NCBI GenBank assembly: GCA_028821605.1
Contig: JAPPFM010000002.1
Coordinates: 186,001-250,000, forward strand
DNA length: 64,000 nt
Reading direction: 5' to 3'
From: Candidatus Poribacteria bacterium
GTDB taxonomy: Bacteria; Poribacteria; WGA-4E; WGA-3G
Shown one piece after another: positions 1 through 64,000 of this stretch. Positions within the stretch are counted from its first letter, which is position 1; each line of letters begins with the position of its first letter. The position numbers were made by a program, and so were the translations under genes. A model generated the notes under the pieces. That model searched no databases. It saw nothing but the letters and a program-made list of their open reading frames with translations, and was not told where the DNA came from.

Positions 1-100
1 GAATCGCTTTCGGACCGCACGCGGTCAGGGAGATTATCAAACCCGTGATTAACAATAGCACGTAAAGGCGTAATTTGTTTAGTCCGTATAGAAAAGTCAT
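1..100 (-). CDS. Lipoprotein, N-terminal fragment
   Basis: Reading leftward from ATG at 100, the frame stays open to the window edge. It gives a short basic N-terminus, a hydrophobic run and the lipobox Leu-Thr-Ala-Cys near residues 25-28, which is the signature of a type II signal peptide cleaved before the lipidated cysteine. A good Shine-Dalgarno (GGAGGG) lies about 8 bases before the start. Only 33 codons are visible, so the mature domain and function cannot be named. It is probably a membrane-attached exported protein. Confidence 0.7.
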   Translation of the reverse strand, partial: MTFLYGLNKLRLYVLLLITGLIISLTACGPKAI

Positions 101-151
101 AATTTTTCCCTCCATCTCTCCGTTACATTTTAGCAAAAGATGGGATTGAAA

Positions 152-1606
152 TCAAGGTTTCCCTGCTTTTTTCACGTAAATCGCGTAAACCTTCGGATCC
201 TCTGGACGAATCCCTATGTAATTGAGTCGAACACGGATCGTTTCTTTTCCTTTAACCCATTCACCCCTTTTCCACTTCATTTTTTCATGAAATCCTGACG
301 TAAGAGGATGGCAGTCTTCTCTGGAATACCCTTCAAGCGGTTGGAAACGTTCGTCTAAGATGTCAACTGTAACCTGACTATACTCGGACAATCCATCAAC
401 GTTCAAGGACACTGTGCAAAGTTGTCCTTCAAGGTCAATAGGTGCTGAAATCACGTGTGGTGGCTGCTCTGTTTTCCGCGTCATGTCTGCTACCTGAAAG
501 TAACCGAGTCGATCGCGCTGCCACGTTGCGATCCGGACCCCGTTGCTGAGCTGCTCTGGCCAGGGGGCATACCAGAAGAGTGTCTCATCGCCGACGTTTT
601 CAAAACCTTGTCCTTGCATAAGTGCAGCGTGTTTGAAATTCATTGGGGTCGGTAAATGTTCAAAGTCGTCCTCCGCTGCCTCTACCATCTGAAAATCTGG
701 AATCGGCTCTCGGTAGTGAAGCGCGTCGTTGCTGACAACTAACCCGAGATCCATTGTCACATGTCGGCGATCGTTATTTTCCGGTCCGTGCCACTGCCCA
801 TAAAATCCAAGAATCACATTCCCGCGGTTCCACAGTGCTGCACCGAGGTGTACCTGTTCACCTTGGTGTGCACCGTATACCACAGGTCTTGGTGGGATGT
901 TACCTCGCCGAAAACCCAAGCATGAGGCTTCGATCCAGTGTTCAAAATCGTAAGATGCATACATCACCATCTGCCTTGTTGGACCGATGTGACTGCCACC
1001 GTGTGCGCTCAGGTAATAACAGCCGTTGAATTTCGTGAGACCGGACATTTCACAGGATGGTGGGTCTGGATGCCGTTCAGCCTCGTGCCATTGGAGTCCA
1101 TCTTCACTAAACATGACGGCGAACTTTGGGGAATATTTGGAGGTTTCAATGATGGCTTTGAACCGTCGGGCAGGATCCGGGTCATCTGGTTCATAATACA
1201 CTACACACGCCTGAATGTGATATTTTCCGCCTTGTATGTCCACGAGATTATTTCGGGTTGAGCCGTTATATTCTACCAGTCCGAGTTCTGGTTTCTCCCA
1301 GTTGTATCCATCACGACTCTTTGCGAAGCAGACCCGATGATGCCAACTATCATCATCGCCTTGTGCTAAGTACCACATCCAGAGTTCGTCGCCAACACGC
1401 TGGACAGATCCATAGTAGATAACACGGGAACTGTCGGGTACACCGAGAGGACCGGGGTGTACCACAATTCGGGTACGATCAACCCCGGCTCTGTAAGGCA
1501 CGAGGTGTAACCGAACACCGTGTTGAAACGGAATGCTGTAGTCATCGAAAGGAAACAGGACAATCTCGTCTGTGCTTATGTGTTCAGGATTGTTTTTGAT
1601 AATCAT
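152..1606 (-). CDS. Five-bladed beta-propeller, glycosidase-like protein
   Basis: This 484-residue protein has no signal peptide. It contains repeated blade-like segments with Trp/Tyr-rich motifs such as ELWMWYLAQ, FAKSRDGYNW, VMFSEDGLQWHE and VVSNDALHYREP. The recurrent 'S.DG..W' pattern is typical of five-bladed propellers of the GH32/43/68/130 superfamily, where it marks blade turns. The last 100 residues form a separate beta-rich domain. A role in carbohydrate recognition or hydrolysis is inferred from the fold; I cannot point to a complete catalytic triad. No clear Shine-Dalgarno precedes the ATG at 1606. It lies tail-to-head with the next minus-strand gene, 48 bases away. Confidence 0.6.
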   Translation of the reverse strand: MIIKNNPEHISTDEIVLFPFDDYSIPFQHGVRLHLVPYRAGVDRTRIVVHPGPLGVPDSSRVIYYGSVQRVGDELWMWYLAQGDDDSWHHRVCFAKSRDGYNWEKPELGLVEYNGSTRNNLVDIQGGKYHIQACVVYYEPDDPDPARRFKAIIETSKYSPKFAVMFSEDGLQWHEAERHPDPPSCEMSGLTKFNGCYYLSAHGGSHIGPTRQMVMYASYDFEHWIEASCLGFRRGNIPPRPVVYGAHQGEQVHLGAALWNRGNVILGFYGQWHGPENNDRRHVTMDLGLVVSNDALHYREPIPDFQMVEAAEDDFEHLPTPMNFKHAALMQGQGFENVGDETLFWYAPWPEQLSNGVRIATWQRDRLGYFQVADMTRKTEQPPHVISAPIDLEGQLCTVSLNVDGLSEYSQVTVDILDERFQPLEGYSREDCHPLTSGFHEKMKWKRGEWVKGKETIRVRLNYIGIRPEDPKVYAIYVKKAGKP

Positions 1607-1654
1607 GTTTTAGTGGTTGTTGGTTATCAGTCTTCAGTTGCTTCGCAGTGAAAG

Positions 1655-2938
1655 TTAAAGAGATTTCTGGTGTATATCAAGCGTTTCTTCTAAAATTGCG
1701 TCGTAAACGAGTGGCTTGACCCTTTCACTCAGTTCGGAAAATGGAATGTGCTGCGCAAGTGTGATTACTACCAATTCATCTCGCGGAGAAATCCAGAATT
1801 CTGTGCTTGCTCCACCGATCCAACCGTATTCGCCGACTTGGGAGGCAGGCACCCAATCTGTCTTCTGCACACGCACCGAGACACCCAGTCCAAAACCGAG
1901 TCCAGCATAACGTTTATCCGGTTTTTTGTCGAGCGGTATCAGATGTTCTGATAGATGGTTGCGTGTCATCAATTCCACGGACTCTGCTGTTATTAACCGT
2001 TTTCCAGCGAGTGTGCCTTTACCTGAAAGCATCAGACAAAACCGGGCAAAGTCAGCAGCAGTAGAGACCAAACCGCCACCAGCGGATAAGAATTTTGGTT
2101 TCTCTGTAAAACTATTTTTGGATACGTGACCCGTTCCGCCCTCCGGTGCGTCAATAGTCTGCAAGTCTCCGTCCGGCTTTGGACCATACATCCGCGCAAA
2201 TCTGTCAATTTTCTCTGGCGGGACGTAAAATCCGGTATCTACCATACCCAACGGTTGGAAGATCCGCTCGGCTAAGAACACATCGAAAGGCTGACCAGAA
2301 ACCACCTCAATCAGTCGTCCTAAAACGTCTGCAGCGATGCTGTAATGCCATTTTGTTCCGGGTTGATATAACAGTGAACTCCTGCCGAGTCGCTCAACCA
2401 TTTCCTGTAAGTTGCATTCATGTAGGAGATGTAAACCCTCCTCTCGGTAGCGTTTATCTACGGCAGTTTGCCCTGCCATGTATCGGGCAGCACCGGGCAA
2501 TCCGGAGGTGTGACGCATCAAATCTCTGACGGTCATGTCCCGATCTGCTTTAACCAACGTCAGTGTATCAGCATCTGAATCCAAGGCGACTTTCAACCCA
2601 CCTAATTCGGGGAGGTACACGGAAACCGGTGCATCGAGTTGTAGTTTTCCTTCTGCACAAAGCATCATTACTGCCACTGCGGCGATCGGCTTCGTCATTG
2701 AATAGATGCGGAAGATTGTGTCTTTTCGCATCGGCTTATTCGCTGCAACATCCATCATGCCGTGTGTTTTGAAGTGCGCTACCTTACCCCGCCGTGCCAC
2801 AACCGTGCCCGCGCCAGCGAGTCGTTCTTCATCAATAAACTGCTGCGCGGTGGCGGAAATGCACTCAAGCCGTTCAGCCGAGAGCCCTACCTCGTGTGGG
2901 GCTGCGGTTAGATTGGAATTTAATTCGGTGGTATTCAT
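1655..2938 (-). CDS. Serine hydrolase, class C beta-lactamase fold (EstB-like)
   Basis: This is a 427-residue serine hydrolase of the beta-lactamase/penicillin-binding-protein superfamily. The catalytic SxxK motif is Ser80-Met-Thr-Lys83 within IYSMTKP. The second-motif tyrosine is Tyr199-Ser200 in HYSIAADVLGR. A glycine-rich C-terminal segment (GEYGWIGGASTEFWISP, near residue 370) fits the beta-3 strand region that carries the third motif in EstB-type esterases. No signal peptide is visible, so it probably acts in the cytoplasm as an esterase or peptidase rather than as a resistance enzyme. The family is unambiguous; the substrate is unknown. Confidence 0.85.
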   Translation of the reverse strand: MNTTELNSNLTAAPHEVGLSAERLECISATAQQFIDEERLAGAGTVVARRGKVAHFKTHGMMDVAANKPMRKDTIFRIYSMTKPIAAVAVMMLCAEGKLQLDAPVSVYLPELGGLKVALDSDADTLTLVKADRDMTVRDLMRHTSGLPGAARYMAGQTAVDKRYREEGLHLLHECNLQEMVERLGRSSLLYQPGTKWHYSIAADVLGRLIEVVSGQPFDVFLAERIFQPLGMVDTGFYVPPEKIDRFARMYGPKPDGDLQTIDAPEGGTGHVSKNSFTEKPKFLSAGGGLVSTAADFARFCLMLSGKGTLAGKRLITAESVELMTRNHLSEHLIPLDKKPDKRYAGLGFGLGVSVRVQKTDWVPASQVGEYGWIGGASTEFWISPRDELVVITLAQHIPFSELSERVKPLVYDAILEETLDIHQKSL

Positions 2939-3004
2939 GGTGATATTCTCTTTTTAGGAACGGATTTTCGGGGGCTGTGGATTTTAGATGGATTTCTTTT
3001 AAGG

Positions 3005-4621
3005 TTATAGGGTCCGGGTGGCGGATGAAGGACGTTCTTGCACTACGGGAATCACGTAACTCCGGATTGTCACACCGTCAAGTTTTTCTATTTCTACGCG
3101 CGGAGTTGTGTTCTCACGATGGTCAAAGACGACATAGTAGCCTTCTACAGCTTGTTCCAACTTGACATACGCGATAAGCTGCTTCTTGCCTGCTTGGTAG
3201 CGTTGCTCACCTTCCCAAATCTTTGTTTCAACAATGTATTTTCGTTCTCTATGAATAAGAAGGAGGTCGATCCTGCCGCGTCCGGTTTGGACCTCAAGAT
3301 ACATCACGCCACCGATACTTTGGACGAACTCGTCAAGATAAGCGTAAAGGAGATACTGTCCGACGAATTCTTGTGGGGTCTCTGGAACTTGCAGGATGCG
3401 GAAACCGACACGGATGATAAACGCCTGGAAGTTGTTGAGAAGCGGTTCCAGATCAATTGTTCCATCAGGCGTGATGTAATTAGCAAAGTCGACTTCGGTG
3501 TCTTCAGGGAAGTATTCATGCTCCAATCCGTTGAGAAGCGGTTTGAACGCCTGCATGATGCGGTGCTGATAAATCGGGCTGACGATCTTACATCTTCTGT
3601 GTGCGTCTTTTGCGATGACTCCATAAGTGACGAGCTCTGCGATGATTTCGTTGTCCAAGGTGAAGCGTACACCTCTATCATAGGAGGTAACTTTCATGAG
3701 GAGGCTTTCAAAACGAGGATCTCTCCGAATATTGGTAAGCAGATGCGAAATGTTGGTGTTTTCTTCGTCGAGGAGTTGCACGTGTGCTGCTGCGAAATGC
3801 CCCATAGTAATGGCATCGGGTTTGGGTATTTCGAGTTCCTCAGTGAGAATCTGCGCGAATCTGTTGACGAGGAAGGGTTGCCCCCCCGTCTGTTTATGAA
3901 GCATTTCGATGACTTCTGGGGTGAAGGGTTGTCCGGTTTCTTCGGTATACTGCGACAGCAGTTCGCACACCTGTTCAAACGTAAAGTTAGGCAAGTTGAA
4001 ATCATCTTGGATATTAAAAGGGGAGATAGACCTGTCATAGTTCAGTTGCGTGATGCTCTTGACACCGACGATACCGACGCTATACGGGCATTGAAGTTCG
4101 TCAGAGATATAGATATGACGGAGCGCGTAGAGAAAATCAGTTACGACCGTTTCAGGAATGCCATCAAACTCGTCAATGAAAAACACAACATGCTGTCGAC
4201 CATATTCGGAGTCTAACAAATTGTCAAACTGTTTAAAAAACCTCAGCATTGAGAAAGAATCGGTGACTTGTGTGTTCTCCAAAAATCGCGTAAGTGCTCC
4301 AGTAGTGCTCTTGCCACGCAGTCTCAAAACTCTTTCTATTTGCGCACGCATCATTTCATAAAGTCGCTCGTAAAAAACAGCAGGTGAGACGTTACGCTGT
4401 ACTTGAAAGTCGAGTTGGATTGGGAAGTACTTTGAATCTTCGGTTGCGAGTGCATCAAGTGCGCGTTTGAAGAAGGTGGTTTTGCCAGTCTGGCGCGGTG
4501 CGAAAAGAACGATATATCTGCCGTCTTTAATACGATTGATGAGATCGGTCATCTCCTCGGCGCGCGAAACGACGTAGTTCTTCTCGGGATTTACGGGACC
4601 GCGGGTTCCAAAGCGTCTCAT
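3005..4621 (-). CDS. AAA-type ATPase with C-terminal PD-(D/E)XK nuclease domain
   Basis: This 538-residue protein has an N-terminal P-loop ATPase with Walker A APRQTGKTT at 41-49 and Walker B VVFFIDEFD at 145-153. A middle region that looks helical and winged-helix-like follows. The C-terminal domain has the nuclease signature Asp452 (GRIDLLLI), then Glu465-Thr-Lys467 (YIVETKIW), with a downstream Gln/Lys helix. This architecture matches the AAA-ATPase-like/PDDEXK_9 proteins that often form multicopy families in bacterial genomes and are suspected of mobile or defence roles. A decayed relative lies at 7923-8341. A promoter with TTGACG and TACAAT is visible upstream. Confidence 0.8.
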   Translation of the reverse strand: MRRFGTRGPVNPEKNYVVSRAEEMTDLINRIKDGRYIVLFAPRQTGKTTFFKRALDALATEDSKYFPIQLDFQVQRNVSPAVFYERLYEMMRAQIERVLRLRGKSTTGALTRFLENTQVTDSFSMLRFFKQFDNLLDSEYGRQHVVFFIDEFDGIPETVVTDFLYALRHIYISDELQCPYSVGIVGVKSITQLNYDRSISPFNIQDDFNLPNFTFEQVCELLSQYTEETGQPFTPEVIEMLHKQTGGQPFLVNRFAQILTEELEIPKPDAITMGHFAAAHVQLLDEENTNISHLLTNIRRDPRFESLLMKVTSYDRGVRFTLDNEIIAELVTYGVIAKDAHRRCKIVSPIYQHRIMQAFKPLLNGLEHEYFPEDTEVDFANYITPDGTIDLEPLLNNFQAFIIRVGFRILQVPETPQEFVGQYLLYAYLDEFVQSIGGVMYLEVQTGRGRIDLLLIHRERKYIVETKIWEGEQRYQAGKKQLIAYVKLEQAVEGYYVVFDHRENTTPRVEIEKLDGVTIRSYVIPVVQERPSSATRTL

Positions 4622-4661
4622 TTTTTCCTCCTTGTCGTCGGCGTTCGCGCCTCCTATATCT

Positions 4662-4691
4662 ATTGTATCAGATTTGCGGGCATAACGTCAA
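4662..4691 (-). promoter_or_regulatory. Promoter for the AAA/nuclease gene
   Basis: Read on the minus strand, TTGACG (4691-4686) and TACAAT (4667-4662) are separated by 18 bases. They lie about 40 bases before the start codon at 4621, which has a Shine-Dalgarno-like AAGGAGG stretch just before it. Confidence 0.55.
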
Positions 4692-4818
4692 AACCTAATT
4701 TCCAATACCGTTTCGCGATTTATGGTAGATTTCAGAATTAATTAGACACTCTGCATCGGCGAGGTTAGAAAACCGCGAAGAACCCCGCTGCGAAAATCCT
4801 ACCAGGAGGGGAAAGGAT

Positions 4819-6099
4819 CTATTTGTTTTTTCGATCCACCATAGTCGTCTTTTTCGCGGGGGTGCTAACAAGCGAATTCAAGATCGGGAGTAAGGCACGC
4901 ATCGTCGGAACATCTCGGAACGTGAAGCCGAATTGGGAAAAATATGTTGATGCTTCCAGTGCCTCGGCAATGAGCGGATTTTTTTCCAGTTCCTTTGAAA
5001 CACCAAGGATCAGGGACACATCTCTTTGTTCAGCGAGTGTGTTGAGCCTCGCGATGAGATGCCCTTGGTGCCATGGATGAAACAGTTCGATAGCAGTCTC
5101 CACACCACTTTTGTGGACGAGATGATAGTCTGGGAAACAGTAGAAATCGCCCGGTAAAGGCATGAATTGGCTTCCGGGACGGATCTGCCAATCGTCGGTT
5201 TTATTTTGAAGCATCGCCTGAAAGAGTTGGATGTCTTCCGGGATGTAAGCAAGGAATTGTTGTGAAATTGGTTTAATGCCGCACGATTCATCAAGTGATA
5301 ACTGAGAACGTCGATTATTTCGGAACTGGATCTCCGCAGTGAGTTCCCATTTGGGTTGATGCAGCACTGCCATGAAGAAGTTCGCCAGATTCATACCGTA
5401 TCGCTTTGTTTTGTAAAAGAGGTTAAGCGGTCCATCCACCGTAATCTGATAGATTTCTTTGTCGTCGGTTCTCTCTTTCCGAATTGTGGAGAGCAGTTGG
5501 TTGAATCGCAGATATTTGAACAGTTGACGGAGTTCGGCTGTCATGGAATCGGCAAGTTTTAGCGTGAGGGTGTCGCAGTGGAGGAGTAATCCTTGGACTT
5601 GTGCCGCGTTATAGCGATGAAGTAACCGTTCAGCGGAAAGCGTGTTGAATGTCAAAACCGGTTGGCAACTCGGCAGGTCGGCATAGAGTTTAGCACTCAG
5701 CTCCACTTCTGCTGTAGACGATTCATCTGCCATTATCTGTGATACCTTACCTTGATAGTCTGTGTAATCCTCAAATTGCTCCTGTGAAAGCAGACGGCTT
5801 GTTTCTGTAAAGAGTTTTTGCCGAAACGCGATTAATTCTTCGTTGGGTTCGGTGTCGAACTCTGTCCGATCTAACAACAGTTTTTCGAGTCCGCGTTTGA
5901 TTATAGGTGTGCCGGGTGTGCTATCAATAATATGCTTGCTGGACTCCAAGAGTGTTGAACGTTGTGTATCTGGGGACGCTTCAAAGACAGCGATTAATTG
6001 TTCGGCGATTGCCAACAGTTGGTGATCGGTAGGTTTTACAAATTCGGGGTGGATTTGCCCCTTCTGAATTTTATACCGGAGCAGGTCTTTGGTAAGCAT
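4819..6099 (-). CDS. DUF790 / Bax1-like nuclease, partner of XPB helicase
   Basis: The product is 426 residues from ATG at 6099. The frame is open upstream to 6300, but that extension overlaps the helicase gene and is low-complexity, while MLTKDLLRYK begins the conserved family region. The C-terminal half has a PD-(D/E)XK-like segment: FPDYHLVHKSG, then VETAIELFHPWH. In archaea the DUF790 protein Bax1 is a structure-specific nuclease that binds XPB helicase in DNA repair. The adjacent XPB-like gene, only 22 bases upstream in the same direction, supports that assignment. Function is inferred from family and neighbourhood. Confidence 0.75.
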   Translation of the reverse strand: MLTKDLLRYKIQKGQIHPEFVKPTDHQLLAIAEQLIAVFEASPDTQRSTLLESSKHIIDSTPGTPIIKRGLEKLLLDRTEFDTEPNEELIAFRQKLFTETSRLLSQEQFEDYTDYQGKVSQIMADESSTAEVELSAKLYADLPSCQPVLTFNTLSAERLLHRYNAAQVQGLLLHCDTLTLKLADSMTAELRQLFKYLRFNQLLSTIRKERTDDKEIYQITVDGPLNLFYKTKRYGMNLANFFMAVLHQPKWELTAEIQFRNNRRSQLSLDESCGIKPISQQFLAYIPEDIQLFQAMLQNKTDDWQIRPGSQFMPLPGDFYCFPDYHLVHKSGVETAIELFHPWHQGHLIARLNTLAEQRDVSLILGVSKELEKNPLIAEALEASTYFSQFGFTFRDVPTMRALLPILNSLVSTPAKKTTMVDRKNK

Positions 6100-6121
6100 G
6101 GTATTTTGGTTTACGGCACTA

Positions 6122-7501
6122 CTATTTTGTCCTATAAGCGTGGTGCTGTCTACGTCGCTTGTTGACGAAATGTTCGCCCGTCTGTTTGGAGATGAGTTCG
6201 TAAAGGACCGCCTGTTTGCCTTCTCGTTTACGGAGGATACGTCCCAATCGCTGTACGTGCTCTCGGACACTTCCACTTCCAGAGACAATAATAGCGACAT
6301 TCGCCTCCGGCACGTCTACGCCTTCGTTTAGCACTTTTGAGGTGACGAGGATAGAATAGGTGCCGTCGCGAAAGCCGTTTAAAAAAGCGTTCCGTTCCTT
6401 GGGTTTCGTCTGATGTGTTAGCACTGGTAAAAAGAAACGTGTGCCGAGTTGATACGCCGTATCGTTATCCTGCGTGAAGATGAGAATCCGGTCACCGCGG
6501 TGTCTCTGAATCAGTTTCCATACCCATTCCTGTTTTGTCGTCGAGGCAAAGCTGAGCTGCTTCTGTGTAAGATACGCTTTGAAAGCATCACGTCCTTCAT
6601 CCGTTTGTGAGGTTTTCCAAAGAAATGTATGCCACCCGCGCGGGGTGCCCATGTTGATTCTCGCCTGCTTGAGGAAGTTTAGGTAAGTACGACGCGCTTC
6701 CTCGTACTGGACCCGTTCGGTGTCTTCCATCTCAATCGCAATCGTTACGACACGATACTCAGAGAGCGTTTTTCCGGAGAGTTCCTGCACTTGTGCCTCA
6801 TAACAGCATTCACCGACAAGCGCATAGAGCCGACTCTCCTTCCCATCAACCCGTTCAGGCGTGGCTGTCAACCCCAGACGGAAAGGCGCGATACTACTGA
6901 TCGCAGCGTATTGATACTGTTCCCCCGGTAGATGGTGACATTCGTCGAAAATGGCGAAGCCGAACCGATTGCCGTAGTAAGGGGCGTGCATGACAGCCGA
7001 TTGGTACGTAGTCACGGTGAGATCTCGCAATTCATGATAACCGCCACCATAGCGTCCTATCTCTTGTCCAAAGTATTCGGTCAGCACAGTGTACCATTGG
7101 TGCATAAGATCAATTGTCGGCACATGCACGAGTGTGGGGCGCTGCGTGTCCGCGATAAGCAGGATTGCGATGAAGGTTTTACCAGCACCTGTGGGGAGAG
7201 TTACGACACCTCGTTTACCGTTGGCATGCCATGCGTCAATCGCCTCAGTCTGGTAGGGGTAAGGCGTAAGTAATTTCTGGTGCGTAAAGGATTCAACTGT
7301 GAACTGTCTTGCTGTGTCTTGATACGGAATGTCGTGTGCACGCAGCTGCGAGACGATGTGCCGATAGCGATAAGCAGGCGCACGGAAGGTGAGCGTACGC
7401 TCGTCCCAGCGAATGTCAGGTAAGTGTGGCTGGACATCCTCAGGAACATCTTGTAGAATGAGAGTGCCTTTGTCAAAGTTGATTTTTAACGGCGTTTCCA
7501 T
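6122..7501 (-). CDS. XPB/Rad25-like superfamily 2 DNA helicase
   Basis: This is a 459-residue helicase. The first 65 residues resemble the small damage-recognition domain of archaeal XPB. Helicase motifs follow: motif I PTGAGKT at 103-109, DEXH box DECH at 186-189, motif III-like LTATP at 211-215, and motif VI QRLGRILRKREGK at 417-429. XPB unwinds or translocates on DNA in nucleotide-excision repair, and in archaea it hands DNA to the nuclease Bax1. Here the nuclease gene follows after 22 bases, so the two are almost certainly co-expressed. XPB-nuclease pairs are less usual in bacteria than UvrABC and may reflect old lateral transfer. Confidence 0.88.
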   Translation of the reverse strand: METPLKINFDKGTLILQDVPEDVQPHLPDIRWDERTLTFRAPAYRYRHIVSQLRAHDIPYQDTARQFTVESFTHQKLLTPYPYQTEAIDAWHANGKRGVVTLPTGAGKTFIAILLIADTQRPTLVHVPTIDLMHQWYTVLTEYFGQEIGRYGGGYHELRDLTVTTYQSAVMHAPYYGNRFGFAIFDECHHLPGEQYQYAAISSIAPFRLGLTATPERVDGKESRLYALVGECCYEAQVQELSGKTLSEYRVVTIAIEMEDTERVQYEEARRTYLNFLKQARINMGTPRGWHTFLWKTSQTDEGRDAFKAYLTQKQLSFASTTKQEWVWKLIQRHRGDRILIFTQDNDTAYQLGTRFFLPVLTHQTKPKERNAFLNGFRDGTYSILVTSKVLNEGVDVPEANVAIIVSGSGSVREHVQRLGRILRKREGKQAVLYELISKQTGEHFVNKRRRQHHAYRTK

Positions 7502-7535
7502 AAATCACACCCTTCACGCATACACTCGGAAGAAT

Positions 7536-7564
7536 TTGACATTTCTGTGGAATTGTGCTAAAAT
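7536..7564 (+). promoter_or_regulatory. Promoter for small membrane protein gene
   Basis: TTGACA (7536-7541) and TAAAAT (7559-7564) are 17 bases apart. TGC directly before the -10 box gives an extended -10. The start codon of the next gene is 46 bases downstream, and an AAGGGAG-type Shine-Dalgarno lies before it. Confidence 0.75.
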
Positions 7565-7609
7565 TTTGATGAAGTTCGTTTTAGTCTTTTAATACTAAGG
7601 GAGTCACAG

Positions 7610-7843
7610 ATGGATAATCAAGAATTTCAAAAACTCGTTTTAAATTGGATGGAGCGCGTGGATGCTCGCATCGGGCGCGTGGAGACTCGCCTTGGTTCAC
7701 TTGAGCAGGATGTAAGTTGGATAAAAGGAAAAATGGAGAGTCGTTCCGAGTCATCGTCAATGCACCGCGCGAACCTTGCCCTCGGTATTAGTATTGTTGG
7801 TATTGGAAGCCTCATCGGACTCATTATTAGTTGGGTTAAATAA
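7610..7843 (+). CDS. Small coiled-coil protein with C-terminal membrane anchor
   Basis: The product is 77 residues. Residues 1-45 have a heptad-like pattern (VDARIGRVETRLGSLEQDV) that predicts a coiled coil. Residues 55-74 (LALGISIVGIGSLIGLIIS) form a single membrane helix, and the protein ends in WVK. The layout resembles XhlA/haemolysin-type and other small tail-anchored proteins. A strong extended -10 promoter and Shine-Dalgarno support real expression. No function can be assigned, and no obvious partner gene lies nearby. Confidence 0.7.
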   Translation: MDNQEFQKLVLNWMERVDARIGRVETRLGSLEQDVSWIKGKMESRSESSSMHRANLALGISIVGIGSLIGLIISWVK

Positions 7844-7922
7844 GAAACAAATTAGTCTCCTATCAAGATAAGCGCAGCTCGTCCTAAAATTTTTTCAAGC
7901 CCAAAACGGCTAATCCCTCATA

Positions 7923-8341
7923 TCAAATCATAACATGTTTCTGTTTAGATGTCAAGCGGATATTTTGGAAAATTCGGGCATTACCATGCTTTACAATTGT
8001 GCTTTTGCAAAGTGTTCCATTTCTGAGAAGGCGCGTTTCCACGTTTTTGAAAAACTTTCCTGATTTCCTCACAAATATCATCGCAGAGAGTATTATAGAA
8101 ATCTTTTGGAGAGAGGTCTTCACGCTTTTCAAAATTGAGTTGAATTACAGTTTGGTTCTTTAAGGGTGAGTGCGTCAATAGCTAATCGGAAGAAGGTTGT
8201 TTTGCCGGTCCGCGGTGAGGCATGCAGGACAATGTAACGTCCCTCTTTGATGCGGTTGATGAAATCCGCAATTTCATCGGTGCGATGGACAATGAAGTTT
8301 TTCTCGGGATCCACGGGACCTCGGGTTCCGAAAGTTCTCAT
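7923..8341 (-). pseudogene. Decayed copy of AAA-ATPase/PD-(D/E)XK gene
   Basis: From ATG at 8341 the product starts MRTFGTRGPVDPEKNF and reaches a P-loop (SPRTGKTTFF), closely matching the first 60 residues of the intact ATPase at 3005-4621. The frame then stops near 8129. Homology resumes in another frame from about 8178 (VIQLNFEKREDLSPKDFY matches the intact protein's residues 67-85) and ends again near 7981. A last weakly related frame runs to 7923. The Walker B motif and the nuclease domain are absent. This is a frameshifted and truncated paralogue that still keeps an upstream promoter. Confidence 0.85.
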
Positions 8342-8419
8342 TTTTCCCTCAGTTTTTTGCCTAACTCTTGTAATAGGTTGCGGGTCGTATAGATAGTGCT
8401 TAGCGTGAAACTGCGATTC

Positions 8420-8448
8420 ATTGTATCACATCAGTACGTGAGAATCAA
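8420..8448 (-). promoter_or_regulatory. Residual promoter of the decayed ATPase
   Basis: On the minus strand, TTGATT (8448-8443) and TACAAT (8425-8420) are 17 bases apart, upstream of the broken gene. It lies back to back with the promoter at 8472-8500. Confidence 0.5.
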
Positions 8449-8471
8449 CGTTTTTGTTTTGTTCGTTTAAC

Positions 8472-8500
8472 TTGATTTTCTGCTGCTACCGTGCTAAAAT
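8472..8500 (+). promoter_or_regulatory. Promoter for D-2-hydroxyacid dehydrogenase
   Basis: TTGATT (8472-8477) and TAAAAT (8495-8500) are 17 bases apart, with TGC before the -10 box (extended -10). The GTG start at 8532 follows after 31 bases, with AGGGAG between. The box pattern is nearly the same as at 12209-12237. Confidence 0.7.
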
Positions 8501-8531
8501 AGGCAAAAAATTACAGGGAGAAACAGAACCC

Positions 8532-9497
8532 GTGCCAAAACTCATAATGATGCCGCCACAGAACGCGGAGTCTCACGAATGGGCTGAACGCCTTCACAGC
8601 GAATTGCCTACATATACCGTCGTCTTGCCAAAAACAGATGAAGAAGTGGTTGAACATTTACCTGATGCAGATGCAGTCTACGGTTGGGTGTCGCCAGAAC
8701 AACTGCCGTTGGCGAAAAACTTAAAATGGTTACAAAATCCTGCCGCAGGTCCCTTCCCCGGCTACTATTATCTAGCATTGATTGAGCATCCGGTTGTTGT
8801 CTGTAACCCACGTGGTATCTACAATGACCATATCGCACAGCATATTATGATGTTCGTGCTTGCGCTTTCACGTGGATTACCCTATTATATGGACGCTCAA
8901 CGTGAAGGGGTCTGGGATAAAGATGCACGCAAAGATGGATACATTGACCTCGCTCAGGCAACGGCTTTGGTTGTCGGTGTTGGCGGTATTGGACATGAAA
9001 CCGCACGACTCTGTAATGAATTCGGGATGAAAGTGATTGGCGTTGATCCGCGGTGGGAGTATGAGGTGGATTTTGTGGAAAAACACGAACCCGATGAATT
9101 GGACACGCTCCTTCCACTCGCTGACTTTGTAATAACCACAACACCACACACACCTGAAACAGAGGGAATGTGGCACAAAGACCGTTTTGCTCTGATGAAA
9201 AACACCGCTTACTTCATCAATATCGGACGTGGGAAGACGACAAAACTTGCCGATCTTATTGCAGCACTTGAGCAAGACATTATTGCCGGATGCGGCTTGG
9301 ATGTATTTGAAATTGAACCCTTGCCTGCCGAGAGTCTACTCTGGCAGTTGCCCAATGTGTTAATAACGCCACATATTGCTGTCAAAGATGCGGAGAACAT
9401 TGAGACCCGACGGTTTGAACTCTTATTGGAAAACGCGCGTCGGTTCGCGGAAGGTGAACCGTTGCTGAATGTTGTCAATAAGGCAGCATGGTACTAA
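8532..9497 (+). CDS. D-2-hydroxyacid dehydrogenase (NAD-binding)
   Basis: The product is 321 residues from GTG at 8532, chosen because the longer frame from 8454 runs through the promoter. The family beta strand VPKLIMMPP begins at this codon, and AGGGAG lies 13 bases before it. The NAD-binding fold has VVGVGGIGHETA. The catalytic residues of the family are recognisable: Arg in INIGRGKTT, Glu in DVFEIEPLP and His in ITPHIAV. Such enzymes reduce 2-keto acids to D-2-hydroxy acids (glyoxylate/hydroxypyruvate, phosphoglycerate and related). The substrate cannot be told from sequence. It is followed by the PhyH-HEAT gene after 13 bases, probably as an operon. Confidence 0.88.
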   Translation: MPKLIMMPPQNAESHEWAERLHSELPTYTVVLPKTDEEVVEHLPDADAVYGWVSPEQLPLAKNLKWLQNPAAGPFPGYYYLALIEHPVVVCNPRGIYNDHIAQHIMMFVLALSRGLPYYMDAQREGVWDKDARKDGYIDLAQATALVVGVGGIGHETARLCNEFGMKVIGVDPRWEYEVDFVEKHEPDELDTLLPLADFVITTTPHTPETEGMWHKDRFALMKNTAYFINIGRGKTTKLADLIAALEQDIIAGCGLDVFEIEPLPAESLLWQLPNVLITPHIAVKDAENIETRRFELLLENARRFAEGEPLLNVVNKAAWY

Positions 9498-9510
9498 AAA
9501 AAGAGGCGAT

Positions 9511-11406
9511 ATGACAACAGTGAAACAGAATCTTTTAAACGATGAACAGATTCGCCATTTTATTGTAAACGGATATGTTAACGTCACTGCTGACCTACCG
9601 ACACACGTCCACGAAACTATCTACGACAAAACGGATGAACTCTTCGCCGGTGCAACGGATTTCCGAGGCGATGGGCAACACAATCCGCTGAATAATATTC
9701 TGCCGTTGGTGCCAGAACTTCAGTTTGTTTTGGAGTCGCCAGAGGTGCGCGGCGCACTTAACAGTATTTTGGGAAACGGATATGTCATGCATCCCCATCG
9801 GCACTGCCACCCTAACTTTTTAGGAAGCACACCGAGCGGAAAAGAGAACGGCGAAGAGCGGTTGATGATGCCGCTTCACAAAGATGGACACGCCGGTGGC
9901 AAACGACCGCGCCACCGAACCCCACGTTGGGCAATTCTTTTCTATTATCCCCAACCCTGTCTCGCTGAGCAGGGACCGACCTGTATCATTCCGGGAACAC
10001 AATACATCCGAGAATTTATGCTGGCTGGTGAACGCCAACGTCACGAGGTCCATGCAGAAGGTGGAAACGGGACGCGACTGCTCTCGGAGGATTTTCTGAA
10101 TCGCAATCTTGTTCCGATGTCCGGTGAACTCGGCACGGTGTGGATTATGCACTTTGATATGGTGCATTCATTCCTTCAAAACTATGTCTCTCTGAATCGC
10201 TACGGCATGAAGTTTGTTTTTATGCGCACCGAGCAACCGACGGCACCTTCGTGGGACAGCGAGTCTCCTATCTGGCAACCTCCTGAAGTCAACCATGTTC
10301 CTTACGATGCCGAGGTCCTCTGGACCTATATATGGAATTGGATGTACGGAAAATCGGATCTATATAAAACAGACCGTCCGAATGCCGCGATGGATATAGA
10401 CGCAGCAGTTGCAGCACTGAAAACAGACAACACAACTGCCCGTATGGAAGCGGCTAACACTTTAGGCTTCATGAGAGAAAGTGCTGCTAATGCTGTTCCA
10501 GCACTCGTTGATGTGCTGGAGGATGATTATGAACCACTGCGACGGAACGCTATCTATGCGCTTGGTGCAATCGGGGAACCGGCTGTTGGGCCGCTCATCG
10601 ACGCGCTCGCTGCGGAGAAAGAGGCGTTTGATATGGAGCCGATTCTCCATATCTGTGATGCTGCACACGGACTTGCTGCGATTGGTGCATCGGCTGTACC
10701 TGCGCTCATAACCGCGTTGGAAGACGAACGCGAAAACGTCCGTGCTTCTGCTGTGTACGTCTTAGGTGAGATAGGTCTGGTCGCAGCAGAGGCAGTTGAT
10801 GGACTTATTGCGTTGCTAACGGATGAATCGGAAGAGGTTCGTCGGCATGCAACTTCAGCGTTAGGTATGATTAAGGAACCGGTATCGAAAACCGTTCCAG
10901 CATTAGTGCGGGTTTTGGAAGATCGTGAAGACACAGATTTAGCGTTTTTTGCGGCGCAGGCTTTAACACGTATTGGACCAGATGCAACAGAGGCTGTTCC
11001 AGCATTGCAGGAAGCACTGGTGAGCGAGTCTGCGTATGTACGTGGATTCTCTTCAGAGGCGTTGAGCCGAATTGGTACTGCTGAAGCGTTGCAGGCACTC
11101 GTGCCGTTCCTGCGAACCGCGCGGTGGTTCAATTACGTTAAGAAGAATGTGCCAGCTTTCAGTATCGCGTTGAAGGATACAACGCCCGCACCGAGTGACG
11201 CAGATTCTCTCACAAAACTGATTCAGGAGTGGGCAGCGGAAAAAGATGTGCCTTTATCAGAGACCGAAGAAATCATCCAAGATTCCGATACGCAATTCCA
11301 GGTAACCTTCAGTGGTGGTAGGCGGGTAACTGCACGCATTGAGGGCGACACCCTAAACCTTTATCACAAACGACGTGTGGAGGCTGGGTTTAAGACATAT
11401 CGTTAG
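9511..11406 (+). CDS. PhyH-type dioxygenase fused to HEAT repeats
   Basis: The product is 631 residues from ATG at 9511. Residues 1-290 are a phytanoyl-CoA dioxygenase-like domain: HxD iron ligands His123 and Asp125 (PLHKDGHAG), the strand ILFYYPQPC, the PGTQ turn at 161, and a distal histidine in WIMHFDMVHS (His214 or His219). Residues of about 300-560 are alpha-helical HEAT/PBS-lyase repeats of about 30-40 residues, seen as recurring patterns of AVPALVDVLED, LRRNAIYALGAIG and VRASAVYVLGEIG. A short beta-rich tail follows. PhyH proteins hydroxylate small molecules using Fe(II) and 2-oxoglutarate. The repeats probably bind a partner. This fusion is unusual for the family. Confidence 0.85.
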   Translation: MTTVKQNLLNDEQIRHFIVNGYVNVTADLPTHVHETIYDKTDELFAGATDFRGDGQHNPLNNILPLVPELQFVLESPEVRGALNSILGNGYVMHPHRHCHPNFLGSTPSGKENGEERLMMPLHKDGHAGGKRPRHRTPRWAILFYYPQPCLAEQGPTCIIPGTQYIREFMLAGERQRHEVHAEGGNGTRLLSEDFLNRNLVPMSGELGTVWIMHFDMVHSFLQNYVSLNRYGMKFVFMRTEQPTAPSWDSESPIWQPPEVNHVPYDAEVLWTYIWNWMYGKSDLYKTDRPNAAMDIDAAVAALKTDNTTARMEAANTLGFMRESAANAVPALVDVLEDDYEPLRRNAIYALGAIGEPAVGPLIDALAAEKEAFDMEPILHICDAAHGLAAIGASAVPALITALEDERENVRASAVYVLGEIGLVAAEAVDGLIALLTDESEEVRRHATSALGMIKEPVSKTVPALVRVLEDREDTDLAFFAAQALTRIGPDATEAVPALQEALVSESAYVRGFSSEALSRIGTAEALQALVPFLRTARWFNYVKKNVPAFSIALKDTTPAPSDADSLTKLIQEWAAEKDVPLSETEEIIQDSDTQFQVTFSGGRRVTARIEGDTLNLYHKRRVEAGFKTYR

Positions 11407-11574
11407 GGAAAGTGAGTTTCTAAAATCTACAATTAATGCGGTATTATTAAACTTTTTTCCGCTGTTATGCGTCTCAACAATCTATTAGGTTGGGTTTTCC
11501 TACGCTGATGTTTGTACCCGATAGACCTTTTTTACGTTAAATGCCGTAAGTTAAAACATTTGGAGGGTTTTGAA

Positions 11575-11767
11575 GTGTCAAAATTGACGGTCTCGGAGGC
11601 TTTAAAACTGGTAAGGGTCAAAAAGACTACACTCTATAATATTATGGGATGTAGGCACGGTAGCATGCACTATAGACGCTCGCGGTCAAACAGTCATCAA
11701 CGCCGTGGTCTGGCAACGCTGCTATGGTATGCTATCAACGCTCTCCCAAAACGGAAATAGTAAATAA
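11575..11767 (+). pseudogene. Frameshifted plasmid-type helix-turn-helix protein
   Basis: GTG at 11575, with GGAGGG about 10 bases before it, starts VSKLTVSEALKLVRVKKTT, the helix-turn-helix seen in DNA-binding proteins of plasmids and mobilisable elements. After LYNIM the frame changes meaning. Removing one G from the GGG at 11645-11647 restores DVGTVACTIDARGQTVINA, the continuation expected for this domain, ending at TAA 11765. As it stands, frame 1 runs to TAG at 11760 with unrelated residues. I read this as a remnant of a mobile element's regulator with a one-base insertion. Sequencing error is the alternative. Confidence 0.65.
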
Positions 11768-12208
11768 ATCTCAACAAACGGGGAATGCTACGGCAGACCC
11801 CGTGAATCCTTCTCACCCCTTCCGCAACTCCCTTAATTCCTTTTTGTGTTTTTACACCATATCTAATAGGACTTCCGCAGCTCCCTTTGCTAGCGAGGTT
11901 TAAAACCTCGCCAGCGGCGTGCGGTACGCATTGTGTTAGTTAACAAATAGTATTTTTACAATTCACATATTAGTATTGTTTGCCTTTCGGGGTTGCTAAT
12001 ACCTTCGCCTTCTATCACCTTAGCGGACGCAATGACCCTCACATTCACCACAGAAATTTGACAGTTTTGACCGCGCCGAAAATTTTTCAAAATTGCCTCT
12101 CAGCCCTTTCGCAGCTTGGGTTTCCTGTCAATTTTGAGAGCCTTGAAAAATTCTGTGATTTTCTGTGGTGTTTGGTTTTTGTTGTTTTTTTCAGGGACAG
12201 ATTTTCGG
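11768..12208. other. Non-coding region with hairpin repeats
   Basis: No convincing gene lies here. The 84-codon frame at 11980-12234 has no family features and crosses the repeats. The stretch holds a palindrome at about 11895-11913 (GCGAGGTTT, one base, AAACCTCGC), related to the core of the 121-bp repeats at 19016 and 23566, and a long imperfect inverted repeat at 12046-12170. Confidence 0.6.
12046..12170. repeat. 125-bp imperfect inverted repeat
   Basis: The ends CACCACAGAAA (12046-12056) and TTTCTGTGGTG (12160-12170) are an 11-base perfect inverted match. Inside, AATTTTTCAA and TTGAAAAATT also pair in part. It could fold into a long hairpin or be a MITE-like element. No second copy is seen in the window. 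Confidence 0.55.
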
Positions 12209-12237
12209 TTGATTTTCTATGCCAAATTTGCTAAAAT
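12209..12237 (+). promoter_or_regulatory. Promoter for the HIT gene
   Basis: TTGATT (12209-12214) and TAAAAT (12232-12237) are 17 bases apart, with TGC before the -10 box. AAGGAAG precedes the ATG at 12271. Confidence 0.7.
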
Positions 12238-12270
12238 ATCTACAAAGACTGCGTCTAAGGAAGCAACGTA

Positions 12271-12678
12271 ATGGATTGTATCTTTTGTGCGATTATTGCT
12301 GGCGACATCCCAGCAACCACAGTGTACGAAGATGAGCACGTCTTCGCATTTATGGATATTGCTCCCGCAAACCCTGGGCATACCCTCGTTATACCGAAAC
12401 AGCACTATCGAAATATCTTTGATATGCCTGCAGAGGTAGGCAGTAGAATTATGCAAGCCGCGATCCCACTCGCAAACGTGATTCGGACGGCATTGAACGC
12501 TGATGGGCTTAACCTCGTTCAATCGAACGAAGCCGCAGGATTTCAGACCGTTTTCCATTTCCATCTTCACCTGATTCCCCGATGGGAAGGGGACCCACTT
12601 CGCTTGCCGTGGCAACCGAGTGAAGGAGATATAGAGGAGATTGGCAACATTGCGGCGAAAATTCGACAGGCTTTGTAG
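12271..12678 (+). CDS. HIT-family nucleotide hydrolase (Hint-like)
   Basis: This 135-residue protein is the usual length for the family. It carries the histidine triad His96-Phe-His98-Leu-His100 (HFHLHLIPRW) and the N-terminal Cys3-x2-Cys6 seen in zinc-containing Hint proteins. PANPGHTLVIPK is the conserved nucleotide-binding strand and loop. HIT enzymes hydrolyse the phosphoramidate or phosphoanhydride of purine nucleotides such as AMP-lysine, and act in the cytoplasm. The gene has its own promoter, and a copy of repeat A begins nine bases after its stop. Confidence 0.93.
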   Translation: MDCIFCAIIAGDIPATTVYEDEHVFAFMDIAPANPGHTLVIPKQHYRNIFDMPAEVGSRIMQAAIPLANVIRTALNADGLNLVQSNEAAGFQTVFHFHLHLIPRWEGDPLRLPWQPSEGDIEEIGNIAAKIRQAL

Positions 12679-12686
12679 AACAAAAT

Positions 12687-12776
12687 GCGTAGCTCGTAAT
12701 GAAATGGAGAGCGGATATAAGAAAGGCATACTAAGGTTCAAACCTACGTTGTTTAACCGCAAGGAATAATTAAAAA
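12687..12776 (+). repeat. Repeat A, copy 1 (ends at a start codon)
   Basis: This 90-base element starts GCGTAGCTCGTAATGAAATG and ends AACCGCAAGGAATAATTAAAAA, abutting the ATG at 12777 exactly. The internal AAGGAA is a Shine-Dalgarno-like site ten bases from that ATG. Related copies lie at 13517, 17920, 19147, 35125 and 56178. Confidence 0.8.
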
Positions 12777-13478
12777 ATGAATATCTTGATTACCTCCGCT
12801 GGTTCTGAACTGGCGCGTAACGTGGGGGCAGCGTTAGCGGAAGCACACACGCTCCGCTTAACAGAATTGCATCCCGTTGAAGATGTTGAAGGAACGTTTG
12901 TACAAAGCGAACTTGGGCACGGGGAGGAGACCAACGAGCTCGTGCGCGGCATGGATACGATTATCCACATCGCCGAGGTTCCACCCGATCTCCTTGCTGA
13001 AGCTGACCAACCCGACAATTACGCTATTGATTATCAGACGCGCTGCACTTATAACCTACTGATGGCGGCATCCGAGGAAGGTGTAAAACATGTCATTTAC
13101 GCAAGCACACTCCGCCTCTTTGAGCAGCACGGTGAAGATTGGACAGTTACGGAGAGTTGGCGACCCCGTCCGTCTGTGGATAGTTTCGTGCTTTCAAAGC
13201 ATCTTGGTGAATTTACATGCAGAGAATTCGGTCGCGAAGGCAAAATCAACGTGACGTGCCTCCGTCTCGGTAATCTCATCACTGTTGATACTGCTGCCAC
13301 CGCTGAGTTTGATTCGATGTGGCTTGAGATGAACGATGCGGTGGCTGCCTTTCAAGGTGCACTTGAATCGCCATCACCGTGGCGAATTTTCCATGTCCAG
13401 TCAGAATTTTCCGGTTCCCGTTTCTCGATTGGAAAAGCCAAAGGGCATCTGAAGTTTGAGCCGCAATTCGTGCCGTAG
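12777..13478 (+). CDS. NAD-dependent epimerase/dehydratase-like protein
   Basis: This 233-residue extended short-chain dehydrogenase has an N-terminal ILITSAGSELARNVG strand-loop in the place of the GxxGxxG dinucleotide site. The loop is degenerate: Ser and Ala replace glycines. HVIYASTLRLF carries the active-site region. The usual YxxxK is represented by VLSKHLGE, where Tyr is replaced by Val, so activity is doubtful or different. The start and ribosome-binding site are supplied by repeat A. The following gene (13645) is a diverged tandem relative also led by repeat A, so duplication through the repeat is likely. Confidence 0.75.
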   Translation: MNILITSAGSELARNVGAALAEAHTLRLTELHPVEDVEGTFVQSELGHGEETNELVRGMDTIIHIAEVPPDLLAEADQPDNYAIDYQTRCTYNLLMAASEEGVKHVIYASTLRLFEQHGEDWTVTESWRPRPSVDSFVLSKHLGEFTCREFGREGKINVTCLRLGNLITVDTAATAEFDSMWLEMNDAVAAFQGALESPSPWRIFHVQSEFSGSRFSIGKAKGHLKFEPQFVP

Positions 13479-13516
13479 CGAACAGGGAACCTCGTCTGCC
13501 GTTCTGGACCAAAATT

Positions 13517-13644
13517 GTAGCCCGTAATGAAATTATGCCTTAAATGGCATAATTTGTCTTTGCTTTACATTTGGAGGGCGACTCTACGCAAAGGAACGTC
13601 AATACCAAATTCTATTTGACCGAACCGCAAGGAATAATTAAAAA
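13517..13644 (+). repeat. Repeat A, copy 2, with internal hairpin
   Basis: It starts GTAGCCCGTAATGAAATTA and ends AACCGCAAGGAATAATTAAAAA directly before the ATG at 13645. The last 25 bases equal those of copy 1. It also contains a perfect 9-bp hairpin, AATTATGCC (13531-13539) with GGCATAATT (13546-13554) and a TTAAAT loop. Confidence 0.8.
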
Positions 13645-14370
13645 ATGAAAGTTCTCATTTTAGGGGGTAACGGCTACCTCGGACCGCATGTCGTCAAAGC
13701 ATTGGAACCTTACTACACTTTGCGTGTCACAGACATCAACGACATTGAGACAAAGCATGAATCGATGCATATTGATGTCGGCTCATTGGATCAGGTCATG
13801 CGCGCCGCTGAGGGAATGGACGCGATTCTCAACTGCTCTGTGCTTCGGCACGATAGGCAGCTGGCTTTTGATGTTAGCACGCGTGGGTGTTATAATACGA
13901 TGCGTGCCGCTGTCGAACACGGTATCCGCCGTGTTATCAATACCGGACCGCATTTCACCATCCAAGGGGATGACTATACCACCTACGATTACGAAATTAA
14001 TCCTGATGTTCCACCGCACACAAGCACCGGACTCTATCCGTTGACGAAGGGACTCGGACAGGAAATCTGTAAGGTTTTCACCGAGCATTACGACATCTAT
14101 GTGCTTTGCTACCTGTTCCTCAGTTTCCGAGAGCACGAAGACCAAGCGGAAGGCACAGATCTCAATCCCTTCTCTGTCAGTTGGCGGGACGCGGGTGAAG
14201 CGTTCCGACTCGGCTTGGAAATTGATCTGGAAGCACTTCCGTCCCGCTGTGAGATTTTCAATATCTTTGCGGATCTGCCGCATCAGCAGTTCTCGAATGT
14301 CAAAACGAAACGCATCTTAGGTTTTGCCCCGCAGGATAACTTTGAGCAGATGTGGCATAAGAAGGCTTGA
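13645..14370 (+). CDS. NAD-dependent epimerase/dehydratase-like protein
   Basis: This 241-residue extended short-chain dehydrogenase has the complete dinucleotide motif GGNGYLGPHV near residues 8-17. RVINTGPHF occupies the catalytic serine strand. GLYPLTKGLGQE supplies the Tyr-x-x-x-Lys pair (YPLTK). It is more canonical than its upstream relative. Substrates of this family are usually nucleotide sugars, but none can be named here. Translation probably starts at the ATG abutting repeat A. The next gene begins 49 bases later in the same direction. Confidence 0.82.
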   Translation: MKVLILGGNGYLGPHVVKALEPYYTLRVTDINDIETKHESMHIDVGSLDQVMRAAEGMDAILNCSVLRHDRQLAFDVSTRGCYNTMRAAVEHGIRRVINTGPHFTIQGDDYTTYDYEINPDVPPHTSTGLYPLTKGLGQEICKVFTEHYDIYVLCYLFLSFREHEDQAEGTDLNPFSVSWRDAGEAFRLGLEIDLEALPSRCEIFNIFADLPHQQFSNVKTKRILGFAPQDNFEQMWHKKA

Positions 14371-14419
14371 ATTGGGTTGTGCACACAATGCTTATCAAAC
14401 GTTTGCAGGAGGAATAGTA

Positions 14420-14845
14420 ATGGCAAGTATTGAGAATCCAACGGAACTAAAAGTAGAACATTTGCTGAGTGGTGTTAAACAATTATCGCCGGTCGAATTG
14501 GATGAATTCACTCAAAAATTTGTAGAATGGCAACGACAGCAAGAAGCAGAAGTAGGTGAGGATGTTGATCCTGAAGCCTCGGATGCCGAGGTGTTAGCAT
14601 CTATACGGGCAAATTTACTATTGCCTAAAAAAGAGAATCGGCGGTATTGGCAGTTGCGATGCAAACGTGAAGATGAAACTTTGAGTGATACGGAGTTGTC
14701 AGAGTATCAAGAACTTGTAAACCGGTTGACAATTCTGAACACCAAACGGCTTGAAGGGATTGTTATTTTGGTGCATCGTTGGGGAAAACCAGCCGAAGAT
14801 ATTATCGCGGAGTTTGGATTAAGGGCGGGGAACGATGTTATCTGA
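14420..14845 (+). CDS. Hypothetical protein paired with an HNH gene
   Basis: The product is 141 residues from ATG at 14420, placed 7 bases after AGGAGGA. The longer frame from 14324 overlaps the epimerase and lacks a site. The sequence is acidic and helical (EFTQKFVEWQRQQ, DTELSEYQELVNRLTILN) with no enzyme motif. Its stop overlaps the start of the HNH gene by 11 bases, which suggests translational coupling. A regulatory or partner role for the nuclease is a guess from this arrangement only. Confidence 0.65.
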   Translation: MASIENPTELKVEHLLSGVKQLSPVELDEFTQKFVEWQRQQEAEVGEDVDPEASDAEVLASIRANLLLPKKENRRYWQLRCKREDETLSDTELSEYQELVNRLTILNTKRLEGIVILVHRWGKPAEDIIAEFGLRAGNDVI

Positions 14846-15023
14846 ACGTGTTTCTCGTTCCCTGCGCCGCCGCGTGCGGGAGCGTGCCAACGGCCTCTGT
14901 GAGTCCTGTCAGGCACCTGCCGATTTTTCTGGTGCCTCTTTTCATTGTGAACATATTATCCCTCGAAGAGGTGAATATGAGAATGGCATTACGGGCTATC
15001 GGGAAATATCCACCGGCAATTGA
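14835..15023 (+). pseudogene. Truncated HNH endonuclease
   Basis: From ATG at 14835 the 62 residues include RVRERANGLCESCQAPADF and FHCEHIIPR. These are the first zinc-knuckle cysteines and the His of an HNH nuclease. The family then needs about 60-90 more residues, with the second Cys pair and the Asn/His active-site helix. Here the frame ends after about 16 unrelated residues at TGA 15023, directly before the next gene. It is therefore a truncated or decayed gene and probably inactive. Confidence 0.7.
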
Positions 15024-15043
15024 CAGTAATTGAGCAATGCGTT

Positions 15044-15817
15044 ATGAAAATTCAACTCTTGGCACATCGAGGCGGCATGGGGCGTGCACCCGAAAATACG
15101 CTTGCCTCTTTCAAGCAAGCATTAGCAGACGGTGCCGATGGTTATGAGTTTGATGTCTGTCTCACCCAGGACAAGCAACCTGTGCTAATTCATGTTGGCT
15201 TCAACCAGTACAACATTCAAAAAGCCACCGGGTGTACAATACCACTCAGTCAACTCACCTGGAAAGAGGTACAGCAGCTGACAATGGAAACCTCTGACGA
15301 ACCCGTTGCACACCTTGATGATGCCCTCCGATTTACACGGGAGAACCAGATGCCGTGTTTCGTTGAACCGAAATCAGATGTTCCGGAACTACTTCCTATC
15401 ATTATAGAACGGATCCACCATTTCGAGGTTGTTCACCTCGTTAGCATTCTTACTTTCTACCTCCGAAAGCATCTGCTTGTGGATGCCAAGCGTTTGGAAC
15501 CGAAGTTACAGACGAGCGCGATTCTCATCAATCCGATGGCAAATTTCCTCAAGGCTGCCGCTGCTATTGACGCAAACCGCATCATCTTAGGGTGGAGTGG
15601 TATTAACCACTTCGGACTCTATAACACTTTCACGCGCGCTGTTACGCGGCAAATCAAGCAACTTCGTGAGAATGGGATTGTCGTGGAGGCTGGGTTTATT
15701 CAGACAGCAAAGGATGTCGCTTGGGCGGTCTCGCCGCAGAAATCCGGTGGTGTTGATAGTTTGTGGGTGGATGATGTGCCTTATATCAGAAGTTGCCTCC
15801 AAGAGATTTCGTCTTAG
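15044..15817 (+). CDS. Glycerophosphodiester phosphodiesterase-like protein
   Basis: The product is 257 residues from ATG at 15044. It has the family start HRG at 8-10, followed by APENT (Glu17) and YEFDV (Glu35, Asp37), the metal ligands of the TIM-barrel GDPD family. VEPKSD near residue 107 is the later Glu-x-Lys strand. The usual His-Asp after the strand PVLIH is His50-Val51, so one conserved acidic residue is missing. Later segments fit the barrel. Normal members release glycerol 3-phosphate from glycerophosphodiesters. The missing residue leaves activity uncertain. No signal peptide is present. Confidence 0.8.
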   Translation: MKIQLLAHRGGMGRAPENTLASFKQALADGADGYEFDVCLTQDKQPVLIHVGFNQYNIQKATGCTIPLSQLTWKEVQQLTMETSDEPVAHLDDALRFTRENQMPCFVEPKSDVPELLPIIIERIHHFEVVHLVSILTFYLRKHLLVDAKRLEPKLQTSAILINPMANFLKAAAAIDANRIILGWSGINHFGLYNTFTRAVTRQIKQLRENGIVVEAGFIQTAKDVAWAVSPQKSGGVDSLWVDDVPYIRSCLQEISS

Positions 15818-15869
15818 TGGATACTTTTAAAGATACGCTGTCCTGCCATCCTTATAGGGACATATTGTT

Positions 15870-17177
15870 ATGAATATCACTGTTTGCAACCCATTGTTAA
15901 GAACCCCGCTTTCTCTTATCGTTGACGATTCGTGTCCGGTAATCAATCTCACCTACTATTGGATACAGCAGCGGCACGCGTGGAAGGCGCGGCATCAACC
16001 GGGTGTTCCACCTGACCGTTGGGAAGGTAACGCCACGCAACTAAAAAAAATACCACCAACAATCCCCGCAGATTTTGCATCGGAGTGGGCAGAATGGTGT
16101 TGGGAGAACGGCGTGAAAGGTAAATTTAGCCTGATTCCCTACCCCGCAGGAGTGGGGCGCGTTGACGAAGGGTTTCCCAATTTTCCGACATTGGAATATC
16201 AAGCGTGGATGCGCGTTTACCGGGAGCTTATCTGGCCCAGTTTTGATTTGACACCGGAGATGCTCACCCATACCGCTGTTGTTGATCTGGACACATTCGC
16301 GCTTACTGAGGAATGGGAGCAGGTGGAATGGGTGAATCCGCCTATCGATAATAGACTCACGGATTACATCATCAAAGCGATGGAAATACTTGATAACGTT
16401 GGCATTCCGTGTGAAGGCGTGACGAGTCCCGGTGCCTTTGGAAAACGCCAAGAAGCGGCGTATGCGAAAGCGGTACTAACTGCCTCTCAGCATGTCAATA
16501 ACAACCCGCGCCCTTTCTATTTCCTCTGGCTCAAACACGATGAACTTCCCGATGTGCCTATCTGGTATGCTGAAAAGGAGAACGGCATCGCGATTGCCAG
16601 TATTGTCGCATGTGCTGGAGACTGGTTCGGTGGCTGGACGGGATACGATTTAGGAGATGCCGACCGGTTCATCACAGAGGATGGACAAGGTGGTCGCTTG
16701 CCGCCGATTCTTGAAAAGGAACTCCCGTGTGTTCTCGTCGGGCATTGGCCCGGGTTCTATTTCAACGGTGAGAAATGTGGGTTTGAGATTCTGAAGACTG
16801 TCAAAGCGCGACTCGACAATTATGACCCGGATGGCACGAAGACGCTCTGGATGAAAACTTCGGAAATTGGACACTATTGGATGGCGCGCGAACTCACCGA
16901 CATAACAGTCTGGGAACGAGATTCTTCTGGTTTCCCACCTGATAAGGGGGGTAGGGGGGTTGTGCGAGAAGTTAACCTCTCCACTCAATTCCCAACGGCA
17001 AACTTCACGCTGGCTATTGATGCTCCAGTCCGCCATGTCCAGATCAACGGGTGGGATCTACGTGAGGTTCATTCCCGCCGCGATTTTCAGTGCGATACGT
17101 TTCGCTGTGAAGGTAAGCAGACGTTTATCGCCTTTGATTTAGAAATTGGCGACACGCAACTTGTACTTACGGAATGA
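15870..17177 (+). CDS. Polysaccharide-deacetylase-like hypothetical protein
   Basis: This 435-residue protein begins with a beta strand ending in Asp-Asp (LSLIVDDSCP), followed by a second strand (VKGKFSLIPYPAG). That is the arrangement in NodB-type and related deacetylase barrels, where the Asp pair binds metal. Histidines such as ILTHTAVVD, YFLWLKHDE and VLVGHWPGFYF could complete the site. The last 80 residues form a small beta domain. I assign the fold by pattern only. No signal peptide is seen. It ends by overlapping the convergent short-chain dehydrogenase by 11 bases. Confidence 0.5.
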   Translation: MNITVCNPLLRTPLSLIVDDSCPVINLTYYWIQQRHAWKARHQPGVPPDRWEGNATQLKKIPPTIPADFASEWAEWCWENGVKGKFSLIPYPAGVGRVDEGFPNFPTLEYQAWMRVYRELIWPSFDLTPEMLTHTAVVDLDTFALTEEWEQVEWVNPPIDNRLTDYIIKAMEILDNVGIPCEGVTSPGAFGKRQEAAYAKAVLTASQHVNNNPRPFYFLWLKHDELPDVPIWYAEKENGIAIASIVACAGDWFGGWTGYDLGDADRFITEDGQGGRLPPILEKELPCVLVGHWPGFYFNGEKCGFEILKTVKARLDNYDPDGTKTLWMKTSEIGHYWMARELTDITVWERDSSGFPPDKGGRGVVREVNLSTQFPTANFTLAIDAPVRHVQINGWDLREVHSRRDFQCDTFRCEGKQTFIAFDLEIGDTQLVLTE

Positions 17178-17919
17178 GAATTCGTCCACCACTGGCAATC
17201 ACAGTTGAACCTGTCATATAACTGGATTCCTCGCTCAAGAGGAATGCTATCACATCTGCCATTTCTTCGGGTTCACCAAACCTGCCGAGTGGTGTCGTGG
17301 AGCGCAATTGCTCTGCCATTTCTGATGAGACTTCACCTAACATGTCCGTCGCGATCGCCCCGGGGGCAACCGAATTAATGCGGATGTTGTGTGGTGCAAG
17401 CGGTCCGCAGCACGATTTTGTCAGTGAGATCACCCCGGCTTTCGCTGCTGCGTAGGGCAACTGATTCGGACGGACTGCCAGCGCAGCAATCGACGATACA
17501 TTGACGATACGTCCAAACTGCCTCTCAATCATTCCCGGTTTGACTGCCCACAACACGTTGAAAGGACCTGTCAGGTTGATTGCAACGATCCGATCCCAGT
17601 GTTCAGGTGTGAGTTCTTCAAATGTCATATCGCCGACATCTCCAGCGTTGTTTACCAGCAGTTCAATCGCCCCAAGTTCTTCCGTCACCGTTGCGACCAT
17701 TCTGTTCACGGCATCTCTATCCGCGATGTCGGCTTGCACAGGTATCGCTTCCTGCCCCAAGTTTCCGCGAATCTGTTCACAAACGGTTTCCGCTTTATCA
17801 ATTGCGCGAGAATAGTGGACGGCAACAGTCGCGCCTTCACCAGCAAGTTTGAGGGCTGTTGCCTTTCCAATGCCACGGCTTCCGCCGGTTACCAATGCTA
17901 CCCTTCCCTGAAATCTCAT
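17167..17919 (-). CDS. Short-chain dehydrogenase/reductase (FabG-like)
   Basis: This 250-residue classical SDR has the cofactor motif TGGSRGIG at 11-18, NNAG at 90-93, and catalytic Ser143, Tyr156 and Lys160 (PYAAAK). Length and motifs match 3-oxoacyl-ACP reductase and related sugar or alcohol dehydrogenases. FabG itself cannot be told from other family members, and no fatty-acid gene is nearby. The ATG at 17919 is preceded on the minus strand by a variant of repeat A that supplies AAGGGG and the run ATTAAAAAA. Confidence 0.9.
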   Translation of the reverse strand: MRFQGRVALVTGGSRGIGKATALKLAGEGATVAVHYSRAIDKAETVCEQIRGNLGQEAIPVQADIADRDAVNRMVATVTEELGAIELLVNNAGDVGDMTFEELTPEHWDRIVAINLTGPFNVLWAVKPGMIERQFGRIVNVSSIAALAVRPNQLPYAAAKAGVISLTKSCCGPLAPHNIRINSVAPGAIATDMLGEVSSEMAEQLRSTTPLGRFGEPEEMADVIAFLLSEESSYMTGSTVIASGGRILIP

Positions 17920-17990
17920 TTTTTTAATGATTAACCCCTTGGCACTGCTCCATTACATTACGCAGTGGTTTTCGGTTAATTCTAACCGTT
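17920..17990 (-). repeat. Degenerate copy of repeat A before SDR gene
   Basis: Read on the minus strand, it contains GCGTAATGTAATGGAG and ends AAGGGG...ATTAAAAAA directly before the ATG at 17919. It matches the two ends of repeat A, while the middle is diverged. Confidence 0.45.
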
Positions 17991-18092
17991 TCTAAGATAT
18001 AAAAATTTAAGCACCTGACTTGTTCCTAATCCCGTTAAAATTGATCGCAAACCTGCCTGAAATGGAATGGAGGACAGCGCGAAGACCAATTA

Positions 18093-18992
18093 TTAAAAAG
18101 CCTGTAATTGTTCCCATACATCGTCGGGAATTGGTGTCGTGGCGGCGGCGAAATTCTGCTCTACTTCTGTCGCATTCTTAGAACCTGTTAGACTCATTGC
18201 AATGCGGGGTTGCCGAAAGCAGAATTGAATGGCGAGATTCAGGACATTCTGGTTGTTGTCATTTGCCCACTGCCAGAGTCGATGTGCCCTTTCGGCATCA
18301 GATGTTTCTAAGTGCATCCTTTCAATGGACACATCTGGCTCAAGCCCTGAAAGCAGTCCCATTGCAATGGGACTTCCGTTGATAATTCCGATGTCGTTTT
18401 CAGCAGCAAGCGGTATTAACCACTCGTTTGCGGTTTGACTCAGGAGCGTATAATCCAAATATGTTAGAATCACATCGACGACACCGGTTTCGATGGCGAT
18501 TTTATGGAATTCGTGTTGTCGAACCCCAAGTCCGATGAACTTAATCAGGCCTTCTTCGCGCATCCGTTGGAGTTCATCCAGCGCACCGCCTTTCGCGACA
18601 ACGGGGTCCATGCTATCTGGATCATGCACTAAGCAGACATCAAGGTAGTCTGTCCCCAATAGCCTTAGACTATTTTCGACACTTCGGCGCGTGCCTGCAG
18701 CACTAAAATCACCGCGCCATTCGGGATGTATGCCTGTTTTCGTGGCGAGATAAATCTTTTCACGCCAACCGTTGGCGAGTGCTAATCCTACGCGTCTTTC
18801 ACTTTCCCCATAGAGTGGCGCGGTGTCCAGATAATTGATTCCTAAATCAATCGCCCGGTGCACCGCCTCGATGGCTTCATCGTCGGTGACATCGCCTCTG
18901 CCGAGTCCTGCGCCGCCCATACCGAGGCATGTAACTTCTAATTCTGTGCGTCCTAACCGCCGCATGGGTAAGGGATGAGTTTGTGTTGACAT
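18093..18992 (-). CDS. Aldo/keto reductase
   Basis: This 299-residue TIM-barrel oxidoreductase has the catalytic tetrad of the family: Asp56 (NYLDTAP), Tyr61 (PLYGESE), Lys85 (LATKTG) and His123 (CLVHDP). It uses NAD(P)H to reduce carbonyls. The form MRRLGRTELEVTCLGMGG is the start seen in bacterial family members close to L-fucose/D-threo-aldose dehydrogenases. The substrate is not certain. The start is preceded by a good AAAGGAGG stretch. The 121-bp MITE copy 1 lies immediately upstream. Confidence 0.9.
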   Translation of the reverse strand: MSTQTHPLPMRRLGRTELEVTCLGMGGAGLGRGDVTDDEAIEAVHRAIDLGINYLDTAPLYGESERRVGLALANGWREKIYLATKTGIHPEWRGDFSAAGTRRSVENSLRLLGTDYLDVCLVHDPDSMDPVVAKGGALDELQRMREEGLIKFIGLGVRQHEFHKIAIETGVVDVILTYLDYTLLSQTANEWLIPLAAENDIGIINGSPIAMGLLSGLEPDVSIERMHLETSDAERAHRLWQWANDNNQNVLNLAIQFCFRQPRIAMSLTGSKNATEVEQNFAAATTPIPDDVWEQLQAF

Positions 18993-19015
18993 GGTTTACC
19001 TCCTTTTTTTAAGGA

Positions 19016-19136
19016 TTATAGTAAAGCCCGTAATTATTCATACACCAACACAAGGTCGAGGATACAATCCTCGCCAGCGGCGGTGGAGGGTTTGTTCCCA
19101 GACAAACTGTAAACATATTTTCGGATTCTACTATAA
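19016..19136. mobile_element. MITE-like repeat B, copy 1 (121 bp)
   Basis: It starts TTATAGTAAAGCCCG and ends CGGATTCTACTATAA. The two ends are an inverted repeat with 12 of 15 matching. The core holds the hairpin GAGGATACAATCCTC. The copy at 23566-23686 has the same length and a similar sequence. There is no transposase, so it would be moved by a protein encoded elsewhere. Confidence 0.8.
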
Positions 19137-19146
19137 AAAAACAAAA

Positions 19147-19241
19147 GCGCGTAGCTTGAAACGTAGTGGAAAGCGGGTATACGGCGAAGAACTTTCCTAC
19201 CAAAACCTTTCTGACCGAACCGCAAGAAAAATTAAAAAACT
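19147..19241 (+). repeat. Repeat A, copy 3 (overlaps cupin 3' end)
   Basis: It runs from GCGCGTAGCTTGAAACG to ACCGCAAGAAAAATTAAAAA. It lies beside MITE copy 1. The end of the repeat forms the stop codon and last residues of the convergent cupin gene, because TTAAAAAAC read backwards gives the final Val-Phe-stop. Confidence 0.75.
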
Positions 19242-19597
19242 CGGTGTAGATGCCCACGGCGTGCATCAGGAGGTATCAAGCTCACCCACTGCACCCCTTT
19301 AACCACGTCGTTGGGGGTATGTCCATGTTCGACACCTTTAGGGGTAACAACCAAATCCCCGGGACCAATACGGTAGGATTCGGATTGCCCCTCAGCCGTT
19401 CGGAGCGTCACAGTTGTTGTGCCTTCCGTGAAATACCAATACTCGTCAAAATCGTGATAGTGGAGTTCGGTGGGATTTTCTTTGGAAACGGCGAAAGCCC
19501 CGATTGTCGTCATATCTGGGGTGTCCAAAACTTTTCCAAGCACTTCGCCGATACGCTCCCCTTCACTCAATCGGATAACACACAGGTTCGTATCCAT
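19232..19597 (-). CDS. Cupin-domain protein
   Basis: This 121-residue single-domain cupin has LHYHDFDEYWYFTEG, the metal-binding motif 1 with two His and a Glu. Motif 2 lies in GDLVVTPKGVEHGH. Cupins with this form bind a divalent metal and act as small dioxygenases, isomerases or sugar-binding proteins. The start overlaps the stop of the upstream isomerase (TAATG), so the two are translationally coupled. The last residues come from repeat A copy 3. The function is probably linked to sugar metabolism, by neighbourhood. Confidence 0.85.
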   Translation of the reverse strand: MDTNLCVIRLSEGERIGEVLGKVLDTPDMTTIGAFAVSKENPTELHYHDFDEYWYFTEGTTTVTLRTAEGQSESYRIGPGDLVVTPKGVEHGHTPNDVVKGVQWVSLIPPDARRGHLHRVF

Positions 19598-20358
19598 TAG
19601 ATCACCCCGATATCTTTCAGGTGTTGCAGTGAATCTGCCACCCGCGCCTTGGCACCTGCTTCGTCAAGGTTTTCGCCCTCAACGCCCTCTAATTCCATGG
19701 TGAAGGGACCGTAAAAACCTGTCTCGTTCAACGTCTGGAATACGGCTTTGAAATCGACAACACCCTCACCGAGCGCGGGGAAATTCCACGTTCGATAACC
19801 GCCATTTGTATCCTTAAGGTGGACAGCACCAACGTGTCCGACGACTTTCTGGACTTCCGTAACAGCCGTCACATTGTGATTGTAGTAATAGACGTTGCCA
19901 GTATCAAAATTGACACAGATATTCGGATGATTCACGGCTTGCATCGTTTCAAGTGCGATGTCGCCGTTGTGTATCAAATCTGGGTGCGTTTCCAAGCAGA
20001 CTTTAATGCCTGCAGGTGCAGCGTTTTCACCAATGGCGCGGAGCCGGTCATATACGGCGTTTCGATCCGCATCACCAGCGTGAACGCTGACAAAGATAAT
20101 TTTCACATCCATCTCGGCAGCGATTTCTAAAGTCGTCTGAAAATCTGAAACAACCGTTTCGGACTGAATATCGCAACTGCCGAGCAGACTGGTAGCAGTG
20201 AGTCCGTGTGCGTCCAATTCTGCACAGAGCGCATCGACGGAGTCAGCGGTAGGGACACCAATTTCTACGTTTGGCAAACCGATTTCTGCCAAGTGCGAAT
20301 ACGCTCCGTCACGAAACTGTCGGTAGCTTCCTAAGTTGCACGCGATAATATTTTCCAT
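19597..20358 (-). CDS. Sugar phosphate isomerase/epimerase-like TIM-barrel protein
   Basis: The product is 253 residues from ATG at 20358. The ATG at 20364 sits directly on the Shine-Dalgarno AGGAG, so the second methionine fits better. Conserved metal residues of the xylose-isomerase-like family are visible: LETHPDL, NFDTGNVYY, VHLKDTNG and TMELEGVEG. Such proteins isomerise or epimerise sugars or inositols using a divalent metal. It overlaps the cupin gene by one base and is probably in one transcript with the VWA gene, which ends 15 bases upstream. Confidence 0.88.
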   Translation of the reverse strand: MENIIACNLGSYRQFRDGAYSHLAEIGLPNVEIGVPTADSVDALCAELDAHGLTATSLLGSCDIQSETVVSDFQTTLEIAAEMDVKIIFVSVHAGDADRNAVYDRLRAIGENAAPAGIKVCLETHPDLIHNGDIALETMQAVNHPNICVNFDTGNVYYYNHNVTAVTEVQKVVGHVGAVHLKDTNGGYRTWNFPALGEGVVDFKAVFQTLNETGFYGPFTMELEGVEGENLDEAGAKARVADSLQHLKDIGVI

Positions 20359-20373
20359 TTTCATCTCCTACTT

Positions 20374-21381
20374 TTACGGGATTTTTCGTAGCACCGTATT
20401 GCTCAATAGAATCTCGATTCCCAACAGTAGAACTGCGGGTATCAAGAAATATGTTGCCAACTCTTTGTGGTCAACAGTGTTGAAGGTCTTAAATTCTGTC
20501 TTTTCAAAACGGTCGATTTCCGCATAGATCTGCTCCAGAGATTGCGTATCTGTGGCACGAAAGTAGCGTCCTCCCGTCGTCTGTGCAATCTGCTTTAAGG
20601 TATCCTCGTCGAGATAGGTGAGAACCTCACGGTACCGTTTGCCGAATGTCATGTCTGCATAGGGGATACGCGCACCGCCCTCTTTTCCCATACCGATGGT
20701 ATAGACCTTGATCCCGAAGGATTGTGCCAGAGACGCTGCTGCCCTTGGATTGATACTGCCAGCGTTGTTTTCACCATCGGTCAACAGGATGACAATCTTG
20801 GTTTTCGATTCCGAGGCACGTAAGCGTTGGGTAGCGGTCGCAAGTGCATCCCCGATAGCCGTGCCGTCCTCAAGTTGACCGATCTCTACATCGCCGAGCA
20901 ATTCTGCTAACACCTGATAATCCAATGTCAGAGGACAGAGTGTGAAACTTTCACCGGCGAAAACAACTAAGCCGATGCGATCATTTTCGCTGTGGGTCAG
21001 TCTTTTTTCAAGCATGGCATTGACAACCGATTTAGCGGTTTGGATGCGGTTCATTCCCTCAAAATCTTCCGCCCGCATACTCTCGGAGATGTCAAGAACT
21101 AAGAGGATATCAATACCTGCTGCTAATCTATGTTCACGGCTTTGAGAGAGTTGTGGACGCGCAAGCGTGACGATGAGAAGCGTAATCACGATGAATCTCG
21201 CTACTTTCAGTATCGGCAACGCTTTAATCGAAAAAGTCTGCCGCATGTCTTGAATGCCTGCTAAGAACCCGTGTTTGAAGTCAGAGAAGCGAATTACCTG
21301 TCTGTGCAGCCGCCGCAAAGCGATTATTAACAGCGGAACTATAATGAGTAAACTGAGGAAGACAGGAGATGCTAACTGCAT
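20374..21381 (-). CDS. VWA-domain membrane protein (BatA-like)
   Basis: This 335-residue protein has two N-terminal membrane helices (residues 6-22 and about 58-78) and one at the C-terminus (about 308-328). A von Willebrand factor A domain lies between, with the MIDAS motif in LVLDISESMR (Asp-x-Ser-x-Ser), ILLTDGENN and the Thr-containing loop. The arrangement is that of BatA/BatB, which are surface-facing metal-ion-dependent adhesion proteins, usually encoded with a MoxR ATPase and BatD. Neither of those is here. It follows the bactofilin-like gene by five bases. Confidence 0.85.
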   Translation of the reverse strand: MQLASPVFLSLLIIVPLLIIALRRLHRQVIRFSDFKHGFLAGIQDMRQTFSIKALPILKVARFIVITLLIVTLARPQLSQSREHRLAAGIDILLVLDISESMRAEDFEGMNRIQTAKSVVNAMLEKRLTHSENDRIGLVVFAGESFTLCPLTLDYQVLAELLGDVEIGQLEDGTAIGDALATATQRLRASESKTKIVILLTDGENNAGSINPRAAASLAQSFGIKVYTIGMGKEGGARIPYADMTFGKRYREVLTYLDEDTLKQIAQTTGGRYFRATDTQSLEQIYAEIDRFEKTEFKTFNTVDHKELATYFLIPAVLLLGIEILLSNTVLRKIP

Positions 21382-21386
21382 ATAGA

Positions 21387-22499
21387 TTATACTCTTTCTG
21401 ACAGGCTCCCCTGCGCGCTACCAGGGAGCGGATAAGTGCTTTTGTGTGGCGTTTCTGGTCGCATCATACTCATAATCTTCAGTAGACAGAGTCCGATGCC
21501 GATAGCGTTAACAATCAGGAACGTCATCCAGTCAACATAAGGCAAGGCTGTAGCCATGAAATAGAGGGTGTAGCTAAAAATCACGGCAAGCGGTCTCCAT
21601 CGCCCTGAAAAGAGAGTGCCGCCGAGTGTAAGGAAAATCGCCGCCTTACCACAAATTGACAGTGGAATCAGAAACGAAAGGACTAACAGCATGAACGGCA
21701 CGCCGACGATTGAAAGTGTTAGCGCGGCGAGGAGGAGCGGTATTATGCCTAATATCAGGATGCCAAATATTATACTGCCGATAGGTCGCCGTCCAAATAG
21801 TTCGCTTACGGCGTTTATCGGTTTTGGGAATAAAGCTGCTGTTAGCAGATACATCAGGAGGAAGAGACCAAACTTGACGAATGTCAATCGGAAATTTGTG
21901 TGTTTACTGATCCCCCAAAAAATATGCGGATTCATCACGAGGTGTACCGCGGCAGGGACCATCTGCCAGTCATTGTTTGCTTCAAGGTTCGCCACGCTTT
22001 CTATGTTTCCCGTGACGTGTCCGCCGATAACGTGGAGCGTTCCATTCACTTGTGAGGCTGGTGTGAGTTCAATATCTCCACCGATTATCAACACATTACC
22101 GGTAACACGTCCTTGTAATGCAACGTTTCCGGCAATTACGACAAGTGTTGTTAATGTCTCATCCGCTGCCAATTGGTAATCGTTGACAACCTTAAATATT
22201 CGCTGGATCTTTTCCGTGTCAACTGCCTGGGCTTGCATTGTAGATTCGTCGGCAGTATCTTCTGACACTGACATCGGTTGTTCAGCATGTTCTGAGTCCT
22301 CTTCTTCTGTTAGATTTGTGGGTGTTGTTTCTTGTCCCGTTGCACCTTGCGCGATAAGATCCCTGCTGGCAGACTTTTTCTGTTCAAAATTCGATTGTTG
22401 CAGCAGGTCTGAAACGTGTGCTTTGTTATTTGGGAACTGTCCAAATATAGACATTGCACTAAAGCTAAAAAGTAAAAAGATAAATCCTGTTTCCTTCAT
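21387..22499 (-). CDS. Exported polymer-like membrane protein (bactofilin-like core)
   Basis: This 370-residue protein has a signal peptide (residues 1-20). A low-complexity Glu/Thr-rich segment follows. A short right-handed repeat region at about 115-175 (VVIAGNVALQGRVTGNVLIIGGDIELTPASQVNGTLHV in pieces) resembles bactofilin beta-helix turns. Four to five membrane helices cover about 215-345. Proteins with an exported beta-helix and membrane part are known in several phyla but are poorly understood. It opens the operon with the VWA gene and has a consensus promoter. Confidence 0.65.
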   Translation of the reverse strand: MKETGFIFLLFSFSAMSIFGQFPNNKAHVSDLLQQSNFEQKKSASRDLIAQGATGQETTPTNLTEEEDSEHAEQPMSVSEDTADESTMQAQAVDTEKIQRIFKVVNDYQLAADETLTTLVVIAGNVALQGRVTGNVLIIGGDIELTPASQVNGTLHVIGGHVTGNIESVANLEANNDWQMVPAAVHLVMNPHIFWGISKHTNFRLTFVKFGLFLLMYLLTAALFPKPINAVSELFGRRPIGSIIFGILILGIIPLLLAALTLSIVGVPFMLLVLSFLIPLSICGKAAIFLTLGGTLFSGRWRPLAVIFSYTLYFMATALPYVDWMTFLIVNAIGIGLCLLKIMSMMRPETPHKSTYPLPGSAQGSLSERV

Positions 22500-22538
22500 A
22501 TTTTCCTACACGGCATATTGGAATAAACATACATGAGC

Positions 22539-22567
22539 ATTATAGACGAAAAATTCTTTCATGTCAA
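22539..22567 (-). promoter_or_regulatory. Consensus promoter for the VWA operon
   Basis: On the minus strand, TTGACA (22567-22562) and TATAAT (22544-22539) are exactly 17 bases apart. It is 40 bases before the start at 22499 and divergent from the promoter at 22579. Confidence 0.8.
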
Positions 22568-22578
22568 CGATTTTTCCC

Positions 22579-22607
22579 TTGACATGTACCTATGAATCTG
22601 ATACGAT
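22579..22607 (+). promoter_or_regulatory. Promoter for LamG protein 1
   Basis: TTGACA (22579-22584) and TACGAT (22602-22607) are 17 bases apart. The leader of about 115 bases before the ATG at 22729 ends with AGGAGGG. Confidence 0.6.
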
Positions 22608-22728
22608 AAATATATGTCTAATGTTTGTCAGCGGTTTATGCTTCAGCACTATTGTGGTGTCCGCATAAATCGAATGGGTGTATGTATAAAGTCTTTAGAG
22701 GTGTTGTAATATTGAGCAGGAGGGCAAG

Positions 22729-23559
22729 ATGAATTTCAGCGTTATTTCTGCTGGCAAGTTTTGGCTTGTGAGCTTAGTTGTTGTATGTTTCAGTTTCTTT
22801 TTTGCTGGTATTTTGTTTGTCTCCCCCACGTTTGCCGAGATTGACCCTGATACCGTTGTCGGGGTGTGGCTTTTTGATGAAGGCAAAGGAAATGTCGCAA
22901 CCGATGCTTCAGAAAATGGTTTAGATGGCGAATTTGAAGGCAAACCTAAATGGGTTGAGGGTAAGTTTGGGATGGCACTTGAATTCGATGGGAAATCCGC
23001 TTACGTTCAGATCCCAGCGCATGAAAACCCTACTGAAGCAATAACGGTCTCAGCGTGGGCGAAGAGTGCATCCGAACTTTGGAACCAACCCGGTTGGATA
23101 GTTGAAAAACGGAACGCCTATATCATCCATCCGAACAGCGGGACAAAAAATATCGCGTGGCCGGTTTGCAATGGCGGCTGCTGGAATAAACCCGGCGGTT
23201 GGAATGACGGTAATGTTGGTACCGATGATATTACCGAATGGCACATGTACACCACCACTTACAATAGCAAGACGGGTGAGTGGTACATCTATATTGATGC
23301 CGAAGAAGCGAGCGCGTTGGATTTGGCTAAAAATCCGATTGATCTTGATACTGGTCCCGCTAATATTGGATTTGATGACTGCTGCGGGGGCGCACGCTTT
23401 GGCGCAGGTGCTGTTGACGAGGTCTTAATTCTCAGTGTCGCTTTGGAACAGGAGGACATTGAAAAACTGTATAAAAACGGACTTTATGCTGAAGTCTTGG
23501 CGGTTGAACCAGCTGATAAAATGACAACCACCTGGGCGGATGTGAAAGTCAAGTATTAG
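22729..23559 (+). CDS. Secreted LamG-domain protein 1
   Basis: This 276-residue protein has a signal peptide (hydrophobic core about 12-31, cleavage near Ala36-Glu). It begins with VVGVWLFDEGKGNVATD, the usual first strand of LamG/concanavalin A-like domains, followed by the jelly-roll strands. Cysteine pairs at CNGGC and CCGG could form disulfides. It has about 75% similarity to the next gene. Function is probably carbohydrate or matrix binding. The C-terminal tail (VEPADKMTTTWADVKVKY) is shared with two other proteins here. Confidence 0.88.
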   Translation: MNFSVISAGKFWLVSLVVVCFSFFFAGILFVSPTFAEIDPDTVVGVWLFDEGKGNVATDASENGLDGEFEGKPKWVEGKFGMALEFDGKSAYVQIPAHENPTEAITVSAWAKSASELWNQPGWIVEKRNAYIIHPNSGTKNIAWPVCNGGCWNKPGGWNDGNVGTDDITEWHMYTTTYNSKTGEWYIYIDAEEASALDLAKNPIDLDTGPANIGFDDCCGGARFGAGAVDEVLILSVALEQEDIEKLYKNGLYAEVLAVEPADKMTTTWADVKVKY

Positions 23560-23565
23560 GGCTTT

Positions 23566-23686
23566 TTATAGTAAAACCCGTAATTACTTATACACCAACG
23601 CAAGGGCGAGGATACAATCCTCGCCAGCAGCAGTGGGGCTTTTGGTTCCTGACGAACTGTAAACATATTTTCGGATTTTACTATAA
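23566..23686. mobile_element. MITE-like repeat B, copy 2 (121 bp)
   Basis: It starts TTATAGTAAAACCCG and ends CGGATTTTACTATAA, with 14 of 15 terminal bases forming an inverted match. The internal palindrome is GGCGAGGAT, ACA, ATCCTCGCC. Length equals that of copy 1 at 19016-19136. It lies between the two LamG paralogues. Confidence 0.85.
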
Positions 23687-23781
23687 TATTCGCGCGACTT
23701 GCGTAAAATACTGTAAAAGTAGTGTAGCAAGTCGGTGCTGTATCCACATATACAACGAAGAACACGCTAAAGGAGGTCAAA

Positions 23782-24597
23782 ATGAATTTCAGCTCTTTTT
23801 TCTTTGGAAGACTTGCGCTTTTGAGTGTCGTGCTTACAGGTCTCTTTGCCATTAGTATTCTGATCAATTCCACCGCTTCAGCCGAGATTGACCCTGATAC
23901 TATTGTCGGGATGTGGCTTTTTGATGCGGGTAAAGGAAATGTCGCAACCGATGAGACCGGAAATGGACTGGATGGTGAATTTGAAGGTAAGCCGAAATGG
24001 GTTGATGGTCAATTTGGGAAGGGACTTGAACTTGATGGTGCTGGCGCACATATTGTTATTCCAGCCCATGAGAATCCAACAAAAGCGATCACCGTCTCTA
24101 TTTGGGCGAAAAGTCATACAGATACCTGGAACCAGCACGGCTTCCTTTTTGAAAAACGGAACGCCTATATCATCCATCCGAACGCAGGCACAAAAAATGT
24201 TTCCTGGCCCATTTGCAACGGGGGCTGTTGGAATAAGCCCGGGGGCTGGCGCGATGGGGAAATCGGTCCCAAAGATATTACCCAGTGGCACATGTACACG
24301 ACTACTTATGATAGCAAGACCGGTGAGTGGTACATCTATATTGATGGAAAAGAAGAGAGCTCACTGGATCTGACTAAAAATCCGATTGATTTGGATACCG
24401 GTCCGGTCTACATCGGTAATGATACTTGTTGTGCTGGACGATTCGGCGACGTTACTGTTGATGAGGCTGTAATCTTTGATGTCGCTTTGGAGCAAAGGGA
24501 CATTGAGTCGATGTTAGACGGTATGCATGCAGCTTTAGGGGTTGATCCTGCTGACAAGATGACAACCACTTGGGCAGAGGTGAAGGTCAAGTATTAG
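23782..24597 (+). CDS. Secreted LamG-domain protein 2
   Basis: This 271-residue tandem paralogue of the gene at 22729 has a signal peptide (cleavage near residue 34). The LamG jelly-roll opens with IVGMWLFDAGKGNVATD, and the paired cysteines (CNGGC, CCAG) and the tail VDPADKMTTTWAEVKVKY are retained. AAAGGAGG lies 8 bases before the start. The MITE between the two genes suggests it inserted after duplication or took part in it. It is predicted to be exported and to bind carbohydrate; the ligand is unknown. Confidence 0.88.
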   Translation: MNFSSFFFGRLALLSVVLTGLFAISILINSTASAEIDPDTIVGMWLFDAGKGNVATDETGNGLDGEFEGKPKWVDGQFGKGLELDGAGAHIVIPAHENPTKAITVSIWAKSHTDTWNQHGFLFEKRNAYIIHPNAGTKNVSWPICNGGCWNKPGGWRDGEIGPKDITQWHMYTTTYDSKTGEWYIYIDGKEESSLDLTKNPIDLDTGPVYIGNDTCCAGRFGDVTVDEAVIFDVALEQRDIESMLDGMHAALGVDPADKMTTTWAEVKVKY

Positions 24598-24627
24598 ATG
24601 AAACTTGGCTGACGGATTGCTATCTGT

Positions 24628-24651
24628 TGGGGCGGGCTATTGTGCCCGCCC
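24628..24651 (+). terminator. GC-rich hairpin after LamG gene
   Basis: GGGCGGGC and GCCCGCCC pair over eight bases with a TATTGT loop. There is no T-run, so it could be a transcription stop or a dispersed repeat. Confidence 0.4.
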
Positions 24652-24785
24652 GCATGAATAGTATCCTAAACCGGAAACCCTCGTACTACCGTAAATCCAA
24701 TAGAATCAACGTACTCCAACATGGATTGTGGAATTACTGTTCAGGCCCGTCTTGGGATAAAAAAAACAGAAAAATGGAGGAACAA

Positions 24786-25517
24786 ATGGCTTTTAGTTAT
24801 GACGAAGAAGATGGCTATGACGAAGAAGATAGTTTTGATGAAACAGATGATTTCGATGAAACAGACGATTTTGATGATGAGTCACAAGAGGCATTTCTGG
24901 ATGAAGAGGATGACGATTCCGATGATTTAGAAAGTCCTGATACCGCACTCTCTCAGGCTTTTCGTGAAGCAACAGGAACAGAAGAGGTAGAAGAGGACGA
25001 CGATGAGCTGGAGGACAGTGCGGCAGAAGAAGCGGATGACGATGAACAAGATCAACAGGCGGACAGTGCGGCAGAAGAAGCGGATGACCGTGATACTGAG
25101 GCATACGAACAACGGCTTGCAGAAGCAATAGACGCGTTGCCGGACGAAGAAGATTTAGAGGTCGAGTTACCCCCGCTGGAGCTGCCTTCGTTGGAAATTG
25201 AACCTTTCCGACCTCAAGAGCAAAGCAACTACGCTTATGCAGACGCTGTAACAGCCTACTATGAGGAGAAAGATTATCAACGGGCAATCGAAAAATTTAG
25301 CGAGGCTATAGAAAACGAGGCCCAAGATACAGAAGAGACCGATTCCAATGAAATCGTAGCGAAAGCCATGTACTGGCAAGCGGAGGCGTATGTCAAGATA
25401 CAGGACATTCCGCAAGCCATTGGGACTTTTGAGAGCCTCGTCCAGAATTGTCAAGGACATTACCTTGTCTTAGCCGCACAGCGGAGAGCAGATGAATTGA
25501 ACGCGAAAGATGCTTAA
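24786..25517 (+). CDS. Highly acidic TPR protein
   Basis: The product is 243 residues from ATG at 24786, with GGAGG 7 bases before it. The longer frame from 24570 overlaps the LamG gene. Residues 1-125 are very acidic, with repeats of DETDDF and an exact 28-base direct repeat (25013-25040 and 25061-25088) encoding DSAAEEADD. Residues 145-243 hold two to three tetratricopeptide-like helices (AVTAYYEEKDYQRAIEKF and AIGTFESLVQN). It is probably cytoplasmic and mediates protein interaction. No enzyme motif is present. The acidic region may vary between strains. Confidence 0.72.
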   Translation: MAFSYDEEDGYDEEDSFDETDDFDETDDFDDESQEAFLDEEDDDSDDLESPDTALSQAFREATGTEEVEEDDDELEDSAAEEADDDEQDQQADSAAEEADDRDTEAYEQRLAEAIDALPDEEDLEVELPPLELPSLEIEPFRPQEQSNYAYADAVTAYYEEKDYQRAIEKFSEAIENEAQDTEETDSNEIVAKAMYWQAEAYVKIQDIPQAIGTFESLVQNCQGHYLVLAAQRRADELNAKDA

Positions 25518-25602
25518 ACCGTTGTGTGTTTTATAGTGCGCCTTGCAAACTCGTATTGCAAAGGGCAGGTCCATATTAAGAAATAAAGGATTGACGAAAT
25601 TT

Positions 25603-27459
25603 GTGGAAACCTTGAAAACTTTTCTCAAACAGAAGGCGACTAACTTACGAATTCATTCGATCGTCTCGACATCGGAAGCAGGGTCTGGGCATCCAACCAC
25701 CTGTCTGTCAGCCGCGGATATTGTCTCAGCACTCTTTTTTCACGCCATGCGTTATGACACTACCAATGCCCAGAACCCCAACAACGATAGGTTCATTTTG
25801 TCGAAGGGACATGCGGCACCGCTGCTTTATGCTGCTTATGCGGAAGCGGGTATTATCCCGACCGAGAAACTACGTACCCTCCGGCAGATTGACAGCATCT
25901 TGGAGGGACATCCGACCCCTCGGTTTGAATGGACAGAGGTAGCGACAGGTTCGCTCGGACAAGGCTTATCACTTGGGCTTGGCATGGCTCTCAACGGCAA
26001 ATACTTGGACGCGTCTGATTACCGCGTCTACGTCCTCCTCGGTGATGGTGAGACTGCTGAGGGTGGTGTCTGGGAGGCAGCCGCTTTGGCATCCCACTAC
26101 GAGCTTAATAATCTAATCGGAATTGTAGATGTTAACGCCCTTGGACAGAGTCAGCGGACGATGTATACTTTCGACGTTGATACATACTGCCAGCGTTTTG
26201 AGGCGTTCGGCTGGCAAGCCATCGGCATTGATGGTCATGACTTCGATGAAATCCTTCCCGCGCTTGAGCAAGCCAAGGCTTCAACTGAAAAGCCGACAAT
26301 GATAATCGCTAAGACCTTTAAGGGCAAGGGTGTTTCATTCCTTGAAAACGCGGACAATTGGCACGGAAAAGCACTTGCCCAAGGTGAGGAACTTGATAAA
26401 GCCTTAGCGGAACTCGGTCCTTTGAGTGCGGACGAGGGGACCTCGCCCTTACAGATCGAATCGCCGAATGCTACAAGTGTCAGTGAAAACGGTTCTGCTG
26501 TAACCGAGTGTGAACCGCCTGACTATCCACCCGACGAAGATGTTGCAACGCGTAGTGGCTATGGCACAGGGCTTGCCAAGCTCGGCAGTGTGAATCCGGA
26601 CGTTGTTGCCTTGGATGGAGATACGAAAAACTCCACTTATGCTGAACAATTTATGGAACTCCATCCGAACAGATATTTTGAAATGTTCATCGCGGAGCAA
26701 AATTTGGTGGGGGCAGGCATCGGTTTGGCGAAGCGCGGAAAGATTCCGTTTGTCTCTACGTTCGCTGCGTTTTTATCGCGCGCTTATGACCAAATTCGGA
26801 TGTCCGCGATCTCACAGGCGAATATTAAATATGCCGGTTCACATTGTGGTGTCTCAATTGGTGAAGACGGACCTTCACAGATGGGATTAGAAGATGTCGC
26901 TATGTTCCGAGCGATTCCGGGGGCGGTTGTGCTGTATCCAAGCGATGCAATTGCCGCTGAACGACTTGTCGCTGAGGCTGCTGCACACGAAGGGATTGTT
27001 TACCTCCGCACCTCACGCCCGAAAACCGCTATTCTCTATGATGCCGCTGAGAGTTTTCCCATCGGTGGGTGTAAGGTTGTTCGGGAAAGCAGTGAGGATA
27101 AAGTGACGGTTGTTGCCGCAGGTGTTGCACTTCACGAAGCATTGAAGGCACACGAGATTCTTGCGCAAGACGGGATTGCTATACGCGTCATTGATTTATA
27201 TTCCATCAAGCCGATTGATGCGGAGGCACTGCAAAAGGCAGCGTCCGAAACGAACAACACCTTAATCACCGTCGAGGACCATTATCCTGAGGGCGGTCTA
27301 GGGGATGCTGTGCTGGAGGCTGTAGCAACGAAAGGGATTTACGTCCATAAACTTGCTGTTACCGGAATGCCGCGATCTGGAAAACCGGAAGAACTCTTGG
27401 AATATCACGGCATTAGTGCAAATGCTATTGTGCAGAAGGTGAAAGAGCTGATGCTATAA
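25603..27459 (+). CDS. Transketolase
   Basis: The product is 618 residues from GTG at 25603, placed 9 bases after AAAGGA. The frame is open further up to a TTG at 25543, which lacks a site. N-terminal thiamine-diphosphate domain: SGHPTTCLSAADI, then GDGETAEGGVWEA with a following Asn. C-terminal halves follow: the pyrimidine domain (GDTKNSTYAEQFMELHP, FVSTFAAFLSRAYDQIR) and the transketolase C domain. It fits the compact 620-residue type, like human transketolase. It transfers two-carbon ketol units in the pentose phosphate pathway. It opens a run of closely spaced genes ending with the selenoredoxin. Confidence 0.93.
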   Translation: METLKTFLKQKATNLRIHSIVSTSEAGSGHPTTCLSAADIVSALFFHAMRYDTTNAQNPNNDRFILSKGHAAPLLYAAYAEAGIIPTEKLRTLRQIDSILEGHPTPRFEWTEVATGSLGQGLSLGLGMALNGKYLDASDYRVYVLLGDGETAEGGVWEAAALASHYELNNLIGIVDVNALGQSQRTMYTFDVDTYCQRFEAFGWQAIGIDGHDFDEILPALEQAKASTEKPTMIIAKTFKGKGVSFLENADNWHGKALAQGEELDKALAELGPLSADEGTSPLQIESPNATSVSENGSAVTECEPPDYPPDEDVATRSGYGTGLAKLGSVNPDVVALDGDTKNSTYAEQFMELHPNRYFEMFIAEQNLVGAGIGLAKRGKIPFVSTFAAFLSRAYDQIRMSAISQANIKYAGSHCGVSIGEDGPSQMGLEDVAMFRAIPGAVVLYPSDAIAAERLVAEAAAHEGIVYLRTSRPKTAILYDAAESFPIGGCKVVRESSEDKVTVVAAGVALHEALKAHEILAQDGIAIRVIDLYSIKPIDAEALQKAASETNNTLITVEDHYPEGGLGDAVLEAVATKGIYVHKLAVTGMPRSGKPEELLEYHGISANAIVQKVKELML

Positions 27460-27474
27460 TTGAGGAGAACTGTT

Positions 27475-27744
27475 ATGCCATATTCGGATTATCCGCCTGG
27501 AACTATCGCTGCACGCGGGAAAGAGATCTATCAACAACAAATACGTGAGAAGGTTGAACCGCAGCACAAAGGCAAGTTTTTGTCTGTTGACATCGAAACA
27601 GGGGACTATGAAATTGACACCGACGATTTATCTCCGTCTCTGCGTCTCCTTGCTAAGCGTCCTGAGGCTGTGATTTACAGTTTACGCATCGGGTTTCGGG
27701 CTGCTCATCGAATCGGCTTTAAATTTTCGTCGCAGAAACAATGA
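27475..27744 (+). CDS. Small conserved hypothetical protein
   Basis: This 89-residue protein starts at ATG 27475, with GAGGAG 8 bases before. Its sequence (AARGKEIYQQQIREKVEPQ, then FLSVDIETGDYEIDTDD and YSLRIGFRAAHRIGF) resembles short soluble proteins seen in cyanobacteria and other phyla, sometimes next to small protease or toxin-like genes. I do not know its function. It is almost certainly in the operon with transketolase (15 bases upstream) and cytochrome c (6 bases downstream). Confidence 0.7.
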   Translation: MPYSDYPPGTIAARGKEIYQQQIREKVEPQHKGKFLSVDIETGDYEIDTDDLSPSLRLLAKRPEAVIYSLRIGFRAAHRIGFKFSSQKQ

Positions 27745-27750
27745 TTATAG

Positions 27751-28119
27751 ATGCAAAACAGAATTGTTTGGATTACCGTGCTGGGGATTATCCTTCTGGT
27801 TGGGATTGGAATGATTTACGTCTTGCGCGTCCCGCGCGCGGCACCTAAAACTTATCCAGCGGATAAGGGGCCCAACTTTATTGATGTCACTGCTTATACG
27901 CCCGAAATGCAAAAGGCTTACGAACTTTTTACCCGCAAATGTAGCCGGTGTCATACTGTAGCGCGCCCGATCAATTCCACATTTGCACCAGAAGAATGGC
28001 GAAAATATGTCTATAAGATGATGCGAAAACCGGGTTCAGGACTCACTCCGAAAACGGCAGAAGAGATCATTAAATTTCTGATTTACGATTCAAAACACCG
28101 AGGGAAAAAGCCAAAATGA
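27751..28119 (+). CDS. Membrane-anchored monohaem cytochrome c-like protein
   Basis: This 122-residue protein has a single N-terminal membrane helix (about residues 6-26). The haem motif is Cys64-Ser-Arg-Cys67-His68 (KCSRCHTVARP). KMMRKPGSGLTP near residue 90 probably supplies the axial methionine. It would face the periplasm and carry electrons. Its stop codon overlaps the start of the selenoredoxin (ATGA), so translation of the two is coupled, which suggests a shared redox role. Confidence 0.85.
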   Translation: MQNRIVWITVLGIILLVGIGMIYVLRVPRAAPKTYPADKGPNFIDVTAYTPEMQKAYELFTRKCSRCHTVARPINSTFAPEEWRKYVYKMMRKPGSGLTPKTAEEIIKFLIYDSKHRGKKPK

Positions 28120-29252
28120 TCATTGAAATATCGGTTCCTAAGGGGCGGTCTATATTGGAATTCATGGTGTTAGTAGTATTTTTCTGTGCAATTGGTATAC
28201 AAATGGGATTTGCCGAGAAGAACATGAATGAAAAAGATTTTCAGATTTCAATAGATGCGCAACGCGTCGAATTTACTGCACCGCCTATTTTCAGAAATGG
28301 TGAATGGTTCGTGCCTTTAGAAGGTTTTGCCAAACAACTTGATTTGAAAGTCGAGTATCCAGAAGGTGCTAAAATGGTAGTTCTCTGCGGCGGAAAGGCA
28401 TCAGAATTATGCGTGCCTCTCCAATTGGGGGATGACGAAAAGGGGGCTGTGGAGATTGGTGGCGTAGTTTATGCGCGTCCTGCACATATCGCGGAACCCT
28501 TCGGTTTTGAGATTTATGAGGTGGCATCGAACGCTTTGGAAGTTGTCCAACCTGCACACCTCGCTCCTGAGTTCACCCTCCCCGACTTGGAAGGTATACC
28601 GAAACACTTAAAAGATTTCCGAGGGAAAAAGACCTTTCTTTACGTTTGGGGTTCGTGGTGAGGCTGTCGTGGACAACTGCCGGGCTGGCAGGAATTTTAC
28701 GCTGAACACCGTGAAAAACTAAACTTGGTTTCCGTTGCTATTGATGCGCAAGGCGCATCTGTCGTGCGTCCTTGGCATGATGCAGCAAACGCCGATTTCG
28801 TTACGCTTGTTGATTCGCAGAATGTATTCGGCACCCGTTATAACCTTAAAGCTATTCCTTACGGTGTTATGATTGATGAGGCGGGACGATTGGTTAAAGC
28901 ACCTTTCAACGTTAATGTTAGGGATCAAAAAACCCTCGCAATGCTTGAAAAGTGGCTGTCGGATCCCGACTACAATACGATGCTGCTTCGCGAGATGAAA
29001 CCATCAAGCAAACCGACTTCAAAGACTGCTACTGAAGCCGCCGCCCGCTTTCAACTCGGTCTCACTTTGCTGGAGGTAGGAAAGAAGGGAGAGGCGATGG
29101 CAGAATGGCGAAAGGCTTTAGCGTTAGATCCGCAGAATTGGATTATCCATAAGCAAATTTGGGCAGTGGAGCACCCAGACAAATTCTACAAGGACGGCGT
29201 TGATTACGGTTGGCAAAAATCACAGTTAGAGGCGGAAAAAAGTGAACCGTAG
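28116..29252 (+). CDS. Selenocysteine TlpA-like redoxin with TPR tail (UGA read-through)
   Basis: One frame runs from ATG 28116 to TAG 29252, broken only by TGA at 28659-28661. Read as selenocysteine this gives 378 residues with Trp-Sec182-Gly-Cys184-Arg where TlpA/ResA proteins have Trp-Cys-x-x-Cys. Domains: signal peptide (about 12-33), a small copper-amine-oxidase-N-like segment (VEFTAPPIFRNGEWFVPLEG), a redoxin domain (about 148-295), and a helical TPR-like tail. A 5-bp stem with a GGGCT loop starts 15 bases after the TGA, a fit to the bacterial SECIS. Coupling to cytochrome c by ATGA overlap supports a thiol-redox role. If read as two genes, the second part has no start. Confidence 0.85.
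28659..28691 (+). promoter_or_regulatory. Candidate SECIS after UGA of redoxin
   Basis: TGA (28659-28661), then 15 bases, then CTGCC (28677-28681), loop GGGCT and GGCAG (28687-28691). The spacing of 20 bases to a loop that starts with G fits bacterial SECIS models. Folding was done by eye. Confidence 0.6.
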
Positions 29253-29302
29253 AAACAGAAGAACTAATTCGGAGAAACTTTGTCTAATCTTTGGGGGAAA
29301 CG

Positions 29303-29986
29303 ATGAAGGAGAGTTTGCAGAACATTGGGGACCTCATTGCTGAACCGAGTGCCGCGTTTTCGCGTCTCAAGTCGCAACCGAGATCTGGCATCGCATACAT
29401 AGTCTTTTATCTGTTTTCTGTTCTCATTGGTTGGGCTGTTTTTCCGTACACTGAAGCACTGACGGCTACAAAACTTGTGGAAGGCGGTTTGCAGCCGGAA
29501 CAAATTGAAGCTGCAGGAAATATGGGTCAGATTTTCCAGAGCATTGGTATCTTCATCGGACCGATTTTTGCAATTCTGGCGTTCATCATTATCAGTGCTC
29601 TTCTCAGGTTAGCGGCTCGATTTTTTGTCGAAGATGATACATTAAGATTTAGACATATCTATGCCGCTGTAGTCCATATTTCGCTGATTGGTTGTGTCAT
29701 ACAACTGGTGAATGCTGCGCTACTACTTGTTTTTAAAGATGTAGACGGGATCAAAAGCACTGTAGACTTAAAAATGATTCCGGGGTTGCATTTATTATTG
29801 GGAGGTGGTGCGAACCCTAAGTTGACAATGTTGCTCAGTCACATAAATCCGTTGAGTTTGTGGCTAATTGCGGTGACAGCAATAGCGATCACAGTGCTTG
29901 TTGATATAGAAAAGAACAAAGCCCGTGCCGCGGCGGTGGTGTTATGGGTACTCAGCATTCTGCCTGAGGTCGTATTTGCCACCTGA
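29303..29986 (+). CDS. Yip1-domain membrane protein 1
   Basis: The product is 227 residues from ATG at 29303 (GGGGGAAA a few bases before). It begins with a short soluble helix ending in a Pro-containing basic linker (AAFSRLKSQPRSG), then five membrane helices. This is the layout of bacterial Yip1-family proteins. The function in bacteria is not established. The next gene is a diverged copy of the same family in the same direction, with 11 bases between. Confidence 0.8.
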   Translation: MKESLQNIGDLIAEPSAAFSRLKSQPRSGIAYIVFYLFSVLIGWAVFPYTEALTATKLVEGGLQPEQIEAAGNMGQIFQSIGIFIGPIFAILAFIIISALLRLAARFFVEDDTLRFRHIYAAVVHISLIGCVIQLVNAALLLVFKDVDGIKSTVDLKMIPGLHLLLGGGANPKLTMLLSHINPLSLWLIAVTAIAITVLVDIEKNKARAAAVVLWVLSILPEVVFAT

Positions 29987-29997
29987 GCATCGGAATT

Positions 29998-30684
29998 ATG
30001 AAAGAGAGTTGGCAAAATCTCATTGATCTCATCGCGAACCCGAAAGCCACGTTCACGCGACTGAAATCTAAACCAAAGTGGGGTGTCACGTTCCTTGTCT
30101 TCTGCTTTCTTGTCGTGGTGTTGGCATGGATAGTTTTCCCATTTACGGAGAAGTTCATTAACCCACAGTATGCAGGTAAGTTAGCCGATATTGAGTTGTT
30201 TGGATCTACCAAAGCCGCAGCTATGGTGCTTGTTGCGGTGAGTGGAATTATTCTTGGGATTCTCTGTGCTGTTGTGTTCAGTATTGGACTCACCGTGGTA
30301 TCGAGAGTTTTCAAGGTAAATGAGGCACTCAAATTTAAACACATCTTCGCGGCTTGGTGGCATACTATCTTGATTAATCCATTGATATTTTTTATCAATA
30401 TCGCATTTCTTCCAGTTTTTAGGCACCTTGAGGATATTGAGACAGTTGTTGATATGCGAATTATTCCCGGAGTCCACATGTTGGTGACATCCGTCGAAAA
30501 TCCACATCTTCTGTTTTTTTTCAGTTATATAGATATCTTGGGTATATGGAATATTTTTGTTTTAACTGTAGCTGTTTCTACACTTGCGGAAGTTAGTAAA
30601 GCAAAGGCGTGTCTTACGGCAGTAATCATTTGGCTATTAAGAATCGGCGTTGATACTTTATTCCAGGTTGGTTCTTCTTCTTAA
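29998..30684 (+). CDS. Yip1-domain membrane protein 2
   Basis: The product is 228 residues, a tandem paralogue of the gene at 29303: the N-termini MKESLQNIGDLIAEPSAAF and MKESWQNLIDLIANPKATF align directly. It has five membrane helices. The start follows the upstream stop by 11 bases, so co-transcription is likely. The giant DUF4175 gene starts 67 bases later and also has N-terminal membrane helices. The function is unknown. Confidence 0.8.
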   Translation: MKESWQNLIDLIANPKATFTRLKSKPKWGVTFLVFCFLVVVLAWIVFPFTEKFINPQYAGKLADIELFGSTKAAAMVLVAVSGIILGILCAVVFSIGLTVVSRVFKVNEALKFKHIFAAWWHTILINPLIFFINIAFLPVFRHLEDIETVVDMRIIPGVHMLVTSVENPHLLFFFSYIDILGIWNIFVLTVAVSTLAEVSKAKACLTAVIIWLLRIGVDTLFQVGSSS

Positions 30685-30751
30685 AAGTATGTGGATGACA
30701 GAGCGTTGGTAGAATCTTATGAATCGTGGATAATGTCGGTGGAGGAGCATA

Positions 30752-33700
30752 ATGAATACAAGAGAAGGTTACGCAGAATTACAAGCGAGAATTTTGGAGG
30801 CGCGACGCGTCTGGAAACGCAGCCTCTTCTGGACAGGATTTGCTATTGTTTTAACAGGAATCTTAGCAATTTTTATCGGTGAAGCCTTTGTCGATTGGCT
30901 CATGCCGCTTCCGAGTGCGGTCCGAATTGCGTTGTTAGTGATTGGTGTTGGTGTAATTGGTTACCTACTTTACAAATATCTCGTTCAGCCGATTAAGGCT
31001 TCACTCACACTCCGCGATATCGCGCTCAACGTAGAACGAAACCATCCGGACCTTGAAGATAGGTTGGTAAGTGCGATTGAATTCGGGAACCGAGAATCGG
31101 CGGATCCAATTGAAGCACACATGCTCCAACGCTTGCTTGACGATACTACCGAGCGGGTGGAAGGCATCGATTTCAAGGCAACGATTGATCACAGTCGTAC
31201 GCGCAAGCATGTCGGCATCGCGGCTTTGGTTGTTGTCGGTTGTTTTGTGCTTTCAATGCTGTTTCCAACGGAAATCCATACGAGTTTGCTCCGTGTGTTG
31301 GTGCCTTGGGAGAAAACGGATCCGATTTTAACAACCAAACTCGTCGTTGAGCCGGGGAATGCGCGCATCCTCCGTGGCAAGAGCCTCCCCATTCATGTCA
31401 CCGTCACCGGTAAATCTGCTGAAAAGGTTGTCTTGACGTATGGAAATGTTGGCGAGCAAAGTGTACCCGCATCTGAAACCGAAGAAATTGGGCAGCAGAT
31501 TAATATGTTGCAAAACCCGGATGATAAACGCGGATTCTCTTATGAGATTTTCAACATTGATGCCGATATGGAATACTATGTCGTTGCGAATGAGGCTACC
31601 TCGGAACGCTATACCGTTGAAGTCTTTGAAATGCCGAAAGTGACTGAAATTTCGGTTGCTTACACTTACCCGGATTATACGGGTCTCAAGTCTGTCGTCC
31701 AAACAGGTACGGGCAACATTCAAGCAGTCGTTGGTACACAAGCGGAAATCAAACTTACGACGAATAAGGCTATCCAAACCGCGACATTCACCCGTAGGAC
31801 AGGCACGAAGGACGGTTTTCTTGTCTCCGCTGCTGAGAAATTGAACATGACTCCGGAACCTGTCTCAATGCCAATGGTTATCTCCGGTGGGAACACACTT
31901 ACGACAACTGTAGACGTTGTTGAAGATGGGACATATACCGTTGAGCTGCTATGCATTGATGGATTCAATAACGAGATACCGATTGAATACGCCATCAAAG
32001 CGATTCCGGACAATGTGCCGGAAGTTGCTATTAAAGAACCTGGGCGAGATGTCAAAACGACAAAGTTAGGCGAAGTGGAAATTGTCGCTGAAGCGACAGA
32101 CGACTATGGGATTGCGGAATTGAAACTCATGTATCGCGTCGGATCTGACGAACTGCAGGAGTTAATCATGGAACCCGCTACTTCCACGCCTATTGTAGAG
32201 CAAGAATCCGGTGAGGCAATCCAGCGTCGTGTTGCAGATGGTACTTATACCTTCTATTTGGAGGAATTTGATGTTGAACCGGGGGATATTATCTCCTACT
32301 ATGCACACGCTGTTGATAACAATACACACACCGGTCCTGGGGAAGCCAGTAGCGATATTTACTTCATTGAAATCCGCCCTTTTAATGAAAATTTCCAGGA
32401 GGGAGAAGCGCAACAACAGGGACAACCTGAGCCAACAAACCCACTCAGGGAGGTTGTTACCTCTCAGAAGCAGATTATCCGAGAGACAGCGAAACACATT
32501 AGCACTAAACCTTCTACAATTACGGCAGAATATGAGGCAGCCGTTAGGAAAACGGGTGACAAACAATCCACCTTAAAGGATAAGACGCAACGACTTGTCG
32601 ATGAGTTTAGTATGGCTATGCAAGGGGAATCAGCTGTCACGCCTGAGATTCTGATGAACTTGGAAGATGCCATAGACAGAATGGGTGAGGCGACTGATAG
32701 TCTGAACGCTGTACAGCCAACTGAAGCGATACCCCCCGAGCAAGAGGCTCTTGAACTGTTGATAAAGGTCAGCCTTGAACTTCCCAAAGTGCTGATGCAA
32801 ATGCGGAATAGTAATCCGCAGCTTGCCGAGAATTTTGAACTCGAAATGGAGGAGTTACAAAGCGAACTTGAGAACCAGCAGAACGAGCTTGACATGGAAA
32901 TGCAGGAGCAGACGCAGGAGATGTTAGATCAAGCCCGTGAGATGCTGGAAGAACAGGAGCAACTGAGTCAACAAAGCCAGCAGTTGGGACGTGAAAGTGA
33001 ACCTGCTCCGAGCGAAATGCAACAGAATAGCCAGCAACAGGAGCAGTTGTCGCAACAGGCACAACAGATGGCGCAGCAGCTCGGCACCATGCAACAGAAT
33101 GGGCAAGGAACGCAGGGGCAACGCCTCAATCAAGCCGGTCAAGCGATGCAACAGGCGAGTGAGCAGATGCAGGGGGCTGCGCAGGGCATGCAACAGCAGG
33201 AACCTCAACTGAGTGCCGCCAAGGGTCAAAAGGCAGAAGAGAGGCTTGGAGAAGCTATTGAACAGTTGGAAAAGGTCGCCGCGGAATTCACGGATGCTGC
33301 ACTTGACAGAGCCGAGCAACAACTTCAGCAGTTGACACAGGCGCAATCTGATGTCCAAGAGCAGACGCAAGAGCTCAGAAACCGTTCCCAGCAATCGGAG
33401 TTGCGTCCTGAGGATTACCGACAAGCCTCTGAACTCGCGAATCAACAGCGTGAACTTCAGCGCGAGCTGGAGGCACTTGAGAGAACGCTCGATAACATTC
33501 AACAGCAACTTGCGCCGGACAATCCAGAGGCAGCACAAAGTGTGGCTGATGCAACGAGACGCCTCGCTGAAGAACAGACTGCCGAAGATATGTCAACCGC
33601 ACGGCGTGCCTTGCAATGGCGCAGTTTCCGTGCCGCTGACCAGAATCAGCAAGAGGCGGTAGACACGCTGAGGCAGGCACAGGCGGATCTGCAACAGGCG

Positions 33701-34243
33701 CAAGCCAATATGGCGAATACCGAAGAAGAACAACTTGAAGCTGCTCTCCAACAACTTCAGCAAGCGCAAGAACAGATGGAGGACATCCAACGCGAGCTGC
33801 AAGCGATGGAAGGACAAGAGCAGACGGAGGAACAGCAACGCCGTCAGCAACAACTCGCGCAACAGCAGCAACAGATTCAAGAGCAGATGCAACAAGCGCA
33901 AGAGACGATGCAAAGGCAAAATAATCAGCAGCCCGGGCAGCAACCCGGGGAAGGTGAGGCTGAAAATCAAGAAGCACGTGCGGGTGGTCGGGAGTCGAAT
34001 CGGGAGATTGATAGGCTCTGGCTCAACATGCTTGATACCATGGACTACCGTCCTGGAAACCGATCAAACCCGTTCCCTAATTATGAGTTGGTTATTCGCG
34101 ATCTGGAGAAGTTGGAAGTCGCACTTGAAGAAAGACTCAACACCCTTCAGGAGAAGAAGCAACTCACGCAGGTGGCTAAGGAGGATGTCCCGCCTGAATA
34201 CCGCAGACTCGTTGATAATTACTACGAGTCTTTATCGCGGTAA
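30752..34243 (+). CDS. DUF4175-type membrane protein with long Gln-rich coiled coil
   Basis: This 1163-residue protein starts at ATG 30752 with GGTGGAGGAG upstream. It has three membrane helices (about 25-45, 58-80 and 150-168). Immunoglobulin-like beta segments lie up to about 550 (VVEPGNARILRGKSLPIHV, VPEVAIKEPGRDV). A very long helical region (about 560-1085) is rich in Gln and Glu (LSQQAQQMAQQLG, QLAQQQQQIQEQMQ), and a conserved helical C-terminus follows (WLNMLDTMDYRPG). The layout fits DUF4175. Such proteins are often seen with VWA/Bat genes. The coil would lie outside the membrane. Function is unknown. Confidence 0.82.
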   Translation: MNTREGYAELQARILEARRVWKRSLFWTGFAIVLTGILAIFIGEAFVDWLMPLPSAVRIALLVIGVGVIGYLLYKYLVQPIKASLTLRDIALNVERNHPDLEDRLVSAIEFGNRESADPIEAHMLQRLLDDTTERVEGIDFKATIDHSRTRKHVGIAALVVVGCFVLSMLFPTEIHTSLLRVLVPWEKTDPILTTKLVVEPGNARILRGKSLPIHVTVTGKSAEKVVLTYGNVGEQSVPASETEEIGQQINMLQNPDDKRGFSYEIFNIDADMEYYVVANEATSERYTVEVFEMPKVTEISVAYTYPDYTGLKSVVQTGTGNIQAVVGTQAEIKLTTNKAIQTATFTRRTGTKDGFLVSAAEKLNMTPEPVSMPMVISGGNTLTTTVDVVEDGTYTVELLCIDGFNNEIPIEYAIKAIPDNVPEVAIKEPGRDVKTTKLGEVEIVAEATDDYGIAELKLMYRVGSDELQELIMEPATSTPIVEQESGEAIQRRVADGTYTFYLEEFDVEPGDIISYYAHAVDNNTHTGPGEASSDIYFIEIRPFNENFQEGEAQQQGQPEPTNPLREVVTSQKQIIRETAKHISTKPSTITAEYEAAVRKTGDKQSTLKDKTQRLVDEFSMAMQGESAVTPEILMNLEDAIDRMGEATDSLNAVQPTEAIPPEQEALELLIKVSLELPKVLMQMRNSNPQLAENFELEMEELQSELENQQNELDMEMQEQTQEMLDQAREMLEEQEQLSQQSQQLGRESEPAPSEMQQNSQQQEQLSQQAQQMAQQLGTMQQNGQGTQGQRLNQAGQAMQQASEQMQGAAQGMQQQEPQLSAAKGQKAEERLGEAIEQLEKVAAEFTDAALDRAEQQLQQLTQAQSDVQEQTQELRNRSQQSELRPEDYRQASELANQQRELQRELEALERTLDNIQQQLAPDNPEAAQSVADATRRLAEEQTAEDMSTARRALQWRSFRAADQNQQEAVDTLRQAQADLQQAQANMANTEEEQLEAALQQLQQAQEQMEDIQRELQAMEGQEQTEEQQRRQQQLAQQQQQIQEQMQQAQETMQRQNNQQPGQQPGEGEAENQEARAGGRESNREIDRLWLNMLDTMDYRPGNRSNPFPNYELVIRDLEKLEVALEERLNTLQEKKQLTQVAKEDVPPEYRRLVDNYYESLSR

Positions 34244-34305
34244 TAGTTGTCAGTACGGATTTTTCTTCCCGTAGAAAACCCGTACTGGGGACTGATAACT
34301 ACTAA
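34244..34305. repeat. Imperfect inverted repeat between DUF4175 and PPK2
   Basis: AGTTGTCAGTACGG pairs in part with CCGTACTGGGGACTGATAACT around an AT-rich centre. It may act as a weak terminator or be a dispersed palindrome. A related GGTTATCAGTCTTCAGT stretch lies at about 1620-1640. Confidence 0.45.
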
Positions 34306-34309
34306 AAAT

Positions 34310-35122
34310 ATGGAACTTGATACTAAAAATATCGTCAAACCTGGCGATCTCGTCAGTCTGAGCAATCATCCTCCTGAATATACGGGGGCTTACGAAAAAA
34401 AGGGTCAAACGAAGCGTAGACTGAAAAAGCTACATAAAGAGTTGTTGGAACTTCAGGGACTACTTTATGCAGAGAGTCAACACGCGCTTCTCATCATTCT
34501 GCAAGGTATGGATACATGCGGCAAAGATGGGACCATTCGACGCGTAATGGCTGGCATCAACGTCCAAGGATGTGATGTCTTTAATTTCAAAGTCCCTTCT
34601 ACGGAGGAGATCTCTCGTGATTTCCTATGGCGGGCACACAAGGCTGTCCCGTCGAAAGGAAAAATCGGTATCTTTAACCGTTCGCATTATGAAGATGTCC
34701 TCGTTGTGCGGGTGCATAACCTTGTGCCGGAATCGGTCTGGTCGCAGCGCTATCAGCAGATCAACGATTTTGAAAAGATGCTCGTTGAAAATGGAACGGT
34801 CGTCCTGAAATTTTACCTTCACATCTCAAAAGATGAACAGAAGGAGCGTCTTGAGTCTCGAATTAACGATCCGACAAAACATTGGAAAGTCGAGGCATCC
34901 GATATTCGGGAACGCGGCTATTGGGAGGATTATATGCAGGCGTATGAGGTCATGCTCCAAAAGTGTAGCACTGATTGGGCACCTTGGTATATCATCCCCG
35001 CGAATAAGAAGTGGTATCGGAACCTTGTTATTACAGAATGTATCGTTGAGAGGCTCAAGAAACTCGACATGCAGTATCCCGAACCTGCTATTGATGTTAC
35101 CAAACTCACGATTGGAGATTGA
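34310..35122 (+). CDS. Polyphosphate kinase 2 family protein
   Basis: The product is 270 residues from ATG at 34310. The upstream extension to 34247 crosses an inverted repeat and is not conserved. Walker A is GMDTCGKDG at 66-74. The lid region is FNRSHYEDVLVVRVHNLVP, with its arginines and the PPK2 Asp pair region. PPK2 enzymes transfer phosphate between polyphosphate and nucleoside mono- or diphosphates. Members of this length with one domain are class I or III; which nucleotide is used cannot be told. An AGTTGTCAGTACGG inverted repeat separates it from the DUF4175 gene. Confidence 0.9.
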   Translation: MELDTKNIVKPGDLVSLSNHPPEYTGAYEKKGQTKRRLKKLHKELLELQGLLYAESQHALLIILQGMDTCGKDGTIRRVMAGINVQGCDVFNFKVPSTEEISRDFLWRAHKAVPSKGKIGIFNRSHYEDVLVVRVHNLVPESVWSQRYQQINDFEKMLVENGTVVLKFYLHISKDEQKERLESRINDPTKHWKVEASDIRERGYWEDYMQAYEVMLQKCSTDWAPWYIIPANKKWYRNLVITECIVERLKKLDMQYPEPAIDVTKLTIGD

Positions 35123-35124
35123 AA

Positions 35125-35220
35125 TTTTTAATTATACATTGCGGTTCGATAAGATGTGTTTGGATATTGACGTGCCTTTCGGTATATCTGCAGAAATGCC
35201 CAGGAGTAATAAATTAAAAA
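35125..35220. repeat. Composite repeat A ends before PhyH gene
   Basis: The left end (35125-35148) is an inverted copy of the repeat A terminus: TTTTTAATTATACATTGCGG. The right end (35202-35220) is AGGAGTAATAAATTAAAAA, in direct orientation and abutting the ATG at 35221. It looks like two repeat ends facing each other, and the right one gives the gene its ribosome-binding site. Confidence 0.55.
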
Positions 35221-36000
35221 ATGCTTTCAAAGCAACAATTAACGCAATTTGAAGAAGAAGGTTATCTACTCCTTTCCGGATTGATTCCACAAAAGACTGT
35301 TATAAAGGCAGAGACAGCGATGTGGCAGATGATGGGTATGGAGTCAGATAATCCAGATTCGTGGGGGCACTTCAAGCGTCCAGGGCTTGCTGGATTTTAC
35401 ATGGAACAACTATCAAATGGGAATCGCATAGAACTTTTTGGTGTTACGAATCCAGATGTGTTGGCGTGTTGTACCTCTGATTACCTCACTGTCCTCAAAC
35501 AACTTGCCTCCCGATATCCAGAAATCCCACACTGCGAAGATCCACGCCCGGATGGCATCTGGGCACTCAACCAATTCCCCGTTGCAGCTGAATGGAAAAG
35601 TCCTTCGCCACACTTAGATGGTGATTTTCGGGATTTTCGGTTGGATCCTGGGACATTTCGGGCAACCAGTTTGACCTACCTCACCGATGCGAATTCGCAC
35701 GGTGGAACGACGGTAATATGGCCCGAAGGGCCGCGGCGCATTCGTAAATTCCGTAAGAAAAATCCAGAGTTCTCCAACCATGTCCGTGATGTCCGCGCCC
35801 TGTTTCCAGAGATGGATTTGGGCGAACCGATGGAAGTCGTTGCGAAGCAGGGGGATGTGCTATTTTTTCACCACTTGTTACCGCATTCTGGGACAATAAA
35901 TGTTGGAGATTCCGCGCGCTTCGCGATCCGATATATGTGTTTGTGCGTCGCATGCCGCAAATGGGAGAAGAAAGGCGAGTGGAATATCTGGATGCCATAA
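35221..36000 (+). CDS. PhyH-type dioxygenase
   Basis: This 259-residue phytanoyl-CoA dioxygenase-family protein has iron ligands His131-Leu-Asp133 (PSPHLDGDF) and a distal His in VLFFHHLLPHSG (about residue 225), with a following Arg (SARFAIRYMC) for 2-oxoglutarate. Residues LTYLTDANSHGGTTVIWPEG match the central strand and turn. It should hydroxylate an unknown small molecule. It is close to a secreted protein and a second PhyH gene in the same direction. The start is supplied by the repeat A end. Confidence 0.86.
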   Translation: MLSKQQLTQFEEEGYLLLSGLIPQKTVIKAETAMWQMMGMESDNPDSWGHFKRPGLAGFYMEQLSNGNRIELFGVTNPDVLACCTSDYLTVLKQLASRYPEIPHCEDPRPDGIWALNQFPVAAEWKSPSPHLDGDFRDFRLDPGTFRATSLTYLTDANSHGGTTVIWPEGPRRIRKFRKKNPEFSNHVRDVRALFPEMDLGEPMEVVAKQGDVLFFHHLLPHSGTINVGDSARFAIRYMCLCVACRKWEKKGEWNIWMP

Positions 36001-36023
36001 GAAAACTGAATGGAGAAATAAAA

Positions 36024-36776
36024 ATGATAAATCACACGAAACAGACCGCCTTTTTCAAGTATTTCCTATTGACGCTCACTGTTTTTTTCAACCTTGTTAT
36101 CGTAAAAACCGCAATTTCCCAAGAAGTCTTCGTACAGACCGGATTTGAGGAATTCGCTACCGGCAACCCACCGAAAGATTGGGAGGTAATCGGTGGCGAC
36201 TTTGAAGTTTCTGGCGACACCGTCAAAACGGATAAAAAAGCACTCGCTATTTTGGGCGGTGGAGACGGAGATGGACTCGGTGTCCCTATAGAAACCGATA
36301 ATCCTATTATTTCGGTCGAATTTTGGGTGTATATTGAGGGCGGTGGGAGGTCTTTCAATCTCAAAGTCGCTACTGCTGATAACATTGGCGAAAATAACGG
36401 ATGCACCTACATCAACTGGGATGCTGGTATTGTTAGGCTTTACGACGGCGGTGCGTGGCAACTTATTGGAGATTTTGAAACCGATACATGGAAATACGTC
36501 CGTATCATCGCTGATGTTGGTAAAAGCGAATTTGATTTCTACGTTGGAGACGACAGGGACGATGCATTGGGTGCTAAGCCGGAAAAGGGACTCCCTTTTC
36601 GGAACGCTGCCCTCGCTCCCGTTGCCAAATGGTTCGCTTTCTATACGTGGGGAATAACTGCCCCCGGTTACGTTGATGATTTACTGGTTTATGAAGGGGC
36701 AGATGCCCTTGATCTCGCCGTTGACCCGAACGCGAAACTCACGACACTCTGGGGGCAAATTAAGCACGGATTGTAG
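36024..36776 (+). CDS. Secreted beta-sandwich protein with shared C-terminal tail
   Basis: The product is 250 residues from ATG at 36024. It has a signal peptide (hydrophobic part 9-28, cleavage after ISQ), then a LamG-like jelly-roll (VFVQTGFEEFATGNPPKDW, VEFWVYIEGGGRSFNLKVA, WKYVRIIADVGKSEFDFYV). The end (VDPNAKLTTLWGQIKHGL) matches the C-terminal tail of the two LamG proteins at 22729 and 23782. It is predicted to be exported and to bind carbohydrate or matrix. It follows the PhyH gene by 23 bases. Confidence 0.75.
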   Translation: MINHTKQTAFFKYFLLTLTVFFNLVIVKTAISQEVFVQTGFEEFATGNPPKDWEVIGGDFEVSGDTVKTDKKALAILGGGDGDGLGVPIETDNPIISVEFWVYIEGGGRSFNLKVATADNIGENNGCTYINWDAGIVRLYDGGAWQLIGDFETDTWKYVRIIADVGKSEFDFYVGDDRDDALGAKPEKGLPFRNAALAPVAKWFAFYTWGITAPGYVDDLLVYEGADALDLAVDPNAKLTTLWGQIKHGL

Positions 36777-36818
36777 GAGAGGTCCCCTTAAGTTTTGGAT
36801 ATATCTTGGAGGTGAGAA

Positions 36819-37637
36819 GTGAAAAACAACGAAACGATTTGCCTGACACCAGCACAACGGCTACATTTCGACATCTACGGTTTTGTGTTATTAGAGAATG
36901 TTCTAAACAACGATGAAATTCAACGCATGAAGGGTGCGCTCTACAGGATGAACGCCGATGAGGATCTGGATGCCAAACACGTCTATGCTCGTGGGCGGAG
37001 CGAACACCATGTGCTTTTCGGCAATCTCGTTGAGTATGATCCAGCGTTACTGGAATACGCCGCGCATCCAAAACTCGTGCCGTTGGTTGAAGAGGTGGTG
37101 GGAGGTGCAGTACGCCTTGAGGAAACCGAAGCGATCATCAATAGTCGTAACCCTGAGACAGAATTAGGCGAACTCCACAAACGCCGCTATAACCCAACCG
37201 GTTTCCATCGCGGAACGCAACACGGATGGGGCACATACATGGAGCAAAACAAGTTCCACTGCATCTTTGTGAAGACGCTCGCATACCTTACCGATGTTGG
37301 TCCCGATGATGGTGGAACGTGCGTCATACCGGGCAGCCACCGCTTAACGTGGAATCATAACGAGATGATTGAAGCGGCACTCTCTGATGACAAACTCATC
37401 TACCAAGTCGAAGCCACCGCCGGTTCCGTGCTGCTTTTTGCTGAAGCGTTGATTCACAGCACCACTGCCATCCGCAGCGACAAGGAGCGCGTTATCCTTA
37501 TCTCCGGCTACACACCACCGATGGTGCGAGAATGGCCCGGCAACGAAGTCAGTCCTGAATTTATTGAGACGTTACCAGAAGACATCCGTCCGCTCATTTC
37601 AGGAAGTGACAGTTGGCACTGGAAACGACGGTATTGA
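36819..37637 (+). CDS. PhyH-type protein with HxG instead of HxD
   Basis: The product is 272 residues from GTG at 36819 (GGAGGTGA before it). The fold is that of phytanoyl-CoA dioxygenase, with VKTLAYLTDVGPDDGG and PGSHRLTW. The proximal iron motif is His130-Arg-Gly132 (TGFHRGTQHG), so the Asp ligand is missing. The distal His213 (EALIHSTT) and Arg at about 223 are present. An HxG/HxA site is the hallmark of non-haem iron halogenases such as SyrB2 and WelO5, where halide fills the vacant place. It is also found in PhyH proteins of unknown activity. Chemistry is undecided. Confidence 0.8.
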   Translation: MKNNETICLTPAQRLHFDIYGFVLLENVLNNDEIQRMKGALYRMNADEDLDAKHVYARGRSEHHVLFGNLVEYDPALLEYAAHPKLVPLVEEVVGGAVRLEETEAIINSRNPETELGELHKRRYNPTGFHRGTQHGWGTYMEQNKFHCIFVKTLAYLTDVGPDDGGTCVIPGSHRLTWNHNEMIEAALSDDKLIYQVEATAGSVLLFAEALIHSTTAIRSDKERVILISGYTPPMVREWPGNEVSPEFIETLPEDIRPLISGSDSWHWKRRY

Positions 37638-37645
37638 TTTACCGT

Positions 37646-39160
37646 TTATGCTCCTGAAGTCCGCGGCATCCACAACGGCTCCTTTCCCATCTCTGCGAAT
37701 AATAACTTCATAATCAAATCTGCCTTCAGGTTCGCATGCTCAGTTGAATTCCACAGATTCTTGATTTCTCCAGGATCTTCTTTCAGGTCAAACAACTCCC
37801 CGTAGTCTCGGTTGTAATAGACAGTCAGTTTATAACGATCGTCAACGTAGGTTTTGACGTGTACAGTTGTCGGTTCGTGACGGTTTTCAACGATGATATG
37901 GTCGCGTGCTTGTTCTGCTTGTCCTGACCAAACCGGCATCTGATCTACACCCGTCATCGGACGTGGGATGTCGATACCGGTGGCACTCAGGAACGTGGGT
38001 GCTAAATCTACCAACGTCTGTAATGCTTCTGATTGTTTCCCTGCAGGCACAACGCCGGGATACCGGACGATAAATGGCACTCGGATGACATCCTCGTAGT
38101 GGAACGCGCCTTTTGCTACGAGACCGTGCTGTCCGTAAAAATGCCCGTGATCGGATGTGAACACAACCAGTGTATTATCTGCTAGCCCCAGTTCGTCGAG
38201 TTTTGCCAAGATTTTCCCGATGTATTTATCCATCAGGCTCACCATACCGTAGTAGACAGCGATGTCTTTGGCGAGTTCATCCCGATCGCGTAGATGGGAG
38301 TTGAAGCCGTGTACACCCTTTCCACTTTCACGCCAAGCCGAGAAATCTGGCTTTTGCTGCTGCGTTAGCTGGAAATGCGGCGGATTGTTGTCATGTTCTC
38401 CTTCCGTCACAGAAGGCACCGTCAATTTGGTCGGATCATACATCGTATCCCACGGTTCCGGTACTAAATATTTCGGATGCGGATCGAAGAAACTTGCCCA
38501 GAGGAAGAAGTTCTCGTCGTTCTGTTGGTATGCCTCCATGAGTGCGTTGGTACGTTCCGCAATCCATGTATCGTAATGATATTCTTCTGGGATGGGCCAC
38601 TTTCGGTATTGCCCGCGGGCGTTCCCTGTCGGCGGCGCGAAATAATCTCGCCAATTGGTGCAACCGTTCTCTTCCATCCAGATAGCGTAGTGCTGTCCGA
38701 CGTGTGCTTCGTCGGCATGATTGCGCGCCAATTCAACGTGTTCAAACCCGTAAAAGGGTTCGTTAAAACTCCGCCAAAAGTCCAAGTCTTGGAGGATCGG
38801 GTAGGATTCCAGAGATGGGAATTCCTCGGTGCCGTGAAGCGGTTGAAAATGCGCTTTTCCGACGAGAGCGGTACGATAGTCTGCGTCTATGAAGTCTTCA
38901 CCGACGGTGTGTTCATCTTCGGAGAGTTTTGTGCCGAGGGACCAGGCACCGTGTTGACTCGGATACTTCCCCGTGATAATGGATGCGCGCGTCGGCGTGC
39001 AGGTAGGATTCGGGCAGTAGGATCTGTTGAAAAGTGTCCCTTGTTGTGCCAGTGTGTCTAAATGTGGTGTCTGTATTTCTGGATTGAGGCAGCCCAAGGT
39101 GTTCCAATGCTGCTGATCGCTGGTGATGAGTAAGATATTAGGTCTGGTTTCAGTTCCCAT
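37646..39160 (-). CDS. Sulfatase (Cys-type)
   Basis: This 504-residue sulfatase/alkaline-phosphatase-superfamily enzyme has the modification motif Cys54-Thr-Pro-Thr-Arg58 (PTCTPTRASIITG), in which the Cys becomes formylglycine. SDQQH at 14-18 and VFTSDHGHFYGQHG supply metal ligands. No signal peptide is evident, so it may be cytoplasmic or rely on another export path. It hydrolyses sulfate esters, probably from marine polysaccharides. The start is divergent from the next sulfatase. Confidence 0.9.
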   Translation of the reverse strand: MGTETRPNILLITSDQQHWNTLGCLNPEIQTPHLDTLAQQGTLFNRSYCPNPTCTPTRASIITGKYPSQHGAWSLGTKLSEDEHTVGEDFIDADYRTALVGKAHFQPLHGTEEFPSLESYPILQDLDFWRSFNEPFYGFEHVELARNHADEAHVGQHYAIWMEENGCTNWRDYFAPPTGNARGQYRKWPIPEEYHYDTWIAERTNALMEAYQQNDENFFLWASFFDPHPKYLVPEPWDTMYDPTKLTVPSVTEGEHDNNPPHFQLTQQQKPDFSAWRESGKGVHGFNSHLRDRDELAKDIAVYYGMVSLMDKYIGKILAKLDELGLADNTLVVFTSDHGHFYGQHGLVAKGAFHYEDVIRVPFIVRYPGVVPAGKQSEALQTLVDLAPTFLSATGIDIPRPMTGVDQMPVWSGQAEQARDHIIVENRHEPTTVHVKTYVDDRYKLTVYYNRDYGELFDLKEDPGEIKNLWNSTEHANLKADLIMKLLFAEMGKEPLWMPRTSGA

Positions 39161-39269
39161 AGTTTTCTCGTAGAAAGTCCTTTACGTTGTATTTGTTGGT
39201 GAAGTCATCATAGCACTTTACAGAGAATAATTCAAGAGAGTGTTGTAAGAACTATTTCCGTTTTTTCTA

Positions 39270-39298
39270 TTGACATCATAGGTAAAAGGTAGTATTTT
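39270..39298 (+). promoter_or_regulatory. Promoter for the second sulfatase
   Basis: TTGACA (39270-39275) and TATTTT (39293-39298) are 17 bases apart, about 65 bases before the ATG at 39366. The divergent gene's start lies 110 bases to the left. Confidence 0.55.
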
Positions 39299-39365
39299 AA
39301 AAAATCAAAGAGTCTCCGCCTCAAACTCTTTTTTCATAGAAATCTATGCTCAAGATAGGAACACT

Positions 39366-40778
39366 ATGCCCTTAAAAGAACGCCCTAATCTCCTCATCAT
39401 TATGTCCGACGAACACGCACCGATGTTCAGCGGTCCCTACGGACATCCCTTTGTTCAAACGCCGCACATGGACAGACTCGCTGAAGACGGTGCCACTTTC
39501 GCAAACGCTTACTGCAATTCGCCCCTCTGTACGCCGTCTCGGATGTCGTTTATGACAGGTCGGTATATCCACAAAATCGGGGCGTGGGACAACGCTGCAC
39601 CCTTGCGTCCAGATGCTGTCACATGGGCGCACCTCTTACGAGCAGAAGGTTACGATGTTGTACTCTCTGGGAAACAGCATTTCGGGGGGATGGATCAGTT
39701 CCACGGATTTCGTGCGCAACTCGCCCGTGATCTACACGCAGAACGACAGCACGGACTTACGGACTGGGATAACGGTACACCACCAGCACCCCGTCCATGG
39801 CAAGGTCTTGCACAGGCACGTCCGGGAACAACTGAGGAAATTGAAGTCGATGACTTCGCGGAGGTAGAAGCACTGGCGTATCTCCGAGATCCGGCACGAC
39901 AGGAACAGCCGTGGGCACTCAACGTTTCGTTTATCGCACCGCATTTTCCACTCATCGTGCCCCAACGATTTTGGGACCTCTACCCACTTGACGAGATTGA
40001 TCTCCCTGACATTCCGGAGGGACACCTCGAAAACCAGCATCCTGTCTATCAACGGATGCGGCGTATGTTCGGTTGTGTTGATTTTCCAGAAGAACTTGTC
40101 CGTCGTGGGAGGGCAGGCTATTATGGATTGATTACCTACCTTGACGAAAAGATTGGCAACTTGCTTCAGACGCTTGAGGAGACCGGACAGTCGGAGAATA
40201 CGGTTGTCATTTACACCAGTGACCACGGTGAGATGAACGGTGAGCACGGCATGTGGCGCAAGTCGAATTTCTATGAGGCATCCGCTCGCGTCCCGCTACA
40301 GATTATGTTCCCTGACGAAATGTGTGCCGGTAGACAGGTTGATGAAGTCGTTTCGCTTGTGGATTTAACGGCAACGCTTGTTGATATTGCAGGCGCGCAG
40401 CCTGTCTGTCAACTTGATGGGGATAGTCTGTTGCCTTTGATGCAGCGCACCAGAAGGGACTGGAAAGATTTCGCGTTCTCCGAATACCTCGCGCATGGGG
40501 TTGAACGACCGATGGCGATGGTGCGGAAGGGACGGTATAAATACAACTATAGTCTCGGTGATCCACCGGAACTTTACGACATCGCCGAGGATCCGGGTGA
40601 ATTTCGGAATCTCGCCAATGACGAGGCATATCAAGCGATTTGCCAAGAACTTGGGGCACAACTATTGGCAGAGTGGGATCCAATTGAGATCGAAAAGCAG
40701 GTTCGGACGAGTCAAAAAGCCCGTATCCTGATAGATCAAGTCACTGAGGGACAATGGCGAAAGCCGCCTAATAAGTGA
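39366..40778 (+). CDS. Sulfatase (Cys-type)
   Basis: This 470-residue sulfatase has the motif Cys55-Thr-Pro-Ser-Arg59 (PLCTPSRMSFMTG), the classical sequence for formylglycine formation. SDEHA at 14-18 and YTSDHGEMNGEHG complete the metal site. No signal peptide is visible. The fold and motifs are typical of the superfamily. Together with two neighbours it suggests use of sulfated glycans. It is convergent with the 5'-nucleotidase, 128 bases away, where a CTTCCAA repeat lies. Confidence 0.9.
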   Translation: MPLKERPNLLIIMSDEHAPMFSGPYGHPFVQTPHMDRLAEDGATFANAYCNSPLCTPSRMSFMTGRYIHKIGAWDNAAPLRPDAVTWAHLLRAEGYDVVLSGKQHFGGMDQFHGFRAQLARDLHAERQHGLTDWDNGTPPAPRPWQGLAQARPGTTEEIEVDDFAEVEALAYLRDPARQEQPWALNVSFIAPHFPLIVPQRFWDLYPLDEIDLPDIPEGHLENQHPVYQRMRRMFGCVDFPEELVRRGRAGYYGLITYLDEKIGNLLQTLEETGQSENTVVIYTSDHGEMNGEHGMWRKSNFYEASARVPLQIMFPDEMCAGRQVDEVVSLVDLTATLVDIAGAQPVCQLDGDSLLPLMQRTRRDWKDFAFSEYLAHGVERPMAMVRKGRYKYNYSLGDPPELYDIAEDPGEFRNLANDEAYQAICQELGAQLLAEWDPIEIEKQVRTSQKARILIDQVTEGQWRKPPNK

Positions 40779-40799
40779 AAGCAGGGAAAGAAAAGAATA

Positions 40800-40895
40800 C
40801 TGTTGGAAGAGTGGAAGGATGGGGGAGCCGTCACCCATTACTTGTAACCGGAAAAACAACGCGCTTCCAACCTTCCAACCTTCCAATTTTTGTTG
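40800..40895. repeat. CTTCCAA inverted repeat between convergent genes
   Basis: TTGGAAGAGTGGAAGG on the left and the tandem CCTTCCAACCTTCCAA on the right form an imperfect stem, and a TTTTTG stretch follows. It could be a two-way terminator. Confidence 0.5.
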
Positions 40896-40906
40896 TAAAT
40901 TTGATA

Positions 40907-43792
40907 CTATTTCCTGATGACCATCTTACGTGTTGCTGATGAATTAGGTGTCCTTAACTGGTAAAAATAGACACCTGAAGCGAGCCGTTCACCCAGATCA
41001 TTACGACCATCCCAGTAAGCAGCACGTGACTTCCCGATGTAATAACCCGCCTGTTGGAATCCGAGGTCCAAATGCCGGACGAGTCGTCCTGCTGATGAAT
41101 AGATATGAATCTCGACTTCAGCGTCATTTGCCAATTGATACGGCAACCACGTTTCCGGGTTGAACGGATTCGGATAATTGGCAAGTAGTACAGTCCGTTT
41201 CGGGATTAAGTCAGCCGGTGTGAGTCGCAGTTGGCTGAACGCTCGGTGAATATCTGTCGCACTAATTTTGTGTTGGAGTGTGCGAATCAGATCTCCAGTT
41301 GTGTCACGGACTTCGATCGTCAGTATGTCACCGACAGAGACAACTGCCTGACGGTCTATATCTGCCCAAGTAGCATGAAAATTGTTACTATCAACCGCCT
41401 CGGCGACTCTGGTGTGCCCGTTATAGACAGTGAGCGTAACGCCACTGATGCCTTCAAGCTGCGCGCGAAGGACAAATGCCCACGTTTTCGGGATTGATGG
41501 TAACATAGGTGCCGCTGCAGCTGTCGGTCCTGTATTGTTCCATGCACTACCTGTGAAACTGATGACCTTCGGTGTAGGGACGTTGACAATATAACCCTTC
41601 CCGCCTTCAATTGAGAATCCATTTCCAGTTGAGTTTGCTGTAAATCCGATCAACCTTTGCGCAGCGGCATCGAGTTCAATAACAGTGGTCGCGCCGGTTT
41701 TTTCCATAAAGGAACGCGCTGTGTAAGGTTTGTCCGGCATCAGCGGTAAACTGATCATGTTTAGACCTTTGCTGAGTGCTATATCATAAGCGTTTTCACT
41801 TAGCACAGGCATCATCAGACTGTCGGCACGGAATTCAAGATTCTGAATACGTTCATCGTTTTCGGGACCAACATCCGCAATAGCAAACGGTGTTTCGGAG
41901 AAGTTCACCGCGAGATATTCTGCAAGGGCATCTTGCTCTGTACCGGGACCAGCGAAGGTCGCTTTTCCACCCGACTGTTCCTCTGTCATCACTTCAGTAA
42001 GGTCAACGCGATGCGTATTCGGGAAATTAGCATACGGATAGTCATCGCCGCCATCGACAAGGAAAGTGATCGTGACCATTCGGAACGTGCGATCCGCATT
42101 ACCCACGATTTCGCCATTCTGAGCAATTGTGTCCATCAAGTTTCCATCTGCGTCGGTAATGACAAGCGACTGAACCCTTGAACCCTCTGGCAGTGAAGTA
42201 TCAAAACTGAACGCCATACCTGCGATTTGTGGGAAACGTCCGGGGGTTGAGCCGCCACCGGAGGCAGCAACTGTGTGTTCGATGACTTCAAGCAATTCCG
42301 CTGCGCTTAAGGTCAAAAGTGTCAATCCGTTGTTAAACCGAAGTGTATTTTCGATGTCGATCTGTGAAATCTGACCTATCGCTTTATCAACCAAGGCATT
42401 CGCAGGCGGTGGGAGCAATTCTCCATAGGCAGCCACGCCAATTGGGGCGCGGATGCCTCCGCCATTTTTCAGAGACACAACTACGCTCGGGTCAACCCGT
42501 TTCCCTGCGGCAAAATTTGCCTCGGCGATTAGGTTACCGATGTTGGTTTCTTCCGTACGGACAGAACCGCGGTTTCCGTTCAGATAGACACTCGTTTGTC
42601 CGAAAATATTGCCATCTTTTGCAATCACGATATTCCGGACCGCTTCTGTGATTTCGACCACACGTGCTGCAGGTTCTGCATTGCCAGTATCCATAACCCC
42701 TTGTTCGTCGGTGACGAATGCACCGCTAACTGCAGCGTCAATGGATTCAGGAACTAAGACACCTGCTTCGTCAAAATCGACGACTAATCGCCCAACGTAT
42801 CGGTAATTCCCGTCTGTCCCTACAATCGCAATTGGTTCGCTTGTTGCGGATTGTGCCAGGATTGGGTAGGGGCGGTCCGCAGTATCGCCGGGATGGAGAC
42901 GATCTGTTTCATCTGCGAGAAGCGCGTTGGAACCACCGGCGATGATGATGTCAACATCTTTGACGTGCATTGCGATTTCTTCATCAAGGCTAATCTGTTG
43001 GAGATGTCCGGTGAGAATAATCTTATTAATGCCGGCTGCCGTCAATGCGTCAACGGATTCTTGAACGATAGCTGCCAGTGCCGCTATATCGTTCGGATCT
43101 GTCGGGGCAATTCCGACGTTCCCAGGTACAGAAAGGCTGCCGAGTTGTGGCGTTGTCATGCCAACAACACCGACTTTTTCGCCCGAAGGCGTAGTGATAA
43201 CTACACTCTTAGTGATACTGTTCGGAATTGTACTCGCTTCCTGTCCCTGTTCAACAACAAGGGAAGCGAGGTTACTATCAAGACTGAAATCTAAGTTCGC
43301 GCTCAAGAATGGGAACGCTGTACCGACATAATCTCTATCTGCTGCAATCAAACTCGCAAGTGTACCGGTGCCTGCGTCAAATTCATGGTTACCGAGTGCT
43401 CCTGCCATAAAACCCATCGCATTGAGCATCAGAATATCGGCGCGTCCTGAACCTTCTCTTCCCAATACTTCACGAAGGCTCTCGTTATTGGCAGCTGCGA
43501 AAAATGGACCGGGAATGTAACTATCTCCTGCACCGATGATAACTGTATCTTCAACCTCGGTTTTGAGTGCGTTCAGCACCGATGAGAAGCGAGGCGCGTT
43601 TTTGAGTGCTTCAATGCCGCCCTCCATGTCTGCTGCGTGGAGCAGTTGCAGTGTAATTTTAGACGAGGGGGCCTCTTCGTTTTGGGAGAAGGCAGGTGTG
43701 AGAATACCTAACAGTAAAATTGAGAAAGCTATTTTTGTAATGTGGGCTTTCAGCCCTATAACATTCGGAACGACAGGTTCCTTATTCTGCAT
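40907..43792 (-). CDS. Secreted 5'-nucleotidase-like protein with FlgD-like C-terminus
   Basis: This 961-residue protein has a signal peptide (about 17-37). The metallophosphoesterase domain holds GDSYIPG at 89-95 and GNHEFD at 134-139, although the first motif is HAADMEGG instead of the usual HxND. The 5'-nucleotidase C domain has KNGGGIRAPI. A segment of beta domains follows, ending in a domain with the conserved ANYPNPFNPETWLPYQL and WDGRNDLGERLASGVYFYQL motifs. That C-terminal domain is the FlgD-like/sorting module seen in many exported proteins. It is predicted to release phosphate or nucleosides at the surface. Confidence 0.85.
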   Translation of the reverse strand: MQNKEPVVPNVIGLKAHITKIAFSILLLGILTPAFSQNEEAPSSKITLQLLHAADMEGGIEALKNAPRFSSVLNALKTEVEDTVIIGAGDSYIPGPFFAAANNESLREVLGREGSGRADILMLNAMGFMAGALGNHEFDAGTGTLASLIAADRDYVGTAFPFLSANLDFSLDSNLASLVVEQGQEASTIPNSITKSVVITTPSGEKVGVVGMTTPQLGSLSVPGNVGIAPTDPNDIAALAAIVQESVDALTAAGINKIILTGHLQQISLDEEIAMHVKDVDIIIAGGSNALLADETDRLHPGDTADRPYPILAQSATSEPIAIVGTDGNYRYVGRLVVDFDEAGVLVPESIDAAVSGAFVTDEQGVMDTGNAEPAARVVEITEAVRNIVIAKDGNIFGQTSVYLNGNRGSVRTEETNIGNLIAEANFAAGKRVDPSVVVSLKNGGGIRAPIGVAAYGELLPPPANALVDKAIGQISQIDIENTLRFNNGLTLLTLSAAELLEVIEHTVAASGGGSTPGRFPQIAGMAFSFDTSLPEGSRVQSLVITDADGNLMDTIAQNGEIVGNADRTFRMVTITFLVDGGDDYPYANFPNTHRVDLTEVMTEEQSGGKATFAGPGTEQDALAEYLAVNFSETPFAIADVGPENDERIQNLEFRADSLMMPVLSENAYDIALSKGLNMISLPLMPDKPYTARSFMEKTGATTVIELDAAAQRLIGFTANSTGNGFSIEGGKGYIVNVPTPKVISFTGSAWNNTGPTAAAAPMLPSIPKTWAFVLRAQLEGISGVTLTVYNGHTRVAEAVDSNNFHATWADIDRQAVVSVGDILTIEVRDTTGDLIRTLQHKISATDIHRAFSQLRLTPADLIPKRTVLLANYPNPFNPETWLPYQLANDAEVEIHIYSSAGRLVRHLDLGFQQAGYYIGKSRAAYWDGRNDLGERLASGVYFYQLRTPNSSATRKMVIRK

Positions 43793-43814
43793 CAGAGAAT
43801 GCTCCTTTAATTGG

Positions 43815-43820
43815 ATTATA
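43815..43820 (-). promoter_or_regulatory. Extended -10 for the nucleotidase gene
   Basis: Minus-strand TGGTATAAT gives an extended -10 (TATAAT at 43820-43815). No good -35 is seen. It lies 23 bases before the start at 43792. Confidence 0.4.
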
Positions 43821-44071
43821 CCAGATTTGTGATATTTTTCGGTTTACCATTACAATCAACAATGGACAGGAGTATACCAAATTTTCCAAAAGAGATCAGT
43901 AGAAAAACTGTTATCTCCTTTGTGGATTTTTCTTGAGGACACCGTATTCTCTTCGCCGATTTTTTCACTTCTATATGCAAATCTGGAGGAGAATACGTTC
44001 TCGTTTTTATCTTGAGGGAGTCGTTGAAATATGCTATGCTGTGGACATCACAAATTGAGGGGAATATTTTG

Positions 44072-45493
44072 ATGTCTCGTTCAATAAATAAGCGACCGAA
44101 TCTCGTTTATGTTTTCGCAGATCAACTCCGTTACCAGTCGTGTGGCTATGCTGGGGATACCCGCGCGCACACGCCAAATATTGATCGTTTTGCTACGGAG
44201 GGTGTGAATTTCTGTAACGCTGTCTCTGGAAGTCCGATGTGCGCGCCCTATCGCGCCTCGCTTTTCACTGGCAAATACGCCAGTAGCACCGGCATGGCGA
44301 TTAATGAACTCCGCATGAATCCGAATCATGACTGCTTCGGGCATGTTTTGCATCGCAACGGTTACCAGACAAGTTACATCGGAAAATGGCATCTGTGGGC
44401 GAATCAATTGGGGAGGCACAATGATCCCAAGAATTCCTACATTCCGCCGGGACAACATCGCCTCGGTTTCGATGGAGAGTGGTCGGCATACAATTTTCAT
44501 CACTTGTATTTTGACGCGTATTATCACAAGGATTCGCCTGAAAAGATCGTGCTTCCCGGATATGAACCGGACGGGCAGACCGATTTGGCAATTGATTACC
44601 TGAAACGGGCATCAACAGGAGACGACCCTTTCGCGCTTTTCCTCTCAATCGGGACACCGCACGATCCGTGGACCCAAGACAACGTTCCAACCGATGGTTA
44701 TGAGACGTTCCGAGACGTTGAGTTCCGGCTGCCACCAAACTATCGCGATGAGAACGATCCTTACGGCGATACGTGGGCAACTATGTCCCCCGCAGAACGT
44801 ACCGCGCTGCCTGAGTGGATGCGCGTCTATTATGCGATGACTGCGAATCTGGATCGGAATATTGGGCGGTTGCTGCAAGCCGTTGATGACCTTGGATTGC
44901 GCGACGATACAATTTTTGTTTTCACCTCCGATCACGGTGAGATGTTTGGTGCGCAGGGTCGTCGTGCGAAGAACATCTTTTATGAGGAAGCGGTGCGCGT
45001 TCCATTTCTGGTCCAGTGGCAAGGACAAGTTCCGGCTGGGCACGTTTCAGATGCTTGCTTGAACACGCCGGACATCATGCCGACGCTGCTGGCGATGATG
45101 GAGCTGCCAATTCCGAAAGATGTTGAGGGTGTAGATTTGAGTAACACTGCCTTTAATCAACCCACTGATGAACCGGATGCAGCGTTTATGCAGGGAATGG
45201 GATGTACTGCCAAATGGGAGGACGGTTATGAGTGGCGGGCACTGCGTACAAAGCAACATACATACGCTGTCCATCGTCCGGCCCGAAGTGAGAAACTTTT
45301 CGATAATATTGCTGACCCGTTCCAAACTCGTAGTCTGATTGATGGTCCGGAATCGACCGAACTCCGAGAACGGTTCCGAACGATGTTGCAGCAACGCATG
45401 GATGTGCTTAACGATACCTTTGAGACGTGTACGTGGTGTCGTGATAATTGGACCGAAGATCGGATTATCCTCCGTACAGCGACGTTAACCTAA
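44072..45493 (+). CDS. Sulfatase (Cys-type, CAPYR)
   Basis: The product is 473 residues from ATG at 44072, with TTGAGGGG 10 bases before it. The frame extends to 44012, but that part lacks a site. The modification motif is Cys57-Ala-Pro-Tyr-Arg61 (PMCAPYRASLFTG), a variant with Tyr for Ser at the fourth place. ADQLR at 16-20 and VFTSDHGEMFGAQG supply metal ligands. No export signal is evident. It is followed 49 bases later by a D-threonine aldolase-like gene. Confidence 0.88.
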   Translation: MSRSINKRPNLVYVFADQLRYQSCGYAGDTRAHTPNIDRFATEGVNFCNAVSGSPMCAPYRASLFTGKYASSTGMAINELRMNPNHDCFGHVLHRNGYQTSYIGKWHLWANQLGRHNDPKNSYIPPGQHRLGFDGEWSAYNFHHLYFDAYYHKDSPEKIVLPGYEPDGQTDLAIDYLKRASTGDDPFALFLSIGTPHDPWTQDNVPTDGYETFRDVEFRLPPNYRDENDPYGDTWATMSPAERTALPEWMRVYYAMTANLDRNIGRLLQAVDDLGLRDDTIFVFTSDHGEMFGAQGRRAKNIFYEEAVRVPFLVQWQGQVPAGHVSDACLNTPDIMPTLLAMMELPIPKDVEGVDLSNTAFNQPTDEPDAAFMQGMGCTAKWEDGYEWRALRTKQHTYAVHRPARSEKLFDNIADPFQTRSLIDGPESTELRERFRTMLQQRMDVLNDTFETCTWCRDNWTEDRIILRTATLT

Positions 45494-45542
45494 TTGTGCT
45501 AAAAAGTGACGGGTAATGTTTTAACACGGAAAGAGGTAAGCC

Positions 45543-46652
45543 ATGGATAAAAAATACCGTATTCAGAACGTTGAGACGATACCGAGTCCATCGCTGGTCG
45601 TCTATCTCGCACAGGTTCAATATAATATTGAGCATGCGATTGCTACTGTTGATGGGGATGTCTCAAAGCTCAGACCGCATGCGAAGACGCATAAAACCGC
45701 CGAGATTATCGCTATGGAGCGTGATGCTGGTATTCTCAAACACAAATGCGCGACGTTGCGGGAAGCAGAGATGCTGGCACAGAACGGTATAGCTGATATT
45801 CTGATTGCCTACCAGATGGTGGGACCCAACGTCAACCGTTTTGTTTCGCTACAGGAGAGGTATCTTGATGCTGATTTTAAGGTCGTTGTCGATCATCAAG
45901 AGGCAGTAACCGCGCTCTCTTCAGCAGCGGCGAAGTCCGGTTTGACCGTCAAAGTTATGCTGGATCTGGATGTAGGAATGAACCGCACAGGGATACCGGT
46001 CGGTGATGCTGCTGTAGATGTCTATGCGCAAATTGAAGCGGCGGACGGATTGCAACCGTGGGGACTGCACGTCTACGATGGGCATATCCACGATGAAGAC
46101 CTTGCGGAACGAAAAACGTCCTGTAGCAAGAGTCTCGCACAGGTAGAGGAGATGCAGGATAGGCTGGCTGCTAAAGGACTCGAAGTGCCGTTGATCGTGA
46201 TGGGTGGCACACCGACTTTCCCCATCTATGCGGAGACACCGGGTGTTGAGACATCGCCGGGGACGTTCATTTTTCATGATCACGGCTACACGACCCGCTA
46301 TCCTGATCTCGGTTTTACGCCTGCAGCTTTGCTCCTAAGCCGTATCATTAGTATTCCTACGCTGCATCGGATTACCCTTGATTTGGGACATAAAGCCATC
46401 GCTGCGGATCCTGATGGCGTGCGTGGTGTTGTTTTGAGTATTGATGATGCGGAGGTGAGCATGCAGCATGAGGAGCATTGGGCAATTAATGTTCCTGATA
46501 GTACCCCGATGCACATCGGACAGGAGATTTACGTTTGCCCGACACATATCTGCCCGTGTGTTGCGCTGCATCCGTTTTACTATCTCGTGGATACCGATGG
46601 GTATTGTCGGGGTACATGGGAGGTCACGGCACGCAATAGAAGTGCTGCGTAA
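45543..46652 (+). CDS. D-threonine aldolase-like PLP enzyme
   Basis: This 369-residue fold-III PLP enzyme of the alanine racemase type has the cofactor Lys48 in RPHAKTHK and VKVMLDLDVGMNRTGI on the barrel. The C-terminal metal site is VCPTHICPCVAL (Pro-x-His-x-Cys). These features match D-threonine aldolase/D-serine dehydratase (DSD1) proteins, which split or dehydrate D-3-hydroxyamino acids using PLP and a divalent metal. AGAGGTAAG precedes the ATG. The substrate is not defined. Confidence 0.88.
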   Translation: MDKKYRIQNVETIPSPSLVVYLAQVQYNIEHAIATVDGDVSKLRPHAKTHKTAEIIAMERDAGILKHKCATLREAEMLAQNGIADILIAYQMVGPNVNRFVSLQERYLDADFKVVVDHQEAVTALSSAAAKSGLTVKVMLDLDVGMNRTGIPVGDAAVDVYAQIEAADGLQPWGLHVYDGHIHDEDLAERKTSCSKSLAQVEEMQDRLAAKGLEVPLIVMGGTPTFPIYAETPGVETSPGTFIFHDHGYTTRYPDLGFTPAALLLSRIISIPTLHRITLDLGHKAIAADPDGVRGVVLSIDDAEVSMQHEEHWAINVPDSTPMHIGQEIYVCPTHICPCVALHPFYYLVDTDGYCRGTWEVTARNRSAA

Positions 46653-46681
46653 GATGTCTAAGGACAGCATTGCGGAGCAAA

Positions 46682-47209
46682 TCAGAGGTAACCAGAATCA
46701 CTCAGGATCTTTGCTAAATGATTTTTACCACTGCACTTCCCTCTCAAAACTAGCAAATTTTTCCCACGGAATCGTACTCTGAGTTGTTTTAGTCCTCTGG
46801 GATTGCTCCACTTAATGCCTCGGCCGTCGAACAGAACTGGACAGTATTCAGTCCGAGAAATACTCGTTGCTGAGGCAATGCTCTGGGCGAATTTCAGGCT
46901 ATTTTCTAATTGTTCGACAACATCAGATTCTTCAGCTTTGCCACTTTTAAGTTCAATTGGCACTGCTACGAGTCTTTTTTCTGTGTTAAGAAAAAAGAGA
47001 AGCCGATCACATCGCTTTTCCATCTTGTTTTGAAAATTAAATTCGTTTTCCACATGGACTATGATTCGTTTAGATGGAACGCCCTCCATATCCACGGTAC
47101 AACCTTCGCCGCTACAGGAGTTAATCAAATTATTTTTATTAATTTGTCTTTGAATTTCGTCAAAAACCTGACTCTCATTCACTGGTATTATCGCCTTCTG
47201 TTTCCTCAA
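46682..47209 (-). CDS. Nuclease-like protein paired with ATPase
   Basis: This 175-residue protein overlaps the end of the ATPase gene by 35 bases in the same direction. Its centre has Asp68 (KRCDRLLFFLN), then Glu86-Leu-Lys88 (VAVPIELKSGK) and a helix with Gln100 (VVEQLENSLKFAQ). That is the D-ExK-Q spacing of PD-(D/E)XK nucleases. The C-terminal part is basic (RVRFRGKNLLVLRGK). I infer a nuclease or nuclease-derived effector; there is no direct proof. The pairing with an AAA_15/OLD-type ATPase resembles two-gene antiphage systems. Confidence 0.6.
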   Translation of the reverse strand: MRKQKAIIPVNESQVFDEIQRQINKNNLINSCSGEGCTVDMEGVPSKRIIVHVENEFNFQNKMEKRCDRLLFFLNTEKRLVAVPIELKSGKAEESDVVEQLENSLKFAQSIASATSISRTEYCPVLFDGRGIKWSNPRGLKQLRVRFRGKNLLVLRGKCSGKNHLAKILSDSGYL

Positions 47210-48629
47210 TTTGATTATGGAGTCCGGCTGAGCGGTTATACAGATTTAGTGCTAATTCCTCATAATCTGGGGGCTCTATTCCGTCAATGTTCGTAAAGTG
47301 TAGTGGTTCCACCGGTTTTTCCTTGTAGAAATGCCATGCTCCGACTTCATCTGGTAATAGCCAACTCTCTGGTCTGTGAGGTTTCTTCCGCAATTCACCT
47401 TTTTCCTTGAGGACACCTTCGCGAATTAGATTTCCAATTTCCTTGAGCAGCCAGTCGCTATGCGTTGTTACTACCACGCGCACTCCAGCACGCACCAAAC
47501 GCGCTAAGGTAGCGGCGATTTCTGTCTGGGCACCCGGATGTAAATGTGCTTCGGGTTCTTCAATAATAAGTGTATCGCCAGGGCGGATGAGTCCTCGGAT
47601 AAACAGAACCAGAGGTGCGAGTTCGGATACCATTGACGAGGCTTGGCTTAGACGAATTTCTTCCTCCATCTCCCATGAATAGTAGAGGAATTCAGGATAT
47701 CCACTGGGTGAAGGCCTCCAAATAAGTTTTCCGTACAGAACACTGGATTCTAGTGCGTCAGCAATAACCATCATTTCACTATTAGGGTTTTTATCCGCTT
47801 TATAGAGGATAATCTTTTGCAAAAAGTCCGACATACCGCCTGGGAATAGCGGGACTTCGGCGGATCTCTCAAATCCTGCGCGGGTGGAACGCGCTACGAG
47901 AGAACTTGCAATTACCGTGTGGCTCTGCATGATACCACTTCGAGCGGCGGGTAAGTAGTAAATTTCCCCTGAGTTTTTGTTAAGTCTATTGAGGGATCTC
48001 AAGTAACTGTTCAATCCAAACCTTTCATCCGACCTCGGTTCGTCTCCAGAGGAAAGAGGCATATTTTGATCAACCGATGAATGGACGATGGTATCTGATT
48101 CGGTAACGGTCATTTTGAAGTCCCAAAATTTCTGATTTTCTTCGCTAACTTCCACTGAAATTGCCGTTTCATTGCGGATACCTCCCGTTGATTTCCTCAT
48201 ATCCGACGGAGAATTGATATCTAAGCAACTCTCAAGTTGATTGAGTAAAATCGGCGGATCCTTGATGTAAACTTGGACCTCATCGCGAAGTTCTTGGGGC
48301 AAATCTGAAAATTTGAACGGCTGTCCTTCTGTGTTTAGTTTTTTGAAGATTGGCAGACTTTCCTTTTGAGCCTCCGAGGGCTGATCGTCCCACACATACA
48401 CAATCTCACCAAGCAAATCTTGAATGAGATAATTAGGAAATCCTGAGAAACCATCAAAAGCCTTATGCAACGTATAAAGCAGCATGGAGAAATATGTTTT
48501 GCCAGTATTACTGGGACCGATAAACACCGTTAGTGGACGCAGGTCTATTGTAGCTTCGAAAATCGGACCGAAATTATGGACAGCAATTTCGACGTTCGGG
48601 TGCTGCTGTTTATCTCTAATTTTGTTCAT
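47175..48629 (-). CDS. AAA_15/OLD-type ATPase
   Basis: This 484-residue ABC/SMC-like ATPase has Walker A GPSNTGKT at 38-45. The signature region lies in the middle, where long inserted coil segments are present. Walker B with catalytic Glu is LIIEEPEAHLHP at 354-365, and VVVTTHSDWLL holds the H-loop. These motifs match OLD-family and AAA_15 ATPases that occur with nucleases in phage defence. The small nuclease-like gene follows with overlap. A promoter with TTGTGA and TATAAT lies upstream. Confidence 0.85.
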   Translation of the reverse strand: MNKIRDKQQHPNVEIAVHNFGPIFEATIDLRPLTVFIGPSNTGKTYFSMLLYTLHKAFDGFSGFPNYLIQDLLGEIVYVWDDQPSEAQKESLPIFKKLNTEGQPFKFSDLPQELRDEVQVYIKDPPILLNQLESCLDINSPSDMRKSTGGIRNETAISVEVSEENQKFWDFKMTVTESDTIVHSSVDQNMPLSSGDEPRSDERFGLNSYLRSLNRLNKNSGEIYYLPAARSGIMQSHTVIASSLVARSTRAGFERSAEVPLFPGGMSDFLQKIILYKADKNPNSEMMVIADALESSVLYGKLIWRPSPSGYPEFLYYSWEMEEEIRLSQASSMVSELAPLVLFIRGLIRPGDTLIIEEPEAHLHPGAQTEIAATLARLVRAGVRVVVTTHSDWLLKEIGNLIREGVLKEKGELRKKPHRPESWLLPDEVGAWHFYKEKPVEPLHFTNIDGIEPPDYEELALNLYNRSAGLHNQIEETEGDNTSE

Positions 48630-48683
48630 CGTCGTTTCTCTCAGTTCGCCATGCTGTTAGTGGTAAATTAAGGCTGAAAGTAA

Positions 48684-48712
48684 ATTATACCATGCAAAAC
48701 TTTAACTCACAA
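48684..48712 (-). promoter_or_regulatory. Promoter for the ATPase-nuclease pair
   Basis: On the minus strand, TTGTGA (48712-48707) and TATAAT (48689-48684) are 17 bases apart, about 55 bases before the start at 48629. Confidence 0.65.
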
Positions 48713-48748
48713 CGAAAAGTTCACTTTATAGAGTATAGCATATAATGC

Positions 48749-50701
48749 TCAGGGCCACGGAAAGAACGGTGCAGGAACGTTTGCTGCCCAACTGATGAGC
48801 GTCCACACAACCGCCATGCTAAATTCTCCGAAAACCATCCCTAAGAAAAATGGACGCAGTCGCTGATACTGCCGAATGCCGCTATAACGTAGGAGCGGTG
48901 TTTTGATACCCCACGCGATTAGCACCGGAAACCAGAACACGATAAGTGTCCACGAAGCCGATAATGCGTACCCAAGCGGGTGCAGGGGCCACCACCAATA
49001 TAGCATTCTCAAGATTACTAAGCCTGTTGTCACAAGCGCGCCAATCCCAAAAAAGAATCCCCCTGTCGTGCGAAGATCTGTCCCTAATCCTTCCATCGCT
49101 GCGACATTGTCCTGAAATGCCCAGAGCGGATTGCCGCGATAGGTATAACTATACATATAGTTGGCACCGTGGGTATAAGGAAGCCACAGATGGATCACCG
49201 CTGCACATAGGAATGCGAGTATACTGCCGAACGCGAACACACCCAACAACGAACGATAAGACATTCCCACCCGATCCCTAATTTTCAACCCATCTAAGAA
49301 ACCTGTGAGGATTAATCCGCGCTGATCGCGGGTGAAGATTGCATCAAGAAAAGACAGCACGGTGAGACTCTGCGCACCCAATGCTGCTTTGGTTGAAATA
49401 AGTTGGTAGAGATCTAACGGTCGGAACGATGTTTCCGTCATTAGTAAGCCGCCTTCAGCGGTGCTACGCGCCATCACCACAGCGACAATGCAGATATAAA
49501 CCAGTATCTCGAACGCCGCAAAGCCTAAATTCAATCCTGCTGTGTAACACCACCCTATCGCGAGAATTATACTGATGATGAGTCCCCAAACCGCCGTGCG
49601 ATACGGTAAAAGTTCCTCTCGGTCATCGACTTGCGTCGCAGTGAACGCCCGACGAAACACTTGTCGGAAATGCGGAAATCCCATATAGATAAACGAAACC
49701 ACAAGTACCATGTAAGCACCCGCAACTTGGTAACCGATATAGAGTCTGGTTGGGTAGAGCGGCATCGTGCTTACTCGCCAACCAAATATCGCAGCGACAA
49801 CATCTTGAAACCGCGTGAGTAGAAAGAAGAACCATAAACTGAAAAGGAGTTGGGTGGGGAGTAGATAGAAAAACCCTACTGCCGCGAAGGACAGGAAAAT
49901 GGGTGTGTAGACCATAGCGTTGAAGGGTCGTTCTGTGAAGTATTGATTGAGTATGTACCTCAGCGGGAGATTTGGAATTTGGGGCCAGATTTCATGAATT
50001 CCGTTTAATGTGAAAATAAAGGCAGGGAGCGCAAACCCCAGCCACATAAGACGGTTCCGAAGAAAGCCGCGTCCCTCGTGTACGAACTCAAGCGGTAGTG
50101 AGACCAGCGGAAAAGAGAGTTTCTCGTTTTCAATCCACTGTTTACGTAGGATTGCTGCTAAGCAGAGAAACGCCGTAAACACTAAAAAGACAAGCACACC
50201 CCAGACGAACAACGGTTCCACCCATGCTCGCCACGGCACTGTATCACCCGTCTGTATACCTTCATAGAAACTGGTAGCAATTGCCGCTTGTCCTTTCTGC
50301 TCTGGAGAGAATGGAATCAACCAAGGCTTTATGTGAGGGAAAAAGAGGGTGTCCCAACTGTTGGTCTCGTTGGTGAAATAGTTGACTGCGATCAGTGCAG
50401 GGATGAGTTTCTCCATGACACCGCGCGATGAAATCATTGATGCGATAAGCATCATGCAGTAAATGCACATCAATTCGCGAGGGGACAATCCGAACCGATC
50501 CTTCAGTTTTTCAAGCAACCGATTCCCTATTACGAGAAAGAAGAACAGCCCAATAACAGCAGGTGGCAGCTGTAAAAACCCGATTTGGATATAGGTAATT
50601 ACGAGTTCCGCATAGGAGACGATGCAACATATAGCAATGACGAAGCAGGTGCCGAGCAGGAGGGAACGCCCTGATAGACGATTTTCATTTGTAGGAAACA
50701 A
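48749..50701 (-). CDS. Large integral membrane protein, DUF6785-like
   Basis: This 650-residue protein has at least 14 hydrophobic helices over its full length. Conserved-looking segments include LSFPLVSLPLEFV, ARSTAEGGLLMTETSF and SYTYRGNPLWAFQ. The pattern resembles the DUF6785 family of planctomycetes and related phyla, which has distant likeness to oligopeptide or sugar carriers. No substrate can be named. It has its own promoter. Confidence 0.75.
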   Translation of the reverse strand: MFPTNENRLSGRSLLLGTCFVIAICCIVSYAELVITYIQIGFLQLPPAVIGLFFFLVIGNRLLEKLKDRFGLSPRELMCIYCMMLIASMISSRGVMEKLIPALIAVNYFTNETNSWDTLFFPHIKPWLIPFSPEQKGQAAIATSFYEGIQTGDTVPWRAWVEPLFVWGVLVFLVFTAFLCLAAILRKQWIENEKLSFPLVSLPLEFVHEGRGFLRNRLMWLGFALPAFIFTLNGIHEIWPQIPNLPLRYILNQYFTERPFNAMVYTPIFLSFAAVGFFYLLPTQLLFSLWFFFLLTRFQDVVAAIFGWRVSTMPLYPTRLYIGYQVAGAYMVLVVSFIYMGFPHFRQVFRRAFTATQVDDREELLPYRTAVWGLIISIILAIGWCYTAGLNLGFAAFEILVYICIVAVVMARSTAEGGLLMTETSFRPLDLYQLISTKAALGAQSLTVLSFLDAIFTRDQRGLILTGFLDGLKIRDRVGMSYRSLLGVFAFGSILAFLCAAVIHLWLPYTHGANYMYSYTYRGNPLWAFQDNVAAMEGLGTDLRTTGGFFFGIGALVTTGLVILRMLYWWWPLHPLGYALSASWTLIVFWFPVLIAWGIKTPLLRYSGIRQYQRLRPFFLGMVFGEFSMAVVWTLISWAANVPAPFFPWP

Positions 50702-50731
50702 TATCGCACTGTCCTGTCTGAGATTTGGGAG

Positions 50732-50760
50732 AGTTTATCATAATGTTTAAGAACTGTCAA
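50732..50760 (-). promoter_or_regulatory. Promoter for the membrane protein gene
   Basis: On the minus strand, TTGACA (50760-50755) and TAAACT (50737-50732) are 17 bases apart, 31 bases before the start at 50701. Confidence 0.65.
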
Positions 50761-50807
50761 ATGCAAATTGGCGGACGAGATTGCTGTGTCATGACAGGTT
50801 ACAACGG

Positions 50808-50835
50808 TTGTATATCAATAAAAAAATGATATAAT
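50808..50835 (+). promoter_or_regulatory. Promoter for the Maf region
   Basis: TTGTAT (50808-50813) and TATAAT (50830-50835) are 16 bases apart, followed by the ATG at 50880. It is divergent from the promoter at 50732. Confidence 0.65.
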
Positions 50836-50879
50836 GTTGTTTTTTGTAACCAATCCGTAAATGAGGCGTTATTCACAAT

Positions 50880-51188
50880 ATGAGTAATTCTGTTTTTTTA
50901 GGGACTGAAGCAATGCGAAATGGTTCACTTCAATCCTTTGCTAAGATTAATCCCCTTGTTGGGCTACCTCCCAAGACCTTGCGTTTATATAGCGTCTTAG
51001 GGGTTTTTAAAAAAGAATATTCCTCTAGCGAAAAGCCTGACTGGTTTCGCGTACCGGAAGCTGACCAGCGCCTTAAGAATATAGGGCTTTCTAAGAGGGG
51101 TATTGAAAGAGCATTCCAAGAACTGGTCCGTGTAGATTTGTTGCAAATCCACGAGGAGCAGGATGCACGGTGGTATAGCCTGAAATAG
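50880..51188 (+). CDS. Small winged-helix-like hypothetical protein
   Basis: This 102-residue protein has a C-terminal half (LKNIGLSKRGIERAFQELVRVDLLQIHEEQDARWYSL) that has a winged-helix look: a helix-turn-helix then a beta wing ending in WYSL. The N-terminal half is unassigned. It starts the run with Maf and is translated one base before it. A DNA-binding role is only inferred. Confidence 0.6.
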   Translation: MSNSVFLGTEAMRNGSLQSFAKINPLVGLPPKTLRLYSVLGVFKKEYSSSEKPDWFRVPEADQRLKNIGLSKRGIERAFQELVRVDLLQIHEEQDARWYSLK

Positions 51189-51189
51189 C

Positions 51190-51804
51190 ATGCAAACGCG
51201 CGCGTCTACTTTAAAAGTCCCGCGTCTGATTTTAGCCTCTGCGTCTCCCCGACGTGCCGCTCTACTATCGCAGATCGGACTAACATTTGAAGTCCGTCCG
51301 AGCGATGTTGTGGAGCCCCCACTTAATGTGTATTCAAACAAGTCCGCGAGTGAGATAACGCGCGAACTTGCTTTAATGAAGGCGAAGGCTGTCGCTCAGG
51401 ATTGCAACGATGGTGTGATTATTGGTGCGGATACCCTGGTATCGCTGGATGGAGAGCTTCTCGGTAAACCAGTTGATGATGCGGATGCCCTGACGATGTT
51501 GACACACCTTAGTGGTACCTGCCACAAAGTTGTGACTGGTGTGGCGTTAATTGACGCAGCAACGGGGCGGGACAGTGTCTGGTCGGAGACAACACAGGTT
51601 TATTTCCGAGAGTTGTCGAGGACCGAAATAACCGCCTATATTGCGAGTGGGGAAGCATCGGATAAGGCTGGGGCATACGGAATCCAAGGTCGGGGTGCTG
51701 CTTTCGTTCGGCGCATTGAGGGATGCTATTTTAATGTGGTTGGACTTCCGTTAGCGAGTCTTGTCGAACACCTATCGAACTTTCAATCCAATGTTGACAT
51801 CTAA
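51190..51804 (+). CDS. maf: Maf-family nucleotide pyrophosphatase
   Basis: This 204-residue protein has the family signature ASASPRRAALL near residues 16-26, VIIGADTLVSLDGELLGKP, and DKAGAYGIQGRGAAFV. Maf enzymes hydrolyse non-canonical or canonical NTPs (dTTP, UTP or modified nucleotides) and arrest septation when overproduced. Length and motifs are complete. Its stop overlaps the IolB-like gene's start by 14 bases. Confidence 0.93.
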   Translation: MQTRASTLKVPRLILASASPRRAALLSQIGLTFEVRPSDVVEPPLNVYSNKSASEITRELALMKAKAVAQDCNDGVIIGADTLVSLDGELLGKPVDDADALTMLTHLSGTCHKVVTGVALIDAATGRDSVWSETTQVYFRELSRTEITAYIASGEASDKAGAYGIQGRGAAFVRRIEGCYFNVVGLPLASLVEHLSNFQSNVDI

Positions 51805-52483
51805 GAATTACACGCCTACCGACGGTTACACCGAAATTGTGAAACCCGGCGAAATGGCCATCACAAAACTCCATTTCGGAATTCTTAATCTTATCCCGCA
51901 AGCAACCTTTTTTGACCATTCTGATGACACCGAAGTCGCTTTGATCGCGTTAGGTGGACACTGTACGTTGTTGGTGGGACATAACGGCAACAAGGCGAAC
52001 GGCGTTTTGGGTGAACGTTCGGATGTCTTTGATGGAGAGGCGTGTATAGGCTATATCCCACATCACACAACTTATGAGGTTCTTGCAGACGAAATCGGTG
52101 TTGAGATTGCGGTGTGCAAAGTGCCATCTCACTCAGAATCCGCAGCGGCTATTTTGGATGCTGGGGAGTCAATAGATGACAATGAGACGCACCTCAGAAT
52201 TTGGGAAAACACCTTATTGGATGAGATAGGTGATGCGCGCAGGATGCCTACGTGGGCAGAGGCGATCTGTCTCCAGAGGTTTCTTGATGGAGAGGGGAGT
52301 GCTATTTTTGAGATCACGCGTACCGAAGATGAGCGGCTCGCAGGTTCATCGTATAGCGAGGAAACGGTACGCGTGCGGTTGTGTAACAACGATGTGTTAG
52401 CAGTTCCAGAACAGCAGAACATCGTGTCACTAACATCTGAAGGGGTTGGCTACCAGTTGTGGATGCAATCGGATTGTCCCTGA
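51791..52483 (+). CDS. IolB-like cupin (5-deoxy-glucuronate isomerase family)
   Basis: The product is 230 residues from ATG at 51791. Pattern: YTEIVKPGEMAITKLHFGIL, VALIALGGHCTLLV, LGERSDVFDGEACIGYIP and VEIAVCKVPS. These match the N-terminal half of IolB, which isomerises 5-deoxy-glucuronate in inositol degradation. The C-terminal half is shorter and divergent from typical IolB (about 270 residues). No other iol genes are nearby. Function as an isomerase is plausible, not certain. Confidence 0.7.
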   Translation: MLTSKNYTPTDGYTEIVKPGEMAITKLHFGILNLIPQATFFDHSDDTEVALIALGGHCTLLVGHNGNKANGVLGERSDVFDGEACIGYIPHHTTYEVLADEIGVEIAVCKVPSHSESAAAILDAGESIDDNETHLRIWENTLLDEIGDARRMPTWAEAICLQRFLDGEGSAIFEITRTEDERLAGSSYSEETVRVRLCNNDVLAVPEQQNIVSLTSEGVGYQLWMQSDCP

Positions 52484-52508
52484 GTCTTGTTCGGGTCCTA
52501 CGTTGCTA

Positions 52509-52811
52509 TTACTCACCTTCGATAAGTTCGCCGCCCTTTTTGAGAAAGGCAACAGCACTCCGTGAGATTTGAACTTTTACCTCTTGGTTGTTCAATTCTC
52601 CGACAGCGATAAGAATAATGTCCTTATCGTTACTGAGTCCAAGGATTTTGCCGTGCAACCCGCCATTGGTTACAATTTCATCGCCTTTAGTCAGATTTTC
52701 CAGCATCGTCTGATGTCTTTTGCGTTTGGCTTGTTCGGGCCTAAATAGCAAAAAGTACATGATAGCACCCATCGCGATAAAAGGAATAAGTAAACCTGTT
52801 AGTGCTTCCAT
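52509..52811 (-). CDS. yajC: Preprotein translocase subunit YajC
   Basis: This 100-residue protein has one N-terminal membrane helix (about 7-23) and the family stretch LLFRPEQAKRKRHQTML, then VTNGGLHGKILG. YajC associates with SecDF near SecYEG. It is the last gene of the conserved block yebC-ruvC-ruvA-ruvB-queA-yajC, separated from queA by 21 bases. AGGAGAG precedes the ATG. Confidence 0.93.
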   Translation of the reverse strand: MEALTGLLIPFIAMGAIMYFLLFRPEQAKRKRHQTMLENLTKGDEIVTNGGLHGKILGLSNDKDIILIAVGELNNQEVKVQISRSAVAFLKKGGELIEGE

Positions 52812-52832
52812 GAAGTCTCTCCTTCTGTTTTT

Positions 52833-53861
52833 TTAAATGATGAGCATGGCATCGCCATAGCTATAAAAACGATAGTTATGTTGAAGTGCCTCTTGATAAG
52901 CCTTCTGGATTAAGTCTCGTCTAGCGAAGGCACTCACAAGCATAAGTAGCGTTGATTTGGGTAGATGAAAGTTCGTAACCAACGCATCTACGACGTTAAA
53001 TTGATACCCTGGATAAATAAAAAGTTCGCTATAACCATTATAAGGATGGACAGTGCCTGTTGCGCCTGCGGTTTCTAAGGCGCGCACCACTGTCGTTCCG
53101 ATGGCGACAATTTTGGTGCCATCCTCCTGTGCTATGCGAATTCGATTCGCTTCCATTTCGGTGAGATGGATGTATTCAGCGTGCATCTTATGGGTCTGAA
53201 CGTCTTCCACTTTCACCGGTTGGAACGTCCCGGGTCCAACGTGCAATGTTAGGGTCGCTGTTTCTACCCCGTTATTTTTCAATTCCTCCAGCAATTCTTG
53301 CGTGAAGTGCAGTCCTGCTGTAGGGGCTGCGATTGCGCCTTCAGTCGTTGCGTAAACGGACTGATAACGCACCTTATCTTCGGTATTCGGTGGACGGCGA
53401 ATGTAGGGCGGCAAGGGCATATTGCCGATGTCAGCGAGGATGGCTGAAAACGTACCGCTGTAGTTGAAGTGAACAATGCAGTGTCCAGTCTCTGGCTTTG
53501 CCAGTACTTCTGCTGTCAAATTCGGGTTGCCGAATACAATCTGTGTCCCGGTTCGGAGGCTCCGCCGCGGTTTGGCGAGGACCTCCCAAATATCCGCCTC
53601 TTTTTCACGAATAAGGAGGAGTTCTATCTTTCCCCCGGTTCCGCTTTTTTTACCGATTAACCGTGCCGGAATTACCTTAGTGTCGTTCAGGACTAACAGG
53701 GCATCGTTCGGTAAGTATTCCCCAATCTGCGAAAACCGAGTGTGATGAAAATCACGGGTGTCTTGATCGACTACCAAAAGCCGTGATGCATCACGCTGTT
53801 GAAGTGGGCTTTGCGCGATCCGGTCGGGTGGTAGATCGTAATCGAAATCTGTGAGTTTCAT
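52833..53861 (-). CDS. queA: tRNA preQ1(34) S-adenosylmethionine ribosyltransferase-isomerase
   Basis: The product is 342 residues from ATG at 53861. The in-frame TTG at 53873 is less likely. Motifs: DYDLPPDRIAQSPLQQRDASRL, TAGLHFT and HVGPGTFQPVK, and LVTNFHLPKSTLLMLV. All are conserved in QueA. The enzyme transfers the ribosyl part of SAM to 7-aminomethyl-7-deazaguanine in tRNA to make epoxyqueuosine. It lies between ruvB and yajC, as in many bacteria. Confidence 0.95.
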   Translation of the reverse strand: MKLTDFDYDLPPDRIAQSPLQQRDASRLLVVDQDTRDFHHTRFSQIGEYLPNDALLVLNDTKVIPARLIGKKSGTGGKIELLLIREKEADIWEVLAKPRRSLRTGTQIVFGNPNLTAEVLAKPETGHCIVHFNYSGTFSAILADIGNMPLPPYIRRPPNTEDKVRYQSVYATTEGAIAAPTAGLHFTQELLEELKNNGVETATLTLHVGPGTFQPVKVEDVQTHKMHAEYIHLTEMEANRIRIAQEDGTKIVAIGTTVVRALETAGATGTVHPYNGYSELFIYPGYQFNVVDALVTNFHLPKSTLLMLVSAFARRDLIQKAYQEALQHNYRFYSYGDAMLII

Positions 53862-53908
53862 AACTGTGGGCAAGGTTTAAAGCCTCACTAGCCAAGTGAA
53901 TGCGCAAT

Positions 53909-54931
53909 TTACAGCTGATGGAACAGCGATGTTTGGGACCCTACAGGATAGTCGAAGTAGGCATAAGCAGCATCTGTAGCGACGCGTCCGCCCGGTGTTA
54001 ACATCAAAAACCCTTCTTTGATATAGTAAGGTTCGTAAACCTCTGCGATAGTGCGTTCATCCTCGCTGAGGGCGACAGCGAGTGCCTTAAGCCCCGCACG
54101 TCCTTTGAATTTTTCAATAAGCGTCTGAAAGTAGGTATAATCCTGGGTGTTTAGTCCGCGTTCATCAATGCGAAAGAATTCGAGTGCTTCCTCTGCGACT
54201 TCAAGCGAGAGTGTGCCGCCACCTTTGACTTGGGCATAGTCTCTGACATTGGCGAGTAATTTATTTGCGATTCGCATCGTGCCGCGTGAACGACGAGCCA
54301 ATGCGTATTCTGCGGGTTCATCGATGTCAATACTGAGTTTCGCGCTGTTAATCCGGATTGCCTGTTGAATATCTTCTGCTTCGTAGTAATCGAGGTGAAT
54401 GCGGATGCCGAATCGATCTCGGAAGGGACCGGCAAGCAATCCTTCGCGCGTCGTTGCACCGACGAGTGTAAAGGGTTTGAGTTGAAGTTGCACAACATCC
54501 GATGCGGGTCCTTGACCGAGTGTTAAGTCGAGTTTATAGTCTTCCATCGCTGGATAGAGTGATTCTTGCACATGCCCTTTCATCGCGTGAATTTCATCAA
54601 TAAAGAGAATGTCAGTATGCTCGAGATTTGTCAAGGTTGAGGCAAGGTCAAGGCGTTCCATAACGGGACCGATCGCCTGTTTAAAATTACTCTGAATTTC
54701 ATTGGAAATAATTTTTGCAAGCGTCGTCTTCCCAAGCCCGGGTGGACTGACAAGTAGAACGTGTTCCAAGGCATCGCCACGCTTTTTGGCAGCTTCAATG
54801 TGAATGCGGAGTTGTTCTTTGGCTTGTTCTTGACCGATAAATTCGCTCAATGTCTCCGGACGAAGGCTATATCCAAAGGCATCCTCTTCATCTTGCATCT
54901 CAGAGAAATCTGGTATTTCGTGGTGGTCCAT
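53909..54931 (-). CDS. ruvB: Holliday junction branch-migration ATPase RuvB
   Basis: This 340-residue AAA+ ATPase has Walker A PPGLGKTT near residue 64 and Walker B DILFIDEIHAM near 108. GATTREGLLAGPFRDRF is sensor I with the arginine finger. The C-terminal winged helix ends in GRVATDAAYAYF. It drives branch migration with RuvA. It stands in the usual place after ruvA. Confidence 0.96.
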   Translation of the reverse strand: MDHHEIPDFSEMQDEEDAFGYSLRPETLSEFIGQEQAKEQLRIHIEAAKKRGDALEHVLLVSPPGLGKTTLAKIISNEIQSNFKQAIGPVMERLDLASTLTNLEHTDILFIDEIHAMKGHVQESLYPAMEDYKLDLTLGQGPASDVVQLQLKPFTLVGATTREGLLAGPFRDRFGIRIHLDYYEAEDIQQAIRINSAKLSIDIDEPAEYALARRSRGTMRIANKLLANVRDYAQVKGGGTLSLEVAEEALEFFRIDERGLNTQDYTYFQTLIEKFKGRAGLKALAVALSEDERTIAEVYEPYYIKEGFLMLTPGGRVATDAAYAYFDYPVGSQTSLFHQL

Positions 54932-54998
54932 TTTGTTTGGTCCTAATGCGATGCTGCTGTTCCTGTTTGCAGCGGTTACATCTGCTCAGATTTTTAAA

Positions 54999-55595
54999 CT
55001 AATTTCGGATATAGCGGAGTGCCTGCGCAACTAAATTTTCTCGCTGTGCAGAATCACCAAGTACTTTTTGTGCCTTTTCAACGGCTTGTTCGGCTTCGAG
55101 TTCCGAAGCACCGAGATTGACGAGCATTTTAATCACTTCTACATTTAGAGATCCAGTTTCTCCGGGTTCAGCGTCACCTTCGAGTTGCATTTTCATAATA
55201 TTCTTTTTCAGTTTAGTGATGATGACTTGGGCGATGTCTTTGGTTAAACGCGGTACCCGCATGAGGGTAGTTGCGTCTCCGCGCTGAACGGCGCGTTGGA
55301 ATTGTGTAGGGGAAAGTCTCGCAACGATGTTTTGCGCGAGTGCCGGTCCGACCCCGGTAACGGTAAGTGCCAATTCAAAGACTCTCAGGGCATCTCTGGA
55401 GGTGAACCCGTAGAGGGTAATCTTATTTTCTCGATTTTGGTAATAGTATGTATAGAAGGTAACCGTATCACCTATGGGCGGTAAATCCGTTATAACTCTC
55501 GGCGGCACATCAATGGCATATCCGATGCCGTTGACATCTACAATGACCTGTTTCGTTTCTTTATGGACAACAACGCCTTTGATGTAAGAAATCAT
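54999..55595 (-). CDS. ruvA: Holliday junction protein RuvA
   Basis: This 198-residue protein has an N-terminal OB-fold (MISYIKGVVVHKE, GYAIDVPP), helix-hairpin-helix motifs (FELALTVTGVGPALAQNI and LMRVPRLTKDIAQVIITKL) and a C-terminal UBA-like domain (VEVIKMLVNLGASELEAEQAV) that contacts RuvB. Length is standard. Confidence 0.95.
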   Translation of the reverse strand: MISYIKGVVVHKETKQVIVDVNGIGYAIDVPPRVITDLPPIGDTVTFYTYYYQNRENKITLYGFTSRDALRVFELALTVTGVGPALAQNIVARLSPTQFQRAVQRGDATTLMRVPRLTKDIAQVIITKLKKNIMKMQLEGDAEPGETGSLNVEVIKMLVNLGASELEAEQAVEKAQKVLGDSAQRENLVAQALRYIRN

Positions 55596-55658
55596 TTTTT
55601 GTTATTCGCTTTTCGTTTCGCTTGCTGCCTTTACGGAAAACTATGGTTGAAATTTGTG

Positions 55659-56219
55659 CTATCGTTTAACACTCGGTGACCGGACAGAAAATTTTTCTCG
55701 GACTTGAAGTAATTTATAGGAACGGGCATGACAGAGCGCAAGCGCGAGTGCATCTGCCGCGTGATCGGGGCGAGGCGGTTCCTTGAGTTGAAGGAGAGCC
55801 TGTGTCATCTTTTGCATTTGAGATTTCGTGGCTCTTCCGTAACCAACAATTGCCTGTTTGATCTGTGTTGGTGTATACAAGGCAATGGGACAACTGGCAT
55901 TCGCGGCTGCAAGTTTCACGATACCTTTGACTTCGCCTAAGATGAACGCACTGCGTACATTTTTGCTGAAGAAAATATCCTCAAGTACTATACTCTCAAC
56001 GGCGAACTTTGCAATCAAATGGGTTACGGCATCGTAAATTTGTTTTAGTCGCACCTCTGACGCTGTTTGCGGGCTTGTCCTAATGTTTCCAAAGTCGCGC
56101 GGCATAAGTTGATTCGCGTGAGATTCGACCACGCCGTATCCAGTATTCGCGATGCCCGGGTCAATACCAAGAATTATTTTTTTAATGTTCCTTGCGGTTC
56201 GGTGAGATGGGTTTTGCAT
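55659..56219 (-). CDS. ruvC: Holliday junction resolvase RuvC
   Basis: Catalytic residues are present: Asp in ILGIDPGIANTGYG, Glu in IVLEDIFFSKN, and the Asp pair in PRPDHAADALALA. The ATG at 56219 lies inside repeat A, with AAGGGA 6 bases before it, and gives a 14-residue extension (MQNPSHRTARNIKK). The family start would fall at codon 15, which is ATA instead of ATG, at the place where other repeat A copies place ATG. I take 56219 as the start. The remaining length of 172 residues is normal. Confidence 0.92.
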   Translation of the reverse strand: MQNPSHRTARNIKKIILGIDPGIANTGYGVVESHANQLMPRDFGNIRTSPQTASEVRLKQIYDAVTHLIAKFAVESIVLEDIFFSKNVRSAFILGEVKGIVKLAAANASCPIALYTPTQIKQAIVGYGRATKSQMQKMTQALLQLKEPPRPDHAADALALALCHARSYKLLQVREKFSVRSPSVKR

Positions 56220-56265
56220 TTGATGTCCCTTCCCGTAGAACCGTCCTCCACTACATTACGGACTA
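56178..56265 (-). repeat. Repeat A, copy 4, inside ruvC 5' end
   Basis: On the minus strand it reads CCGTAATGTAGTGGAGG near 56265 and ends AACCGCAAGGAACATTAAAAAA at 56178. It overlaps the first 14 codons of ruvC. AAGGGACATCAAATG inside it offers a new ribosome-binding site and start. Confidence 0.8.
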
Positions 56266-56382
56266 AGTTTTTGATGCGGTGAAGAATTTTACCAAACACC
56301 TTGAGCGTTATGATCAGAGCTTGCCCCTACGACTGAAGACCCAGGAAACCAACAGCCTATGCTACAAGGTATATAGGGACAG

Positions 56383-57129
56383 TTAAGCTGCGGCTTCTAA
56401 AAGGTTATCGGGAATATCGAAATTGGCATAGACTTTCTGTACGTCGTCGAGTTCGTCGAGCGCATCCATGAGGCGTAGCATCCGTTCTGCTTCTTTTCCT
56501 TCAAGTTTCACTGTGTTTTGGGGAATCATGCTAATTTCAGCGAGTTGGATTTCAGCGGATGTTTCCTGAATTGCCGTTAAGACGCTGTCGAACATTTCAA
56601 ACGGGGTAATGACTTCTATGCCTGTCTCGGAGGCGGTTACATCTTCAGCTCCAGCTTCAGCGGCGGTCATGAAGAGTTCTTCTTCATCAATGCTATCTGA
56701 TGTAACAACAATCAACCCACACTTGTCAAAGCCCCACGCGACGCACCCACGTTCACCGATTCTCCCTTCGTGTTTGCTGAAAACGTGTCGAACCTCAGCG
56801 ATAGTACGGTTGCGATTGTCGGTTAAGACTTCTATCATCACTGCGACACCACCGGGTCCGTAGCCCTCGTAGAGAATTTCTTCGTAGGTTTCACCTTCAA
56901 GTTCACCGGTGCCACGAAGTATCGCTTTCTCAATATTATCGCTGGGAACGTTGCTCGATTTTGCTGCCGCAATTGCGGTTCGGAGTCTTGGGTTTGTGTC
57001 CACATCACGACCGCCGACACGCGCTGCTGCGGTAATCTCTTTCACTAACTTTGAGAAGAGTTTACCACGCCTGGAGTCATTTGCTGCTTTTTTATGTTTA
57101 ATTGTTGACCATTTAGAGTGTCCTGACAT
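56383..57129 (-). CDS. yebC: YebC/PmpR family protein
   Basis: This 248-residue protein has the standard start [23 protein letters not shown] (given in part) and [11 protein letters not shown]-like [16 protein letters not shown]. YebC proteins act as DNA-binding regulators or, as recently shown, help ribosomes pass proline runs. Its place upstream of ruvC is typical. AAGGA lies 10 bases before the ATG. Confidence 0.94.
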
Positions 57130-57360
57130 AATCTGTATCCTTTCTGCTTCTGATTTAATTAGTATAACATAAAATTGAAAAAGATAAAACTTAAATCTAC
57201 GCTACTTCCGAGGTGTTCACTTTGAACTCGTAATGGGTGTAGATGCCATAAGCCAGACGATCTACGGATACTTTACTGTTTGCATATTTTGATTGGACAA
57301 AACTTGATGTCTGTGTTAAACTTATTACATCCTTCGTTTGAGGAGTTTAAATAGGTTGCT

Positions 57361-58143
57361 ATGTTACCCTTTGTTCTGAAGATCGCCGACCAGCCAGTGG
57401 AACGTCTGCAGCGCATCAATGCTGAAAATCAGCCTATTGATGTCGATGTGCAGGCGGAGCTTTACTCGCGGGAAATTGACCGTGCCGATGGGGTGCGTAT
57501 GTCGCAGCCTCGGCGGTTAAGCCAGTTAATCTTGCAAGAGGCTACCGAGAACGCTTATACTGCATTTATTGGGTTCCTCGAAGATAACGCGGAGCCGGAG
57601 ACTTTTTTGCCGTTTGAACGTCTCTCTGAGTATCCTTGTCGACAATATGCATTGGTTCTCTCAGCGTCGCGTTCTCACGAACTCTTTGAAATCTGCCAGA
57701 TCCAGCCTGAGGCAAGCCCTTCTGTCCTGTACTATGGCGGGTATGAGATAGCAATCAAACCACGCAGATACATTTTAGATACAGCAGCTTATTTGGTCGC
57801 ACCTGATAAATATACGCTTTTTATACGGCAGGTGCGGGAAGGTAACACAATTCAGGTCTACCGTAGCGATTTTATTAATCTCACTCAGAACTCACCGGCA
57901 CCGTTTAAACTCAATACCCGCGATATAATTGAAAGAGTACAATTGGAACTCGTGGGGGAACGAGAACAGACTGTACCAATAGAACAGTTGCTCATGTTTC
58001 CACCGAGTGCCGAAGAGACAAACTCCCCTTCCGTAATTAAATGTCCTGAATGTGGTGGGCGTGTGCGCCAGCTCGGTAGAGAAGGTATTTTCTGCTTAGA
58101 ATGCGATTGGGATAACCTACCACCCCTCAAACATCCCCGATAA
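57361..58143 (+). CDS. Hypothetical protein with C-terminal zinc ribbon
   Basis: This 260-residue protein has a zinc ribbon at its C-terminus: Cys-Pro-Glu-Cys, then 13 residues, Cys-Leu-Glu-Cys (near 235-256). The first 200 residues are mixed alpha and beta without known motifs. It stands alone between divergent blocks. A DNA-, RNA- or protein-binding role is possible. I do not recognise the family. Confidence 0.7.
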   Translation: MLPFVLKIADQPVERLQRINAENQPIDVDVQAELYSREIDRADGVRMSQPRRLSQLILQEATENAYTAFIGFLEDNAEPETFLPFERLSEYPCRQYALVLSASRSHELFEICQIQPEASPSVLYYGGYEIAIKPRRYILDTAAYLVAPDKYTLFIRQVREGNTIQVYRSDFINLTQNSPAPFKLNTRDIIERVQLELVGEREQTVPIEQLLMFPPSAEETNSPSVIKCPECGGRVRQLGREGIFCLECDWDNLPPLKHPR

Positions 58144-58190
58144 CTTGAGACCGAAGCGCAGTCCAATCGTTTCTGCGATGAAAATGGGCT

Positions 58191-58808
58191 TCAACTTTGG
58201 GTTCCAAGTTTTGCCATTTGCAAAACGAGTACCGTGTTGCCAACAGCAAGCACCGCACCGACAACGGTTTGGAGAAATGTGTGCCTTTTTCGGTAGATCC
58301 GCGCCCAAGCGATCAGAGGAATCAGCAGGAATAGCCAACCGAATTGTGGATTGACAAGCATGACGAGAACAGTAACGCATCCAGTGGCGACACTACTGTG
58401 AAAGCTGATTTTCCACATCGGGGTAATTGCCGAGAAAATAACGCTATTTGTAATGTAGGCGACTCCCGCCCAAACAATTTCGCGTGCTGCACCGAGCTGA
58501 TGGAGTAGAACGGTACCTGCAATCATGCTGATAAGCGTACAGCATAAAGGAAGGAGTCGTTCCTCTCTGTTCTGCAGATGAAAATCACTCACTTTAGCAC
58601 ACCGGACCATCACTGCTATTGACAATACGGGCAGCACGGTAACAAATAGGACGACAATCACTAACCAGCGGAGTGCGTTTTGGGGATCCGCATGTTTTTG
58701 GACAACACCGGCAGCTGTTACAATTGGCACCAAGAATGGACTGAATAAAACAGAGGTGCACCATGCTATGCATGCCGGAATTGTCAATGAATTGCTTCGC
58801 GCCATCAA
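58191..58808 (-). CDS. PAP2-like membrane protein
   Basis: This 205-residue protein has six membrane helices. SFHSSVATGC (about 138-147) and ARIYRKRHTFLQTVVGAVLA (about 170-189) recall the last two phosphatase motifs of PAP2 proteins: Ser-x-His-x-Ser and Arg-x5-His-x3-(Asp). The final Asp appears replaced (by Gln-Thr-Val). The first motif is not clear. It begins one base after the stop of the selenoperoxiredoxin, so it is probably in the same transcript. Confidence 0.6.
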   Translation of the reverse strand: MMARSNSLTIPACIAWCTSVLFSPFLVPIVTAAGVVQKHADPQNALRWLVIVVLFVTVLPVLSIAVMVRCAKVSDFHLQNREERLLPLCCTLISMIAGTVLLHQLGAAREIVWAGVAYITNSVIFSAITPMWKISFHSSVATGCVTVLVMLVNPQFGWLFLLIPLIAWARIYRKRHTFLQTVVGAVLAVGNTVLVLQMAKLGTQS

Positions 58809-59819
58809 TTAATTTGACGTTTCCAAAGTTTTGAAGAAATCAACTAAATCCGCACCGTGTGTCCCGGCGTTGACGTTTTTGTCGATTTCCAAGATTTTCC
58901 CAGTTTTGTCAATGACAACGGCTAATCGCTGAATCTTGCCGTCTGGGGCATTCGTTGCGCCGTAGAGGAGCGCGAGGTTGCGTCCAGTGTCCACCAAAAG
59001 CGGGAAGTTCAACTGATTTTCTGCCGAAAATTTCTGATGAGATTCTGCGTCGTTCGACGTAATTCCAAAGACCTGTGCATCGTATTTTTCAAAACTACTC
59101 GACTCATCCCGGAGCGAGCAAACTTGCGCCGTTCAGCCACGCCCGAAATCGCGTGGATAGAACGCTAATACGACGTTCTTTTTCTCATATAATTTACTCA
59201 GTTGGTGCGTTTTACCGGTTCCATCAATCGCGATAAAGTCTGGCGCGGATTGCCCAACCTCTATCTTCGGTAGAACTTCCTTGAGCAGTGCGGCCACATC
59301 TTCACCGTGCGTTTTAACGTTGACTTCTCTATCAATGGCACGGATGTATCCTGCTTTATCAATGATAAATGTTGTCCGTTTTGAGGCGTTGAAACGTTCG
59401 ATAATCCCGCTGTACTGGTTGCTCACCTCAAATTCAGTGTCGGCTAAGAGTGAAAATCCGAATTTTTCTTCTTCCCTAAACCGTTTATGTGAATCAACAT
59501 CGTCAACACTGACCCCGAAAAGGACGCTGTCGGTTGCTTCTATCTCGCTCAAACTATCCCGGAGCGAGCAAAGTTCAGCCGTTCAGCCGCCTGTAAAGTC
59601 TTTAGGATAAAAGGCGAGGACGACATTCTTTTTCCCTAAATAGTCGCTGAGGCTCCGCTCAACGCCTTCTTCATCTTGCAATGTAAAATCGGGGGCGATC
59701 ATGCCCACTTTTAGCGTGTCTGGCGTTATCACTGCTTCCTCCCCTGAAGCTGTTGGAATCAAAATAGCTGTTATGAGGATAACAGCCCAAACGCTTGCAT
59801 TAAGCCATGTTTGAAACAT
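58809..59819 (-). CDS. Two-domain PrxQ-like selenoperoxiredoxin (two UGA codons)
   Basis: One frame from ATG 59819 to the stop at 58809 is interrupted only by TGA at 59583-59585 and at 59133-59135, exactly 150 codons apart. Read as selenocysteine this gives 336 residues. Residues 1-25 are a signal peptide. Domain 1 has FYPKDFTGG-Sec79-TAELC84; domain 2 has FYPRDFGRG-Sec229-TAQVC234. In PrxQ/BCP these places hold the peroxidatic Cys and, five residues on, the resolving Cys. Both TGA codons replace the peroxidatic Cys. Each is followed by a 7-bp hairpin. GGAGG and a full-consensus promoter precede. It would reduce peroxides in the cell envelope. Confidence 0.92.
59098..59135 (-). promoter_or_regulatory. 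Candidate SECIS after the second UGA
   Basis: After TGA (59135-59133) come 14 bases, then CTCGCTC (59118-59112), loop CGGGAT and GAG-T-CGAG (59105-59098). This gives a 7-bp stem with one bulged T. Loop spacing of 21 bases fits bacterial SECIS. It is nearly the same as the first one. Confidence 0.65.
59544..59585 (-). promoter_or_regulatory. Candidate SECIS after the first UGA
   Basis: After TGA (59585-59583) come 14 bases, then CTCGCTC (59568-59562), an 11-base loop starting CGGG, and GAGCGAG (59550-59544). The 7-bp stem is perfect. Confidence 0.7.
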
Positions 59820-59854
59820 CGCGTCATGCCTCCATTAAATATATTATTATTGAA

Positions 59855-59883
59855 ATTATACGCTATTTTAGTGTTGGTGTCAA
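59855..59883 (-). promoter_or_regulatory. Full-consensus promoter of the selenoperoxiredoxin
   Basis: On the minus strand, TTGACA (59883-59878) and TATAAT (59860-59855) are 17 bases apart, 35 bases before the start. Both boxes are perfect, which points to strong housekeeping expression. Confidence 0.85.
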
Positions 59884-59949
59884 GTAACTTTATGTTCAGT
59901 ACAGCACCATTTTGTGCCTGTACAGTCCCACGCTGTGATAGGTGTCCTA

Positions 59950-60813
59950 TTAGTTTGAGAGGACACCTTGTTCTTCAAGCCATACCTTCAGTGGAACGTC
60001 TGCATCCTTGGGTGAAAAATGCCCGTTTGCGTTGGTACCACCACCGAGCAATTGCTGTCGAATCGGGTCATTTCGCTCAAACATCTCTTGGGGAATCGTC
60101 ATGTTGTCTTTGCTCCGTAGCCATCGGTAACCGTATCCGTAGAAGAGTCCTTTGCGCGTGATGTCTGAATCGTTTTCGCTACGGGCGTGCCATATACGTC
60201 GGTCAAAGAAAACGGCATCACCGGGTTTACAGCAGACTGGTGTTGCGCCTTCGGGGAGCGAACCGTCTTCTGGCTTCTCAAGTTTGTCCCAGAGATGGCT
60301 TCCCGGAACCACATAGAAATTCCCGCGTCCCGTTTCAGAGCAGTCGGATAGCCAATAGACGACTTTTATTGAGAGACGTGGTCGTGGCGAACTTTCGATT
60401 TCCATGTTGACGCGTCCACTATCCTGATGCCATCCGAGTGGTGTGGGTTTGCCACGAACCTCATCAGGACGAGGTGGTGTGATGATGAAATGGCTGTGGT
60501 AGGAATAGATGTTCCATCCCAGAATGCCCCAGACCTTCGGGAATGTTTTATGCCAGTCCAGGATATTCACGAAAATTTGATCAGTGCCGAGGAAGTTTGG
60601 GTAGAAAAAGTTGCTGTGCTCGGTCATCTGATTTTTGGTATACGGATCGTAACCAGCGTCGAGATGGTCTTGGTAGATGCGGTCTACCCGTGTTTCAAGA
60701 CGTTCAACGAGATCTAATGGGAGCGCGTTTTCAACGGTGAAATATCCGTCCTCATTCAGCTTTTGGTGCTGTTCGTCAGTAATCTGATGTTGTAGATGGC
60801 GTTCGTCAAGCAT
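59950..60813 (-). CDS. PhyH-type dioxygenase
   Basis: This 287-residue phytanoyl-CoA dioxygenase-like protein has iron ligands His129-Gln-Asp131 (LGWHQDSGR) and the distal His in FFDRRIWHARSEND (about 215). VVYWLSDCSETGRGNFYVVPGSH is the core strand and turn. It follows the Gfo/Idh/MocA gene by 46 bases and is probably co-transcribed with it, so the pair may act on a sugar-like or small organic molecule. The substrate is unknown. Confidence 0.88.
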   Translation of the reverse strand: MLDERHLQHQITDEQHQKLNEDGYFTVENALPLDLVERLETRVDRIYQDHLDAGYDPYTKNQMTEHSNFFYPNFLGTDQIFVNILDWHKTFPKVWGILGWNIYSYHSHFIITPPRPDEVRGKPTPLGWHQDSGRVNMEIESSPRPRLSIKVVYWLSDCSETGRGNFYVVPGSHLWDKLEKPEDGSLPEGATPVCCKPGDAVFFDRRIWHARSENDSDITRKGLFYGYGYRWLRSKDNMTIPQEMFERNDPIRQQLLGGGTNANGHFSPKDADVPLKVWLEEQGVLSN

Positions 60814-60859
60814 GGATTAAGTCTCCAATTTGTGATGTTTATCCACATACGCGAATGGG

Positions 60860-61813
60860 TTAATCTGGTAGGGGACCTTCTATCTGATCAACCAGGTGGA
60901 TGGAGTTAATAACATCACGGAGGTCTGTGAGCGGGACTTCTCGGTTGCGGACGCAGTCGACGAAGTGGCGGTGCATCGTTAGGACACCCTCATAACTGGG
61001 GCTGTCACGCTGGTCCACACCATCAACCTCCCAACCTCCCATAGTGCTTCTATTATTATCTTCGTGAATTTCGATTTCTTCGGGAATCTTCATGTAACAA
61101 CCGATGCCGACACCGTGCAATTCGGAGCGTAAGACACGTCCACCCGATGCGCGACTCCCAAAAAGTACACCTGTGACGTTGTTATCAAAGCGGACAAAGG
61201 CGGTGTAAAAGTTGCGTTGTTCTGCACCAAAAGTGTCGCGATGCGCGGTGACTTCTACGGGTTCACCACCTGCCATATAGCGGAGTAGATCGACAACATG
61301 GCAAACATCGTTCCAAAGGGTTGTCGTAAATTCGCGATTCCCGCCCAACATCTGTTTGTTAAAGGTGGTGACGGCTAATGTAACGGGTCCCTTCTCTGCG
61401 ACGCGTCGCATGGCTTCGCGCGTAACAGCAGCATATCTCCGCTGAAACCCTACCATGCAGTAGACATCGTTTGCCACCGCTGCCTCAAGTAATTGTTGTG
61501 TTTCGTCGCTGTTCGCACCCGGAGGTTTCTCAATAAATAGATGCTTGCCAGCGTTGAGGCAATCCAAGGCGGGTTGCAAAATCCACTTCTCGTTCATGAC
61601 ACAATAGACGACATCTAAGTCCAGTGTGTCGAGCATCTTTCGGTGATCTGTGAAGGTGTTCGGGAACTCATATTTCTGGGCAACTTGTGCGAGTTTCTCC
61701 TCATCCAGTTCACAGGCACCGAGCATTTCGACATCATCTTCCAGACGATTTACGCTTGGGTAGTGTGCGCCTTGGCTGCGTCCTCCTGCACCGATAAATC
61801 CTGCTTTGAGCAT
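60860..61813 (-). CDS. Gfo/Idh/MocA family oxidoreductase
   Basis: This 317-residue protein has the Rossmann motif GFIGAGGRSQG near residues 5-15, the family strand FIEKPPGANS with the catalytic Lys (about 95), and a C-terminal beta-sheet domain. Such enzymes are NAD(P)-dependent dehydrogenases of sugars, inositols and related compounds. A promoter with TTGCAA and TAAAGT lies upstream. Confidence 0.9.
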   Translation of the reverse strand: MLKAGFIGAGGRSQGAHYPSVNRLEDDVEMLGACELDEEKLAQVAQKYEFPNTFTDHRKMLDTLDLDVVYCVMNEKWILQPALDCLNAGKHLFIEKPPGANSDETQQLLEAAVANDVYCMVGFQRRYAAVTREAMRRVAEKGPVTLAVTTFNKQMLGGNREFTTTLWNDVCHVVDLLRYMAGGEPVEVTAHRDTFGAEQRNFYTAFVRFDNNVTGVLFGSRASGGRVLRSELHGVGIGCYMKIPEEIEIHEDNNRSTMGGWEVDGVDQRDSPSYEGVLTMHRHFVDCVRNREVPLTDLRDVINSIHLVDQIEGPLPD

Positions 61814-61870
61814 TGTGATGTCTCTCCTTCGTCGTAATGTTCGCTAAATTTCGTCGGTTGAAGTATCCGT

Positions 61871-61899
61871 ACTTTAGCACAAGGCTGAATTGATTGCAA
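61871..61899 (-). promoter_or_regulatory. Promoter for the Gfo/Idh-PhyH pair
   Basis: On the minus strand, TTGCAA (61899-61894) and TAAAGT (61876-61871) are 17 bases apart, with TGC before the -10 box. It is about 58 bases before the start at 61813. Confidence 0.6.
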
Positions 61900-62173
61900 G
61901 AAAATTTTTCGGACATTAAAGTTTGATTCTCTCCATCTTTTTGTGGTATTCTTAACACCATATTAGTCTTCAAGCAGTTAAAACATTTCTTTGTTCGTAG
62001 GGTAATACCAATTCTGATTGATGGTTCATCAAAAGAATCTACTGTTTTTGGTTATGTCCGGTGCGGTTGGGAAACCGAACCTACCGGGGTTTGGGTAAAC
62101 GGTGCAGTTAATGTGATCTAAACTTTTGGAGATAGTATAATTCGAAACTGAACTGATTAATAAGGAGAGACTC
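61900..62173. other. Non-coding region with a GC hairpin
   Basis: There is no gene here. It holds a hairpin-rich stretch at 62057-62087 (CCGGTGCGGTTGGGAAACCG followed by AACCTACCGG), in which CGGTT pairs with AACCG, and TATAAT at 62136-62141 that may be the -10 box of the PhyH gene at 62174 (weak -35). AAGGAGAG precedes that start. Confidence 0.5.
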
Positions 62174-62998
62174 ATGCCAGTTTTTGACGCAGAAGCCTTA
62201 GAATTTTGGGAAGAGAACGGTTACGTCGTTGTGCCGGAGGCGGTACCACTTGAGAATTGCCGCGCCGCTGAACAAGCCGTCTGGGATTTTCTTGAAATGG
62301 ATCGCGACGATCCAGATAGTTGGTATCCTGACCCACCGCGCAAGAGCATTATGGTGGAGATTTATCAGCATCAGGCGTTGTGGGACAACCGCCAATACCC
62401 TCGCATCCATCAGGCGTTTTCAGAGATTTGGGAGAGCGAGAAACTTTGGGTTAGTTTTGATCGTGCGAGCATGAATCCACCTGAACGTCCGGACTGGGCG
62501 TTCACCGGTCCTTATTTGCATTGGGATATGTCGTTGGATGATATGCCGGTGCGTTTGAAAGTGCAAGGTGTTTTGTATCTGGCGGATACGCCGGGTAATC
62601 AGGGCGCGTTCACTTGTATTCCGGGCTTCCATCGGAAGTTGGAGAAATGGTTGGGGGACTTACCTGATGATGCGAACCCGCGGGAAGTTGTGCGAGATTA
62701 CCAAGCAGAGGCGGTACCGGTTGCTGGGAAAGCGGGGGATCTGGTTATCTGGCATAGTGCGTTGCCACACGGCAGTAGTCCGAACTCTGCCGAGCGTCCT
62801 CGGATGGCGCAGTACATTACGATGTCACCGGCACCAAATGATGGCAAGGATATAAACGAAAGCCGTGTTAAAGGATGGCGCGAACGGTTAACTGGTCTCG
62901 GAAAAGAGGCGAGAGAAAAGGAGCATTACCAGGGTGAAACGGCGGAATTGACCCCTTTAGGAAAGAAACTCCTTGGTCTTGAACCGTGGGTTGCGTGA
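62174..62998 (+). CDS. PhyH-type dioxygenase
   Basis: This 274-residue phytanoyl-CoA dioxygenase-like protein has iron ligands His116-Trp-Asp118 (YLHWDMSLDD) and the distal His in IWHSALPHGSSPNS with a following Arg (about 213). The strand GVLYLADTPGNQGAFTCIPGFH is typical. AAGGAGAG lies 7 bases before the ATG. It is the fifth member of the family in the window. The substrate is unknown. Confidence 0.88.
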   Translation: MPVFDAEALEFWEENGYVVVPEAVPLENCRAAEQAVWDFLEMDRDDPDSWYPDPPRKSIMVEIYQHQALWDNRQYPRIHQAFSEIWESEKLWVSFDRASMNPPERPDWAFTGPYLHWDMSLDDMPVRLKVQGVLYLADTPGNQGAFTCIPGFHRKLEKWLGDLPDDANPREVVRDYQAEAVPVAGKAGDLVIWHSALPHGSSPNSAERPRMAQYITMSPAPNDGKDINESRVKGWRERLTGLGKEAREKEHYQGETAELTPLGKKLLGLEPWVA

Positions 62999-63079
62999 TG
63001 CGTTTTTATCGTTAGCAAATAGGGTGGGTGCCTGTGACGCTCACTGATGTGCAGCTGGTGCATGAAGGAGGTTACTCTC

Positions 63080-64000
63080 ATGTCAGATTTGTTGGCAGCA
63101 CGCGCACAGATGGCGATGTCACTTGCATTTCACATTATTTTTGCGGTGATCGGTATAGCGATGCCGCTGCTGATGGTGATCGCAGAGGGTCTATGGCTCA
63201 AAACGCGAGAGGAGATTTACCTGACGCTTGCGAAGCGGTGGGCAAAAGGCACTGCGATTATGTTCGCTGTTGGGGCGGTTTCTGGCACTGTCTTGTCTTT
63301 TGAACTCGGTTTGTTGTGGCCCAATTTCATGGCTTACGCCGGTCCGATCATCGGCATGCCGTTTTCGTTGGAAGGGTTTGCGTTCTTTCTTGAGGCGATT
63401 TTCTTGGGGCTTTACCTCTACGGCTGGGACCGCATCCCCAAATATGCACATTGGTTTGCTGGTGTGATGGTGCTGCTCGGCGGTACCTTGTCCGGTATTT
63501 TCGTTGTCACCGCGAATGCATGGATGAACACGCCTACCGGATTCTCTATTGTCAATGGCGAGGTGACAGATGTCGATCCGATTGCGGCGATGTTGAATCC
63601 TTCGTCGTTTAGCCAAGCACTTCACATGACTATTGCTGCTTTTCTGACAGTCGGGTTTGCAGTGGCGGGCATCCACGCCTATTTTCTGCGACGCGATCCG
63701 AACAACCTTTTCCATCGCCGGGCGTTCGCGATTGCTTTGAGTGTTGGTGGCGTATTTGCCCTTCTCCAACCGATTTCGGGTGACATCAGTGCCAAGAAAC
63801 TCGCGAAACACCAACCCATTAAACTCGCAGCGATGGAAGCACAGTGGGAGACAGAACGCGGCGCGCCTTTACGTATCGGTGGTATTCCTAACGAGGATAC
63901 TGAAGAGACCCGATATGCGCTTGAGATTCCAAAGGCTCTTAGTTTTCTTGCGCATTCTGACTTCAACGCTGAGATTATGGGGCTAAAGGCAGTGCCGCGG
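63080..64000 (+). CDS. cydA: Cytochrome bd ubiquinol oxidase subunit I, N-terminal part
   Basis: From ATG at 63080, 6-7 bases after AAGGAGG, an open frame of 307 codons runs to the window edge. The sequence MAMSLAFHIIFAVIGIAMPL holds His18, the haem b595/d-type ligand of CydA. Further typical segments are PFSLEGFAFFLEAIFLGLYLYGWDR, SFSQALHMTIAAF with the second His, and KHQPIKLAAMEAQWET, which is the quinol-loop start. CydA/CioA forms a terminal oxidase with CydB that reduces oxygen at high affinity. The rest of the gene, and probably cydB, lies beyond the window. Confidence 0.93.
   Translation, partial: MSDLLAARAQMAMSLAFHIIFAVIGIAMPLLMVIAEGLWLKTREEIYLTLAKRWAKGTAIMFAVGAVSGTVLSFELGLLWPNFMAYAGPIIGMPFSLEGFAFFLEAIFLGLYLYGWDRIPKYAHWFAGVMVLLGGTLSGIFVVTANAWMNTPTGFSIVNGEVTDVDPIAAMLNPSSFSQALHMTIAAFLTVGFAVAGIHAYFLRRDPNNLFHRRAFAIALSVGGVFALLQPISGDISAKKLAKHQPIKLAAMEAQWETERGAPLRIGGIPNEDTEETRYALEIPKALSFLAHSDFNAEIMGLKAVPR

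What the first reader, a model, noticed from the sequence alone, without database searches (positions are those of the whole stretch)
28116..29252. Selenocysteine TlpA-like redoxin with a Trp-Sec-Gly-Cys centre, coupled to cytochrome c
The frame continues through one TGA at the exact thioredoxin active site and joins a redoxin N-half and C-half that each make sense only together. The motif is U-x-C, shorter by one residue than the usual CxxC. A stem with a G-starting loop follows at the SECIS distance. The ATGA overlap with a haem protein suggests a periplasmic electron path to a selenol.
Basis: partly seen in the sequence, partly recalled or inferred. Interest (0 to 1): 0.88.

Follow-up and report, generated by a model that had tools for sequence, protein, structure and literature searches.

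The report
Selenium-containing ResA-like redoxin of Poribacteria

Summary
Window 28116-29252 is one gene in a Candidatus Poribacteria genome, read through TGA 28659-28661 as Sec182 in WGSW-U-G-C-R. All 56 non-redundant homologues, down to about 30% identity, keep TGA at this column; none has Cys. Downstream codons are under purifying selection (dN/dS 0.09-0.12). A 5-bp stem with a GG-containing loop sits at UGA+16..+30 in 56/56 homologues (synonymous shuffles: 14.6 +/- 3.3), with synonymous CTG/CAG to TTG/CAA compensation in three. The genome has selA, selB, selD and tRNA-Sec.

The protein is probably an exported ResA/TlpA-like thiol-disulfide oxidoreductase: signal segment, Cu_amine_oxidN1-like domain with an invariant Cys pair (C91, C99), UGC redoxin, TPR and tail.

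The kind is known: 'UGC-containing Prx-like/TlpA' selenoproteins (2008; 2026 review) and NCBIfam NF041054, whose cut-off (300 bits) this clade misses (160).

The cytochrome c link is only partly supported. The ATGA overlap is real and conserved in one family, but the cytochrome persists in genomes without the redoxin and deeper redoxins lack it. Exchange between the UGC centre and C91/C99 is an untested mechanism.

The parts
28116..29252 (+). selenoprotein gene: Cu_amine_oxidN1-like / UGC redoxin / TPR protein, 378 aa with Sec182
   Evidence: open frame under TGA=U; Pfam domains; 56 homologues with TGA; AlphaFold2 model mean pLDDT 83
28116..28217 (+). N-terminal signal/anchor segment (about residues 1-34)
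   Evidence: charged then hydrophobic stretch followed by GFA-E (sequence); low-confidence helix 11-29 in the model; no signal-peptide predictor was run
28251..28547 (+). Cu_amine_oxidN1-like domain (Pfam match residues 46-94; the beta-rich N domain of the model runs to about residue 144) with invariant C91 and C99
   Evidence: PF07833 24.2 bits, at its cut-off; 42/50 homologues at E<=0.01; C91 and C99 invariant; model strands
28386..28412 (+). invariant cysteine pair C91...C99 on two successive strands (E87-91, E99-104); candidate second redox site
28557..28898 (+). AhpC-TSA/Redoxin domain, ResA/TlpA-like, residues 148-261, with invariant P248 (presumed cis-Pro)
   Evidence: PF00578 53.3 bits, PF08534 50.3 bits; ResA best structural match; P248 invariant
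28659..28661 (+). UGA codon for Sec182
   Evidence: 45/45 TGA in the codon alignment; 56/56 in all homologues
28665..28667 (+). codon of resolving Cys184 (U-x-C)
   Evidence: invariant
28677..28691 (+). bSECIS stem-loop CUGCC-GGGCU-GGCAG
   Evidence: intact in 56/56 homologues vs 14.6 expected; synonymous two-sided compensation
29037..29249 (+). TPR and conserved C-terminal block (KQIWAxExPxxFYxGxxDxxWQ)
   Evidence: TPR_2 match in 50/50 homologues; invariant K346 Q347 W349 P354 F357 Y358 D363 W366 Q367
27751..28119 (+). putative membrane-anchored single-haem c-type cytochrome (CSRCH); its stop TGA overlaps the redoxin ATG (ATGA, 28116-28119)
   Evidence: no Pfam cytochrome model over its cut-off

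Best explanation
The gene encodes a genuine selenoprotein. UGA 28659-28661 is decoded as Sec by SelB with tRNA-Sec, directed by the stem-loop 28677-28691 inside the coding sequence. The product is an exported ResA/TlpA-like thiol-disulfide oxidoreductase: Sec182 sits where the nucleophilic Cys of the thioredoxin WCxxC motif sits, and Cys184 resolves the selenenyl-sulfide bond, with the usual two-residue spacer shortened to one (U-x-C). The most likely job is to reduce or reshuffle disulfides of cell-envelope substrates. The invariant C91/C99 pair of the N-terminal domain may be a second disulfide that exchanges with the UGC centre, and the TPR/tail may bind a partner. Shown: Sec codon conservation, SECIS conservation, machinery, domain family, invariant residues. 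Predicted: fold. Inferred: export, direction of electron flow, the relay and the substrate. The confidence given is for the whole statement; for Sec decoding alone it is about 0.97.
For: Sec decoding: selA 600 bits and selB 353 bits, both over cut-off; selD over cut-off and itself with a Sec TGA; tRNA-Sec 78 bits about 290 nt from selB, anticodon TCA. TGA in 56/56 homologues. Downstream dN/dS 0.09-0.12. SECIS 56/56 vs 14.6 +/- 3.3. Two-sided synonymous change in L104, L106 and L117 with no mixed cases. SelD and some other Sec redoxins of the same genome can form hairpins with GGG- or GGT-containing loops after their UGA. Redoxin role: PF00578 and PF08534 over cut-off; ResA, StoA, TlpA and relatives are the closest solved structures by sequence and ResA by fold; invariant P248, W178, W181. 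C91 and C99 are invariant in 50 sequences down to 29% identity.
Against: No protein-level evidence. Eight genomes with the gene gave no selA match (G062, G049, G061, G078, G035, G030, G033, G015); several are incomplete, but G062 is 96% complete. No Cys homologue of this clade was found, so a Sec/Cys exchange was not seen. C91/C99 could be only a structural disulfide. Envelope location rests on the N-terminal sequence alone.
Confidence: 0.6

Rival explanations
1. Selenoprotein, but acting mainly as a peroxidase: Sec182 reduces peroxides in the cell envelope and Cys184 resolves, in keeping with the old label 'Prx-like'.
For: The domain is in the AhpC-TSA family; the GOS survey named the kind Prx-like; selenols are good peroxidatic groups (general knowledge).
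Against: The centre is the thioredoxin-type WxxW-U-x-C and not the TxxU motif listed for Sec peroxiredoxins; the thiol-peroxidase model PRK09437 scores 16.8 against a cut-off of 140; the closest structures are ResA/StoA/TlpA.
Confidence: 0.2
2. Dedicated partner of the overlapping cytochrome c: a CcmG/ResA-like reductant of its haem-binding cysteines, or an electron exchange partner.
For: 4-base ATGA overlap conserved across the host family; a relative of the cytochrome on the same contig and strand about 0.9 kb upstream in G015 (L117); ResA itself serves cytochrome c maturation (general knowledge).
Against: The cytochrome is kept in genomes without the redoxin, including G053 where a stub of the redoxin start follows it. 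Redoxins of G002, G006-G009, G011 and G012 have no such cytochrome gene in the genome. Many CxxC redoxins exist in the genome.
Confidence: 0.15
3. Not a selenoprotein: a true stop, pseudogene or sequencing error with two separate products.
For: An in-frame TTG start exists 63 nt after the TGA.
Against: TGA in 56/56 homologues from independent assemblies, purifying selection on both sides, conserved SECIS with compensation, machinery present. The split would cut the redoxin domain at its active site.
Confidence: 0.02

Closest known systems
UGC-containing Prx-like / TlpA disulfide reductase selenoproteins (Zhang and Gladyshev 2008, PMC2398784; 2026 catalogue PMC13188914, example MDE0950781.1)
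   Same: AhpC-TSA/TlpA-type redoxin with the Sec motif UGC; 46 Sec forms and 855 Cys homologues listed in GOS samples.
   Different: The passages read give a motif and a domain, with no mention of Poribacteria, of an N-terminal Cys pair, of SECIS covariation or of operon context. MDE0950781.1 itself could not be compared.
NCBIfam NF041054 WAxxUGC_long, 'ResA-like WAxxUGC motif-containing protein'
   Same: All 50 aligned homologues match it at E<=0.001, best 3.4e-54; the window protein scores 160.1 bits over residues 96-276; in deeper relatives the match spans about positions 25-325 of 354.
   Different: No Poribacteria genome reaches the curated cut-off of 300 bits. The motif is WGSWU[GA]C in the main clade and WASWUGC in deeper ones, so this is a related clade outside the equivalog.
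ResA / StoA / TlpA / DsbE thiol-disulfide oxidoreductases
   Same: Fold (3c71, 4nmu), conserved Trp and Pro, signal-like N-terminus.
   Different: U-x-C in place of C-x-x-C; extra N-terminal domain and TPR; scores far below the curated cut-offs of ResA (68.8 vs 170), TlpA (35.9 vs 230) and DsbE (20.2 vs 123).
Sec peroxiredoxins (TxxU motif)
   Same: Same Pfam superfamily, Sec in the active site; one lies in this window (58809-59819).
   Different: Different active-site motif; the finding has the thioredoxin-type centre.

Membership tests
bacterial selenoprotein (SelB/SECIS-dependent Sec insertion) | in-frame UGA at a redox residue, conserved in homologues | tested here: met
   56/56 TGA, no other codon
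bacterial selenoprotein (SelB/SECIS-dependent Sec insertion) | bSECIS: stem-loop with G in the first two loop positions, loop 16-37 nt after UGA | tested here: met
   5-bp stem, loop 20 nt after UGA, 56/56 vs 14.6 expected; the -7.5 kcal/mol limit is met only with flanking bases
bacterial selenoprotein (SelB/SECIS-dependent Sec insertion) | selA, selB, selC, selD in the genome | tested here: met
bacterial selenoprotein (SelB/SECIS-dependent Sec insertion) | selenium in the protein | not testable with these tools
   needs 75Se labelling or mass spectrometry
UGC-containing Prx-like/TlpA selenoproteins (literature kind) | pfam00578/cd02966 domain with Sec motif UGC | tested here: met
   PF00578 53.3 bits, motif U182-G-C184; some homologues have UAC
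NF041054 WAxxUGC_long (equivalog) | score at or above 300 bits | tested here: not met
   160.1 bits for the window protein; 0 of 83 Poribacteria genomes over the cut-off
ResA / TlpA / DsbE | AhpC-TSA/Redoxin fold with conserved Pro | tested here: met
ResA / TlpA / DsbE | W-C-x-x-C active site | tested here: not met
   W-U-x-C in all 56 homologues
ResA / TlpA / DsbE | curated NCBIfam cut-offs | tested here: not met
   68.8 of 170, 35.9 of 230, 20.2 of 123 bits
Sec peroxiredoxin | TxxU peroxidatic motif | tested here: not met
   motif is WGSWUGC; PRK09437 16.8 of 140 bits
Cu_amine_oxidN1 domain | Pfam gathering score 24.2 | tested here: inconclusive
   24.2 bits, exactly at the cut-off; 42/50 homologues at E<=0.01

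The most novel reading that the evidence does not exclude
A single-chain selenium redox relay: the short UGC selenenyl-sulfide centre exchanges electrons with an invariant Cys pair (C91/C99) on two successive strands of a fused copper-amine-oxidase-N-like domain, so that the protein carries its own partner disulfide, in a clade where only Sec forms were found.
Probability: 0.3. Interest if true: 0.55.

Novelty: new member of a known kind. Interest (0 to 1): 0.4.

Why it matters
It gives a complete sequence-level case for a Sec gene that ordinary annotation would cut in two, with a SECIS that covaries at silent sites. It places the UGC redoxin kind in Poribacteria, sponge symbionts for which I found no selenoprotein description in the paper library. 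It names a testable second redox site; if the relay is real, it might help to explain why selenium goes with a one-residue spacer.

Tried and rejected
Read-through as chance or pseudogene: rejected. Genome-wide recoding of TGA: rejected, because neighbouring genes end in TGA, including the upstream cytochrome (28117-28119), and the Sec machinery is present. Rfam scan of the window: no match. Plasmid tblastn for Cys versions: only remote ResA/TlpA-type proteins. Search of the phylum for a Cys-for-Sec form of this gene: none; of the other hits, those read were ordinary CxxC redoxins or other Sec redoxins. Tail fragment search for other proteins with the C-terminal block in the genome: only weak hits. 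Paper searches for WAxxUGC and for UGC thioredoxin redox potentials: nothing specific. Sigma-70 promoter scan: nothing.

Full report
Observation. The frame 28116-29252 (+) is open except for TGA 28659-28661. Reading TGA as U gives 378 aa with GKKTFLYVWGSW-U182-G-C184-RGQLPGWQ. By length alone this is not remarkable: 28 TGA-bridged frames with at least 60 codons on each side exist in the window. Conservation decides it.

Host and machinery. The window lies in a 5.99-Mb genome whose near relatives are Candidatus Poribacteria. The genome has selA at 600 bits, selB at 353 bits, selD that itself holds a Sec TGA, and tRNA-Sec at 78 bits about 290 nt from selB, confirmed by ARAGORN with anticodon TCA. 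Over the phylum, selA is found in 70 of 83 genomes. Eight genomes with the redoxin gene gave no selA match; several are incomplete, but G062 is 96% complete.

Homologues. The protein search of 85 Poribacteria genomes gave homologues with a TGA inside in about 59 of them; the G035 copy is split in two by an apparent frameshift. One Armatimonadia MAG contig also holds one (L102). After removal of duplicates, 56 sequences remain. All have TGA at the Sec column and Cys two residues later. In 45 codon-aligned sequences the column is 45/45 TGA, and median dN/dS is 0.18 upstream, 0.09 in the redoxin part after the TGA and 0.12 in the TPR part. No Cys form of this gene and no form with another codon at the site was found.

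SECIS. CTGCC-GGGCT-GGCAG (28677-28691) forms five pairs in 56/56 homologues, with an NGGNU loop (GGTCT in one). The Leu and Gln codons that close the stem are CTG with CAG in 53 sequences and TTG with CAA in 3 (L104, L106, L117, from different families of the phylum), with no mixed case; both changes are synonymous. Shuffling synonymous codons with each gene's own usage gives 14.6 +/- 3.3 intact stems, maximum 25 of 56 in 2000 trials. Related sequences are not independent, so this is not a formal probability, but protein constraint does not explain matched changes at silent sites. SelD and some other Sec genes of the genome can form hairpins with GGG- or GGT-containing loops.

Protein. Pfam finds AhpC-TSA and Redoxin over cut-off, Cu_amine_oxidN1 at cut-off, and TPR. 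The AlphaFold2 model (mean pLDDT 83.1, pTM 0.77) shows a beta-rich N domain, a thioredoxin-fold domain with Sec182 just before a helix, and C-terminal helices. Closest structures are Bacillus ResA and relatives. Invariant residues include C91, C99, W178, W181, U182, C184, P248 and a C-terminal block. C91 and C99 lie at the end and start of successive strands 87-91 and 99-104. The spacing between them varies (4 to 11 residues, mostly 7), but the pair is never lost. Most homologues have no other Cys in the part after the signal segment; most of the more distant family members from a second genus have one more.

Cytochrome neighbour. A small CSRCH protein with an N-terminal hydrophobic segment (27751-28119) overlaps the redoxin start by ATGA. 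The same overlap is seen in nearly all sequences of the host family, and the transketolase further upstream is mostly kept too. But the cytochrome is found in genomes where the redoxin is absent. In G053 the ATGA and the first codons of the redoxin remain, and the rest is gone. Deeper redoxins have no such cytochrome gene. So the pair is probably an operon in one family and not an obligate machine.

Comparison with what is known. The GOS survey lists 'Prx-like (UGC-containing)' with 46 Sec and 855 Cys sequences (PMC2398784). The reviews of 2022 (PMC9312934) and 2026 (PMC13188914) keep it as a subfamily. NCBIfam has NF041054, a ResA-like WAxxUGC protein; all aligned homologues match it, but none in the phylum reaches its cut-off. 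The finding is thus a divergent clade of a known kind. I found no paper in the library on Poribacteria selenoproteins; one sponge metagenome paper reports that SelA and SelB co-occur in most symbiont bins (PMC5649159).

Mechanism. I think it most likely that Sec182 attacks substrate disulfides in the cell envelope and Cys184 resolves. The one-residue spacer gives a smaller selenenyl-sulfide ring than CxxC does; from general knowledge, CXC disulfides in thioredoxin-fold proteins are functional but strained, and the longer Se-S bond may ease this. The C91/C99 pair may be the next partner. These steps are inference.

Noticed in passing
window 58809-59819 (-): Tandem PrxQ-type peroxiredoxin of 336 aa with two Sec codons (U79, U229), one in each of two fused domains (FTGGUTAELC and FGRGUTAQVC). 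The search found it with both TGA codons in about 60 Poribacteria genomes. The 2026 catalogue lists Prx with one Sec, so a fused two-Sec Prx may be unreported.
   Followed up: partly
L124 (G000:C30:71300-72223): SelD of the same genome is itself a selenoprotein (KCAGUASK), with a possible CGGGT-loop hairpin after the UGA.
   Followed up: partly
L121, L122, L123 (G000 contigs C10, C16, C41): Further likely Sec redoxins of the genome, with WUPFC, TUGTC and WUPNS centres.
   Followed up: partly
L131 (G053:C42): The redoxin gene is lost, but its ATGA start and first codons still follow the cytochrome gene: a natural knock-out.
   Followed up: partly
L126 (G015:C19:8816-9622): A second, distinct Sec redoxin with a WASWUAGC (UxxC) centre and a long C-terminal extension.
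   Followed up: no
window 29303-29986 and 29998-30684 (+): Two adjacent paralogous membrane proteins follow the redoxin; one or both copies may be missing in relatives.
   Followed up: no
window 22729-23559 and 23782-24597 (+): Two adjacent, closely similar genes with signal-like N-termini and a LamG-like look.
   Followed up: no
L102 (WJIW01000434.1, Armatimonadia MAG, 3039 bp): A 38% identical UGC homologue on a short contig of another phylum: transfer, old gene or mis-binned contig.
   Followed up: no

Follow-up and report, generated by a model that had tools for sequence, protein, structure and literature searches.

Has a PhyH protein that lost the acid ligand of its iron site become a halogenase, or has the site been completed in another way? 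The protein concerned is encoded in a window of 64,000 nucleotides (the whole stretch of DNA analysed here, whose numbering is used below) from a Candidatus Poribacteria genome, a bacterium of the sponge-symbiont type. It matches the PhyH family PF05721 well (64.8 bits for a cut-off of 22) but lacks the HxD/E...H iron triad of this family, since it reads His130-Arg131-Gly132 at the place of the acid. A preliminary description, made from the letters alone, contrasted this HRG motif with the HxD of the four other PhyH proteins of the window and proposed a halogenase or, alternatively, a catalytically altered or inactive subfamily. The contrast itself is borne out: a profile search of the window's own genome finds five PF05721 matches inside the window, the other four of which read HKD, HLD, HQD and HWD (Table 1).

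Table 1. Position of the PhyH gene, of its metal-site residues and of the other PhyH genes in the window
Feature	Position	Strand	Remarks
PhyH-family Fe(II)/2-oxoglutarate oxygenase ORF	36819..37637	+	GTG start, 272 aa, PF05721
GGAGG ribosome-binding site, predicted from sequence	36808..36812	+	6 bases 5' of GTG
His130, putative proximal iron ligand	37206..37208	+	CAT codon; invariant, 64/64 rows
Gly132, position of the acid ligand in HxD proteins	37212..37214	+	GGA codon; invariant, 64/64 rows
Glu209, candidate substitute for the lost acid, distal His minus 4	37443..37445	+	invariant, 64/64 rows
His213, putative distal iron ligand	37455..37457	+	invariant, 64/64 rows
Arg224, likely 2-oxoglutarate-binding Arg, His213 plus 11	37488..37490	+	invariant, 64/64 rows
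HKD PhyH	9469-11406		PF05721 profile search and alignment
HLD PhyH, ordinary HxD kind, syntenic neighbour	35221..36000	+	PF05721; in 39/63 loci
HQD PhyH	59950-60813		PF05721 profile search and alignment
HWD PhyH	62174-62998		PF05721 profile search and alignment

PhyH is reported to be the most abundant domain family in Poribacteria (PMC3909097), the same group of organisms as here, and this expansion is evident in the 6.0 Mb genome, which contains 143 PF05721 matches; metal-site subtypes do not appear in the consulted passages of that report. After removal of 20 matches shorter than 150 residues, 123 readable proteins remained, 21 of which have no Asp at the HxD place (G in 12, A in 4, S in 3 and H in 2). 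The loss of this Asp is thus unusual but not unique. The column of Arg224 is occupied by Arg in 119 of the 123 paralogues. Three open frames each contain a pair of PhyH matches and encode tandem two-domain PhyH proteins of 576, 590 and 507 aa (G000:C10:131601-133046, G000:C34:24693-26114 and G000:C40:84091-85104).

Whether HxG is constant in close homologues had been put forward as a check, and it is: in an alignment of the protein with 63 relatives (58-94% identity; row L064 was retained despite a stop codon), H130, G132, K152, E209, H213 and R224 are each invariant in 64/64 rows. The constancy of H130 and G132 argues that HRG is neither chance nor a sequencing slip. A genome search, counted by hand, finds a match at E <1e-100 in 67 of the 84 genomes of the phylum sample, namely 36/38 in the genus, 20/20 in the rest of the family, 11/14 in the rest of the order and 0/12 outside the order, so that the gene is nearly ubiquitous within the order (67/72 genomes). 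In these sequences, Gly132 is thus a fixed trait of a widely retained gene. Relatives with 81-94% identity belong to MAGs that bear Candidatus Poribacteria titles, and those with 58-75% to MAGs whose titles name Gemmatimonadota, Latescibacterota, Armatimonadota (Chthonomonadales) and Bacillota. The orthologues assigned to other phyla (L061, L062, L065, L070 and L071, 58-75% identity) suggest inter-phylum transfer or mislabelled bins. A search for viral relatives found none.

The invariant Glu209 lies four residues before the distal His, a position (hereafter minus 4) that is occupied by R, S, F and H in the four HxD PhyH proteins of the window. Across the own genome, D or E is found at minus 4 in 17/21 PhyH proteins without the HxD acid versus 7/102 with it. 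Loci L065 (Chthonomonadales title) and L062 (Latescibacterota title) led to two further genomes, which gave 6/6 versus 1/41 and 13/16 versus 1/50 when HxE was counted together with HxD and duplicates were removed; here, we dropped all rows below 150 residues as well as three duplicates and two rows that could not be read, and the rows derive from overlapping stretches and are therefore not the same set as the 50 and 68 matches listed. Over the three genomes, a minus-4 acid is thus present in 36/43 proteins that lack the HxD/E acid versus 9/193 that have it, and Glu alone in 32/43 versus 4/193. Because MAFFT split several motifs (the LHGG of HygX, discussed below, was printed as HxD, and HCARED and HASGQD likewise), the two residues after the His were read contiguously; the HLD protein was also misplaced in a small alignment. 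Reading the columns as the aligner set them changes the counts for the own genome to 14/18 versus 10/105 but leaves the conclusion as it is. The seven exceptions among the 43 acid-less proteins are four with Asp at minus 5, one HQH, one HSH and one HGG with Pro at minus 4. Conversely, nine HxD/E proteins carry both acids, including members of the same lineage reading HAD or HGD. Our survey of the open literature, mostly of search listings, found no description of a minus-4 acid in PhyH proteins.

Some of these variants deserve mention in their own right. In one acid-less subclade (G000:C56:108152-108775, L318, L326 and L336), an Asp at minus 5 (FMDG..H) takes the place of the minus-4 Glu; this subclade is sister to a protein that has the Glu at minus 4. 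In the HQH, HSH and HMH proteins (G000:C41:158733-159311, G000:C59:320660-321208 and L322 (+)), a third His stands in place of the acid, and they possibly contain a three-His iron site.

The evolutionary history of the two positions is complicated by kinship among the proteins. A Fisher test over the three genomes, which ignores this kinship, gives p 5e-27 for the association between the minus-4 acid and the loss of the HxD/E acid. The association is, however, phylogenetically clustered in one large lineage, so that the acid-less proteins do not count as independent cases. A 151-row tree shows about 7 changes of the HxD acid and about 11 of the minus-4 acid, and a paired test yields 4-7 independent pairs, too few events for significance (median p 1); label counts on the first tree relied on the aligner's own columns and on a HygX label assigned by hand. 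A focused tree of 83 rows was composed of all acid-less or minus-4-acid rows of the 151-row set, 10 chosen ordinary rows and, from the two other genomes, 17 of their 22 distinct acid-less proteins; support is weak at the deep forks of this tree, and the chosen outgroup does not form one group. In one large set of this tree, position 132 is G, A, S, P or H and has twice become D again (HAD and HGD), while the Glu at minus 4 was retained, so the HxD Asp and the minus-4 Glu are not mutually exclusive. Likewise, among 15 diverse members of the lineage (24-58% identity), nine columns, that of E209 among them, are invariant in 15/15, whereas position 132 is variable. A fully supported four-row subclade combines HAS with Glu at minus 4 and two HRD rows with Ser or Thr; its fourth row is an exception, having HGG and Pro. 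Free switching between D and G had been named as an observation that would count against a meaningful HxG site: it occurs in the wider lineage (G, A, S, P and H, with returns to D), but the orthologues are constant. The pattern fits a position 132 that may have lost its role once E209 took over.

The nearest solved structure, matched by sequence, is HygX, the hygromycin B oxygenase (PDB 4XC9, 4XCA, 4XCB and 4ZPI), which is the top PDB match with the single sequence (E 3.8e-12), with an orthologue profile (1.3e-15) and with a lineage profile (4.7e-28). The lineage profile ranks HygX (101.6 bits) above the ectoine hydroxylase EctD (67.2 bits, E 1.6e-17) and above the halogenases SyrB2 (51.0 bits, 1.3e-12) and CytC3 (43.2 bits, 3.3e-10). 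HygX resembles the window protein in having an HxG motif (LHGG at the acid site) and a Glu at minus 4, although the two share only about 25-29% identity and HygX, linked to orthoester formation on sugars in a review (PMC8234114), is an actinomycete antibiotic enzyme whereas the window gene is nearly ubiquitous in its order and no cluster of this kind was observed. In the focused tree, HygX sits on a long branch (1.96) and belongs to none of the starred sets that comprise up to half of the rows, which leaves its placement unsure. An AlphaFold2 model built from 33 close orthologues was poor (mean pLDDT 57, pTM 0.60) and its fold matches, among them HygX at 25-26% identity, all had Z <8. According to its title, entry 4XCA contains HygX with nickel and 2-oxoglutarate, and such sites therefore bind metal and cosubstrate. 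The sequence comparisons suggest that the window protein belongs to a carboxylate-poor and little-noticed PhyH lineage that would include HygX.

A second precedent comes from outside the family. Human AspH has an HXG motif and two His, is reported to be an active hydroxylase and has not been seen to halogenate (PMC13168262, PMC10947486). The same reports describe a water molecule that occupies the site of the missing acid, is stabilised by Asp721 and is thought to hinder halide binding; His725 being the distal ligand, this acid is also at distal His minus 4. The likeness to the window protein, HXG plus a minus-4 acid, is a match by spacing: AspH carries Asp rather than Glu there, its substrates are EGF-like domains and its family, PF05118, is not among the families of the window protein at E 0.001.

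We thus consider it probable that the window gene encodes a PhyH-superfamily Fe(II)/2-oxoglutarate oxygenase that is active but does not halogenate, and in which Glu209 would replace the lost carboxylate, either as a ligand or through a water molecule. As judged from conservation, His130 and His213 would bind the iron and Arg224 the 2-oxoglutarate, while Glu209, on the strand of the distal His, would serve the site vacated at Gly132. It could do so as a direct iron ligand or by holding an iron-bound water as Asp721 does in AspH; direct ligation is conceivable, but we would put it forward only tentatively. A ferryl intermediate would then drive the hydroxylation, or the oxidative cyclisation or cleavage, of a small polar metabolite, perhaps sugar-like, a guess that we draw from HygX. 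An Asp elsewhere that completes the triad had been named as evidence against the halogenase proposal; the alignments point to a candidate acid, though a Glu, E209, that could complete the site.

The most serious alternative, which we nevertheless regard as unlikely, is a two-His oxygenase with water in the vacant site, in which E209 would bind substrate or be structural rather than substitute for the acid. The nine HxD/E proteins with both acids lend it some weight, because there the minus-4 acid may serve otherwise, for example in substrate binding, and so do the acid-less PhyH proteins that manage without a minus-4 acid. However, an E209 unconnected with the vacant site sits poorly with a minus-4 acid that is so much more frequent where the HxD/E acid is lost, and with the four-row subclade in which Glu accompanies HAS and Ser or Thr accompanies HRD, its HGG and Pro row excepted.

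That the protein is an Fe/2-oxoglutarate halogenase, which would bind halide in the vacated acid site and transfer it to a substrate radical, is very improbable. The motif invites this reading: halogenases have HxA or HxG in place of HxD/E, HxG is described as a halogenase motif (PMC13244439) and is constant in the orthologues, SyrB2 and CytC3 belong to the same superfamily and also lack the acid (HQA), TIGR01762, the NCBIfam chlorinating-enzyme model, gives a weak local match, and seawater is rich in halide, as the preliminary description pointed out. Several observations argue against it: (i), the place of Glu209 is taken by Ser in both SyrB2 and CytC3 (PDB 2FCT, 3GJA), and a carboxylate at minus 4, beside the vacant site, should repel halide; this comparison comprises these two structures, and a neutral minus-4 Ser as a halogenase mark is our proposal from them rather than an accepted definition. 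(ii), the TIGR01762 match reaches 13.9 bits for a cut-off of 226.3, and none of the 31 matches in the own genome (best 87 bits) is above the cut-off. (iii), the nearest solved structure, HygX, is not a halogenase, and both HygX and EctD are closer to the lineage than SyrB2 and CytC3 are. (iv), the gene is found throughout its order, unlike a sporadic natural-product halogenase, and no carrier protein or biosynthetic cluster was found among the genes scanned. Moreover, removal of the acid alone makes no halogenase, since the D414A and D414G variants of P4H are reported to have neither hydroxylation nor halogenation activity (PMC2767507) and, in a BesD-related hydroxylase, a single change is reported to be insufficient for efficient halogenation (PMC13244439). 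Of the two proposals of the preliminary description, the altered subfamily thus stands, with its acid missing and this absence fixed in orthologues, while halogenation has lost ground to E209, the kinship with HygX, the TIGR01762 scores and the distribution of the gene. Least probable of all is a catalytically dead PhyH protein retained for binding or regulation, a reading prompted by the lost canonical ligand and by the inactivity of P4H D414G and D414A (PMC2767507) but opposed by HygX, which also has an HxG motif (LHGG) and was solved with metal and cosubstrate, and made unlikely by the constancy, in 64/64 rows, of both putative His ligands, of E209 and of the predicted 2-oxoglutarate Arg.

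These results bear on genome mining, where HXG/A serves to mark halogenases (PMC11186838); a recent halogenase pipeline notes that such searches can yield false positives (PMC12871659). In the bacteria examined here, many PhyH proteins would be caught in this way. If the minus-4 acid does replace the lost ligand, most false halogenase leads of this kind could be discarded by inspecting a single residue. The lineage would then also supply natural proteins for studying how a ferryl enzyme manages without the canonical acid and why it does not halogenate. If Glu209 is a direct ligand, the minus-4 acid would provide a simple sequence test to tell acid-less oxygenases from true halogenases.

The gene neighbourhood was compared with the window ORFs at 63 loci, with flanks of at most 5 kb; some contigs end early and the neighbour counts are therefore lower bounds. 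Upstream neighbours are a DUF4175 protein (at least 38/63), PPK2 (at least 39/63), the HxD PhyH protein (at least 39/63) and a LamG-like ORF at 35937 (at least 46/63), this last count including any homologue of one or the other of two adjacent copies and 'LamG-like' being a descriptive name only, as the ORF has no Pfam match; a sulfatase lies downstream on the opposite strand in at least 44/63. Distant genomes show different neighbours: creatininase; MurJ with 6-phosphogluconate dehydrogenase; HAD with a dihydroorotate-dehydrogenase-like protein. The genes scanned at the loci included no constant partner, no carrier protein and no natural-product cluster. Within the window, the ORF at 35937-36776 overlaps the 3' end of the HLD PhyH gene, and its true start is probably a later ATG. 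Sulfatases at 37646-39160 and 39366-40778 adjoin PhyH genes, and the product of 44012-45493 is sulfatase-like by eye only. Finally, 22729-23559 and 23782-24597 encode adjacent secreted LamG-type (Laminin_G_3) proteins, an apparent tandem duplication.
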